A DNA stretch of 39,092 nucleotides from a virus. The position numbers and the translations under genes were made by a program. Positions 1 through 39,092 of the stretch are shown in pieces. Numbering within the stretch: the stretch's first letter is position 1; each line of letters begins with the position of its first letter. Under the pieces are notes generated by a model. The model was not told where the DNA came from and did not search any database. It saw only the letters and a program-made list of their open reading frames with translations. Where the stretch lies: the IMG/VR virus record IMGVR_UViG_3300025073_000104, positions 1 to 39,092 of that record, one strand, 5' to 3'.

Positions 1-129
1 CTTCTGGTATATTCGCATGGACTTACTCGGCAGGGTCGGCGCTATGGGAAACGACACAAACGGCGCGCGACTTCTCGGACTTTGTCGGTGTAACTTCGGG
101 GCAACCGACCAAAGGCAATCTAACTCTAT
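1..129. repeat. Terminal overlap, left copy (circular assembly)
   Basis: These 129 bases recur at 38964-39092 with a single mismatch (T at position 3, G at 38966). The tail-gene frame continues exactly through the overlap. This is the signature of a circular or circularly permuted genome cut at an arbitrary point, not a biological repeat. A true direct terminal repeat of this length is possible but less likely, because the cut falls inside a gene. Confidence 0.9.
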
Positions 130-1730
130 GGGCAAATCCGACTGATACAACTAAGATCACATCACTCAAGATAAGAATTGGTAGCGATTCGAGTAATTAC
201 TTATTATCGACGGTGACATTGGGATCGTCCGGTGAATATACCTTTGACAGTGTTCAATTAGAGGATGGCGTAATGACAGGCACTCCAGTATGGACTGCGA
301 TTACTTATGTGGCGATTGTAGTCGCCGAAACTGCAACAAGTTCGATTAAGATTGATGACTTGAGGATTACAGCCGAGGGTAGTTTCACGATGTTCAATGT
401 TGAAGAAGGTTTGTCGCTTACGAATTATCCTATCTCATTCAAAAAGCCGACTCGCGTAATTCAAGACTTGGCGAATTTAAGTAGCAAGTTTTGGTATATC
501 GATTACGAAAAAGATATACATTTTTTCGATATAGAAAGTATGTCTGCACCATTTGAAATTGATGTAACTAATAGTAGTGATAATTTCGACAATCTGTCGA
601 TTAAACCTGATATAAGTTTATTGAAAAATCAACAGACCGTAAGAGGTGGAACGGAAGATTCGGACAGTACATATTCACAGGTTGTCGAAGGCGACAGCGC
701 GGTTAGGGAATGGATTATGAAAAATCTATTCGTTAATCTTGCAGTCACTCTTGATAACAACACTACAACTCATGCCTCGGAAGCCGGTACTACAACAACG
801 AATATAAAGATTACAGCACACGGCTTGACTACAGGAATGCACATCACGAACAGGACTCGAAGTAATGCAGTACGCAAAATCACGAAAGTTGATAATGATA
901 ATTTCACTGTCGAGGCTGTGACCTCTCAAACCAACGGAGATACGATTTCATTCTTTGCGACTGCGAAAACTGTCGGCGTTGAGAATCTTGATGATGAGGC
1001 TTCATTCGATTATATGTACAACTATAATGCTCAATCGGTTAGAGCTTCAACCCAAACGGCAACATTGACCTCGGCTCAATTCTTGAGATTTGAATACACA
1101 GAGAGATTTCCGATTAGAGTAACTCATCAAGATAATGCTTCAATCTTTGCGATGAAAGCATTGTGCGGTGGTACTGGTGTATTTGCCGGCGATGTAATCA
1201 CGGACACATCTATAGACAGTCGTGAGCTTGCACGCGCACGCGCGGAGGCTGAAATCAACCAATACTCGAATGCTATTATCAACGGCTCATTTACGACTGA
1301 CCAAGAAGGTTTAAAATCAGGACAACTGATAACTGTAAACGATACGGCAAGAGGACTTACGGATCAGCAATACTTAATTCAGAAGGTTACATCTACAAGC
1401 AAGGGTGGTGAGTACGGTGATTATATGGATTTCAAAGTTACCTTCGCTTCAACTCTATTCGGTATTATAGAATTTTTTCAAAAACTACTTTCAGAGAATG
1501 ACCAGATTGAAGTTGATGAAGATGAAACTGTTGACTTGGTAACGGCAGAATCGGTTGAGATAACACTAAGCGAAGTTAATACATTCACGGCTTCTGAAAC
1601 GGCAAGCGAAACTCCAACCATTACACTTACTCCTGTGGAAACTGCTGTTGAGAGGGATATAACATCAAGTCCGTATAAGTGGCAACCTGACGCAACAGAT
1701 TTTCGATGGTCACTTGGACAATGGGGATGA
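1..1730 (+). CDS. Tail hub/baseplate protein, C-terminal part (continues from 38282)
   Basis: This is the 3' part of a gene whose start is at 38282. Joining 38282-38963 to 1-1730 gives 804 codons (803 aa). After the join the protein first finishes a jelly-roll-like, carbohydrate-binding-type domain. It then returns to hub-like sequence with the segment TRVIQDLANLSSKFWYID, typical of siphovirus tail proteins that follow the tape measure. A segment near bases 730-960 (ITAHGLTTGMHI, then VDNDNFTV) looks like a separate small beta domain inserted in the hub. The protein should sit at the tail tip, where it would connect the tube to receptor-binding proteins. The family placement rests on these motifs and on gene order. 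A Tal-like role with peptidase activity is possible, but I see no catalytic motif. Confidence 0.8.
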   Translation, partial: SGIFAWTYSAGSALWETTQTARDFSDFVGVTSGQPTKGNLTLWANPTDTTKITSLKIRIGSDSSNYLLSTVTLGSSGEYTFDSVQLEDGVMTGTPVWTAITYVAIVVAETATSSIKIDDLRITAEGSFTMFNVEEGLSLTNYPISFKKPTRVIQDLANLSSKFWYIDYEKDIHFFDIESMSAPFEIDVTNSSDNFDNLSIKPDISLLKNQQTVRGGTEDSDSTYSQVVEGDSAVREWIMKNLFVNLAVTLDNNTTTHASEAGTTTTNIKITAHGLTTGMHITNRTRSNAVRKITKVDNDNFTVEAVTSQTNGDTISFFATAKTVGVENLDDEASFDYMYNYNAQSVRASTQTATLTSAQFLRFEYTERFPIRVTHQDNASIFAMKALCGGTGVFAGDVITDTSIDSRELARARAEAEINQYSNAIINGSFTTDQEGLKSGQLITVNDTARGLTDQQYLIQKVTSTSKGGEYGDYMDFKVTFASTLFGIIEFFQKLLSENDQIEVDEDETVDLVTAESVEITLSEVNTFTASETASETPTITLTPVETAVERDITSSPYKWQPDATDFRWSLGQWG

Positions 1731-1769
1731 CATTTACTTTTTTCTATTTTGCAATCATAATTATATTAC

Positions 1770-2429
1770 ATGGAAAATCAAAACAAAGTTTCCGAAATAG
1801 CATTCAAAAAGCGGCTCAAGAAACTGAATCTAACTAATCCGGTTGAAGGATTTTTGTGTCACAAGGAGGTATCAAAACCTATGGCTGGGCTTCATACGAT
1901 TTCCGTTTGTGACATCCGCCATCCAAAGGCAACAAAGATAATTGCAGAGATTGAAAATCTTATTAAGACCTGCAAAAATCATAATCAGATATTTTGGGAA
2001 CTGAAATTTTTATACCGACAACTTTGCGATTTAACGCTTGTTAAACAGAAAGTCGTGCATAATATCATTCCAACGGTCGGGAGGTCTGTAATCGCACAAA
2101 GATTTGCAAATACAACTACTTATACCGGCGTTGTGAATTACGGCGCTGTCGGCTCAAGCAATACTGCACCAGTGAATGGAGATACTACGCTGACTACTGA
2201 AACTTTCAGGAAGGCAATTTCGAGCGCGGCTTATGCAAGCAATATCGCTTACTTGAGCAATTTTTATTCTGCTTCGGACTTTACCGGAACTGTTGAGGAA
2301 GCCGGATGGTTTATTGACGGAACTTCAAGTGTAGATACAGGACAAATTCTGAGTCACTTTTTGACGACTACAATCGCAAAGGCGGCAACAGAGACATTAA
2401 CTTGTGAATCTGAAATCACGATAAGCTAA
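1770..2429 (+). CDS. Distal tail / baseplate structural protein
   Basis: 219 aa, following the hub gene by 39 nt. The first 95 residues are helical and basic. The C-terminal half (about residues 100-219) begins VGRSVIAQRF and contains a YGAVGSSNTAP turn and a later EEAGWFIDG segment. This pattern (a turn of the GAVGxGxxAP type, then E-x-G-x-F) recurs in small structural proteins at the ends of siphovirus tails, often next to fibre genes. A role as a tail-tip or fibre-attachment protein is inferred from that pattern and from its position between the hub and the putative fibre. No enzymatic motif is visible. Confidence 0.6.
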   Translation: MENQNKVSEIAFKKRLKKLNLTNPVEGFLCHKEVSKPMAGLHTISVCDIRHPKATKIIAEIENLIKTCKNHNQIFWELKFLYRQLCDLTLVKQKVVHNIIPTVGRSVIAQRFANTTTYTGVVNYGAVGSSNTAPVNGDTTLTTETFRKAISSAAYASNIAYLSNFYSASDFTGTVEEAGWFIDGTSSVDTGQILSHFLTTTIAKAATETLTCESEITIS

Positions 2430-2439
2430 CCTTTAATTT

Positions 2440-3579
2440 ATGGCACTTAATTCAGCAGTAGTAGTAGCAGGTGATGACGCAACGGCGGCTCAATATAATA
2501 ATCTTCGCAAAGATACTTTACTCCACGCTGGCGATACGCTTGTGGATTCTTCGGTATCTGCGAACACAGTCACAGTCGCTATACCTGCACAGGTTGCGGC
2601 TCTTGAGAATGGAATGATTTTGAAGATAGAGGTGAAGACTACAAATACAGGAGCGACTAATCTCTCACTTACCGGAGGCATTACTGATACAGTAGATTTG
2701 ATGCACCAAAACGGAGCGGAATTATCAAAGGGAGATATACAAGCAGGACAATACATTTATTGCATATACGATAATACGAATGACCGATTTGAGATTATCA
2801 GTAAAACATATCTCGAGAAAACACTGTACAAGGGAACGGCTGGTGAAACAGTGACGGCAGGACAACCCTTATATTTTAAAGCCTCGGATAGTAAATTGTG
2901 GAAACTAGATACGACAGCTAACGGAGAAGCGGCACAGGCTTTTGTTGGCTGGGTTGTTGTCGGCGGAAATGCGGATGCAACAATTGTCGTGTGTTATGAA
3001 TACACTAATGCTCAATCAGGATTGACGGCAGGTAGTCCGGTATTTGGTACTAATACGGCTGGTGCTGTTAGCCACACTGCTGGAACTGTAACGAAACAAT
3101 TAGGGGTGGCATTATCAGCGACAGAAGTATTAACAAAAGAAGCCTTTGTTGCAACTGGTACGCTCTCAACATTGGATGATGACGCTACAGGGAGTGATAC
3201 TCTTAATGTTGGATTCAGACCGAAATTAGTTATGTTGCAATTTGATATACGCGCGTGGGTATGTGATGATGCGGGAACTTCTTGTAATGGCAAAAGAGTA
3301 AGGGGTGACATTAAATTGGCAAATTCAGTTGCCCTTGGGTTCAACGGGGTAGCAACGGTTAGCGCGGCTTCATATCCAAGTGCGCCGACTTGTACGGATT
3401 TTAATACGGGAGTATCTTACGACGCATCAGTAACGAATGGTGGTAACACGCAAAATGCAACATTAGTATTTTCGATTGCCAATACTGGGTTGACTCGCAC
3501 TTATGATCTAACAACTACTGATCCCGCACACGACCATGATGCAACGGCAGACGGCATGAATTATATAATTTTAGGCTAA
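2440..3579 (+). CDS. Putative tail fibre / receptor-binding protein
   Basis: 379 aa, preceded by the leader TAACCTTTAATTT and no Shine-Dalgarno. The sequence is rich in Ala, Thr, Val and Gly with beta-type alternation, as in fibre and surface-exposed phage proteins. An N-terminal segment (about residues 1-125) carries repeated T/N/G stretches. The middle (GETVTAGQPLYFKASDSKLWK and GLTAGSPVFGTNTAGAV) resembles beta-rich decoration folds, and the C-terminus is a compact domain ending ADGMNYIILG. Its position, last of the tail genes and just before lysis, is typical of receptor-binding proteins. The stop codon overlaps the next start (TAATG). Function is inferred from context. Confidence 0.6.
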   Translation: MALNSAVVVAGDDATAAQYNNLRKDTLLHAGDTLVDSSVSANTVTVAIPAQVAALENGMILKIEVKTTNTGATNLSLTGGITDTVDLMHQNGAELSKGDIQAGQYIYCIYDNTNDRFEIISKTYLEKTLYKGTAGETVTAGQPLYFKASDSKLWKLDTTANGEAAQAFVGWVVVGGNADATIVVCYEYTNAQSGLTAGSPVFGTNTAGAVSHTAGTVTKQLGVALSATEVLTKEAFVATGTLSTLDDDATGSDTLNVGFRPKLVMLQFDIRAWVCDDAGTSCNGKRVRGDIKLANSVALGFNGVATVSAASYPSAPTCTDFNTGVSYDASVTNGGNTQNATLVFSIANTGLTRTYDLTTTDPAHDHDATADGMNYIILG

Positions 3580-3962
3580 TGCCAAAAGAAGATTTCCAAA
3601 AATGTGGCGGATATAAATTGCACTCGGAACAGATTGCCGAGGTGAAGTCGAATCAAGCCTTGATATTCGAGAAGGTAAATGAGTTCGACAATAAGCTGAC
3701 CGCATTATCCGAGCAGGTTAAAACCATCAATGAGAATTTGAAAATCATAGCGGAAACGATAAAAGAAGGATTTAAGAATATCGGCAATTCATATGTAAGC
3801 CACGATCAGCTTTCGCTGATGAGGCAAGAAATAGATTCAAGGTTTGCGTTGATGACTAATGATGGCAAGTACAAAAACTGGTTTTTTGGGCTTGGTGGTA
3901 CGCTTCTAGGCAGTTTTCTCCTAATGGTTCTCGCATTGATTTTTAGTGCTTATACTTCTTAA
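3579..3962 (+). CDS. XhlA-like coiled-coil membrane protein (lysis accessory)
   Basis: 127 aa. Residues about 15-95 form a heptad-rich coiled coil. A single hydrophobic segment near the C-terminus (WFFGLGGTLLGSFLLMVLAL, about residues 103-122) would anchor it in the inner membrane with a short tail. This layout matches XhlA/hemolysin-type accessory holin proteins encoded beside endolysins. The start codon overlaps the stop of the fibre gene as TAATG, so the two are probably translationally coupled. The amidase follows 10 nt downstream. A spanin-like role is an alternative, but there is no lipobox or signal peptide. Confidence 0.55.
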   Translation: MPKEDFQKCGGYKLHSEQIAEVKSNQALIFEKVNEFDNKLTALSEQVKTINENLKIIAETIKEGFKNIGNSYVSHDQLSLMRQEIDSRFALMTNDGKYKNWFFGLGGTLLGSFLLMVLALIFSAYTS

Positions 3963-3972
3963 TCCAATCAAG

Positions 3973-4581
3973 ATGGCAAACACACATGAGTACATAGTAG
4001 TACATCATTCAGTTACGCCTCGGGATTTGAGTCCGGATATTACGGAAAATTCTTTTAACAATTCGCACAAGGCTAGGGAGTTCCCGAAGTCAAAGAGTGG
4101 TTGGTATATCGGGTATCATTATGTTGTCTTCGGAACGGGTGAAGTCCGACAGTATCGACAAGACACTGAAGTCGGCGCGCACTGTAAGGAAGGCATGATG
4201 AACTTTAAGGGGATTGGAATTTGTATGGTTGGTGATTTCGACAAGGAAACTCCAAGCATGGCTCAAGTAAAAGCAACCTTTGAATTGATTAAGAGATTAA
4301 GAAGTGCCTACAATATCCCAAGTGACAATGTGAAAATGCACAGGGATTACGCTCTTAATTCAAGCGGAAAACCGTACAAGAGTTGTCCGGGCAATAATAT
4401 CAAACCAACTGTTCTCGAATATCTCACTCAATTTATGGGGATTTATCCGCAAAGAGTAGAGTGGCAACAAGAGGCGATCACTTACTGGAAGAATAAAGGA
4501 GTCTTAAAAGACGACTCTAATCTTTCGGATGATAAGATATGGACTCTCGAGATTCTTCGCAAAATAGACATTAACAAATAA
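3973..4581 (+). CDS. N-acetylmuramoyl-L-alanine amidase (endolysin)
   Basis: 202 aa from the ATG at 3973; a GTG 27 nt upstream is in frame, but it overlaps the previous gene and adds only a hydrophobic stub. This is a zinc amidase of the PGRP / T7-lysozyme (Amidase_2) family, which cleaves the bond between muramic acid and L-alanine of the stem peptide. Visible motifs are VVHHSVTPRD (His11 as zinc ligand), GYHYVVFG (Tyr48, equivalent to T7 Tyr46), MHRDY (His123 as ligand), and KSCPG (Lys136 and Cys138, the latter the third ligand). The last 50 residues form a small helical segment (WQQEAITYWKNKGVL) that may bind the wall. It lies between the XhlA-like gene and the holin candidate, completing a lysis cassette. 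Confidence 0.93.
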   Translation: MANTHEYIVVHHSVTPRDLSPDITENSFNNSHKAREFPKSKSGWYIGYHYVVFGTGEVRQYRQDTEVGAHCKEGMMNFKGIGICMVGDFDKETPSMAQVKATFELIKRLRSAYNIPSDNVKMHRDYALNSSGKPYKSCPGNNIKPTVLEYLTQFMGIYPQRVEWQQEAITYWKNKGVLKDDSNLSDDKIWTLEILRKIDINK

Positions 4582-4585
4582 CACC

Positions 4586-4894
4586 ATGAAAAAAATCAAA
4601 CAGTTCCTCAAGAGTGAAAGGTTCAAGAGCGAGATGAGATTGTTTATTGCCGTATTCGTGGCTTCATTCCTTACGAGTGAAGGCGCGAGTGCAATTATCG
4701 CATTCTACCAAAGGGGCATGACACTTTCGGATCTCAATTCGATTTGGATCGCAATCAGTACAGCTACTAGAGATGGTAACGATATATGGGTTATATTCAT
4801 TTCGATAGGAAACGCCGTGGTTTCATCAGCCGCAAGAGCAATTCTTGTTCTTTGTTTCCCTTCTTTAGCACCGAAAATCAATCCAAAGGTCTAG
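4586..4894 (+). CDS. Putative holin
   Basis: 102 aa, starting 4 nt after the amidase stop. It has a basic N-terminus (MKKIKQFLKSERFKSE). Two hydrophobic segments follow (about residues 18-40 and 65-95), separated by a polar loop, and the C-terminus ends KINPKV. Size, charge distribution, two membrane spans and location right after the endolysin all fit a holin that releases the amidase at the time of lysis. I do not recognise a specific holin family. It is the last gene of the plus-strand block and its end overlaps the last minus-strand gene by about 17 nt. Confidence 0.55.
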   Translation: MKKIKQFLKSERFKSEMRLFIAVFVASFLTSEGASAIIAFYQRGMTLSDLNSIWIAISTATRDGNDIWVIFISIGNAVVSSAARAILVLCFPSLAPKINPKV

Positions 4895-5060
4895 GCTCTT
4901 GCTCAACCATTCTTGGTAAAGCGTAAATCGGAACTGACCTCAAGAGGATCTGGCGCTTTTTGGTATCCACCATATAACAAGAGGAGGATCTGTTTACATC
5001 CTCGGCGTGTTGCACGCCGATATCAATGTAGTGCTTTGCCTTTATGTATTTTTGTTTCAT
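4878..5060 (-). CDS. Small protein at the end of the early operon, unknown function
   Basis: 60 aa, Lys/Arg/Cys-containing (MKQKYIKAKHYIDIG at the start), with no recognised domain. Its ATG lies 3 nt beyond the stop of the VRR-NUC gene, so translation is probably coupled. Its 3' end overlaps the convergent holin candidate by 17 nt. It contains the DNA of two overlapping inverted repeats (4984-5020). It may instead be non-coding sequence between the two convergent operons. Confidence 0.4.
   Translation of the reverse strand: MKQKYIKAKHYIDIGVQHAEDVNRSSSCYMVDTKKRQILLRSVPIYALPRMVEQEPRPLD
4984..5020. other. Two overlapping inverted repeats at the convergent operon end
   Basis: GAGGAT (4984-4989) pairs with ATCCTC (4998-5003), and TCGGCGTG (5002-5009) pairs perfectly with CACGCCGA (5013-5020) around a 3-nt loop. 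The first stem shares bases with the second, so they are mutually exclusive. They lie where the two transcription units meet. No U-tract follows on either strand, so a classical intrinsic terminator is not supported. Confidence 0.5.
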
Positions 5061-5063
5061 ATC

Positions 5064-5441
5064 TTAAAGATAAGATTGAACAAATGCGATTGCCATTTCA
5101 GCGCCGTAACATACCTTCGTTTCGATTCCGTCAACTTCCTGTAATGCCTTGAGCCATATCTTCTGTGTTGCGCTTGTAGTACCACCTTGCTGGCGTTTCA
5201 TCTCGATTACAAGTAATCCAGCTGGTATTTTAATTACAAAATCAGGAAAGCCTGAACAGAATCCGATAGCCTTGAGTCTGTTAATCGTAGCGAAATGAGG
5301 CTTCCAAACTTTACCTTCTTGATGTCCGACCGGTATCTCATTAGCGATATGAGTAAAAAGCAAATTATTCCATCTGCACCAGTTCGCAAATACTTCGCAC
5401 TCGACATCCTCAAGAGGCGTTAGGTTGGGTTTCTTCTTCAT
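5064..5441 (-). CDS. VRR-NUC domain nuclease
   Basis: 125 aa, the whole length of a stand-alone VRR-NUC domain (PD-(D/E)XK superfamily, related to the FAN1 C-terminal domain). The pattern is clear: EVFANWCRW, then HIANE, then GFCSGFPDFVIKIP with the catalytic Asp, then LLVIEMKRQQGG with Glu-x-Lys, and a C-terminal Q...WLKAL helix. Phage members are thought to process branched or replication-intermediate DNA. Its start overlaps the preceding gene by 32 nt, and a small gene follows 3 nt after its stop. It is near the end of the early operon, away from the recombination genes. Confidence 0.88.
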   Translation of the reverse strand: MKKKPNLTPLEDVECEVFANWCRWNNLLFTHIANEIPVGHQEGKVWKPHFATINRLKAIGFCSGFPDFVIKIPAGLLVIEMKRQQGGTTSATQKIWLKALQEVDGIETKVCYGAEMAIAFVQSYL

Positions 5442-5595
5442 AGGGTAGTGCTTTTTGTTTTACTTTCAAATCCTTTTCGAGATAATGGTATGACCAAATC
5501 TCTATCATGAAATCCGTCAACGCTTGAATGCAACACGGATTAGCATATTGCTTGGATCGGCGTATGTACATTTGCTGTATTGTTTTAGCTTCCAT
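5410..5595 (-). CDS. Small hypothetical protein
   Basis: 61 aa, helical with a Cys pair (PCCIQALTDFMIEIW) and a charged C-terminus (LPYEEETQPNAS). No family is recognised. It overlaps the start of the VRR-NUC gene by 32 nt and its own start overlaps the end of the 44-aa gene upstream by 11 nt, consistent with a compact, coupled early operon. Confidence 0.5.
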   Translation of the reverse strand: MEAKTIQQMYIRRSKQYANPCCIQALTDFMIEIWSYHYLEKDLKVKQKALPYEEETQPNAS

Positions 5596-5719
5596 TTGTT
5601 TTTCTTATTTTTAGTAAAGCCTTTCCGAGTTCCTGCTCTGGCGTTAGCTTTTCAGGCTTCGTGAGAGTTCCGAATAGTTGTTCAAATCCTTCTGGCATGT
5701 CTGATGGTTTTGTTTTCAT
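5585..5719 (-). CDS. Small hypothetical protein (44 aa)
   Basis: Starts MKTKPSDMPEGFEQLFG and ends KIRKTNGS, a mostly helical acidic/basic peptide of 44 aa. The start codon overlaps the stop of the upstream gene as ATGA (5716-5719), the coupling used repeatedly in this operon, which is the main reason to call it. Its 3' end overlaps the next start by 11 nt. Function unknown. Confidence 0.55.
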   Translation of the reverse strand: MKTKPSDMPEGFEQLFGTLTKPEKLTPEQELGKALLKIRKTNGS

Positions 5720-5985
5720 AGCATATCTTTATTGAGAGTCTCAATAAGAATATCCGAACCCTTGTAAACGGTTTTACCCATAATCGTACAATCCTCTCCA
5801 GACTTCATACATTTATCCATTCTATCCATTGAGTCTAAAAATTCCTTCATCGTCACCTCAGGATTATTCTCCAGCGTGTCATCCAGAAAACTTCGTTCAT
5901 AAGCCTCGACATTATTGATTAGTCCGTACTCACAGGGAGTGCCGTTGTAAAACTTATTGAGCAACCAAAGTAAAACTTTTTTCAT
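5716..5985 (-). CDS. Hypothetical protein
   Basis: 89 aa. It begins MKKVLLWLLNKFYNG, a short basic amphipathic or hydrophobic helix too polar for a clear signal peptide. An acidic helical body follows (EVTMKEFLDSMDRMDKCMKSG). No family is recognised. The leader is AAATAATAAAAAC before ATG, without Shine-Dalgarno. The stop overlaps the next gene as ATGA. Confidence 0.6.
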   Translation of the reverse strand: MKKVLLWLLNKFYNGTPCEYGLINNVEAYERSFLDDTLENNPEVTMKEFLDSMDRMDKCMKSGEDCTIMGKTVYKGSDILIETLNKDML

Positions 5986-5992
5986 GTTTTTA

Positions 5993-6202
5993 TTATTTTA
6001 AATATTTTTTATTACAGGCTGAACAAGAAATGCAATGCGAAATCGAGTAAATGCGCCCAATCAGGATAGCCATTTCGACTGATTCTCTTTTTGTAAAGAG
6101 TGGTCTTTTGCGAATTAGTCGCGAGTCCATATCCATGCAGAAATCAGTCTGCACAAGTTCGTCTATCTCCTGAAGCATTTTTTTGTAGTCGAGTTTTTTC
6201 AT
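5993..6202 (-). CDS. Small Cys-containing hypothetical protein
   Basis: 69 aa. The C-terminal third carries HCISCSACNKKYLK, a cluster of His and three Cys suggestive of metal binding. The N-terminal part is helical (LDYKKMLQEIDELVQTDF). The leader is TAATCAAACAAAC directly before ATG, one of the recurrent leaders in this genome. It precedes the 89-aa gene by 7 nt. Function unknown. Confidence 0.6.
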   Translation of the reverse strand: MKKLDYKKMLQEIDELVQTDFCMDMDSRLIRKRPLFTKRESVEMAILIGRIYSISHCISCSACNKKYLK

Positions 6203-6228
6203 GTTTGTTTGATTACAGCTAAACTATT

Positions 6229-6309
6229 TCACAAATCTGTTAAAAAGTCAACCTTGCAATTATGCGCTTGGTCGCAATATGCTCCTGCTTGTTCGGGTGT
6301 GAATTTCAT
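6229..6309 (-). CDS. Possible 26-aa peptide
   Basis: The frame MKFTPEQAGAYCDQAHNCK (26 codons in all) opens with an ATG that overlaps the stop of the upstream 237-aa gene as ATGA, as in confirmed neighbours. Length alone gives little support, so the overlap is the only argument. It may be a leader peptide, a real microprotein, or chance. Confidence 0.35.
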   Translation of the reverse strand: MKFTPEQAGAYCDQAHNCKVDFLTDL

Positions 6310-7019
6310 AGGGTAGGTGTTTTTGATAATTTAGCTTCACCGACTACTCCTATAATCTCATCGAATGTTAAATCGCAATACTCGTCTTCCCAATCTCCAA
6401 TAAAATACAACCTATCACATTCATTTATCCATCCAAATAAAATAGGGTCTTTCATATTCCTCTTTTCATCTGGCGACATCTGTTGTTTTTTCTCTAGCTT
6501 TTTCTCGATTGCGTTATTGTAGTAGTGATAAATTACAAACCCGTCAAATACATCTTCAACAGCTTTCTTCTTCGCTAATACATCCTTCGGTATAACTCTC
6601 GTGTAGTCTTTTAATTTCGTATCCGATATATGTCCATCTCTTATCTTATTCTTGACTCTTGATAAAACCTCCCTGTCAACATAGTACCTAATACCTTTTG
6701 CGTATATCGCACTTTCTTTTACTTCTCTCGCCAGTTCTAGCAATAGCTTGTTGCCAAGTGCCTCTTGTCCGTTTTCCACGGCATTGTTAAACGCCTTCTC
6801 CAGTCTGTCTAATCTTCTATCAAGAATCACCCGTTCCATTATATTGAATTTCTTTTTGATATACCTAAAGACAAGTGACACATCGTGTCCTGTAGTCTTT
6901 TTAACGGTTGCATTGACGGTTATACCGTTTGTTGATGCCGAACCGTCAATAGTTATAAGACTGTTGATGTCAAAAAAAGTTCCGCCAGTAGTTGTTGATG
7001 AATAAAATGATTGAGGCAT
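6306..7019 (-). CDS. Hypothetical protein with beta-rich N-terminus and helical body
   Basis: 237 aa. Residues 1-50 are polar and beta-prone (TTTGGTFFDINSLITIDGSA and so on), unlike the rest. From Met61 (MERVILDRRLDRLEKAFNNA) the protein is highly charged and helical, possibly coiled coil, up to a C-terminal acidic segment. The leader TTTAATTAAAATAAT before ATG matches those of the genes starting at 9601 and 10611, which supports the long start. The change in composition near residue 60 hints at a fusion or an internal start. No family is recognised. Confidence 0.6.
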   Translation of the reverse strand: MPQSFYSSTTTGGTFFDINSLITIDGSASTNGITVNATVKKTTGHDVSLVFRYIKKKFNIMERVILDRRLDRLEKAFNNAVENGQEALGNKLLLELAREVKESAIYAKGIRYYVDREVLSRVKNKIRDGHISDTKLKDYTRVIPKDVLAKKKAVEDVFDGFVIYHYYNNAIEKKLEKKQQMSPDEKRNMKDPILFGWINECDRLYFIGDWEDEYCDLTFDEIIGVVGEAKLSKTPTL

Positions 7020-7036
7020 ATTATTTTAATTAAAAA

Positions 7037-7225
7037 TTAAGCGTTAATCGGTTGAGCAATACAGGTTAGCTGGACGGTTTCGTCGTCTTCCTCGTGATCA
7101 ACTCCCGAAATTACAAATTGGCCTCTTGTGGCGACTATCACGTCTCCAACGCTACTCGGTTCGTCTTTTGGCCGTACTCTTCGGTAGTCCGCGTCTTGGT
7201 CGAGAATGATAAACGTGTCTAGCAT
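7037..7225 (-). CDS. Small hypothetical protein (62 aa)
   Basis: The start is placed at the ATG at 7225, which has the recurrent leader TAACCAAAAACAAAAT. A longer in-frame reading (to 7384) would run through the neighbouring gene in another frame with unlikely, Arg/Ser-rich composition. The 62-aa product (MLDTFIILDQDADYRRVRP and so on) is beta-prone and acidic, with EDDETVQL near the C-terminus. No family is recognised. Confidence 0.6.
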   Translation of the reverse strand: MLDTFIILDQDADYRRVRPKDEPSSVGDVIVATRGQFVISGVDHEEDDETVQLTCIAQPINA

Positions 7226-7238
7226 ATTTTGTTTTTGG

Positions 7239-7415
7239 TTAATGGCAAAGCCCTTTCCATTTATCCATCTCCTCGGCGAGATGATGTTTCTGCATTGTCT
7301 CTTGCACTTTGCGTTGCGTCTCTTGTTGGTTGAGCTGGCAAGCCTTGATGATTGTCTCAAACTCGCAAGCTGGCAGTTGAGCATGTGAGCATGTGTCTAT
7401 TTGCGGACATTTCAT
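7239..7415 (-). CDS. Cys/His-rich small protein (58 aa)
   Basis: Begins MKCPQIDTCSHAQLPACEF, so it has Cys and His near the N-terminus (Cys3, Cys9, His11, Cys17), followed by a Gln/Lys-rich amphipathic helix ending HHLAEEMDKWKGLCH. A small zinc-bound or disulphide module plus helix is likely. The start overlaps the stop of the 74-aa gene upstream as ATGA, and the next gene begins 13 nt after its stop. Function unknown. Confidence 0.65.
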   Translation of the reverse strand: MKCPQIDTCSHAQLPACEFETIIKACQLNQQETQRKVQETMQKHHLAEEMDKWKGLCH

Positions 7416-7636
7416 TTGACGTTCGGATTAAAGACTTTGACTGCCGAGCAAGCGCACATGAAGGCGCGGAATCCTTGCCTGTATTTTTCAAGCTCTCTCC
7501 ATTTCTCGGCATCGCACCATTCCTTGTTGTCCTCGTAAGCCATCATCGGCGCACCGAGTTCCTGTGCAACGCTAGGGAAGGTTCTGCATAGTATCGGAGT
7601 ACAGTCGAGCCAAGAGTGCCCGTGGTTGTTTATCAT
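7412..7636 (-). CDS. Small hypothetical protein
   Basis: 74 aa with several Cys, Trp and Met residues (HSWLDCTPILCRTF at the N-terminus, AFMCACSAVKVF near the C-terminus). No family is recognised. It is joined on both sides by ATGA overlaps (7633-7636 and 7412-7415), which supports expression within the operon. Confidence 0.6.
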   Translation of the reverse strand: MINNHGHSWLDCTPILCRTFPSVAQELGAPMMAYEDNKEWCDAEKWRELEKYRQGFRAFMCACSAVKVFNPNVK

Positions 7637-7761
7637 TTTTGTTTTCTAAGAGTTTTAGGACTGCATAGGTTTGCACAGGTTTGACATTTCAGGCATTTAC
7701 CACCTTCGTGATTTGTCATCTGATAACATTTTTTGCACGGTTTGATTGTGCGCTTTTTCAT
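7633..7761 (-). CDS. Zinc-ribbon miniprotein (42 aa)
   Basis: MKKRTIKPCKKCYQMTNHEG is followed by GKCLKCQTCANLC, giving four or more CxxC-type knuckles in 42 residues. This is enough for one zinc ribbon. It may bind nucleic acid or a host protein; nothing indicates an enzyme. Both ends overlap neighbours by ATGA. Confidence 0.65.
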   Translation of the reverse strand: MKKRTIKPCKKCYQMTNHEGGKCLKCQTCANLCSPKTLRKQK

Positions 7762-8021
7762 AAATGTTTTTCGATTAGTCTATTCTCTCTATGTTCTTGC
7801 TTGAGCCAGTGTTTATACATGATATGTTCTGGCACTTGCAACAGCGCATACGAAGGACACTTCGGATTCACGCACACTAGACTACTAACACTATTCCCCG
7901 TTACGAACGTCCAACTAATCAACTCCAACACGCTTGCGCATTGGTTACAGCGTCCTTCTGTTTCCAGTGAAGGAAGTTTTATTTCTTTGGATTTTTTGGA
8001 TTTCTTGATAGATTTTTTCAT
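7758..8021 (-). CDS. Zinc-finger-like small protein
   Basis: 87 aa. The first 17 residues are almost all Lys, Ser and Ile (basic tail). A core follows with RCNQCASVLELISW and VCVNPKCPSY, a CxxC...CxxxxC pair that would bind one zinc. The C-terminus is a basic His-containing helix (YKHWLKQEHRENRL). Nucleic-acid binding is plausible from charge and the zinc module. The leader is TAATCAAATATAT before ATG. Confidence 0.65.
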   Translation of the reverse strand: MKKSIKKSKKSKEIKLPSLETEGRCNQCASVLELISWTFVTGNSVSSLVCVNPKCPSYALLQVPEHIMYKHWLKQEHRENRLIEKHL

Positions 8022-8079
8022 ATATATTTGATTATATTAGCAGGACGTGTTTCTAGTCTATTTGATTATACTTGAAAAT

Positions 8080-8223
8080 TCATTTGAGTTGATTAAACAT
8101 TTCTTTCAGAAACTCCTTTCGGTTCGCCTTTACGCAAGCCTTGTTGTCGCAACAGTCTATACATTCAGGAGAGCAAGCGTCCTCAAATTCTTTACCGCAC
8201 CATTTGCATTTTGAGATTTTCAT
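8080..8223 (-). CDS. Zinc-ribbon miniprotein (47 aa)
   Basis: MKISKCKWCGKEFEDACSPE, then CIDCCDNKACVK, then a basic C-terminal helix. Nine Cys in total form a CxxCGKxF treble-clef-like start and a second Cys cluster. The start has an A-rich leader (AATAATAAAACAAA). It follows the 60-aa zinc protein by 9 nt. Function unknown; it is one of at least five small Cys-rich products in this stretch. Confidence 0.65.
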   Translation of the reverse strand: MKISKCKWCGKEFEDACSPECIDCCDNKACVKANRKEFLKEMFNQLK

Positions 8224-8232
8224 TTTGTTTTA

Positions 8233-8415
8233 TTATTCTATCCAGCTTAAACATCCTTCTGTCTGGCATTTCCCGTCCGTATGGTCGTTATACCCTATCG
8301 CACATGTGTAATTAAGTACCCCTTTGCATTTAGGGCATACAATACTACCAGCACCTTTTTTTTCGGCTCGGCATTGCATTATTGCTTCGATTGTCCTTTG
8401 AACATCGTGGGTCAT
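8233..8415 (-). CDS. Small zinc-ribbon protein (60 aa)
   Basis: It has an N-terminal helix (MTHDVQRTIEAIMQCRAEKK) followed by IVCPKCKGVLNYTCAIGYND and KCQTEGC, i.e. CxxC...C...CxxxxC, a zinc ribbon. It is the first gene after the structured RNA region and its leader (AACAAAAAAGACAGT) directly follows the RNA's last stem, so its translation could depend on that RNA's fold. Confidence 0.65.
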   Translation of the reverse strand: MTHDVQRTIEAIMQCRAEKKGAGSIVCPKCKGVLNYTCAIGYNDHTDGKCQTEGCLSWIE

Positions 8416-8442
8416 ACTGTCTTTTTTGTTAAGTTATATTTG

Positions 8443-8690
8443 AATCCTTGTAGCGAGCGGATAGGTACCCGTGATAGAAGTTACTTTATCTAACACCATT
8501 ATCCGCTCAGTACAAGATTTCAAGTACCGATAGAGGGTAACGGGTAATCCTTGCTAGCAGGTCGCCGCACAGGGCTTTCGCCCCTCCCCTCTATCTTGGC
8601 TGGTTTTACCGTTGCGTTTCCGCCTTGGATTGTCCAGCCTCGAACGCGCAACTTGTGGAGAGTAGCCCCGCAAATCGAGCGTCAAATTGT
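8443..8690 (-). ncRNA. Unclassified structured RNA with kissing-loop and two GAAA tetraloops
   Basis: The 282 nt between tad2 and the next gene has no good ORF and folds well on the minus strand. Stem A is GGCTGG (8639-8634) with CCAGCC (8603-8598). It encloses the hairpin GCG-GAAA-CGC (8623-8614). Stem B is GATAGAGGG (8595-8587) with CCCTCTATC (8537-8529) and encloses GGGC-GAAA-GCCC (8583-8572). The loop segment AACGGTAA in stem A (8613-8606) can pair with TTACCCGTT in stem B (8547-8539), 8 bp with one bulged C. A third long stem joins 8519-8500 to 8463-8443 (core GAGCGGATA / TATCCGCTC). The loops are GNRA only on this strand, which sets the sense. I cannot match it to a known ribozyme, riboswitch, group I intron, RNase P or tmRNA. 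Confidence 0.65.
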
Positions 8691-8697
8691 GAAAGAG

Positions 8698-8952
8698 CTA
8701 CTCTACCAACGTCCAATCATAAGTCAATAAATCCGTTTGGCTCGCCAACCAAGGTACATTCTTGCCATCAACAGTAGTGATGTAGATGTACGGGAGTGTC
8801 ATCTTGGAATTTTCGTCTGGTACTTGGAGTGTCAATTTTTGACCCTTTCCATTCCAGCCGATTCTGGAAACCGACTTGCCATCTTGGAGTGCTCCGAGTG
8901 CAATCCCGAATCCGAATGGCGACTGCGTGTCATACTGTTTGACTTCATCCAT
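8698..8952 (-). CDS. tad2: Tad2-like anti-Thoeris protein (DUF2829)
   Basis: 84 aa, the full usual length of the DUF2829/Tad2 domain. The family signatures are present in order: GFGIALGALQDGKSVSRIGW (F..AL..L..GK.V.R.GW), then NGKGQKLTL, PYIYITTVDGKNVPWLASQT, and TDLLTYDWTLVE at the C-terminus. Known Tad2 proteins are small sponges that bind the cyclic ADP-ribose-type signal made by Thoeris ThsB and so block ThsA; some members also bind other immune nucleotides. Assignment to the family is firm. Which ligand this one binds cannot be told from sequence. It is followed by the structured RNA and preceded by the repeat protein, in a likely anti-defence/accessory stretch. Confidence 0.88.
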   Translation of the reverse strand: MDEVKQYDTQSPFGFGIALGALQDGKSVSRIGWNGKGQKLTLQVPDENSKMTLPYIYITTVDGKNVPWLASQTDLLTYDWTLVE

Positions 8953-8962
8953 ACGATTTTAA

Positions 8963-9601
8963 TTAAGAAATAAGTTTATCTGCTTCTGCTTTGAGTTCGG
9001 CTATCTTCTTTAGAATTTCAGCCTTGCGAGTTGCGTTCTCGTTGTTCGCCTTAATTCCCGTGTGCCATTCAAATAATTCGGCATTAAACTCGGGTAGGCT
9101 TCTAATGTAATCTATCAATTCTTGTGGCATACCTTCCCAGATATTCTGTTTCTTTTTTATGTCACTCGCGTCAACCTTACTCCATTCCGAGCCAGCCTTA
9201 AGATATAACTCGAAAGCATTATTGGCTCTTGGCTTCCAGCCACCTTGTTTTTTATGGATACTACTTAAGACTTCGTCAAATCTATCTCCCGAAACTTCAA
9301 CACCGAATATAGTCGGCTTACCTTCTTTTTTTGGGGCAAAAATAGCCCTGTAAACTCCTTTAGATTCTTTCACGCCATAGCTGTAGGACACGCCATCGCT
9401 GTAGGACACGCCATCGCTGGAGTACACGCCATCGCTGGAGTACACGCCATCGCTGTAGGACACGCCATAGCTGTAGGACACGCCATCGCTGGAGTACACG
9501 CCATCGCTGTAGGACACGCCATCGCTGTAGGACACGCCATCGCTGGAGGACACGCCATAGCTGGAGGACACGCCATTCGAGTTGTTGATTGAGTCAGTCA
9601 T
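8963..9601 (-). CDS. Hexapeptide-repeat protein with C-terminal globular domain
   Basis: 212 aa. Residues about 9-84 are a run of six-residue repeats of the form GV-S/Y-S/Y-S-D/Y, 12 or so copies, with Gly-Val fixed. A regular six-residue period with small and beta-branched residues suggests a beta-solenoid. The rest (from GVYRAIFAPKKEGKPTIFGV) is a mixed alpha/beta domain containing GGWKPRANNAFELYLKAGSEW and a C-terminal helix (AEILKKIAELKAEADKLI). I do not recognise the globular domain. The leader TTTAACAAAATAAT before ATG matches other genes here. It lies 10 nt upstream of tad2 in the same operon. Confidence 0.7.
   Translation of the reverse strand: MTDSINNSNGVSSSYGVSSSDGVSYSDGVSYSDGVYSSDGVSYSYGVSYSDGVYSSDGVYSSDGVSYSDGVSYSYGVKESKGVYRAIFAPKKEGKPTIFGVEVSGDRFDEVLSSIHKKQGGWKPRANNAFELYLKAGSEWSKVDASDIKKKQNIWEGMPQELIDYIRSLPEFNAELFEWHTGIKANNENATRKAEILKKIAELKAEADKLIS
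9373..9570 (-). repeat. 18-bp in-frame tandem repeat, 11 units
   Basis: Eleven contiguous 18-bp units (198 bp) of the form CGCCATMGCTGKAGKACA on the plus strand. Differences are confined to three positions, each changing an amino acid among Tyr, Ser and Asp. There are no spacers, so it is not a CRISPR array. Being a multiple of three, unit gain or loss would keep the reading frame. Confidence 0.95.
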
Positions 9602-9623
9602 ATTATTTTGTTAAATTACAGGT

Positions 9624-10010
9624 TTAAATTTCTCCCATAGCTATCTTTGCATAAGCGTCATTTTCTCCCTTCTCATATCCCCTCTTCTCCGCTTCTTCTT
9701 CGACTTGGGAGATTAGTTTTTCAACATCGTCTATATCACTCGATGGTGTAGAGCACTGTAATATATCCGTTAATTGTTCTTTCCAGTTTTTCATGTTTAA
9801 TTTTTGGTTAGTTGGTGTAGCTCCTATAAAACTCATTGTTTGTTCTAATTCGCTATCCCACGGAATGAAACATCTGATACTATGATTTATTCCAAAATAT
9901 CTTTTACATCTTAAGCAATAAACCTTTTGGGATATTCCACCGTAATAAGTTTTTACGACTTCCAGTTTATGGAAGAAGATTTTACAAAGTATGTAATTCA
10001 GAAGTTTCAT
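9624..10010 (-). CDS. DUF1660-like zinc protein fused to a helical domain
   Basis: 128 aa. Residues 1-55 (MKLLNYILCKIFFHKLEVVK, then VYCLRCKRYFG) resemble DUF1660 prophage proteins: a short Lys/Leu N-terminus, Phe-His-Lys and a CxxC knuckle. Residues from Met73 (MKNWKEQLTDILQC onward) are an acidic helical segment. That Met is preceded by bases reading TAACCAAAAATTAAAC, the leader found before independent genes here, but with no stop codon between. Two genes may have fused by loss of a stop, or the second may start internally at 9794. The start overlaps the upstream gene by 29 nt. Confidence 0.6.
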   Translation of the reverse strand: MKLLNYILCKIFFHKLEVVKTYYGGISQKVYCLRCKRYFGINHSIRCFIPWDSELEQTMSFIGATPTNQKLNMKNWKEQLTDILQCSTPSSDIDDVEKLISQVEEEAEKRGYEKGENDAYAKIAMGEI

Positions 10011-10611
10011 CTTGTAAGGTTTTAAGAAATTGATTGAGGTGATTTATTGTCGTTAATGCTGCATGGAAAGCCTGTTCGTCTAATTCGCTATATCTTGTAG
10101 CCATTGCGTGTACTGCATCCAATTCCTCCTGTATACGCTTAATCGTGTCGGATTTGCCAGCCTTCTCTCCATTCGCAAACGCCTTGTCGTACAAGTCGCC
10201 TAGTCCGTACTTGTCTTCTGGTGTTGCGAGTTTCTTTTGCGCATACATACCATTCGGCAAAGTTTGCGTTCCAAGTATAAATTTCCTACGCCACCGTTCA
10301 CATTTAGCGCCGTCTACCATAAGCGTCTTGTCAAATTCCTTCGACCCTTCAAGCAATTCCTTTTCTTGTTTCGTAAGCCTTGTTCGCTTGTCATTCTTCT
10401 TAAGTTTCTTCTCTAGCCATTTTGAATCCTTATCGGTAATGCGTATCGGATCGGTAGGAAGTCTTAATTTCGCACTGGTAACAATATTACAAGGCTGTCC
10501 ACATTCATTGCATTCATAGTGCATTGTACAGACCCTATCCTTTTCGTGGAAGTCCCCACTCCCCACCGTCTTAACGGGCGTGCTACAGCATTGGCTTAAT
10601 TGTTTATTCAT
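9982..10611 (-). CDS. Zinc-ribbon phage protein with helical C-terminal domain
   Basis: 209 aa. The N-terminus (MNKQLSQCCSTPVKTVGSGD, then YECNECGQPCNIV) is a CC...CxxCGxPC zinc ribbon common in small proteins of phage early operons. A basic helical segment follows (KWLEKKLKKNDKRTRLTKQE), then an alpha-helical domain to the end (AFHAALTTINHLNQFLKTLQ). The C-terminal 29 nt overlap the next gene. The leader is TTTAATTAAATAAT. Function unknown; nucleic-acid binding is plausible. Confidence 0.65.
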   Translation of the reverse strand: MNKQLSQCCSTPVKTVGSGDFHEKDRVCTMHYECNECGQPCNIVTSAKLRLPTDPIRITDKDSKWLEKKLKKNDKRTRLTKQEKELLEGSKEFDKTLMVDGAKCERWRRKFILGTQTLPNGMYAQKKLATPEDKYGLGDLYDKAFANGEKAGKSDTIKRIQEELDAVHAMATRYSELDEQAFHAALTTINHLNQFLKTLQDETSELHTL

Positions 10612-10612
10612 A

Positions 10613-10750
10613 TTATTTAATTAAAGTTTGTAACTGATCGATAGAATGCGCGACTGATTGTATGGCGCTGGCGATGCTATATAAGCCGACAATCATAAGG
10701 AATAACAGCATTCCCATACATCCCATATCTTCGATTTGTATTTTCTGCAT
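10613..10750 (-). CDS. Small membrane protein (45 aa)
   Basis: MQKIQIEDMGCMGMLLFLMI begins a single hydrophobic span of about 20 residues (to SIASAI), followed by a short polar amphipathic tail (HSIDQLQTLIK). It lies 5 nt after the lysozyme-like frame. A bitopic membrane peptide in an early operon might be a lysis regulator or a host-interaction peptide; nothing more can be read from it. Confidence 0.6.
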   Translation of the reverse strand: MQKIQIEDMGCMGMLLFLMIVGLYSIASAIQSVAHSIDQLQTLIK

Positions 10751-10755
10751 ATATT

Positions 10756-11163
10756 TTAGTTAGGACATACGAATCTATCTTTGACTTTCCACCTGTTGTT
10801 ATACCCGTAGAAAGCAACGCCCCCCTGATACATACTCCAACACTGGTCGAGTTGCCATTCGGGATCCGTGAAGAATCTATCATCATACACAATGTCGGAG
10901 TGGAAGACGGCATTGGTTTGGCAGAACCCATAACTCTGTTCACGCACTCCATTCGAATATACTTCACTCTGCCTATCTGGAGTCCATAGCCCGTTCTCGG
11001 CTTCGAGAGTTGAGAGGAAGTCTATATCGTTGCTACTTATCAAGGAGGCGTATCTCACATACTGGTTCTGGTCTTCATCGACATCTTTCTTGTAGCAGGT
11101 CTGTATAGTTTCAGTCGGCTCTGTATAGTTTTGTGCAGTTTTAGAACTTACAGGTTCATCTAA
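10756..11163 (-). CDS. Lysozyme/lytic-transglycosylase-like domain, frameshifted from its anchor
   Basis: The frame has 135 sense codons from the T6 run to the stop. It includes FLSTLEAENGLWTPDR (candidate catalytic Glu) and REQSYGFCQTN, the E...S-x-G-x-x-Q arrangement of lysozyme-like transglycosylases, then an aromatic C-terminal part. The only standard start in frame is a GTG at 11058, which would cut off a plausible upstream segment (DEPVSSKTAQNYTEPTETIQ). That segment continues smoothly from the end of the upstream membrane-anchored ORF if one T is added to the T6 run or a -1 slip occurs at its stop. I read the two frames as one protein of about 252 aa. The domain would act on peptidoglycan outside the membrane. 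Confidence 0.65.
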   Translation of the reverse strand, partial: LDEPVSSKTAQNYTEPTETIQTCYKKDVDEDQNQYVRYASLISSNDIDFLSTLEAENGLWTPDRQSEVYSNGVREQSYGFCQTNAVFHSDIVYDDRFFTDPEWQLDQCWSMYQGGVAFYGYNNRWKVKDRFVCPN

Positions 11164-11516
11164 AAAACTATCCCTGCTTTCGTTCCGAGTTCATTAAGCC
11201 TGTCAGCATCAGGATAACCGCCGTCTTTCAAGTCCTTGTATTTACTCCAAGCTAGGTTTGATTTATTCTCATCAAAAGTAAACTGCGCTTGTTCATAAGT
11301 AGTTTGAGCCATAATCAACAGCATTTCATTATCGTTGTATGCGCCCTGAAGTCTTATTGTAGCTTCGCTGTAACACGCTGTTTCATCGCCACTAGCGCAT
11401 TTTGAAGCGTCTACCGCGTAAGTACGAGCTGTCGTCATTATCACGCCCATAATCGCGAGAAATGCGAATACGCAGATTGTTGCTACTACTGCCGGCTTTT
11501 TGAATTTGTTTTCCAT
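11160..11516 (-). CDS. Membrane-anchored exported protein; N-terminal half of the split lysozyme
   Basis: 118 aa. The N-terminus is a signal anchor: MENKFKKP, then a hydrophobic span VVATICVFAFLAIMGVIMTT. The exported part has two Cys (SKCASGDETACYSEA) that could form a disulphide, followed by a helical stretch. It stops at TAG immediately after GTT TTT. The lysozyme-like frame is open in -1 from that point. The ORF is genuine, but its isolated C-terminus (GTKAGIVF) looks truncated. Leader TAACAATCCAAAAAGA. Confidence 0.65.
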   Translation of the reverse strand: MENKFKKPAVVATICVFAFLAIMGVIMTTARTYAVDASKCASGDETACYSEATIRLQGAYNDNEMLLIMAQTTYEQAQFTFDENKSNLAWSKYKDLKDGGYPDADRLNELGTKAGIVF

Positions 11517-11562
11517 TCTTTTTGGATTGTTAGTGATTTTTGTTTTTATATCTTAAGGCTTT

Positions 11563-11721
11563 TTATTGAATCGATGTCGCCAATGCGCTCAATAGACCGA
11601 AGGCAAAAGCGAAGATAAAGAACACGGCTATAATCATCAAGTAGCCGAGCCACCACAATCCGAATACTGCGAGTGAGCGTTTGATAATACTGTCGCTCTG
11701 TAACCATGTTTTCTTTTCCAT
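11563..11721 (-). CDS. Small membrane protein (52 aa)
   Basis: Begins MEKKTWLQSDSIIKRSLAVF, then a long hydrophobic stretch (about residues 18-46: GLWWLGYLMIIAVFFIFAFA and beyond) long enough for one span and perhaps two half-spans. Ends ATSIQ. It has no recognised family. It lies between the exported half-lysozyme and the DUF5659-like gene; location suggests a membrane partner of the lysozyme-like protein, but that is inference. Confidence 0.6.
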   Translation of the reverse strand: MEKKTWLQSDSIIKRSLAVFGLWWLGYLMIIAVFFIFAFAFGLLSALATSIQ

Positions 11722-11741
11722 TGTGTGTTTAAATTAAAAAA

Positions 11742-11972
11742 TTAGTTATACATTCTTGTTTTCAGTTCTCTCATCCTGATGTAATACTCATTCGGATCTA
11801 CTTTCAAATCGTGTGAATAATACTTGTCGATGTCCGAGAGAAAAAGTTCTTGCTGAAATTCGACATCGAAAGTAAATGTCTTGTGCCTACCTTCTCCTTC
11901 AACTGCTATCAATTTGTAGCCGAGTGCCAAGAGCGCACAGGCTAATCCAAAATCTCCAATGTTATTTTTCAT
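11742..11972 (-). CDS. DUF5659-like protein
   Basis: 76 aa. The layout fits DUF5659: a helix at the start (FGLACALLALGYKLIAVEGE), then a beta pair with HKTFTFDVEFQQEL, an acidic-aromatic turn (DKYYSHDLKVDPNEYY) and a C-terminal basic helix (RMRELKTRMYN). The family is common in phages and its function is not known. It overlaps the start of nothing essential but begins 11 nt inside the end of the upstream gene. Confidence 0.65.
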   Translation of the reverse strand: MKNNIGDFGLACALLALGYKLIAVEGEGRHKTFTFDVEFQQELFLSDIDKYYSHDLKVDPNEYYIRMRELKTRMYN

Positions 11973-12546
11973 TTTTTATTGCTGTATGGTTAAGAGGTAC
12001 AATATCAATGTCTTCAATTATCTCGACTCCTTCCGGTCTGTTACCGGACTTGATGGCTTCCTGAATCTTCTCGGCATCAACTTCGAGTTTCCAAAATTCA
12101 TTTGGTAGTTTCTCGGTATCAACCTGCATTCGTTTTGTTCTTCTTACATGAACATTACCGAGAGTTGTCTGCACTACAGGATCAGGCATCTCGACAATCG
12201 CAAGCGGGTCTTCTTCCTTGAGCCTTCGATACTTCTTGACTGCCTGTTGTCTTCGCAAAACCATGTAGCCTTTAATCAACTCCTTCATCTTGGCTTTGGA
12301 TTCTTCGTAAGGCTTAATCAATTCTTTGAACATATCATTTATTCCTTTCAGTCCTTCCTTGAGAGGGGCGGTTTTTTCGGCTTGGAGTAGCTGGATTCTT
12401 TTAACTCTATCGTGCGCAAAGCATAACCACTCTGCTCCTTCTTGCAGTTGTGTCTTGTTCTTTACTTCATTGAGTGTGTCCGTCTTGGCTACGAGCTTGG
12501 TTTTATCCTGCTCGATTGCCTGTAATTGCTCTGGTGTTAGCGTCAT
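11962..12546 (-). CDS. Coiled-coil recombination-operon protein
   Basis: 194 aa. Residues about 1-110 are strongly helical, with KAxLxE-type heptads (KTAPLKEGLKGINDMFKELI and ELIKGYMVLRRQQAVKKYRR). The C-terminal 70 residues form a smaller domain (LGNVHVRRTKRMQVDTEKLP, then AIKSGNRPEGVEI). Proteins of this layout (DUF1351-like or Gam-like) often sit next to recT in phages. I infer a role in the recombination module but cannot name the family with certainty. Leader TAACACCAAAAAC. Confidence 0.6.
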   Translation of the reverse strand: MTLTPEQLQAIEQDKTKLVAKTDTLNEVKNKTQLQEGAEWLCFAHDRVKRIQLLQAEKTAPLKEGLKGINDMFKELIKPYEESKAKMKELIKGYMVLRRQQAVKKYRRLKEEDPLAIVEMPDPVVQTTLGNVHVRRTKRMQVDTEKLPNEFWKLEVDAEKIQEAIKSGNRPEGVEIIEDIDIVPLNHTAIKNEK

Positions 12547-12556
12547 GTTTTTGGTG

Positions 12557-12727
12557 TTAGTAATATTTTGTTGTAATCCTTTGAATCTCGGCGAGTGCTC
12601 CGATTAAATCCTGTTTTTCGGTTGTTAATTCTTCAATCTTCTCATCCTTCTCTGCAATCTCGCCACCTGCTTTTTCAATTTCCTTCTCAAGGTATTCAAT
12701 TTTTTCTTCCAATTCTTCTTCTGTCAT
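12557..12727 (-). CDS. Coiled-coil miniprotein (56 aa)
   Basis: The 56 residues are nearly all Glu, Lys, Ile and Leu in heptads (MTEEELEEKIEYLEKEIEKA and on), predicting one long coiled coil ending TKYY. It starts 5 nt downstream of the recT stop. It probably oligomerises or acts as a partner of the RecT/exonuclease pair or of the coiled-coil protein next to it. Confidence 0.6.
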   Translation of the reverse strand: MTEEELEEKIEYLEKEIEKAGGEIAEKDEKIEELTTEKQDLIGALAEIQRITTKYY

Positions 12728-12732
12728 ATAGA

Positions 12733-13590
12733 TTAAAAGTTAGGATCTACGGCGAGGTCTGCAAAATCTTTTGTTGGCACTTCTTTGACTTCCGGCTTTT
12801 CGATGTCTTCAAACCTATCATCATCAAGCGTAAGTGCATCTCTATATTCCGAGCTTATCGAAAGCCACTTGCTCAACCTTCGGAAGACAGTCTTCTTTGC
12901 CATTTCGTTAAAGTCGGTATTCCAAGGTGAGTAACTTGAGCCTGCCGCCTTCGACCTTGCTCTGACTTTAACCACTTCATCTTCAGTCATCACCTCGGCT
13001 TTTTCGCTTCCATCTTTGAATCTTACTATCGCATAAACCGCATACATCTTGCCTCGTGGCTTTTTGAAGTTGATTTTATGCTTTTTGATTTCTCCTTTGT
13101 CGTACTCAAACTCATCCTCGTTACAGATTATGTCGGCATGGATGTTGCTTACACTCCCAGAGCGCATAACTAATTCCACCAAGCCTTTATAATCTACTAT
13201 CAACTGCACTTGGTCTTTATACGGAATTAAATGAGCGTTCCTTCCATCCGGCTCTAATCCTAATTGACTCAAATTAAGAAGTGCATTGAATAGAGAAGCC
13301 TGCTTGCATTGACCGAGCGCCGGAGTCTTCTGTAACGCTGTAATTGCGATTCGGATAAATCTATCCGGTGTAAGATGCTTCGGCAAGGTCTTTGCGATTT
13401 GAGCTTTGAAAGATTCGCCTTCAATCAAATCTCGGACTGTGGGCTGTACGATTACTACCTTTTGTTTTACAGGTGCGATTGCCTGTTTTAGCGGTACTGC
13501 TGTTGTTACCTTCTTGACTGGCTCTGCCTGTTTGACTGGTGCTACCGTTGGCTTGTCATCGAACGGTAACGGCAACTCTTTGGTTGTCAT
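12733..13590 (-). CDS. recT: RecT-family single-strand annealing protein
   Basis: 285 aa, close to the usual RecT length. A Pro/Lys/Val-rich N-terminal tail (residues 1-50) precedes the RecT core. The core carries LPKHLTPDRFIRIAITALQK, CKQASLFNALLNLSQLGLEP, DGRNAHLIPYKDQVQLIVDY, KGLVELVMRSG and SPWNTDFNEMAKKTVFRRLS, all hallmark segments. RecT coats single strands and anneals complementary DNA in double-strand break repair and replication. The RecB/Cas4-like exonuclease lies immediately upstream in the same operon, forming the standard two-component system. Confidence 0.95.
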   Translation of the reverse strand: MTTKELPLPFDDKPTVAPVKQAEPVKKVTTAVPLKQAIAPVKQKVVIVQPTVRDLIEGESFKAQIAKTLPKHLTPDRFIRIAITALQKTPALGQCKQASLFNALLNLSQLGLEPDGRNAHLIPYKDQVQLIVDYKGLVELVMRSGSVSNIHADIICNEDEFEYDKGEIKKHKINFKKPRGKMYAVYAIVRFKDGSEKAEVMTEDEVVKVRARSKAAGSSYSPWNTDFNEMAKKTVFRRLSKWLSISSEYRDALTLDDDRFEDIEKPEVKEVPTKDFADLAVDPNF

Positions 13591-13601
13591 GTTTGTATTG
13601 G

Positions 13602-14171
13602 TTAAATTATTTTGTAGAAATTCTGATCGTCACCATAGAACGCTTCAACATCCTTCGGACTCACCTGCGCACACTTACAGAACAGCGCCTTGTAGCGTAG
13701 AGTTTGAGCCGGTGCTTTTCTATCTCGACTTGCATTTGGTTTGTAGTCGATTATTTTTATCTTATCCGTGGCTCTATCATACTCTAATAAATCCATAAAG
13801 CCAAGCCATTTTTCATCATATACCGGTACTTCAATACCGATTATTTTCGGGTTCATTTCCATAGCATATTTCTGTAATGTCGGGTGCTGATTAGAGCCGA
13901 GTCCGGTTGCTTGTGAATCCTGTACCATTTTACAGAATGCTTTATCGGTAAACTCCTCGGCTACATCAACAACTAATTCTCTTGTCGCGCTTGGCATATC
14001 GCCGTGCATTGGTATCGGCATTGTAAACATCCTCTTGAGATAATCAGTCAAAGCGCACCAGTTTGGTTTCGATTCATTAGGCTTTAAAAAGATTATGTCG
14101 TAAGTCGTGAATGGATATTTTACCATCCTCTCATCTATTTTTCTCTCAATGTGTCGTGTGATTTGAAACAT
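13602..14171 (-). CDS. RecB/Cas4-like PD-(D/E)XK exonuclease, RecT partner
   Basis: 189 aa. Core nuclease motifs are visible: an upstream Glu/Lys-rich helix, then IEVPVYDEKWLGFMDLLEYD (with the catalytic Asp in GFMDLL), then IKIIDYKPNASRD (D-x-K, catalytic Asp and Lys), and the QTLRYKALFC helix typical of the QxxxY motif. This matches RecB/Cas4-type exonucleases that resect 5' ends to make single strands for RecT. It lies 11 nt upstream of recT. No CRISPR array or other cas gene is present, so a Cas4 adaptation role is not suggested. Confidence 0.88.
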   Translation of the reverse strand: MFQITRHIERKIDERMVKYPFTTYDIIFLKPNESKPNWCALTDYLKRMFTMPIPMHGDMPSATRELVVDVAEEFTDKAFCKMVQDSQATGLGSNQHPTLQKYAMEMNPKIIGIEVPVYDEKWLGFMDLLEYDRATDKIKIIDYKPNASRDRKAPAQTLRYKALFCKCAQVSPKDVEAFYGDDQNFYKII

Positions 14172-14186
14172 ATTTATTTTTGTTAT

Positions 14187-14549
14187 TTAAAATAAATCTT
14201 TATCTTTAATGTCATATCCTCCTATAATTTTGAAAAACTGTAATAATTTATTCTTATCGGTAGCCGAACCGCTAAATTCTATTTTCTCATCTACGGCAAA
14301 TTTCGCGACTATATTCAAGTGACAAAGCTCGAAGAATTTATTTATCTTTTTTGTAAAAATCCTACATGGCGTACTCCTTTTTTCTCCGTTTACCATCCCT
14401 GTTAAAAGCGATAAACCTTCTCTCATATTATCAGGAGCGACTAGCTTTAATCCGACTGATGAAATATCGATATATATCTCGCCGTTAGAGAAAATCTCTA
14501 ACATTCGCGACTGCTGTTTTGCAAGTTCGATTATACTTTTTTTATTCAT
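14187..14549 (-). CDS. Hypothetical protein
   Basis: 120 aa, alternating beta/alpha (FSNGEIYIDISSVGLKLVAP, then FELCHLNIVAKFAVDEKIEF), with an acidic C-terminus (YDIKDKDLF). No motif is recognised. It lies 15 nt upstream of the exonuclease gene and has an A-rich leader (AAAACAAACCAAA). Its place in the recombination operon is the only hint of function. Confidence 0.55.
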   Translation of the reverse strand: MNKKSIIELAKQQSRMLEIFSNGEIYIDISSVGLKLVAPDNMREGLSLLTGMVNGEKRSTPCRIFTKKINKFFELCHLNIVAKFAVDEKIEFSGSATDKNKLLQFFKIIGGYDIKDKDLF

Positions 14550-14560
14550 TTTGGTTTGTT

Positions 14561-14806
14561 TTAAAATTTCAATTCATAACTATATCCGCAATCCGCACAG
14601 GTGAAGAACTCTCTACCCTCGACAACAGTTCCATTTTCATCCTCATCTGATTCGGTATCAATCCAAGTTTCATGCGAGCCACACTCCGGACACTTCTTGT
14701 CATCGCCATCATCGAAAGCGTCGCACTCTTGCCTCCAATCTCCGCCCAAAACATCTTCAGGATCTTCGCCTGTAAATGCTTTGAATTGTTTTTTTGTGGT
14801 TGTCAT
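14561..14806 (-). CDS. Acidic zinc-ribbon protein
   Basis: 81 aa, very acidic (Asp/Glu runs at residues 12-35 and 50-60). It contains KKCPECGSHETWID and FFTCADCGYSYELKF, two CxxC knuckles spaced as in TFIIS/transcript-cleavage-type zinc ribbons. Such ribbons are often found in phage proteins that bind RNA polymerase or DNA; the exact target is not visible. It precedes the 120-aa gene by 11 nt. Confidence 0.7.
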   Translation of the reverse strand: MTTTKKQFKAFTGEDPEDVLGGDWRQECDAFDDGDDKKCPECGSHETWIDTESDEDENGTVVEGREFFTCADCGYSYELKF

Positions 14807-14902
14807 GACCGTAATTGTTTAAGTTTTAGTTGTTTTTAGCGCATTACAGAGGTTTTGGAGTGAAATGCGAGTAATGCACCACCTCGTATAACAATACCGC
14901 CA

Positions 14903-15019
14903 TTAACGAAAGTCTGCGATTGTATGCGCGTCAGTCATTGAAACAAAAAGGAACAAGCCGATTGCGATAAGCAACAGCGTGACTCCGATTGTGTTTGATT
15001 TTTCTGAAATGTTTTTCAT
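14903..15019 (-). CDS. Small membrane protein (38 aa)
   Basis: MKNISEKSNTIGVTLLLIAI then a hydrophobic stretch to FVSMTDAHTIADFR, a single-span peptide of 38 residues. It is the first gene after a near-consensus promoter (15077-15105), 58 nt downstream of its -10. A further 19-codon frame begins by TAATG overlap with its stop but is too short to call. Confidence 0.55.
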   Translation of the reverse strand: MKNISEKSNTIGVTLLLIAIGLFLFVSMTDAHTIADFR

Positions 15020-15076
15020 GTCTTTTTTTGGTTAGTGTTAGTATTCATTACGGCTTAACAGCCTGAATGTACCTGT

Positions 15077-15105
15077 ATAATATACCTTCTTTTTGGGATT
15101 GTAAA
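15077..15105 (-). promoter_or_regulatory. Sigma70-like promoter (minus strand)
   Basis: Read on the minus strand: TTTACA (15105-15100), a 17-bp spacer, TATTAT (15082-15077). Each box is one base from the sigma70 consensus and the spacing is optimal. It lies in the 126-bp gap between the ninB-like gene and a 38-aa membrane gene, and would start transcription about 50 nt upstream of the latter. It could act as an internal promoter for the recombination part of the early operon. Confidence 0.6.
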
Positions 15106-15145
15106 GCGAAAATCATTTCTCAGACCTCTTGAATTGTATTGTGGT

Positions 15146-15562
15146 TTAGTATTCATATGGTTCATTAGGTTGCGGAATGTAAGTGCCAAACTCCTCGGAA
15201 GCCCATACTCTAACCTGTTTCATGTACTCCTCGAACTCGACTGTTGATAAATCCGTGGTGCTTCGGATAGTTGGAATCTTCTTGTCTTCCTTCCTCAAAA
15301 AATGCCATTTGAGAGCCTCATGCGTTTCGTTATGTGTCATGCCGAAATAGTTACCTAGTATCGGAATCATCACGCCCCAGTAGTATTTGTTTTGTTGCAA
15401 ACTTCTTGCGTCATAATGTCGGAGTTGCTTTTCGCCGACAGTCAGCTCGACTTCTCTACCTTCCAAGCCTAGTAACCAAAACTTGAAGCCCTCTTTGTTC
15501 TCAAGCTCGAGTTTGTTGCTTGCCACTTTTCCGTAAAATATCTTTCGGATTTGTTTTGTCAT
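15146..15562 (-). CDS. NinB-like recombination protein
   Basis: 138 aa from the ATG at 15562, chosen because it overlaps the HNH gene stop as ATGA and has the leader TAATCAAATTAAA; a longer frame exists but would overlap the HNH gene. The body contains YDARSLQQNKYYWGVMIPIL and GMTHNETHEALKWHF, then the ST-dipeptide segment IRSTTDLSTVEFEEYM, and a C-terminal WASEEFGTYIPQPNE. This is the NinB (lambda Orf-like) pattern. NinB/Orf substitutes for host RecFOR functions in phage recombination. Confidence 0.75.
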   Translation of the reverse strand: MTKQIRKIFYGKVASNKLELENKEGFKFWLLGLEGREVELTVGEKQLRHYDARSLQQNKYYWGVMIPILGNYFGMTHNETHEALKWHFLRKEDKKIPTIRSTTDLSTVEFEEYMKQVRVWASEEFGTYIPQPNEPYEY

Positions 15563-15783
15563 TTTAATTTGATTAAACCCATGTGGATTTTCGTGTGGCA
15601 ATCACTGCATAATGCGACCCCGTTATTAACATCTAGCGCAAGATCAATTCTTGAACCGCGAGAGTGCGGGAAATGGTGTCCGCATAGAGTCTGCTTATCT
15701 CCCCATCTTCCGCAGTGCTCACAATGCCATCCGGCTCTTGAACAAACTATCTCATGCCATTTTTTAAGGTTTACTTTTGCCAT
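15559..15783 (-). CDS. HNH endonuclease
   Basis: 74 aa, a minimal HNH domain. The motifs are WHCEHCGRW (first CxxC), CGHHFPHSRGSR (His-His of the active site), DVNNGVALCSDCHTKIH (Asn and the second CxxCH). It binds one structural zinc through four Cys and would nick or cleave DNA. In this position (between replication and NinB genes) it could assist recombination or be a remnant of a homing element; it is too small to carry its own specificity domain. Confidence 0.88.
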   Translation of the reverse strand: MAKVNLKKWHEIVCSRAGWHCEHCGRWGDKQTLCGHHFPHSRGSRIDLALDVNNGVALCSDCHTKIHMGLIKLK

Positions 15784-15786
15784 GTT

Positions 15787-16227
15787 TTAGTCGAATAAAG
15801 ATGGTGCGAATCCTTTCTCTTCTTGATACTCCTCTCGCTGTTTGTACTTTTCCGGAAAGAACTCTGATGCAAATTTCATCGGTGGGATCTTGCCTTGCCA
15901 GACTGGATGGTCAAACGGTAACGGCTCGGACTCTTTTGTGGCAACCCTGCTAACCACCGATACTCCGAAATGTATAAAATCCATCGCCTTCCAAGTCGGC
16001 AACCATCCGAGATTATTCCTGTGTACCAATCCCCAATACTGCAATTTCTGAAAGTTATTGTACTGGTTTTTCGTAAGTGCCAAATCCTTTTGAAGATTGG
16101 CTCTTGCCTTGTTCTTCTCGTAAAATTCCACCAGCTTGGCGAGAGCCGATACCATCGAGGCGTTGAGCGTATGCTTGTAGATTGTAGTCTTGTGACCGCA
16201 ACATTGGCAGATTTCGATTGATTCCAT
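15787..16227 (-). CDS. Zinc-ribbon protein of the replication region
   Basis: 146 aa. It starts MESIEICQCCGHKTTIYKHT, a CxCC knuckle without an obvious second pair. A helical middle follows (ASMVSALAKLVEFYEKNK, then KNQYNNFQKLQYWGLVHRNN) that looks like a winged-helix or DNA-binding helix. The C-terminus is proline/aromatic-rich (PLPFDHPVWQGKIPPMKF). I do not recognise the family. Adjacent helicase-loader and replication genes suggest a DNA-related role. Leader TAACCAATACAAAA. Confidence 0.6.
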   Translation of the reverse strand: MESIEICQCCGHKTTIYKHTLNASMVSALAKLVEFYEKNKARANLQKDLALTKNQYNNFQKLQYWGLVHRNNLGWLPTWKAMDFIHFGVSVVSRVATKESEPLPFDHPVWQGKIPPMKFASEFFPEKYKQREEYQEEKGFAPSLFD

Positions 16228-16245
16228 TTTTGTATTGGTTATGAT

Positions 16246-16506
16246 TTAAGCAGATAAATCCTTGTCGTCATATTTTCCTGAAGCAAGCGCATTAAGAATC
16301 GCTCCTGTGAAGTTGTCAAAATCTCCATTGAATTTTTCTTTAATCATTCTTGCCATTACCGTGAATTTTTCCTCGATATAAAAATAGTCAAGCGTACCAT
16401 ATTTGACATCACTTGTTTTATAGAACGCTTGGAATTTACTCATCATGTAGTCGAATATAAAAATTGCATCATCTGATCTTTTATCTGTGTTGATTGTTTT
16501 TTTCAT
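16246..16506 (-). CDS. Hypothetical protein
   Basis: 86 aa, helical and charged (DAIFIFDYMMSKFQAFYK, then EKFTVMARMIKEKFNGDF). Its start overlaps the stop of the helicase loader as ATGA (16503-16506), so it may be a partner of that protein. No family is recognised. Confidence 0.6.
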   Translation of the reverse strand: MKKTINTDKRSDDAIFIFDYMMSKFQAFYKTSDVKYGTLDYFYIEEKFTVMARMIKEKFNGDFDNFTGAILNALASGKYDDKDLSA

Positions 16507-17420
16507 AGATTTTTTTGATTAAATTTTAATTGTCTTAAGTCGTGTTTTTTGAAATTAAACTTCCTCATCCATCCAGCATCCGCGAATCTTGAAGCCAACC
16601 GATCATCTCCTATGTCATCAGCCGTTAGGTTTGTCGTGATAACTGTTTTCTTCCTGTTGTCGTATCTCGTATCGAATATTGAGAACATAATCTCTTTCAC
16701 AAAATCCGTGTTTTTCTGTGTACCCAAATCATCAACAATCAATACATCTACCGAGCGTAAGTCGTTTATAATTTTTCCCATGACATCCTCATCCCTTCGG
16801 TTTGCCATTGAGACTGTGCGTAATACCATCGCCAAGTCAACAGCTTTGAAAAACACAACATCGCGCATTGATTCTACAAGTTCGTTATTCAATAACTTCG
16901 CAAGGAATGTTTTTCCAGTGCCAGACCCACCGAAAACATAAGCACCCAGCTCCTCTTTGCCATCCAATATCCTTTCGGCATAATCAAGAAACTGTTTTTG
17001 AAATTCAAATCCATCTAGTATGTCAGACCAACCCACTTCGATTCCGGTGTGTTTAATCTTCTTATTCTGTCTTCCACTGCACTTGCACTGTTTGACAATA
17101 TACTCCTGTTCTTTTTTTATTGCTTCGCAGTCAAGTAAAGCCTTATCACGGCAAGGCTTACATTCACTTCTCAACGCCTCTATTTCGCCATAATCACCAA
17201 GCATAAATTTCTCATATCCAAGTTTGCCATTACAAGTTATACAAAAACTTTCTTCAACAACACCATCTGTAAATTCTATCTGGCGCAATCCCAAGCCTTT
17301 AACAATTGTCTTTAAAAGAAAATCCCTTGGATGTTCAAACCCATTATTCTCATCCATAAGGCTGGAATATATACGCGCTCCATTCTCCTCTGATGTTTTG
17401 AAACATTTTCCGATTATCAT
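16503..17420 (-). CDS. DnaC/IstB-like AAA+ helicase loader
   Basis: 305 aa. N-terminal residues 1-115 contain CITCNGKLGYEKF and ECKPC, a zinc-binding module. The AAA+ core follows: YVFGGSGTGKTFLAKLL (Walker A), VDVLIVDDLGTQ (Walker B with Asp-Asp), TVITTNLTADDIG (sensor 1) and SRFADAGWMRKF (arginine-finger region). This is the DnaC-type loader that delivers a replicative helicase to the origin. No phage helicase was found, so it probably loads the host DnaB. It lies downstream of the DUF1376-like replication gene; leader TAACCATAAAAAT. Confidence 0.9.
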   Translation of the reverse strand: MIIGKCFKTSEENGARIYSSLMDENNGFEHPRDFLLKTIVKGLGLRQIEFTDGVVEESFCITCNGKLGYEKFMLGDYGEIEALRSECKPCRDKALLDCEAIKKEQEYIVKQCKCSGRQNKKIKHTGIEVGWSDILDGFEFQKQFLDYAERILDGKEELGAYVFGGSGTGKTFLAKLLNNELVESMRDVVFFKAVDLAMVLRTVSMANRRDEDVMGKIINDLRSVDVLIVDDLGTQKNTDFVKEIMFSIFDTRYDNRKKTVITTNLTADDIGDDRLASRFADAGWMRKFNFKKHDLRQLKFNQKNL

Positions 17421-17437
17421 ATTTTTATGGTTAAAAA

Positions 17438-18265
17438 TTAGTCGTCATAGTAACCTTCTTGCTTCCATATCTCATGCTTCGGTTGTCCGTTGTCGTCTTT
17501 GATTTTTAAAAAACTTTCAATGGGTGAATCCACAAAGCGCGTAAGCCCACGCTTGAGGAAATCTTCAAGAGTCCACTTATGAGTCCAGAAATACAAATCA
17601 CTAGATAAAACCAGCGCGTATTTGTCTATGGCTGTCTTTAAGTCAGTATCTGTATAGGTCTTTAACGCCTTGCCAATAGCCTTATCCATACCATCCGTGA
17701 ATTGTTTGTGTTTAATTATTTCTTTAGAATTCCAGTATTCATAAACGCCTAAGTGTATCTCTTTCTTAAGAGATTTAGAAGAAGGAGAAGAAGAAGGAGA
17801 AGAAGAAGGAGAAGAAGAGTTTATGTTACCTTTATCCTCTCCTTTATCCATACCTTTATGTTTATCTTTCCCCGCTACCAGAGCCGAATAGTATGGGTTC
17901 GGCTTACCTTTTTTAAAGGCTGGGTTGCCTCCACCCTGCTTTCCGGCGCGTGAGCAGTTATCTTTGAAGTTATCTTGTTTATGTCGCTCGTATATCAATC
18001 GTTTATGAGTTATGTTTTCGGCTTGTATAGGACTTTTAACAAAGCATCGTTTTACCAATCCTAATTCTATATCTGTTAATCCTGATATTTTCGACAAATA
18101 AGCGTCGTCATTCCACAATTCACATTCTGCTGTTGTCCACATTGTCGCGAGTAGTTGTATATATCCTCCGCGTTGAGTTGCCGTCATGGCTATAACATTC
18201 GGATCTGCGAGCCAATCACTTGGATAAAATTGGAAGGAAGGTCTTTTTCTATTCTCGTTGGTCAT
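17438..18265 (-). CDS. DUF1376-like phage replication protein
   Basis: 275 aa. The N-terminal 110 residues carry the DUF1376 (YdaU-type) pattern: FQFYPSDWLADPNVIAMTAT, QRGGYIQLLATMWTT, and LSKISGLTDIELGLVKRCF, a winged-helix-like DNA-binding domain. A flexible linker then contains a Ser/Pro repeat (SSSPSSSPSSSPSS). The C-terminal part is helical, with WTHKWTLEDFLKRGLTRF, the C-terminal motif of phage replication initiators. With the DnaC-like loader next to it, it probably recognises the origin, which in such phages often lies within this gene. Leader TAACCAAACCAACA. Confidence 0.8.
   Translation of the reverse strand: MTNENRKRPSFQFYPSDWLADPNVIAMTATQRGGYIQLLATMWTTAECELWNDDAYLSKISGLTDIELGLVKRCFVKSPIQAENITHKRLIYERHKQDNFKDNCSRAGKQGGGNPAFKKGKPNPYYSALVAGKDKHKGMDKGEDKGNINSSSPSSSPSSSPSSKSLKKEIHLGVYEYWNSKEIIKHKQFTDGMDKAIGKALKTYTDTDLKTAIDKYALVLSSDLYFWTHKWTLEDFLKRGLTRFVDSPIESFLKIKDDNGQPKHEIWKQEGYYDD
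17778..17819 (-). repeat. 12-bp tandem repeat encoding a Ser/Pro linker
   Basis: Three and a half copies of GAAGAAGGAGAA (plus strand) encode SSSP on the minus strand in the replication protein. The tract lies between the DNA-binding and C-terminal domains. Purine-rich tandem DNA within a replication initiator can be part of an origin, but no iteron or AT-rich unwinding element is evident beside it. Confidence 0.85.
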
Positions 18266-18422
18266 TGTTGGTTTGGTTAGGTTTAGTATAGTTCCTTTTC
18301 ATTTCTACTTTATATCCATAACTAATGTTATTTACCGTTTCTATAAACGACAAATCTCCTTGCTCGTAATAGAAAGTAAGAGCCGTGAGTATTTCTGTGC
18401 GTGTCGGAAGGGTTGATTCCAT
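18249..18422 (-). CDS. First gene of the early operon, 57-aa unknown
   Basis: MESTLPTRTEILTALTFYYE begins a 57-residue helical protein ending NQTNNDQRE. Its ATG is preceded by TAACCT and lies about 33 nt downstream of the expected transcription start of the early promoter (18462-18490). It overlaps the start of the replication gene by 17 nt. No family is recognised. Confidence 0.55.
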   Translation of the reverse strand: MESTLPTRTEILTALTFYYEQGDLSFIETVNNISYGYKVEMKRNYTKPNQTNNDQRE

Positions 18423-18461
18423 AGGTTAGGTAAAGTAAAACTAAATTGGATGTACGACAGG

Positions 18462-18490
18462 AGTATAGACCATACAAAACCAAAAGTAAA
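18462..18490 (-). promoter_or_regulatory. Early promoter (minus strand)
   Basis: On the minus strand: TTTACT (18490-18485), 17-bp spacer, TATACT (18467-18462). Both boxes resemble sigma70 elements and the spacing is optimal. It points at the 57-aa gene and the whole replication/recombination operon. The 12-bp direct repeats lie directly upstream of the -35. Confidence 0.6.
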
Positions 18491-18502
18491 GTCTTTATTT
18501 AC

Positions 18503-18544
18503 TTTCACCGTTTTAACTTTGGAATCACCGTTGGAATAACCGTC
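18503..18544. promoter_or_regulatory. Direct-repeat operator candidate
   Basis: GGAATCACCGTT (18521-18532) and GGAATAACCGTC (18533-18544) are adjacent 12-bp direct repeats (10 of 12 identical). A third, weaker copy of the CACCGTT core is at 18506-18512. They sit just upstream of the early -35 and are spaced by about one helical turn, as expected for binding of an activator or replication protein. Confidence 0.55.
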
Positions 18545-18549
18545 GAGTC

Positions 18550-18580
18550 TGTGACACCAACTTGCCAACTATGTGTCACA
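18550..18580. promoter_or_regulatory. Inverted-repeat operator candidate
   Basis: TGTGACAC (18550-18557) and GTGTCACA (18573-18580) form a perfect 8-bp dyad with a 15-bp spacer, adjacent to the direct repeats in the divergent control region. The half-sites are 23 bp centre to centre, about two helical turns, which fits a dimeric DNA-binding protein. No transcription terminator function is indicated. Confidence 0.55.
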
Positions 18581-18714
18581 AACATTATAACGCCAACAAG
18601 ATAATGTATTTACAAACAAGGGTAGAACCGCTTGAAGGCTTACTTAAGCCATAACTAGATAACATTACTTCGTTTCCGTCCTCTCTATCCTCACAGGGCG
18701 CGAGAGTTACAAAC

Positions 18715-18743
18715 TTGCTAATCGTGGCGAGATGATTTACAAT
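18715..18743 (+). promoter_or_regulatory. Late promoter candidate (plus strand)
   Basis: TTGCTA (18715-18720), 17-bp spacer, TACAAT (18738-18743). The -10 is one base from consensus, the -35 two. Transcription would start about 15 nt upstream of the terminase small-subunit gene, giving a very short leader. A phage-encoded late activator may be needed given the weak -35. Confidence 0.5.
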
Positions 18744-18764
18744 TAAGCATGAAATAAAAACACT

Positions 18765-19103
18765 ATGGCTATTTTGAAAAAAAATCAAATAAAATCAAAA
18801 CAAGTCAAGGAAAGACGCGGAGGCATTAGGGAAGGTGCTGGAAGACCGAAAGGAAGTTTGAGCAAGGTTAGGTTTATTGACTATGTTTCGCAGGAAGAAG
18901 TGAATAAACTTGTGCAAGCCGCTAAAGACCAATCTCTTGATAAATCGGATCTCTTGAAGTTTGTGCTTGAACAAATCTTCGGAAAGGCTAGGCAGAGCAT
19001 AGGACTTGACGGCGGTGAGGAAGGGAAGCCTATTCTTTATTCGGAGATTGCTATCAAACTCGCCAAAAAATACACAGATGATTCAATTCAACCAGTGGCT
19101 TGA
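18765..19103 (+). CDS. Terminase small subunit
   Basis: 112 aa. The N-terminus is basic with the sequence GGIREGAGRPKGSLSK, the G-x-REGAGRPKG motif found in many phage terminase small subunits. A helical central part follows (LVQAAKDQSLDKSDLLKFVL), then a C-terminal tail. It recognises phage DNA and recruits the large subunit. Its 3' end overlaps the large-subunit start by 26 nt. Confidence 0.78.
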   Translation: MAILKKNQIKSKQVKERRGGIREGAGRPKGSLSKVRFIDYVSQEEVNKLVQAAKDQSLDKSDLLKFVLEQIFGKARQSIGLDGGEEGKPILYSEIAIKLAKKYTDDSIQPVA

Positions 19104-20547
19104 AGACCTCAAGAAAATACCAGAGCTTGAGCAAAAGGCATGGGTTCTTTCTACGCTAAAACCGAAACAGATGTTGCCTCTTTTCGGTATGTATTTCTTT
19201 CCGCATATACTTCAAGGATTCACAGAGGAATGTCATAGTGAACTTACAGAGGAGCTTGGCAGGCGCAAGGATAGCGCAATTATCTTTCCCAGAGCGCACG
19301 GTAAAACGACTTGGGAGAAGATTGATACAATCCACGACATCGTGTACTCGCTTGAGCCTGTTATACTTTATGTCGGCAATACACTCGGAGATGCACAGAA
19401 GCATTTTGAGTCAATTAAGATGGAGCTGGAGAATAACGAGTTGCTTCGTAGTGTATATGGCGACCTCGTTCCGGCTACTAATTCCGAGAGTAGGAAATGG
19501 ACTAATACACATTTTGAAACTAACAACGGCGTGAATGTCGTGGCTCGTGGTGCGTGCAAGGGTAGAGGCGTGAACATCAAAAACAAAAGACCTTCTAAAA
19601 TTATTCTTGACGATATAGAAGAAGACGATCAAGTAAGAAGTCCTGACCGCCGAGAGAAATTGCACAACTGGTTTTATGGCGTTATCTATCCTTCAAGGGA
19701 TTTCGAGAAAGGATTCGTGAAATGGATTGGCACGGTGATACACCCAGAGGTTGAAGTGCTTAAATTTTATAAAAAGTTCGGAGGTATATTCAAGACCGCA
19801 ACAAAAAACGGTGGTGATATTCTAGTCGATGAGCCGTTATGGAAAGGCAAGTTTACAAGAGAGAAGCTAATCGCAGAGCGCGAGGCGATAGGCACGGCGA
19901 AGTTTAATCAAGAGTACATGAATAATCCGATTGATGATGCGACTTCAAGATATAAGCGCGAATGGATTGAGAAGAATTATTACGAACAAAGCCAACTACC
20001 GGCGAACTGGCAACAATGGTTCAGAGTTGTTATGGCTGTTGACCCGAACGCTTCAGAGCGAGCTTCCGCTGACGCTATGGGTATTTGCGTAATGGGATTA
20101 GACACGAGAACGCAACTCCGATATGTGCTTGAATCTTTGGCGATTCGATTGACGATTGATAAGCAAACAAGTATAATCAAAGAGGTATACGATAGATGGA
20201 ATCCGAGCTTATGTGGAATTGAGTGCGTAATGAATCAGCGCGCGTTATACGATATGTCACGCGCAAGCGGAGAGATGAGATTGCTAGAGTTGAATCCGAG
20301 AAGCAAGGACAAGATTACAAGGTCGAGTTATGTTGAGCCGTTAGTCGAAGCAGGTAAGGTCAAATTTCTACCATCACATCAGACGCTCTATGACGAACTT
20401 ATTACATTCCCGAACGGTGAGCATGACGACACGGCTGATGCGTTTTTTTATGCTATGCAGATGCTCGATGAGTCCGGTTCAAATAGGCGCTTAAATACCG
20501 AAAGGCAGGCGACTATCTTCGGCAATATCAGAAACAAAAAATTTTAA
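19078..20547 (+). CDS. Terminase large subunit
   Basis: 489 aa from the ATG at 19078; an in-frame start at 19006 would overlap the small subunit further and adds a segment with no motif. ATPase motifs: SAIIFPRAHGKTT (Walker A, near residue 72) and PSKIILDDIEEDD (Walker B, near 174), with ILYVGNTLGDAQKH between them. Nuclease motifs of the RNase H-like domain: VMAVDPNASERASADAMG (first Asp, near 319), LCGIECV, and the C-terminal EHDDTADAFFYAMQ (near 448). It packages DNA and cuts it. The sequence relates to large terminases of phages with Mu-type heads. The overlapping start suggests coupled translation. Confidence 0.95.
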   Translation: MIQFNQWLEDLKKIPELEQKAWVLSTLKPKQMLPLFGMYFFPHILQGFTEECHSELTEELGRRKDSAIIFPRAHGKTTWEKIDTIHDIVYSLEPVILYVGNTLGDAQKHFESIKMELENNELLRSVYGDLVPATNSESRKWTNTHFETNNGVNVVARGACKGRGVNIKNKRPSKIILDDIEEDDQVRSPDRREKLHNWFYGVIYPSRDFEKGFVKWIGTVIHPEVEVLKFYKKFGGIFKTATKNGGDILVDEPLWKGKFTREKLIAEREAIGTAKFNQEYMNNPIDDATSRYKREWIEKNYYEQSQLPANWQQWFRVVMAVDPNASERASADAMGICVMGLDTRTQLRYVLESLAIRLTIDKQTSIIKEVYDRWNPSLCGIECVMNQRALYDMSRASGEMRLLELNPRSKDKITRSSYVEPLVEAGKVKFLPSHQTLYDELITFPNGEHDDTADAFFYAMQMLDESGSNRRLNTERQATIFGNIRNKKF

Positions 20548-20558
20548 AAACAAAAGAT

Positions 20559-23042
20559 ATGGGATTACTTCAGAACATCAAGAGATTATTTGCAGAGAAG
20601 ACAGTACGAATCAAAGTCGGTGAGGAGATAGGTGCGTCAGGAACAAAGATTTATGGCGGTTATATAGCGCAGGATTTCAATACTGATTTCAATAATTCGA
20701 GAGGTGTAATTATTTATGACGAGATGTTGCGAACAGATGCTATGATACGCGCCACGGTTGACGCGATTAAATATCCGATATTAGCAACCGAAAGGAATAT
20801 CGTACCACCGGAAGATGACGCGGCGGACTCGAAAGGTATGACTGCATTTATCCGAGAGTGTCTTTTCGAGTATCTTGATAATGATGCTTTTACAAGCGAG
20901 GCGCTTGATTATTTGCCGTATGGATTTTATTATTTTGAAAAGATTTACGGTTATAGGGATGGCAAGATAGTCTTCGACAAGCTGGCTTCACGCGTACCTA
21001 CAGCGCACGCGAAATGGGAGATGGATAGCGACAAGACAACAAGAGGAGTTACGCAATACCTTCCGGCAAGTGAATACAATGGCGTACCAGTCAAGACAGC
21101 ATCGCCTGAAATTCCAATGGAGAAGTTGGTTTTGTTCGTGAATAATCAGCAGGGTGACAACTATGACGGTATGTCTATTTTGCGCTCGGCTTATAAGCAT
21201 TGGACTTACAAGGATCAGCTGTACAAGATTGATGCAATAAAATCAGAGCGTGGTGCTGGTGTGTTAGTGGTTAAGCCTCCGGTCGGACACAAGGAAGTTG
21301 ACATGGATGACGCTGAAACGATGGCTCAACAGTTTACGCTTAATGAGAAATCTTACATAATCGCACCTAATACAGAATGGCAGTTCGAGTTCTTGCAGGT
21401 CGGGAATGACGGCAAGGGTAGTACGATGGCAGAGCAGGTGAGCCATCACAATAGAATGATTGCCACGAATGTACTCGCGCAATTCATAGACCTCGGTTCA
21501 CAAACAAGCGGTTCATACGCGTTGAGTGTTGACCAGACGGACTTCTTTACGCTTTCATTACGCGCAAAGGCGAAGTATATCGCAAGCGTTATCAATCAGC
21601 AGATGATTAAGGATTTAATCGATAGGAACTATGGTGAACAAAAGCATTATCCGAAGTTCTTGTTTAGCGATGTTGGTCAAATAGATTATACCGAGATGTC
21701 GGCGGCACTTGAGAAGCTAATCAATACAGGCTTGGTAGTGAATAACGACAAAATGAAGATATGGACGCATGACCAGTTCAGACTACCGAAACTTACAGAA
21801 GAAGACCTAGCGACGGATGTAGTTGAGCCATCCGTAATCGAGAAGCCAAAAGAAGGAGAGAAGGAAATACCAGATAATAAGCCAAGTGCATCTCAAGAGA
21901 TTGCGAATGGTGCAGATGTACAGGCGAGCGCATTGAATGGTGCGCAAGTACAAGGATTATTGACAATAATTGACTTCATCTTGCAGGGTAGATTGCCAAT
22001 AGAAAACGCGAAGGCGGTTATCAATTCAGCGTTCCCGTTATTGCCAGAGGCTAACATTGATGCGATTGTTGAGGGATTAAACAAGAAGGTTGGCAGAGTA
22101 CCTCCGGTTGCTGATGTCAATACCGAGAAAAAGAAGATGGCAGAAAAAAAAAGCTCAAATTACAAGAACAGCAGACCGTTAACAGATTGCGAGTTGAGAG
22201 TGGCATTCGCAGAACAAGAGGAATTTTGGAATACACACGATCAAAAAGTACGAAACATTCTAGATAAGTACACGGCTCAACAGAAGGAAGCGCTATTTAG
22301 ACAGATTGAGGTTGCAGTTAATGGAGGCAATTTGCAGGCTGTACGCAATATCACTGATACGATTGCTACGGAATTACGACAGGAACTCCTGACCGAAGCC
22401 ACAGCCGCAATTGCTTTCGGCAAAGAACAACTCGCAGGTGAGATTGACCAGTTAGCGCCAGCACCATCACCTCTTGAGCAAGAGATTGTAAAATTAAAGG
22501 TTGATACTTATGTCGATGAGAGAAGCGTAGCCGCAACACAGGCGGTGAAATCGAGCATAGCCTCAAGCCTTACGACCGGAGTCGGTGCGATTGTGGCAAT
22601 AGACGCGGCGAAAGATGTGTTCGATTCGGCGGTATCGGTTGCAAATAGCCATATAGCCGGAAGCCTAATCGGGGATGCTTATAATACCGGAAGGAGTATC
22701 TCAATTGGTTATTTTGATGGAGAGATTTATGCGTTGCAGAGAAGTGAGATTTTAGATGAGAAGACTTGCGATATGTGCTTGAGCCTTGACGGTAGGATAA
22801 TAGACAAGAATGATCCGTTTGCGAATATGTCTATGGTTCACGACAATTGCCGAGGCGAGTGGGTAACGATACTCAAGACGGATGCTAATCTGCCAGCGAT
22901 TAAAGGCATCCCAAGTTCGATACAAGCGCACTTTGATACGGTTGGCGATGTACCACAGCAGAACTCTGCCGCGCCTCTTAAATCTCCACAGATTACAAAG
23001 GATAGCAGAGCGCAACAAGCAATTGATGACGGTAAAATTTAA
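20559..23042 (+). CDS. Portal protein (DUF935/Mu gp29-like) fused to a MuF domain
   Basis: 827 aa. Residues about 1-450 match DUF935/Mu gp29-type portals (GVIIYDEMLRTDAMIRATVD, LDYLPYGFYYFEKIY, MEKLVLFVNNQQGDNYDG, SILRSAYKHWTYKDQL). Residues about 530-790 are a MuF/SPP1 gp7-like minor head domain, with YNTGRSISIGYFDG, KTCDMCLSLDGRIID (CxxC near 737) and MSMVHDNCRGEWV (His and Cys). In Mu these are two genes (gp29, gp30); here they are one uninterrupted frame joined by an Ala/Lys/Pro linker. The portal forms the dodecameric DNA entry ring, and the MuF part would be injected or lie inside the capsid. No C-terminal toxin domain is present; after the MuF core only about 40 residues remain. Confidence 0.9.
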   Translation: MGLLQNIKRLFAEKTVRIKVGEEIGASGTKIYGGYIAQDFNTDFNNSRGVIIYDEMLRTDAMIRATVDAIKYPILATERNIVPPEDDAADSKGMTAFIRECLFEYLDNDAFTSEALDYLPYGFYYFEKIYGYRDGKIVFDKLASRVPTAHAKWEMDSDKTTRGVTQYLPASEYNGVPVKTASPEIPMEKLVLFVNNQQGDNYDGMSILRSAYKHWTYKDQLYKIDAIKSERGAGVLVVKPPVGHKEVDMDDAETMAQQFTLNEKSYIIAPNTEWQFEFLQVGNDGKGSTMAEQVSHHNRMIATNVLAQFIDLGSQTSGSYALSVDQTDFFTLSLRAKAKYIASVINQQMIKDLIDRNYGEQKHYPKFLFSDVGQIDYTEMSAALEKLINTGLVVNNDKMKIWTHDQFRLPKLTEEDLATDVVEPSVIEKPKEGEKEIPDNKPSASQEIANGADVQASALNGAQVQGLLTIIDFILQGRLPIENAKAVINSAFPLLPEANIDAIVEGLNKKVGRVPPVADVNTEKKKMAEKKSSNYKNSRPLTDCELRVAFAEQEEFWNTHDQKVRNILDKYTAQQKEALFRQIEVAVNGGNLQAVRNITDTIATELRQELLTEATAAIAFGKEQLAGEIDQLAPAPSPLEQEIVKLKVDTYVDERSVAATQAVKSSIASSLTTGVGAIVAIDAAKDVFDSAVSVANSHIAGSLIGDAYNTGRSISIGYFDGEIYALQRSEILDEKTCDMCLSLDGRIIDKNDPFANMSMVHDNCRGEWVTILKTDANLPAIKGIPSSIQAHFDTVGDVPQQNSAAPLKSPQITKDSRAQQAIDDGKI

Positions 23043-23058
23043 AATAAAAAAAACACAC

Positions 23059-23424
23059 ATGACTAAAGAAACTCAATACAATATGCTCATTCCGAAGTGC
23101 GTAGGGATTAAGATTATAATTCCTGACATTGAGAATATGACGACAGGTGAGAAGACCAAGGGAGGCAAGATTTTCGTTTGCGAGTGTGGCAATAGTGACC
23201 AGTCGAAGTTCCATAAATTCTACAAGAAGGAACTCAAGATAATGAACGGCAGGCAACAGCATACGGATGTACTTCATGTGATGTGTGATGCGGATATAGG
23301 CGAAGGGAAGTCGTGTCGTGTATCAGTTCCTTATTCGGATATATTAGTACAGATTTCATCCTTAACACCAAAAAAATGGAGGCACAAAACCACCAATCGC
23401 GCGAAGTCAAAGCCCCTCGCGTAG
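23059..23424 (+). CDS. Cys-containing head-operon protein
   Basis: 121 aa from the ATG at 23059, which has an A-rich leader; an earlier in-frame start would run back into the portal gene. It has a metal-binding look: KIFVCECGNSDQSKFHKFYK, then LHVMCDADIGEGKSC, a C-x-C...H...C...C pattern. It ends with a basic tail (KWRHKTTNRAKSKPLA). It lies between the portal and a membrane protein. Function unknown; a zinc ribbon is likely. Confidence 0.6.
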   Translation: MTKETQYNMLIPKCVGIKIIIPDIENMTTGEKTKGGKIFVCECGNSDQSKFHKFYKKELKIMNGRQQHTDVLHVMCDADIGEGKSCRVSVPYSDILVQISSLTPKKWRHKTTNRAKSKPLA

Positions 23425-23594
23425 CCAAGTTACAGTATAACGGTAACTACTGGCACTTGTTCTTGTGGACGGCACTGTTCTCTTTAATCAATCTGCTAGC
23501 GTCTTTGACTATCATCGGTGCGATGTTCGTAATGCCTTTAACAATTCACTACTTTGCACGATGGGTTATTAACAACACGACAATCGTTGAGTGA
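23376..23594 (+). CDS. Two-span membrane protein (DUF898-like half)
   Basis: 72 aa from the ATG at 23376, chosen for its leader TAACACCAAAAAA. The product has two hydrophobic spans (LFLWTALFSLINLLASL and IIGAMFVMPLTIHYF) and ends RWVINNTTIVE. The start LQYNGNYW, then two spans, then a W..NNT motif recall half of a DUF898/YjgN unit; that is suggestive only. It overlaps the previous gene by 49 nt and the Com-like gene by 8 nt. A membrane protein inside a head operon is unusual. Confidence 0.55.
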   Translation: MEAQNHQSREVKAPRVAKLQYNGNYWHLFLWTALFSLINLLASLTIIGAMFVMPLTIHYFARWVINNTTIVE

Positions 23595-23733
23595 GTTCCG
23601 GTGTAAGTGTGGTAAACTTTTGTGCTTGTGCTTTTTGGCAAAAAAGAGCATAATAGAAGTGAAGTGTAGTCGATGCAAAAAAATCAATAAGTTAAACACA
23701 CTCGACCAAGAAGCTCTTAGAGGCTCGGAATAA
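23587..23733 (+). CDS. Com-like zinc-finger protein
   Basis: 48 aa from a TTG at 23587 (no ATG or GTG exists in frame). The sequence SEFRCKCGKLLCLC, then IIEVKCSRCKKINKLNT, reproduces the Com pattern: a first Cys pair followed by KLL, then (I/V)E(I/V)KCxRCKxxN. In phage Mu, Com binds mom mRNA and activates translation of a DNA modifier. Com-like ORFs also sit in head operons without a mom gene, as here; no DNA modifier was recognised. It may regulate translation of a neighbouring mRNA, for example the protease gene after the hairpin at its stop codon. Confidence 0.7.
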   Translation: MSEFRCKCGKLLCLCFLAKKSIIEVKCSRCKKINKLNTLDQEALRGSE

Positions 23734-23745
23734 TTCCGGGTCTCT
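23719..23745 (+). other. Stable hairpin over the stop codon of the Com-like gene
   Basis: AGAGGCTCGGA (23719-23729) pairs with TCCGGGTCTCT (23735-23745), 11 bp including two G-U pairs, with a 5-nt loop that contains part of the com stop codon. No U-tract follows, so it is not an ordinary terminator. It lies 22 nt upstream of the protease start and could be an RNA-binding site, possibly for the Com-like protein. Confidence 0.6.
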
Positions 23746-23767
23746 ATTTGCTAAAATCAAAAACAAA

Positions 23768-24904
23768 ATGGTCAGTGAAAATCTTATAAGGGTGCTTTCA
23801 TCAATAACTCTAGCCGAGGATAAGATTGATTTGGATAGCCATAAGTATGAGATCCTCAAATGCGGAACTTATTACGACAGGCGTTATGGCAAGTTTGAGA
23901 TTACTCCGAAACTATTGCAGGAACTCAAAGACAATTTCGACGCTAATGTTCTTGGCGTGGAGATTGGAATTGATGTAGGACACGAGCCGGAGAAGGGTGC
24001 TTACGCTTGGGTGAAAGAACTTGCTGTTGAAGGCAAGTCTTTATTTGCACAGTTTAAAGATTATTCCGAGAAGGCAAAAGAGATGTTGACGCAAAAAGTC
24101 TTCAAGTATTTTAGCGTTGAATACTCACCTTTTGAAACTGTAAAAGATGGCAAGAAATGTACGATTAAGAATGTATTGAGAGGGATTGCGCTACCAACAG
24201 ACCGGTTCATCAAAGGGATGCAACCGGCTTTCTTGAGTGAAGACGCGCCATTAAAAGATTATCAACCAGACACTTTATTATTTCCTAACAATTCAAGTAT
24301 GAAAGCATACCGTATTTATGCTGACAGTCTTCTCGCAAAAGAGAAGGTAACAACAGAAGATGTTACAACTTTGAAAGCTATGTTCGCTGAATTATCAGAG
24401 GATGAGCAAGTAGAAGCAAAAGATGGCGTTGCTAAGGTCGAGGAGAAGGTCGAAGCAAAACCAGAGGAGAAAGTCGAAGAAAAAGTTGAGGAGAAAGAAG
24501 TAGCACCTGATGCAGTTCAAGCGGCAGAGTTAAAACTTGCTGAAACTAGCAAGGAACTCGCTGAATTGAAAGCAGAGAAAGCTACAAAGCAATTGGCAGA
24601 ACGCGTTGCAGAGGTAACTCTCGGCGAAGTTGGCAAAGTCGGAATCTCGAAAACGAATGTCGAGAAAGTTGAGGCTTTCGTGAAGACTCTTTCAGACGAA
24701 CAGTATGGTCAGTTCAAAGAGTTGATCGGAGTTGCAACAGTTCTTTCAGAGGAAGATGTTTCAGAATTAGGACACGGCAAAAGTGCTGATGTCGAGCTTT
24801 CCGAGGAAGAACAAATCGATGTTGAGGCTACCAAGTTAGCAGAGGTTGAAAAAATCTCTTACAAGGATGCCTACAAGAAAGTCAGAGCAAGCAAGAATCA
24901 ATAA
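23768..24904 (+). CDS. Mu gpI-like prohead protease with scaffold
   Basis: 378 aa. The N-terminal 170 residues match Mu gpI-type proteases: YEILKCGTYYDRRYGKFEIT, LLQELKDNFDANVLG, IGIDVGHEPEKGAYAWVKEL (catalytic His), and KVFKYFSVEYSPFE (catalytic Ser). The remaining part is a low-complexity, Glu/Lys/Val-rich coiled coil (EEKVEEKVEEKEVAP, then AELKLAETSKELAELKAE), i.e. the internal scaffold that is released by the protease. Major capsid and decoration genes follow, as in Mu-type heads. Confidence 0.87.
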   Translation: MVSENLIRVLSSITLAEDKIDLDSHKYEILKCGTYYDRRYGKFEITPKLLQELKDNFDANVLGVEIGIDVGHEPEKGAYAWVKELAVEGKSLFAQFKDYSEKAKEMLTQKVFKYFSVEYSPFETVKDGKKCTIKNVLRGIALPTDRFIKGMQPAFLSEDAPLKDYQPDTLLFPNNSSMKAYRIYADSLLAKEKVTTEDVTTLKAMFAELSEDEQVEAKDGVAKVEEKVEAKPEEKVEEKVEEKEVAPDAVQAAELKLAETSKELAELKAEKATKQLAERVAEVTLGEVGKVGISKTNVEKVEAFVKTLSDEQYGQFKELIGVATVLSEEDVSELGHGKSADVELSEEEQIDVEATKLAEVEKISYKDAYKKVRASKNQ

Positions 24905-24929
24905 TTTTTATTTCATAACCTAAACTTTT

Positions 24930-25322
24930 ATGAGTTCAGGAGCTGTACATCAAACACCAGAGGCTTCATTCAGAGCAACTGCCTCGACGCTAGGTCAATA
25001 TCTTCCGGTTAAAAACGACACTGGGAATAATTATGTCGTTGTTGCAACCGCAGCAACCGATGAGGTTGTTGGTTTCACGCAAGTCGCTACAGCCGCCGCA
25101 GGCGAAGCTGTAACAGTCAAAACATCAGGCTACACATTAGCACTCGCAGGGTCAGGAGGTTGGACTAGAGGAGATAAACTTACTCCATCCACAGCAGGCG
25201 TTCTTATCACTACCACAACGGCAGGCGACAAGGTTTGCGCTATTGCAGAGGACACCGTATCTGCAACTGAATACGGCGAAGTAAGAATCATCAACCCAAC
25301 AGTCAAGTATTCAGCGTTTTAA
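24930..25322 (+). CDS. Head decoration protein (DUF2190-like)
   Basis: 130 aa. Beta-rich with small residues: ASTLGQYLPVKNDTGN, then AATDEVVGFTQVATAAAGEA, VTVKTSGYTLALAGSG and WTRGDKLTPSTAGVLI. This matches DUF2190-type proteins that sit between protease/scaffold and capsid genes and decorate or stabilise the capsid. Leader TAACCTAAACTTTT. Confidence 0.7.
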   Translation: MSSGAVHQTPEASFRATASTLGQYLPVKNDTGNNYVVVATAATDEVVGFTQVATAAAGEAVTVKTSGYTLALAGSGGWTRGDKLTPSTAGVLITTTTAGDKVCAIAEDTVSATEYGEVRIINPTVKYSAF

Positions 25323-25349
25323 TCTATTTTCTAACCTATACAATTTTTT

Positions 25350-26297
25350 ATGCAAAAATCTACTGTATATACAAGCGTACCGCTAACCAAGGTATCACTT
25401 GCATACAAGAACGAGAATTATGTTAACGAAATAATTGCTCCAAATGTTCAGGTCGTTAAAGATTCCGGCAAAATCTACTCCTATGGAATGGAGAATTTGA
25501 GAATCGTCAATACTTACAGAGCAGTTGGTGGCAAACCAAATGTAGTTGAAACAACTGTATCATCTGCTGACCACTATTCTTTGGAAGACCATGTACTTGG
25601 TGAGTTCATACCTGAAGAAGTTTATGACAACCAAGAAGACCCAATTGATGCTCGTGTTGATGTTACAGAAGCTCTAACTGACAGAATGTTGGTTGACAAA
25701 GAGAAGGCTCTTGCTGATGTAATCACATCGACAGGTACAATCACACAGAACACAACTCTATCAGGTACGAATCAATGGAGTGACTACGACAATTCCGATC
25801 CTATTTCGAACATCAAGACTGCTATCACAACAGTTAGATCAGGAAGCGGAAAGAAACCAAACACGATGATAATCTCTTGGGATGCTTTGCAGACTCTTTG
25901 CTACCATCCTGATATCATCGCTTTGTTTCCGGGCGCACCTGCTGTAACAAAAGATATGCTTCAAGGTAACTTGGCTCGCATATTCGGATTACAGAATTTG
26001 GTTGTTGGTGAGGCTCAATACAACAACAGCAATACTGGAGGCACAGATACATTGACAGACATCTGGTCAAAAGTTTGTATCGTTGCTTTCATCGAAGGTC
26101 AACCAAAATTGAAGTCAAGGACTCTTGCCGCTACATACAGACAGAAAGCTGGCAGAATGGTTGAATATATCCCAGCCGCTCAAGGTGGTTTGGAATCAGT
26201 ACAAAGAAAATCTGACTACATACAATGTTCAGATAAGTATGACATGGTTTTACTCGATGTAAAATGTGCATATCTTATCTACGCTTGTATCGCCTAG
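25350..26297 (+). CDS. Major capsid protein
   Basis: 315 aa. Gene order (protease-scaffold, decoration, this) and size fit the major capsid protein. Sequence features fit an HK97-fold capsid of the Mu/DUF2184-like group: LTDRMLVDKEKALADVITST (spine helix), PNTMIISWDALQTLCYHPDI, LQGNLARIFGLQNLVVGEAQ, and a C-terminal GLESVQRKSDYIQCSDKYDM. Start codon ATG with leader TAACCTATACAATTTTTT. No protease site near the N-terminus can be identified from sequence alone. Confidence 0.88.
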   Translation: MQKSTVYTSVPLTKVSLAYKNENYVNEIIAPNVQVVKDSGKIYSYGMENLRIVNTYRAVGGKPNVVETTVSSADHYSLEDHVLGEFIPEEVYDNQEDPIDARVDVTEALTDRMLVDKEKALADVITSTGTITQNTTLSGTNQWSDYDNSDPISNIKTAITTVRSGSGKKPNTMIISWDALQTLCYHPDIIALFPGAPAVTKDMLQGNLARIFGLQNLVVGEAQYNNSNTGGTDTLTDIWSKVCIVAFIEGQPKLKSRTLAATYRQKAGRMVEYIPAAQGGLESVQRKSDYIQCSDKYDMVLLDVKCAYLIYACIA

Positions 26298-26326
26298 TTT
26301 ATTTAAAAACACACTAACCTTTTTCT

Positions 26327-26524
26327 ATGAGAATCATATCAGATCCAACTCCACACAAATCAATGAGGCTAACAGACCTTCGTAAAATAAAGGCTGAAAA
26401 ACCAACCACAAAGAACACAATGCTATTTCATGTTTGGCACGACGGTAAAGAGTACATGAAAGGGGAAGTCATTGAGGACGCAGAGATTTTAAAGGTTTTC
26501 AAGAAGAAGAAATTTGTTTCATAA
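26327..26524 (+). CDS. Small head-operon protein, unknown
   Basis: 65 aa, basic (MRIISDPTPHKSMRLTDLRK, ending KVFKKKKFVS), with a small beta segment FHVWHDGKEYMKGEVIED in the centre. It follows the capsid gene by 29 nt, with leader TAACCTTTTTCT. It might be a head-completion protein by position. Confidence 0.6.
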   Translation: MRIISDPTPHKSMRLTDLRKIKAEKPTTKNTMLFHVWHDGKEYMKGEVIEDAEILKVFKKKKFVS

Positions 26525-26548
26525 TTCTATTTTTTAATTCCAATTAAG

Positions 26549-28312
26549 ATGCCTAATCGAACAGGAAAACGCACCAAAAGCGTTATGAAGGCGGTTCACT
26601 TTATTGGATATCCGAAAACCATCAACAGTCAGGCTATTACCGTACTTCAAGAAGATGCAGATAGCAACGTGTTATTTGCTACCGGCACGGTAACTGTGAC
26701 TGACGCTGGTTCAGGATATGCCAAGGGTTGCCTATATATAGATACAGATGTCGCCGCGGGTACAGGTGGTCTCTATCAGAATGTCGGCTCAACCACATCT
26801 TGTAATTTTGATAAAGTCGATGTCGGCACAGCCGGCGCAACTGCATTTACGGGGCTTACGGATGTCCCTGCAAACTACACGGCGGCGGCCAATAAAATAG
26901 TCAAGGTCAATACAGGAGCAACTGCTCTTGAGTTTGTTGATGTGAGTGGCGATGCGGATATGTCGGCGGCTGGTGTATTTACAGTGACGGATCTTACAAT
27001 CGCAGGTGAGGCACAAGGCGCTATACTCTACAGGGGCGCTACTACTTGGGATGCTTTGTCGGCTGGAACAACTGGCTATATTTTGAAGGCACAAGGTGCG
27101 GCGGCAAATCCAGTTTGGGTTGATCCTGCTACTCTTCCAATGGGAGTCGCGAGTAGCGTAACTCAATCTTGGGGAATTGAAGGCGGTACAAATGACATCG
27201 TAGTAACAACGACAACCCAAACTGTTGGAGCAGGTGCTTTGACAATTCCTGATTTCGCTGGTGTTGCCGATGAATTTGTCTTCAAGACAAAGGCAGTTAC
27301 TCTTGCGAACAAGACGCTTACCCTACCAAAGATCGTGACAACAGGTTATATCGCAGATGGTGGCGGTGATGAGTTCTTGGCGTTCGTTGAATCAGCGACT
27401 CCAATCAATTATGTTGAAGTCCAAAATGCTGATGCGGCTGGCTCGCCTGTTGTTAGAGCGACTGGTGATGATGCAAATGTCTCACTCCGATTATACGGCA
27501 AAGGGGCTGGTAATGTAACCTTCTGTGATTCTGTGACTCCTACAAAGATGGTTGCGGTTAGTGCTGTTGGCGCAACTGCGACAAAGATAGCCACATTGAC
27601 ATTCTTACATACGAATGACGTAGCGATCACATTCCCAGATGCTACTGACACATTGGTAGGCAAGGCTACAACTGACACATTGACGAATAAGACATTGAGC
27701 GACACGACAACTGTTATCGGCGCGGCTGGTGCGCTTACGAAAGCTGTTAAATTTAGCAATACAGGCGCAACCGCAGATAAGATAGCTACGCTTACATTCG
27801 TGCATACGGATAACAGGGCGATCACCTTTCCGGATGCTACGGACACTCTTGTCGGCAAAGCTACGGCGGATGTATTCACGAACAAGACTCTTGATTGTGA
27901 TGGCGCAGGTAATGTAATCACGAATGTTAATGCGAATGAACTTGATAGCATAACTGGCAATACCTATGGTGTTCCATTTGTTGTCAGTTATTTGCTTACA
28001 AATCAGGCGGCGGCTGTAAACATCTTCAATGCAAATGCTCCATTCAAATTCAAAGTAATTGGTGCGTATTCACTTTCAACTTCTGCCGATGGTGGAACTT
28101 GGAAATTGAATAACGGCGCATTGGGAGCAGGTACAGATATCTGTTCCGCTATCACGGTTGCCGCTTCGGATGGCGATAAAGATGATATGGTTGCTGGTAT
28201 TGCGTCAGTTGCCAATAGGACTATTGCTCAAAACGGCAGTCTTTCTATCGTACCGGATGCAGGTGGCACATTAGATTGTGAGATTTTTGTTACTTGCTTG
28301 AGAGTTGATTAG
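26549..28312 (+). CDS. Virion surface / fibre-like protein with duplicated module
   Basis: 587 aa, rich in Ala, Thr and Gly. About 65-residue modules recur near residues 349 and 414, each ending ITFPDATDTLVGKAT followed by a TNKTL segment. This NKTL-type repeat is found in phage tail-fibre and head-fibre proteins. N-terminal residues 1-70 (IGYPKTINSQAITVLQEDAD) look like an attachment domain, and the C-terminal 120 residues (VVSYLLTNQAAAVNIFNANA, DGGTWKLNNGALGAGTD) look like a compact beta domain. Its place right after the capsid genes favours a head fibre or capsid decoration over a tail fibre. Confidence 0.65.
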   Translation: MPNRTGKRTKSVMKAVHFIGYPKTINSQAITVLQEDADSNVLFATGTVTVTDAGSGYAKGCLYIDTDVAAGTGGLYQNVGSTTSCNFDKVDVGTAGATAFTGLTDVPANYTAAANKIVKVNTGATALEFVDVSGDADMSAAGVFTVTDLTIAGEAQGAILYRGATTWDALSAGTTGYILKAQGAAANPVWVDPATLPMGVASSVTQSWGIEGGTNDIVVTTTTQTVGAGALTIPDFAGVADEFVFKTKAVTLANKTLTLPKIVTTGYIADGGGDEFLAFVESATPINYVEVQNADAAGSPVVRATGDDANVSLRLYGKGAGNVTFCDSVTPTKMVAVSAVGATATKIATLTFLHTNDVAITFPDATDTLVGKATTDTLTNKTLSDTTTVIGAAGALTKAVKFSNTGATADKIATLTFVHTDNRAITFPDATDTLVGKATADVFTNKTLDCDGAGNVITNVNANELDSITGNTYGVPFVVSYLLTNQAAAVNIFNANAPFKFKVIGAYSLSTSADGGTWKLNNGALGAGTDICSAITVAASDGDKDDMVAGIASVANRTIAQNGSLSIVPDAGGTLDCEIFVTCLRVD

Positions 28313-28339
28313 GCTTTTATTTCTTAATATAAAACACAC

Positions 28340-28597
28340 ATGAAAGCACAAAAACCGTTGCTCAAATATGAGCTAACGAATGAGATGGTCGGGTTTCTCC
28401 TCGAATGTTTAAATGTAACAAGCGTAAGGGGGACAGCCGGCGCAACTCAAATGTTGAATACGGTTTCAATACTTCGCAGTCCTTTGAACTTAAAGGAGTT
28501 ACAAGCGGTCGAAGCTGAAGACGCGGCACTTGAAAACAAGGCGAAAGAAATTCCTACAGAAGGCGACAAGCCATCTGTAGAAAAGGTTAAGAAATAG
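28340..28597 (+). CDS. Small hypothetical protein of the head operon
   Basis: 85 aa, helical with Lys/Glu-rich C-terminus (LKELQAVEAEDAALENKAKE, ending VEKVKK). No family is recognised. It is followed by the hairpin at 28607-28632. Confidence 0.6.
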   Translation: MKAQKPLLKYELTNEMVGFLLECLNVTSVRGTAGATQMLNTVSILRSPLNLKELQAVEAEDAALENKAKEIPTEGDKPSVEKVKK

Positions 28598-28606
28598 TGG
28601 TCTTAC

Positions 28607-28632
28607 GCGGCTCATCTTACGAGGTGAGTCGC
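28607..28632 (+). other. 10-bp hairpin between structural genes
   Basis: GCGGCTCATC (28607-28616) pairs with GGTGAGTCGC (28623-28632) around TTACGA, including two G-U pairs. CTTA/TAAG just outside can extend it. No U-run follows, so termination is not clearly indicated. It could protect an mRNA end or attenuate expression of the downstream gene. Confidence 0.55.
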
Positions 28633-28678
28633 CATAAGGTCATTATATAACTGTCTGATTGTCTAACCTAAAAAACTT

Positions 28679-30061
28679 ATGGATCAACACAGGAGGCGCA
28701 CCTATGCGTATGTCAAGCAAGATAGATTCGTACTTGAAAACTGCGAATCTATAACTGGATGGGCTGGCTCGGCTGATGTTACAGCGGTCGCTCTATCTAC
28801 GAATCACAAAGAAGGTTCTAACTCGATTTCGTTTGCTAAGAGTTTGGGAACTGTTGTTGCCGGCTCAATTACGAAAACTTTATCTCCAGCACTCAATCTC
28901 GTCGATTATTACGATGGTCATTTGAGGTACTGGGCTTATGTTTCAGCGACTACCGACATCACGAGCATATCGCTTGTTATCGGGCAAAGCGCTTCACACT
29001 GCAATACCTACACAACACTAGTCGCCTCATTATCGGCAGGCTGGAATTTAATCGATGTCGAAATTAAATCTCCAACTACGGTTACAGGTAACGGCGTGAC
29101 TTGGACTTCGGTGAGTTATATGTCATTTGTGGTTACGCTGGATGGTGCGGCTAAAACTTTGGCTGGCATCCTCTTCGATACTCCAAGCGTTCTTTATAGA
29201 ATGGATGCGAATATCGAGAGTGTATCGTTGACAGGAACTGGACTAGCGACTGCGGCACTTCAAACTACCGGCAATGCAATTCTCACTACGATAGATGCTG
29301 ACACAGGGAATATAGCTACAAGTGCTGGTACGATCAAGACAAATACTGATCCGTTGGTGGCTGCCGCGGGCGGAGGTTATGTCAGACAGGATTCTACGGC
29401 AACAATAGCTAAAGAATCAGGCGGAAACCTAGCTGACATAAAAACGTCGGCACAAATAATGGACGACTGGGATGAATCTGATAGGGCGAAGGTCAATCTG
29501 ATTGCAGGGCAAGCAGGTATAATGGGCGGCACAGTCACTCCGGCTATTCCTGCCGCCAATATGGCAAATACCTTGCCGTGGGCTGTCTATAATGCCACGC
29601 CAACAGCACGAACGGAAGGCAAGGGCGGTACATTGCAAGCAGATGTCGGTGGCAATCTTCTTAATTCTTTAGGGACAGGCTTAAACGCCACGGACGATAG
29701 TGTCACTGCAATTATAGGTGCAAGTGCGACAGTCACAGGCTTTGATACCGTATTTGATGCCGATGGCGATAACACGGCACAGGCCTGCAAGACCGTAGCC
29801 TGTAATCTGTATCATCTTCATGCGTACAATAGTAATGCCGCTGGAGTATTTATTCAGCTCTTTGATTTGGCTACAGGTTCGGTGATAGTCGGTACGACAA
29901 CGCCAAAGTATGTGATTTACGTTCCGCCTACGGGGAACACTATTGAGGACTACGATGTCCCGATGTCATTTGCGACAGCGGCTACTTACGCTTGTACGAC
30001 AACGCCAACAGGTAATGGCGACCCGACAGTTGGCCTAACGGTATCTTTCGGAGTTAAGTAG
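28679..30061 (+). CDS. Virion structural protein with jelly-roll-like N-terminus
   Basis: 460 aa. Residues 1-170 have the shape of a carbohydrate-binding jelly-roll: FVLENCESITGWAGSADVTA, then GSITKTLSPALNLVDYYDGH, LRYWAYVSATTDITSISLVI and WTSVSYMSFVVTL. The middle is a Thr/Ala/Gly-rich helix-turn stretch (TGNAILTTIDADTGNIATSA). The C-terminal 120 residues are beta-rich (NLYHLHAYNSNAAGVFIQLF). It lies in the head-to-tail interval. A capsid-associated fibre or adhesin is likely; leader TAACCTAAAAAACTT. Confidence 0.6.
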   Translation: MDQHRRRTYAYVKQDRFVLENCESITGWAGSADVTAVALSTNHKEGSNSISFAKSLGTVVAGSITKTLSPALNLVDYYDGHLRYWAYVSATTDITSISLVIGQSASHCNTYTTLVASLSAGWNLIDVEIKSPTTVTGNGVTWTSVSYMSFVVTLDGAAKTLAGILFDTPSVLYRMDANIESVSLTGTGLATAALQTTGNAILTTIDADTGNIATSAGTIKTNTDPLVAAAGGGYVRQDSTATIAKESGGNLADIKTSAQIMDDWDESDRAKVNLIAGQAGIMGGTVTPAIPAANMANTLPWAVYNATPTARTEGKGGTLQADVGGNLLNSLGTGLNATDDSVTAIIGASATVTGFDTVFDADGDNTAQACKTVACNLYHLHAYNSNAAGVFIQLFDLATGSVIVGTTTPKYVIYVPPTGNTIEDYDVPMSFATAATYACTTTPTGNGDPTVGLTVSFGVK

Positions 30062-30088
30062 AAGTATTATTCTTTAATAAATAAATAT

Positions 30089-30868
30089 ATGAGTGGTTCA
30101 TACGGACAGCCAGTAGTTCCAACGCAAGACACAAATTCCGATATATTTTCATCCGATGTAATCGGTAAAAAAAGCGATACAACGGCTGGAACATCTTTGG
30201 TTGCAATGACGAAAGGAATCAACAATAGGCTTAATCTGCCAATCGCTGATAGTGCTAATAATATGGTTATAGCAGATGTTATCGGTAACAAGAGTGACAC
30301 AAAAGTCGGCACATCTTTAATGTCCGTACTTAAAAATAACGAAGAGCAGGTTCAACAGGTTAAAGATTGGCTTGCCGAAGGCGGGATTCCGACTTTCCCA
30401 ATGCCAGCCAATGCGGCAGACGGGGTGAGTTTGGCTGAAGTCATCAGATTCATTAGCGACCTTCAGTTGACACATACCGCTATTAAGGCGATTCCTAATA
30501 TGACGGGTTATGATACGGGTGTGGTATTCACGGTAATGGGCGCGGTATTGGTTAGAATATTTGGCACGGTTGGGGCAACAGCTATAACTTCCACATCAGG
30601 AACGACGACAATATCGGTTGGTACTACGGCTGACCCAGACGTATGTTTACCTGCGACTACTATTGATAATTCGGACTTTGCTATCGGAGACGCTTGGTGC
30701 GACAACAATCCAGAAGATGATGCCTGTGCGATACCAAGTGGATGGATATTAGTAAATAACGCAAACATTTATCTAACAAGAAGTGCTGATGATATTACGG
30801 CAGGAGCTTTGGACCTTATGTGTGAATGGAAGAGATTATCAACAGCCAGCAGCGTAACTTCAGCTTAA
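30089..30868 (+). CDS. Virion structural protein, unknown
   Basis: 259 aa. The first 90 residues contain two copies of DVIGxKSDTxxGTSLxxxxK-like sequence (VIGKKSDTTAGTSLVAMTKG and VIGNKSDTKVGTSLMSVLKN, about 48 residues apart), an internal duplication. The rest is beta-rich with two Cys (ATTIDNSDFAIGDAWCDNNP, then DACAIPSGW), suggesting a folded domain. It starts 27 nt after the previous gene. Probably a virion decoration or neck protein. Confidence 0.6.
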   Translation: MSGSYGQPVVPTQDTNSDIFSSDVIGKKSDTTAGTSLVAMTKGINNRLNLPIADSANNMVIADVIGNKSDTKVGTSLMSVLKNNEEQVQQVKDWLAEGGIPTFPMPANAADGVSLAEVIRFISDLQLTHTAIKAIPNMTGYDTGVVFTVMGAVLVRIFGTVGATAITSTSGTTTISVGTTADPDVCLPATTIDNSDFAIGDAWCDNNPEDDACAIPSGWILVNNANIYLTRSADDITAGALDLMCEWKRLSTASSVTSA

Positions 30869-30869
30869 T

Positions 30870-31172
30870 ATGGAATACTCTTACAAATTCGACAAGTCGC
30901 AAGTCACAATACAAGACGTTTGGGATAACGATGATGGCTCGATTGGTTTTAGTGGTTTCTTTATTTCGCTGGGTAGCAATAGTGGTTTTGGGTTCTCGGA
31001 GGGCGTAATCCATTCGGATTATATAAAATCGAGCGAATTAACAGGAGATAAATTGCTCGAATCTTTTTTCAGGAATCTCGCAAAAGTTTACGAGGCGCGA
31101 GAGAGCAAAGATTTAGAGGCGTTAAATTCCAGTTTGACAAGCATAGGACTCGAAGAAATTAACCATCTATAA
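30870..31172 (+). CDS. Hypothetical protein
   Basis: 100 aa, alternating beta/alpha (YSYKFDKSQVTIQDVWDNDD, ending AKVYEARESKDLEALNSSL). It begins one base after the previous stop, with leader CAGCTTAAT directly before ATG. No family is recognised; by position it may belong to the neck. Confidence 0.6.
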   Translation: MEYSYKFDKSQVTIQDVWDNDDGSIGFSGFFISLGSNSGFGFSEGVIHSDYIKSSELTGDKLLESFFRNLAKVYEARESKDLEALNSSLTSIGLEEINHL

Positions 31173-31174
31173 TT

Positions 31175-31942
31175 ATGTCAAGACTAGCGGTACGACCATT
31201 TATAAATTCAATTCATATAAACGGCACAGGTTCACAATCTATCGCTATCTCTAACTTTGAGCCTAGCGGTGGAGCTGGCGCGACTTTAAGTGTCATGCAA
31301 TGGGTTAGAGTACCGTATGGATTTGCAGCAGGATGCTCAATGTCAAAGTTTGATTACGGCGTAACGAAACGAGCTTGGACTGTACTTGTCAATGCCTATA
31401 AGTTTAGAGTAATTGTATCTCAAGATGGCGGTATCACTAACTGGAAAGTATATGATAGTCCGAATAGAATTGATACTAATATTTGGCAAATGATAGGTTT
31501 TACATGGAATAGCGGAACGCTTAAATTATTTATTGATGGAGTTGAGATTACGCCTGTTAAAACTTCCGACGCGGCAATTACTACAATCCATCAAAATGAT
31601 AGACGAGTGATGATAGGCTGCCAATTGGCAGCAAACAATCCTGTAACTAATTGGTCGGGGAAGATCGGTGCAAGTTGGATTTGGAGCGACGTTCTAACGC
31701 CAACGGAAGTGACAAATTTATATCGGCATGGTGTTGTGCCAAGAGATAATTTACAAGGCGAATGGCTGTTCACGGAAGGTTCGGGGGCTACGTTGGCCGA
31801 TACGAGTGGCAATGGAAGAAATGGGGTAATCGCGGGTGCTACTTGGTCTACGGATACTGCTTTTAAGGCAAGGATGGCTTCGGCAAACAGAGTAGCGGCT
31901 ACAAACAGAGCGGCGGCTACTCACAGAGTTCCAGTTTCTTAA
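31175..31942 (+). CDS. LamG/concanavalin-like lectin domain protein
   Basis: 255 aa. Residues about 25-215 have the LamG/ConA-like glucanase pattern: AGATLSVMQWVRVPYGFA, NIWQMIGFTWNSGTLKLFID, GVEITPVKTS, WSGKIGASWIWSDVLTPTEV, GEWLFTEGSGATLADTSGNG. The C-terminal tail has three short NR/HR-x-A-A repeats (NRVAATNRAAATHRVPVS). LamG domains in phage virions bind glycans; this could mediate adhesion. It lies right before the head-tail connector. Confidence 0.8.
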   Translation: MSRLAVRPFINSIHINGTGSQSIAISNFEPSGGAGATLSVMQWVRVPYGFAAGCSMSKFDYGVTKRAWTVLVNAYKFRVIVSQDGGITNWKVYDSPNRIDTNIWQMIGFTWNSGTLKLFIDGVEITPVKTSDAAITTIHQNDRRVMIGCQLAANNPVTNWSGKIGASWIWSDVLTPTEVTNLYRHGVVPRDNLQGEWLFTEGSGATLADTSGNGRNGVIAGATWSTDTAFKARMASANRVAATNRAAATHRVPVS

Positions 31943-31953
31943 TTCTAATTCTT

Positions 31954-32700
31954 ATGTTCACAACAGTCACGAAAGTTAGGCAATACGCAGGGTTCGTTAA
32001 TAATACGAATATCACAGATGCTTTTATAGCGAATCAAATCACGAGGGCGGAGAATCATATCAAAAGTTATATTGGCGATGTGTACGCGCTTCCTTTGCCG
32101 AAATTCTACGAGAATACAATAGTCTTCTCTGGTACTGGAAATGGTACGAGCGTAATGACTCTGACTGTTGGTGGTGTTGCTTATACAGTCACGATGTCGG
32201 TCGGCAAGACGGCTTCACAGGCGGCTGATTTATTCCGGACTGCGGCAGGTTCGGCTACTAATTTCGTCACTGATGGGTTGGGTTCGGGTGCTACCGTAAC
32301 GATTCATAATAACGACCAGACCGAAGATTCGACTGATGTAACGATAACATCAACAGATCCTCAAACAGTTTCCGGTATAACAGCAACAGGCGGAACGGTT
32401 AGCGAGGTCGCAATACCAATGCTTGACGGCTTGGCGGTAGAGATTGCAACGGCTTACTTATTCATAGCGGAGTACGGTGCTGAAACGCAAAATAATGACA
32501 AGGATGGTTTTAAGAGATTGGCAAGTGCTGATGAATTTCTAAAGAGAATACAGGACAAAAAGGATAAGTTGTTAGACTTTTCAGATACAGAATTGGCTGG
32601 GTCAACAACACAGCGACTACGATTCTTCCCTACTACCGGTTCGGTTGATGATAATGGTGAAGATGTTGAAAGAGTATTTACTATGAACAAGAAATTTTAA
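31954..32700 (+). CDS. Head-tail connector (DUF1320/Mu gp36-like) with inserted beta domain
   Basis: 248 aa. Residues 1-50 (VRQYAGFVNNTNITDAFIAN, then ITRAENHIKSYIGDVYALPL) and residues about 152-210 (LAVEIATAYLFIAEYGAETQ, DEFLKRIQDKKDKLL) are the two halves of a DUF1320/gp36-type connector. Between them lies a roughly 100-residue beta-rich insert (MTLTVGGVAYTVTMSVGKTA, then LGSGATVTIHNNDQTEDSTD), absent from typical DUF1320 proteins. It probably projects outwards from the neck. It ends with a C-terminal extension containing STTQRLRFFPTTGSV. Confidence 0.75.
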   Translation: MFTTVTKVRQYAGFVNNTNITDAFIANQITRAENHIKSYIGDVYALPLPKFYENTIVFSGTGNGTSVMTLTVGGVAYTVTMSVGKTASQAADLFRTAAGSATNFVTDGLGSGATVTIHNNDQTEDSTDVTITSTDPQTVSGITATGGTVSEVAIPMLDGLAVEIATAYLFIAEYGAETQNNDKDGFKRLASADEFLKRIQDKKDKLLDFSDTELAGSTTQRLRFFPTTGSVDDNGEDVERVFTMNKKF

Positions 32701-33146
32701 TGCAATTCGGACTTACAATCGATGGAGATAAAAGAGTTATAGCGAAACTCGATAAGGCAATCGCTACAATCGGGAACGCAAGACAGCCTCTAACAGATAC
32801 AGGAACGCTAGTCGTGAGTGAGATAGACAAGCAGTTCTCGACAGAAGGTACAAGGCTCACGGGAGCATGGCAACCACTCACAGCAGGTACGCTCGCACAG
32901 AAGACAAGGCTCGGATATGGGATGAAAGGAATCCTCGAGCGAACAGGAAAATTGAAAAACAGTTTCAGTAAAGTAGTAGACCGGTTCAAGGTTACAGTCG
33001 CAAGCAAAGGAGTTGACTACTATAAATATCATCAAATCGGTATGGGTAGGAATCCTAAACGCACAATGCTTACTCTCAATAATGAGAATCTCAAGCAGAA
33101 CATAATCGAAGTATTCAGAAAGTTCGTTAAATCAGCGCTCTCATGA
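32700..33146 (+). CDS. Phage virion morphogenesis protein (Mu gpG-like)
   Basis: 148 aa. Pattern of the virion-morphogenesis family (Phage_tail_S, Mu gpG-like): LTIDGDKRVIAKLDKAIATI, then LTGAWQPLTAGTLAQKTRL, ILERTGKLKNSFSKVV and VDYYKYHQIGMGRNPKRTML. It acts at the head-tail joint or tail completion. Its start overlaps the connector stop (TAATG) and its end overlaps the next gene by ATGA, so three consecutive genes are coupled. Confidence 0.8.
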   Translation: MQFGLTIDGDKRVIAKLDKAIATIGNARQPLTDTGTLVVSEIDKQFSTEGTRLTGAWQPLTAGTLAQKTRLGYGMKGILERTGKLKNSFSKVVDRFKVTVASKGVDYYKYHQIGMGRNPKRTMLTLNNENLKQNIIEVFRKFVKSALS

Positions 33147-33622
33147 ATGAAATTATAGACTCACTTATCACAATCTTTACGACAGGCTTTACCACTATTC
33201 CTTTCACGACTTACTTTAAAGGCAAGCAGGACGCTATAGCAGAGGCGGATATGCCAATGCTACAAGTCTATCCTAAAGCAACTCGTCAAAAGAGAAGCGG
33301 TACAGTCCGTGATCAGGCGGAGTACGACATCGTGGTTGAGGTCGTAATCAATGCAAAGACATATTGGGATATGTCGGCTGGTCAAGGTTCGCAATTAGAT
33401 GTATTGGAGAAATTAGTTGACTTAGTTGAAGAAAGAGAAAGCGATGGTGATGCGAAAGCTCCGACAGTATTCGGAATCTTAAATAACAATCTTACGGCAA
33501 GCTCAAAGGTTTTATACATAGACAACTTGAATGTTGAATACAGTACATACCTAGATGAAGGAGGCAAGAAAGGCAGAGCAACAGTTACCTTCACGGCTTA
33601 CGACCGCCCAAATCGAACATAG
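33143..33622 (+). CDS. Tail terminator-like protein
   Basis: 159 aa. A tail-terminator-type layout: helix MNEIIDSLITIFTTGFTTIP, then a beta sheet (AEYDIVVEVVINAKTYWDMS), a helix (LDVLEKLVDLVEERES) and a final beta strand (KKGRATVTFTAYDRPN). Position between gpG-like protein and tail tube agrees. The start overlaps the previous stop by ATGA. No sequence family is certain. Confidence 0.65.
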   Translation: MNEIIDSLITIFTTGFTTIPFTTYFKGKQDAIAEADMPMLQVYPKATRQKRSGTVRDQAEYDIVVEVVINAKTYWDMSAGQGSQLDVLEKLVDLVEERESDGDAKAPTVFGILNNNLTASSKVLYIDNLNVEYSTYLDEGGKKGRATVTFTAYDRPNRT

Positions 33623-33647
33623 TAATTTAATCATTAACAATAATCCA

Positions 33648-33785
33648 ATGGATAGAAAATACCACATTGAAAAATCGGTATTGCCGGATGGCACAGAAGT
33701 CGCCTCGGTAGTATATGACAATCCTAGTGTCGAGGATGACATTATGATTCAACCGATGGAGAAGAAAATCAAAAAGACAAAATAA
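33648..33785 (+). CDS. Small protein before the tail tube gene
   Basis: 45 aa from the ATG at 33648, which has the recurrent leader TAATCCA; a longer frame would overlap the terminator gene. Mixed charge (MDRKYHIEKSVLPDGTEVAS, ending PMEKKIKKTK). Function unknown. Confidence 0.55.
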   Translation: MDRKYHIEKSVLPDGTEVASVVYDNPSVEDDIMIQPMEKKIKKTK

Positions 33786-33809
33786 TTTATTCTATAACCA
33801 AATTCAAAG

Positions 33810-35333
33810 ATGTCTGACGCAACAAAATACTCGAAACTGGCGTACTTGATGACTATCAAGGAATCGACAGCAGGCACGGCGCTTTATCCTAATGTAGCGC
33901 ACGAGCTTCTTTCAGAGAGTATGGTTTCTAATTGGGATTTCACGCCTGCGAATACAATAGCAGGGAATAGGTCGAAAAATCTTAGACCTATCAAGAACAA
34001 AGTCGGGCCGTTCAATGGTTCAGTAACAGTTCTTGCAGAGCCAAAGACATTAGGTCACTGGTTAACTGGCGTTTTCGGTGTAGCGACAGATACCACGCTA
34101 TTAGCTTCAGTATCTTATCAGCATAAGTTCTCGCCAGCGACTACGCTCAAAACCTATACGATGGATATACCTATAGCAGGTAGTTCTTATGTACAGAGAT
34201 TTATTGGAACGAGAGTTGCTGGTATTGATTTTTCGATTGCAGATAATAAATTGCAAGCGGCAATCGCACTTTCAGCTCAAAAGGTATTCCAAAACGCAAG
34301 AGTTACAACAGCCGCTTCCGGTGGCACGGCTCTTGTTTTAGACCAGACTTCCGGACTTGTAGCAGGTAGCGACACGATCATAATCCTAGACAAGGATAAT
34401 CCAACAACAGAGCTTTGCGAACTTACAGTCACAACAGTCACAAGTGAAACAGTCCTTGTTGTTTCTACGATCGGCGTGAGTATCGAGGTTGGTGATATTG
34501 CCGTCATCAAGAAACAGACTCCAACTTACAGCTTAAGTAACGAATTGATTTTCTCGGGAGGCGCTTCGGTTTATATGTACAACGGAGCTGACGGGATGCA
34601 AAACCTATCAACAGTTACGAACTGTGAAGACTTCAAATTGTCAATCAAGAATGACCTTGAGGCAAGATGGGCGGCAACGGGATGTGATGTTGTTGATAGA
34701 ATGCCTTCCAATATCTTGGTTAAAGGCGTTGAGGTTACGGGAACATTCTCGAACTTCTATGTCAATCCATTAAACCTTGATGTGTTAAGACAGATGGAGC
34801 AGACAGCAATTAGATTCGAGTTCTGCGGAGCAACGCTTGATACTAATGTCGCCGCCGCCGCTACTGGCACGATTGAAAGCGATGGCGTTGGTACAATCAC
34901 GGTTACGGTTGATGCTGTGGGTGAAGCTGGCAACGATTGGGCTGTTGAGTTTGTGCAGGGTACGACTCCATTAGCGGCAGCAGTATCTGGTAAACTGATA
35001 ACAGTCACTCTCGATGCTACGCCTGCCAACAATGCAGTCGCGACAGTTGCTTCTGCGATTACGGCGCTCACAGGTGTTAGTGCAACTTCAACTGGTGCTG
35101 GCAATGTAACGACAACTGACAATCCGAACAAGATCGCATTCTCCGGTGGTAGAGATGCAAACGAGGTTGAGAAATTAAGGTTCGATATGCCGGACTGCAG
35201 ATTCCAGCCATTCAATGCAAACCTTTCAGAGGACGCAATCTGTAATGAGGAGATCAGCTTCACGGCTTACAGAGACACAAGCGACAAGAGAGAGATCCAA
35301 GTTATGCTAAGAAACATTACTGCGGCTTATTAA
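33810..35333 (+). CDS. Major tail tube protein with inserted Ig-like domains
   Basis: 507 aa, longer than a minimal tail tube protein (about 200-350). The N-terminal 160 residues have the tail-tube signature: YSKLAYLMTIKESTAGTALY, NWDFTPANTIAGNRSKNLRP, LGHWLTGVFGVAT and SYVQRFIGTRVAGIDFSIAD. Residues about 165-235 and 350-455 are extra beta domains (TSGLVAGSDTIIILDKDN; GTITVTVDAVGEAGNDWAVE, then GKLITVTLDATPANNAVAT). The C-terminal 50 residues return to the tube fold (SEDAICNEEISFTAYRDTS). The tube assembles as stacked hexamers around the tape measure. Leader TAACCAAATTCAAAG. Confidence 0.8.
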   Translation: MSDATKYSKLAYLMTIKESTAGTALYPNVAHELLSESMVSNWDFTPANTIAGNRSKNLRPIKNKVGPFNGSVTVLAEPKTLGHWLTGVFGVATDTTLLASVSYQHKFSPATTLKTYTMDIPIAGSSYVQRFIGTRVAGIDFSIADNKLQAAIALSAQKVFQNARVTTAASGGTALVLDQTSGLVAGSDTIIILDKDNPTTELCELTVTTVTSETVLVVSTIGVSIEVGDIAVIKKQTPTYSLSNELIFSGGASVYMYNGADGMQNLSTVTNCEDFKLSIKNDLEARWAATGCDVVDRMPSNILVKGVEVTGTFSNFYVNPLNLDVLRQMEQTAIRFEFCGATLDTNVAAAATGTIESDGVGTITVTVDAVGEAGNDWAVEFVQGTTPLAAAVSGKLITVTLDATPANNAVATVASAITALTGVSATSTGAGNVTTTDNPNKIAFSGGRDANEVEKLRFDMPDCRFQPFNANLSEDAICNEEISFTAYRDTSDKREIQVMLRNITAAY

Positions 35334-35344
35334 ATTTAAGCATA

Positions 35345-35395
35345 AGGGGAGTAGGGTTTCGGTGTGTTCCTTACTCCCCTCTATAGAAACACACC
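35345..35395 (+). promoter_or_regulatory. H-type RNA pseudoknot between tail tube and chaperone genes
   Basis: Stem 1 is AGGGGAGTA (35345-35353) with TACTCCCCT (35372-35380), 9 bp. Stem 2 is GGTGTGTT (35361-35368), in the loop of stem 1, with AACACACC (35388-35395), 8 bp, both perfect. Loops are 7, 3 and 7 nt, suited to an H-type pseudoknot. It lies in the 90-nt gap after the tail tube stop and 28 nt before the chaperone ATG, so translational control, mRNA-end protection or weak termination are all possible. Confidence 0.65.
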
Positions 35396-35423
35396 TGTAT
35401 TTAATTCTTAAAACACACGCAAA

Positions 35424-35759
35424 ATGGAAGTCAAATTATCAATCGGAACTGCAACAATCAAAGATTTCCTCACGCATAAAGCTAAAAAACTTATAAGTGA
35501 GGCTACATATGACGATGTTATTTGGGAGATGGATGATACTAAAAAAAGATATGTCGCAAAAGGATTCAAGATGACTTCGCAAGGCAAAGGGGAAGAAGCG
35601 GCTATTATAAATATGGTTGACCACTTTACTTTACTTGATGGATCTATCGTGAAGCCAACAGAAGAATTTTTAAATGGCGATACCATGCTCGCAGATGATT
35701 TTGATGAGTTATATAAAGCTATAAATAAAATAACAAGCAAGAAAATCCCAAACGCCTAG
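35424..35759 (+). CDS. Tail assembly chaperone (G-type, 0-frame product)
   Basis: 111 aa, located between tail tube and tape measure, where the tail assembly chaperone belongs. The protein begins MEVKLSIGTATIKDFLTHKA, with helical C-terminal half (DDFDELYKAINKITSKKIPN). Its last codons include CCCAAAC at 35747-35753, a -1 slippery site, just before the TAG. The chaperone binds the tape measure while the tube is built; the frameshifted form recruits tube subunits. An A-rich leader precedes ATG without Shine-Dalgarno. Confidence 0.8.
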   Translation: MEVKLSIGTATIKDFLTHKAKKLISEATYDDVIWEMDDTKKRYVAKGFKMTSQGKGEEAAIINMVDHFTLLDGSIVKPTEEFLNGDTMLADDFDELYKAINKITSKKIPNA

Positions 35760-35802
35760 AGGGTGATTTAAAGAAATTCCTTAATTATCCAAAGAATCAC
35801 CC
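35747..35802 (+). promoter_or_regulatory. Programmed -1 ribosomal frameshift signal
   Basis: The slippery heptamer C CCA AAC (35747-35753) is in the correct phase. After a 7-nt spacer containing the 0-frame stop TAG, GGGTGATT (35761-35768) pairs perfectly with AATCACCC (35795-35802). In -1, translation would proceed from CCC AAA into CGC CTA GAG GGT. All parts of the canonical signal are present. Confidence 0.88.
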
Positions 35803-35974
35803 AGCGCCACAGGAATGGATAGATATGAAATTCTGTGAAAAGTTCGGATGGACTCCAGCGCAACTAGATGAGCAGGATGAATATGTTTTAAACACATTCC
35901 TCTACATGGATTCAATAGATGCTGGACTGAAAAAGAATAAAAGTAAAAACTCAACTCCTCAATTCCGTAAATAA
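35753..35974 (+). CDS. Tail assembly chaperone, -1 frame extension (GT-type)
   Basis: 73 codons open in the -1 frame after the slippery site, ending at TAA 35972-35974. The product adds LEGDLKKFLNYPKNHPAP, then FCEKFGWTPAQLDEQDEYVL and a basic tail (KKNKSKNSTPQFRK) to the 110-residue 0-frame part, giving about 183 aa. There is no independent start codon at its beginning. The composition and lengths parallel lambda G/GT. The extension should contact the tail tube protein. It stops 6 nt upstream of the tape-measure start. Confidence 0.85.
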   Translation, partial: RLEGDLKKFLNYPKNHPAPQEWIDMKFCEKFGWTPAQLDEQDEYVLNTFLYMDSIDAGLKKNKSKNSTPQFRK

Positions 35975-35980
35975 TATAAA

Positions 35981-38281
35981 ATGGCAGAAAATCTAGATAT
36001 TATTGTAGCCGTGAAAGACGAAGCTACTGCAAAAATTGAAAGTATAAATAAGGGTATGGAAGAAATGGGGAAGGAATCGGAAGCAACTGCAAACAGTTTG
36101 TCGAATTTAGCATTGAATACAGCATTATGGAATCAGGCTTTAGAATTAGCAGTTGATGTCGCAAAAAAAATAGCTTCTGCAATTTATGATTTTGGAGTTA
36201 CGGCAATAGATGCCGCTCGCGAGTCTGCTATTGAGCAAGAGAGGTTTAATGCCGTGTTAGAGGCTACTGGTGGCATAGCAGGAGTGACAGCAGAATCAGC
36301 TATGGATTTTGCAAATGCTATGTCGATGGTTACTAATTATACGGATGAAGAAATTCTATCTGCGGAATCTTTAATTTTGACATTCACAAATATCGGTAAA
36401 GATATATTCCCACAGGCTACACAAGCCGCTATGGATATGGCTTCAATCCTTGGTACTGATTTGTCGTCAGCGGCATGGGCTGTTGGTAAGGCATTGGAAT
36501 CGCCAACTAATGCGACAATGGCTTTAAAGTCAGCAGGAGTGATGCTAACCGATCAAGAAAAAGATGAGATTGAAACAATGGTGGAACTCGGAGATGTAAC
36601 TGGTGCGCAAACAAAAATACTGGAATTATTAACAAATAAGTACGGCGATGGTGCTAAAAATATGGCTTCGAGTTCAAAGATAGCGAAAAATGCAATTGAT
36701 AATATGTATGAATCAATTGGTAATTTGCTACTGCCTTCGGTAAACTTAGTGAATGAGGCTTTTATAGATAATGCTTCGGCTTTAAGTAGTGTCTTTTATA
36801 CTTCAGAGGGAGAACTTAGACCAGAAGTTGGGAGGCTATCTTACGAAATAAGCGTATTGACAACAGAGGTTTTGAATGCCGTGCCATCAGTCAGTTCATT
36901 GGCGACATTTCTCGGATCTTTTGCGTATGCGGCTATTAAAGCCGCGCAAGGTGCGATGACTTTTTTAGTTACAGCAAGAGAAATAACTCAACTAACTGCT
37001 GGCACGCTAGGCACGGTGGTAGGTGGTACAATTGAAGCTATAAGGAGTGATTCAGTAACTTTGGGAGATGTGGCTCATGCGGCAAGTGAAAGTGTCAAGG
37101 GTGATTTTCAAGACATCGCAGACTCTTTTTCAACATGGAATTCTACTGCCGAAGATATAATCACAGAAGCGAATGAGGCGGCGGCGGCAATTGGTGGTGT
37201 CGGGTCTAGCTATGGCGGTTATTCAAGTGATGCTTCAGGAGCAAGCGAAAAAACAAAAGACCTTTCTACTGATTTATCTGATTTGGAAAAGGGATTTGTT
37301 GATTTACAAAAAACAGGTACGGATAAGATGGAGGATTTAAATGATTCTTTTTCGTCAGCGATGGCTGATATTGAGGAATCAATTGCCGATGTGAGTGCTG
37401 AAATGGCGGAATTGACTGCGCAATTCCAAGAGGAAACTCAATCGCAGAATGAAGATTTAGCGGCGGCGATAGTTGAATCGGAAGAAAAACAAACGAGTCT
37501 AGCCGCGGATATCGCTGAACAGCAAGCGCTAATTAACGAGGAGATGGCGAAGTCGGCGGAAGACAAAGACCAAGATGTCATAGATTCAGCAGTCGAAACT
37601 ATGGCGGAATTGCAGGCGGAACTTGACGCCGAGGTTGCGGCTTACACTGCCAATGCCCAGATGATTGAGGCATTGAGTAACGAGGTTTCTGCGGTTAGAC
37701 AGTATAATAGTATGACTGATTTGGAGCAGGCTGTTTCTAATTTCTATGAGGAACGCCAAGCATCGATTGACGCTTACGAGGAAGAAATGTTGCAATTAGC
37801 CGATAAGAAACTCGCCTATGAGGAGGCTCGTGTTAAAATCGAACTTATCACTCAAACGATGTGGGATAACATTACGAAGACTCAAAACAGTGCGAATACT
37901 GCTTATCAGTTATTCTTAGATACTAGAGCGGCGGCAACGCAAGCATTTGTTGATACTACAAAGGCTCAAATAGACGCATTGAATGAGGCGTATGCTTCAA
38001 TCAATACAAGTAAAGTATCTACAACTGGTTACGCTGGTGGAGGTGTCGTATATGCTTCGAATGGATGGGAGGCAAAAGGGACTGACACTGTTCCGGCTAT
38101 GCTTACTCCGGGGGAGAGAGTCTTGACAGTAGCACAAAATAGAGAATATGAATCTACAATGCGAGGTGGCGGAATCACAATCAACATCAATAATCCTATG
38201 GTTTTGGATGATGCTGATATAGTTGCAAAAATTGGCGATCCAATTATTCGAGAACTTATGAATCACTCATTCGCAAATTAA
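35981..38281 (+). CDS. Tape measure protein
   Basis: 766 aa. The N-terminus is helical (AENLDIIVAVKDEATAKIES, then INKGMEEMGKESEATANSL). The middle has long amphipathic helices and hydrophobic stretches (AIKAAQGAMTFLVTAREI), and residues about 430-650 form a coiled coil with Glu/Ala/Gln heptads. The C-terminus has the hallmark tape-measure end (GGVVYASNGWEAKGTDTVPA, MLTPGERVLTVAQN). At about 0.15 nm per residue the tail would be near 115 nm, an inference from family data. A lysozyme-type domain is not evident. Confidence 0.9.
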   Translation: MAENLDIIVAVKDEATAKIESINKGMEEMGKESEATANSLSNLALNTALWNQALELAVDVAKKIASAIYDFGVTAIDAARESAIEQERFNAVLEATGGIAGVTAESAMDFANAMSMVTNYTDEEILSAESLILTFTNIGKDIFPQATQAAMDMASILGTDLSSAAWAVGKALESPTNATMALKSAGVMLTDQEKDEIETMVELGDVTGAQTKILELLTNKYGDGAKNMASSSKIAKNAIDNMYESIGNLLLPSVNLVNEAFIDNASALSSVFYTSEGELRPEVGRLSYEISVLTTEVLNAVPSVSSLATFLGSFAYAAIKAAQGAMTFLVTAREITQLTAGTLGTVVGGTIEAIRSDSVTLGDVAHAASESVKGDFQDIADSFSTWNSTAEDIITEANEAAAAIGGVGSSYGGYSSDASGASEKTKDLSTDLSDLEKGFVDLQKTGTDKMEDLNDSFSSAMADIEESIADVSAEMAELTAQFQEETQSQNEDLAAAIVESEEKQTSLAADIAEQQALINEEMAKSAEDKDQDVIDSAVETMAELQAELDAEVAAYTANAQMIEALSNEVSAVRQYNSMTDLEQAVSNFYEERQASIDAYEEEMLQLADKKLAYEEARVKIELITQTMWDNITKTQNSANTAYQLFLDTRAAATQAFVDTTKAQIDALNEAYASINTSKVSTTGYAGGGVVYASNGWEAKGTDTVPAMLTPGERVLTVAQNREYESTMRGGGITININNPMVLDDADIVAKIGDPIIRELMNHSFAN

Positions 38282-39092
38282 ATGTACTATCTTTACATAA
38301 ACTCGGTAGACACGACAACCTATCTCAACCGCCTATCGATAAAGATAGACGACCAGATACAGAACAAGTCGAATACTTGCAGTTTCAAGTTGCTTTCCGG
38401 TGTTACAAGACCGACAGCAGGGCAAGATATAAAGATATTTGACGGCTTGGCTTTGAAGGCAAACTACAGCGCAAATACGATAACGATTGCGAATACCTAT
38501 AGCGACACAGGCAAGTTTAGGATTGGTACTGAATTGTATTTGGGGATCGGATTAGCTACAGAGGAGAAGGTGACGGTGACCGCCGTTCCGTCTTCGACAA
38601 CGCTTACTATAAGCACGCCCACGAGCGCGCACTCGACAGGTGAGCGCATGGGTAAACTGGTTTTCGGTGGCGTTATTTCTTCTGCAACTGACTCGAATAT
38701 AGATCACAACACCTCGATACTTGAATACAGTGTGAGCTGTTACGATTACACAAAGATTTTCGATGCACCTAATTGGAACTCGGCTTACGAGAATCGAGAA
38801 CCGAGGTATATAATCAATGACCAGCTCAATCAGAATAACAACTACAACAAGGAAGTTGATGACATGGAATACTTGAATGATGGTGCGATACAAACGGCGT
38901 GGATTGAGTCTTTAGACGGTACGAATCCAACGCTTGATATAACAACAGAAATGCAAGGAGATTCTGCTGGTATATTCGCATGGACTTACTCGGCAGGGTC
39001 GGCGCTATGGGAAACGACACAAACGGCGCGCGACTTCTCGGACTTTGTCGGTGTAACTTCGGGGCAACCGACCAAAGGCAATCTAACTCTAT
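38282..39092 (+). CDS. Tail hub/baseplate protein, N-terminal part (continues at 1)
   Basis: Begins directly after the tape measure stop (TAA then ATG). Residues 1-60 (YYLYINSVDTTTYLNRLSIK, then FKLLSGVTRPTAGQDIKIFD) are a hub-type beta barrel, followed by a beta insert (SANTITIANTYSDTGKFRIG) and by FGGVISSATDSNIDHNTSIL and EYSVSCYDYTKIFDAPNW, the segment typical of tail-hub proteins. A jelly-roll-like domain (LNDGAIQTAWIESLDGTNP, then FVGVTSGQPTKGNLTLW) crosses the assembly join. The frame is open to the last base and continues, without interruption, from position 3 to 1730. The whole protein is 803 aa. Confidence 0.85.
   Translation, partial: MYYLYINSVDTTTYLNRLSIKIDDQIQNKSNTCSFKLLSGVTRPTAGQDIKIFDGLALKANYSANTITIANTYSDTGKFRIGTELYLGIGLATEEKVTVTAVPSSTTLTISTPTSAHSTGERMGKLVFGGVISSATDSNIDHNTSILEYSVSCYDYTKIFDAPNWNSAYENREPRYIINDQLNQNNNYNKEVDDMEYLNDGAIQTAWIESLDGTNPTLDITTEMQGDSAGIFAWTYSAGSALWETTQTARDFSDFVGVTSGQPTKGNLTL
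38964..39092. repeat. Terminal overlap, right copy (circular assembly)
   Basis: Second copy of the 129-base terminal overlap (see 1-129), differing at one base (38966 G, position 3 T). The mismatch changes one codon (Ala to Ser) and may be an assembly-end error. Confidence 0.9.

Follow-up and report, generated by a model that had tools for sequence, protein, structure and literature searches.

A probable structured intercistronic RNA in a changing early locus of a small phage group, with a tRNA-like head in one relative

A folded gap in the early operon

What occupies the unusually structured gap that follows tad2 in this phage, and does it belong with its anti-defense neighbor? The DNA analyzed here (the window) is an IMG/VR virus record of 39,092 bases, whose early genes lie on the minus strand from ~18.2 kb down to 5 kb. 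Within this early operon, a 282-nt gap (8416 to 8697, −; z = −5.2) separates a tad2-like gene (8698 to 8952, −; PF11195, E = 2e-19), which sits upstream of the RNA in an exchangeable slot, from a small cysteine-rich, or zinc, ORF directly downstream (8233 to 8415, −). The tad2 gene is a Thoeris inhibitor gene. A sequence-only reading had described the gap as noncoding, densely folded, and outside any known RNA class. No conserved ORF was found across 8416 to 8697, and Rfam returned no gathering-level match in the window nor, at E < 10, any RNA family from bacteria or phages, so the first and last of these descriptions held. The window's terminase gave only matches below 60% identity to catalogued phages (best listed, about 24 to 27%); its sole relative found in the genome collection, at 45%, is in a Candidatus Uhrbacteria bin, a hint that Patescibacteria are a possible host for the phage group. 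We found no paper joining Tad2 with a noncoding RNA, nor one on structured RNAs of Patescibacteria phages.

The dense folding was likewise borne out. The minus strand of 8430 to 8711 folds at −104.9 kcal/mol, compared with a shuffled mean of −79.7 ± 4.9 (z = −5.19). In a 120-nt scan of both strands, 3 of the 11 segments that reached z < −3.5, out of 1300 scored, fall in 8401 to 8700, and among 280-nt segments of the early operon, scanned on the minus strand only, this region scored −4.0 and −4.5 (next best, −2.1). The strongest single folding scores of the window are elsewhere, at 33181 to 33300 (−), antisense inside a late gene (z = −6.5), and at 28381 to 28500 (+), across the ORF at 28340 to 28597 (z = −5.3). 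Because the plus strand of the region folds equally well (z = −5.36), folding energy alone cannot pick the strand. A structured RNA of no known class, read in the direction of the surrounding genes, is nevertheless supported: the strong fold is joined by sequence constraint among homologues and, in a relative, by a tRNA-like domain of matching orientation.

Hairpin modules and their conservation

Pattern scans and a scan with neighboring proteins yielded a homologue set of three distinct sequences: the window, with an identical copy of its RNA in L053 (IMG/VR 3300025000_000633); L055 (3300027419_000078); and L037/L054 (3300025117_000015). Scans of viral contigs with three DNA patterns, tad2, terminase, and three neighboring or slot proteins gave no fourth homologue, and across 55 loci the known three alone rose above noise with model R1. 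The same model found nothing in 287 genomes of the terminase relative's phylum, a weak result from a run without a positive control. BLASTN of the window RNA against 50,697 phages gave no match; the L055 RNA, searched against these phages and also against plasmids, returned nothing beyond T-arm-like pieces. Several candidates were set aside: L065 and L066 matched by chance within repetitive coding sequence, L081 carries the left edge of the slot and lacks the RNA, and four short BLAST matches to hairpin B in genomes of the terminase relative's phylum all fell in coding sequence.

The RNA opens with a conserved 5′ block, TAGCTCTTTCACAATTTGACGCTCGATTTGCGGGGCT (8664 to 8700, −), which starts with the stop codon of the upstream gene, tad2 in this case, as its first three bases. 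The block is 97% identical over 38 nt in L037 and nearly the same in L055. Its length and near-invariance, and the tad2 gene next to it, recall RNA anti-CRISPRs (Racr) and solitary repeat units (PMC10651486), which likewise are small phage RNAs near an anti-defense gene with a constant block of ~36 nt. That the 36-nt block mimics a host CRISPR repeat is nonetheless scarcely credible: each phage has the block only once, tad2 does not always adjoin it, and the block pattern (with N{2,6} in its variable middle) had no match at all in the 84,980-genome collection searched.

Three hairpin modules follow. Hairpin A (8642 to 8684, −), predicted in the window and in L055, has an outer stem GACGC/GCGUU and an inner stem UUUGYGGGG/CUCCACAA. 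Hairpin B (8598 to 8639, −; GGCUGG...GCG-GAAA-CGC...CCAGCC) has an inner pair probability of 0.94 and differs from L055 at 1 of 42 nt. Hairpin C (8527 to 8595, −; GAUAGAGGG/CCCUCUAUC) is confined to the window and the identical L053, and its interior has two isoenergetic folds. One of these is the hairpin at 8583 to 8572, with a probability of 0.32; thus, of the two GAAA hairpins proposed earlier, the one in hairpin B stands and the second is not supported. An alternation of hairpin A with a helix of 11 bp that overlaps the tad2 stop codon (8704 to 8694 with 8669 to 8659) was considered and rejected: among the three homologues it gained one covarying pair, the one double change of the alternative helix, a level reached by 236 of 500 shuffles. 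With two close homologues to compare, stems A and B show no double changes.

The sequence-only reading had placed most weight on an 8-bp kissing loop (8613 to 8606 with 8547 to 8539), which we reject. The pairing includes a bulge, and each shuffled version of the region holds ~7 complementary matches of 8 bp with a one-base bulge; the 3′ partner is largely paired in the ensemble, and the whole module that holds it is missing from L055. This bears on a comparison with GOLLD and ROOL, large ornate phage RNAs that are likewise phage encoded, highly structured, hairpin rich, and of unknown function, with a conserved and a variable part. Kissing contacts build the cages of GOLLD and ROOL, whereas the pairing proposed here is at chance level; GOLLD is often >800 nt, compared with ~280 nt for the window RNA; and the GOLLD and ROOL models gave no match even at E < 10 (window) or E < 5 (L055). 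On size, on Rfam score, and for want of supported kissing contacts, the RNA is excluded from both families.

L055 matches the window at 88.6% over 105 nt (hairpins A and B) and again in an exact 32-nt 3′ block. In the conserved RNA blocks, ~5 of 145 positions (~3%, counted by eye on the alignments) differ between window and L055, compared with 23 of 84 four-fold sites (27%) in three downstream genes. This low divergence points to constraint on the RNA, although recent local exchange or recombination could give the same low divergence as selection; the left edge of the gene slot is likewise conserved, with 1 of 11 four-fold sites differing. In L037, nothing is kept but the 38-nt 5′ block and, beyond a middle that differs, 24 nt of the 3′ end. 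It has lost hairpin B, the greater part of A, and, in the long stem described below, the 5′ arm; its fold is ordinary (z = −1.3), so the complete structure is not required in every phage. To judge from these alignments, few parts of this changing locus are as constant as the RNA ends.

Stem D and the tRNA-like head

The 3′ part of the window RNA is a long stem, D (8440 to 8523, −), of ~21 bp (UUGAA-UCUUGUA-GAGCGGAUA / UAUCCGCUC-UACAAGG-UUCAA) with a short hairpin cap. Its pair probabilities are mostly >0.9. Stem D is kept in L055, where the single paired change is A-U to G-U. There, a tRNA cloverleaf sits on the stem in the sense of the operon, scoring 28.7 bits against RF00005 (E = 0.0005), just below the gathering score of 29. 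The cloverleaf has an 8-bp acceptor (GGUACUCG/CGGGUACC), a 4-bp D-arm (UAGC/GCUA) with a 7-nt loop bearing GG, and a 5-bp T-arm with a 7-nt loop (GCAGG-UUCGAUU-CCUGU). It thus shares the order of acceptor, D-arm, and T-arm and the 7-nt T-loop with tRNA (RF00005) and with viral and tmRNA-type tRNA-like structures. Unlike a tRNA, it has at the anticodon position a 4-bp arm with a 3-nt loop instead of a 7-nt anticodon loop, it is rejected by ARAGORN, and it is mounted on a 21-bp stem; judged by the anticodon loop, the L055 head is not a tRNA. Among 380 genomes searched in the terminase relative's phylum, 163 have tRNA genes, of several kinds, that match its 3′ half. L055 also has a 14-nt perfect palindrome, GCAATGCGCATTGC (10363 to 10378), which is inserted in the 5′ strand of stem D immediately beneath the cloverleaf and is absent from the window.

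The window has lost most of this head, and the RF00005 covariance model found no match in it. It lacks the 5′ acceptor strand along with the anticodon arm and T-arm, and it retains stem D and an orphan 3′ acceptor strand, CGGGUACC (8464 to 8471, −), the latter within the 32-nt exact match to L055 10444 to 10475. A D-arm relic has a p of about 0.02 to 0.04. These remnants are no more than suggestive of deletion from a tRNA-like ancestor; in the simplest order, the head would have been lost in the window lineage and more lost in L037.

Such a series could also be the decaying remnant of a phage tRNA gene cluster, from which tRNA genes and processing stems were deleted piecewise. The window and L037 do resemble successive deletions, and L055 has one tRNA-like cloverleaf and possibly a second, at 10475 to 10567. 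Right behind the first, this possible element has a textbook T-arm (GUAGG-UUCAAGC-CCUAC) and acceptor-like ends (GGUC.../GACC), with a long arm replacing the D and anticodon arms; Rfam did not recognize it, and ARAGORN accepted neither it nor the first as a tRNA gene. We consider cluster decay doubtful: hairpins A, B, and C have no tRNA similarity even at E < 10, the change at 1 of 42 sites in hairpin B relative to L055 is too slow for decay, and the L055 cloverleaf retains all its stems.

Alternatively, the stems might serve the message itself, as RNase barriers or cleavage sites that keep apart and stabilize the mRNAs of adjacent early genes without a product of their own. The region does lie between cistrons of one operon, starting at a stop codon, it contains a long near-perfect stem, and a search turned up no convincing promoter or terminator belonging to it. 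Such an intercistronic element is unlikely, as it leaves unexplained both why the loops and linkers of the 5′ block and hairpin B hardly vary and why L055 has a complete cloverleaf.

The exchangeable slot and the favored reading

An anti-defense role for the RNA had been suggested from tad2 next door. The gene that precedes the RNA is, however, a 71-aa ORF in L037 and a 118-aa ORF in L055, for neither of which a family was found. That suggestion is not supported, and tad2 is an exchangeable neighbor: nothing ties the RNA to Tad2 or Thoeris beyond a common changing gene slot. The swap is exact at start and stop codons: the phages share the flanking sequence as far as the ATG and again once the stop codon is reached. 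The slot's conserved left edge (8953 to 9051, −) comprises the 3′ end of a gene for 212 aa (..NNENATRKAEILKKIAELKAEADKLIS*) plus the stretch leading to the next ATG; it is 96% identical to L055 over 99 nt and is conserved in L037. The tail NNENATRKAEILKKIAELKAEADKLIS is nearly letter-identical in otherwise different proteins, of 212 aa in the window and 79 aa in L055, and from this distribution appears to be a swapped C-terminal module; another protein, at L081 4001 to 4087, ends with a similar tail (69% identical). Downstream of the RNA, genes differ too: the window has small ORFs, and L055 has the possible second tRNA-like element.

These codon-exact swaps between the 99-nt left block and the 38-nt 5′ block raise the prospect that the blocks and hairpins are a DNA exchange boundary, flanking a cargo slot of anti-defense and other small genes swapped by recombination and possibly acting through folded single strands, like integron attC sites. 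A RecT is encoded at 12733 to 13590, and both strands fold equally well. Even so, we hold this to be quite improbable. Hairpins are unneeded for ordinary homologous recombination, the cloverleaf is an RNA fold, and stem D ends in UUGAA/UUCAA, with the attC core sites RYYYAAC and GTTRRRY absent. No integrase or transposase reached the Pfam cutoff among the window proteins scanned. A 237-aa protein at 6306 to 7019 (−) matches PHROG 10081, labeled “transposase” (E = 4e-21), a name that Pfam, NCBIfam, and PDB did not support.

The reading we favor, tentatively and at somewhat short of an even chance, is that this part of the early transcript undergoes processing and survives as a small RNA or stabilizing spacer, its head having once met tRNA-handling enzymes. 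A structured noncoding RNA would thus ride in the early transcript of a small related phage group, built from exchangeable hairpin modules A, B, and C and stem D, with a head that was formerly a cloverleaf without an anticodon loop. Excision from the polycistronic mRNA may use stem D as an RNase III-type substrate and the cloverleaf as an RNase P-type substrate, and the excised RNA would then persist, either as a small RNA or as a stabilizing spacer between cistrons. The tRNA-like head may originally have engaged tRNA-handling enzymes, before its loss in the window's phage. Within this reading, the identity of the element is firmer than the mechanism; it draws on features read from the aligned loci, namely, the fold, conservation of the 5′ block and of A, B, and D, the L055 head and its truncated counterpart in the window, and gene swaps on both sides. 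The element is probably noncoding, a small, fast-changing phage RNA in no catalogued family. A more specific role, as a tRNA mimic without an anticodon, raised on a long stem as a decoy for tRNA-cutting or tRNA-sensing defenses, would have the window's phage lose the mimic and carry tad2 in the same exchangeable locus; we regard it as a long shot.

If real and expressed, this RNA would add a compact class of phage RNAs, with a head that resembles a tRNA but lacks an anticodon, to be placed beside GOLLD and ROOL. One account describes these as often encoded near tRNAs, with the GOLLD linker sometimes holding tRNAs (PMC12286853), and their link to tRNAs is itself unexplained. The three-phage series (full head, shortened head, and ends only) could show which part carries function. 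A slot that swaps small accessory genes such as tad2 is, moreover, a place to seek new anti-defense genes.
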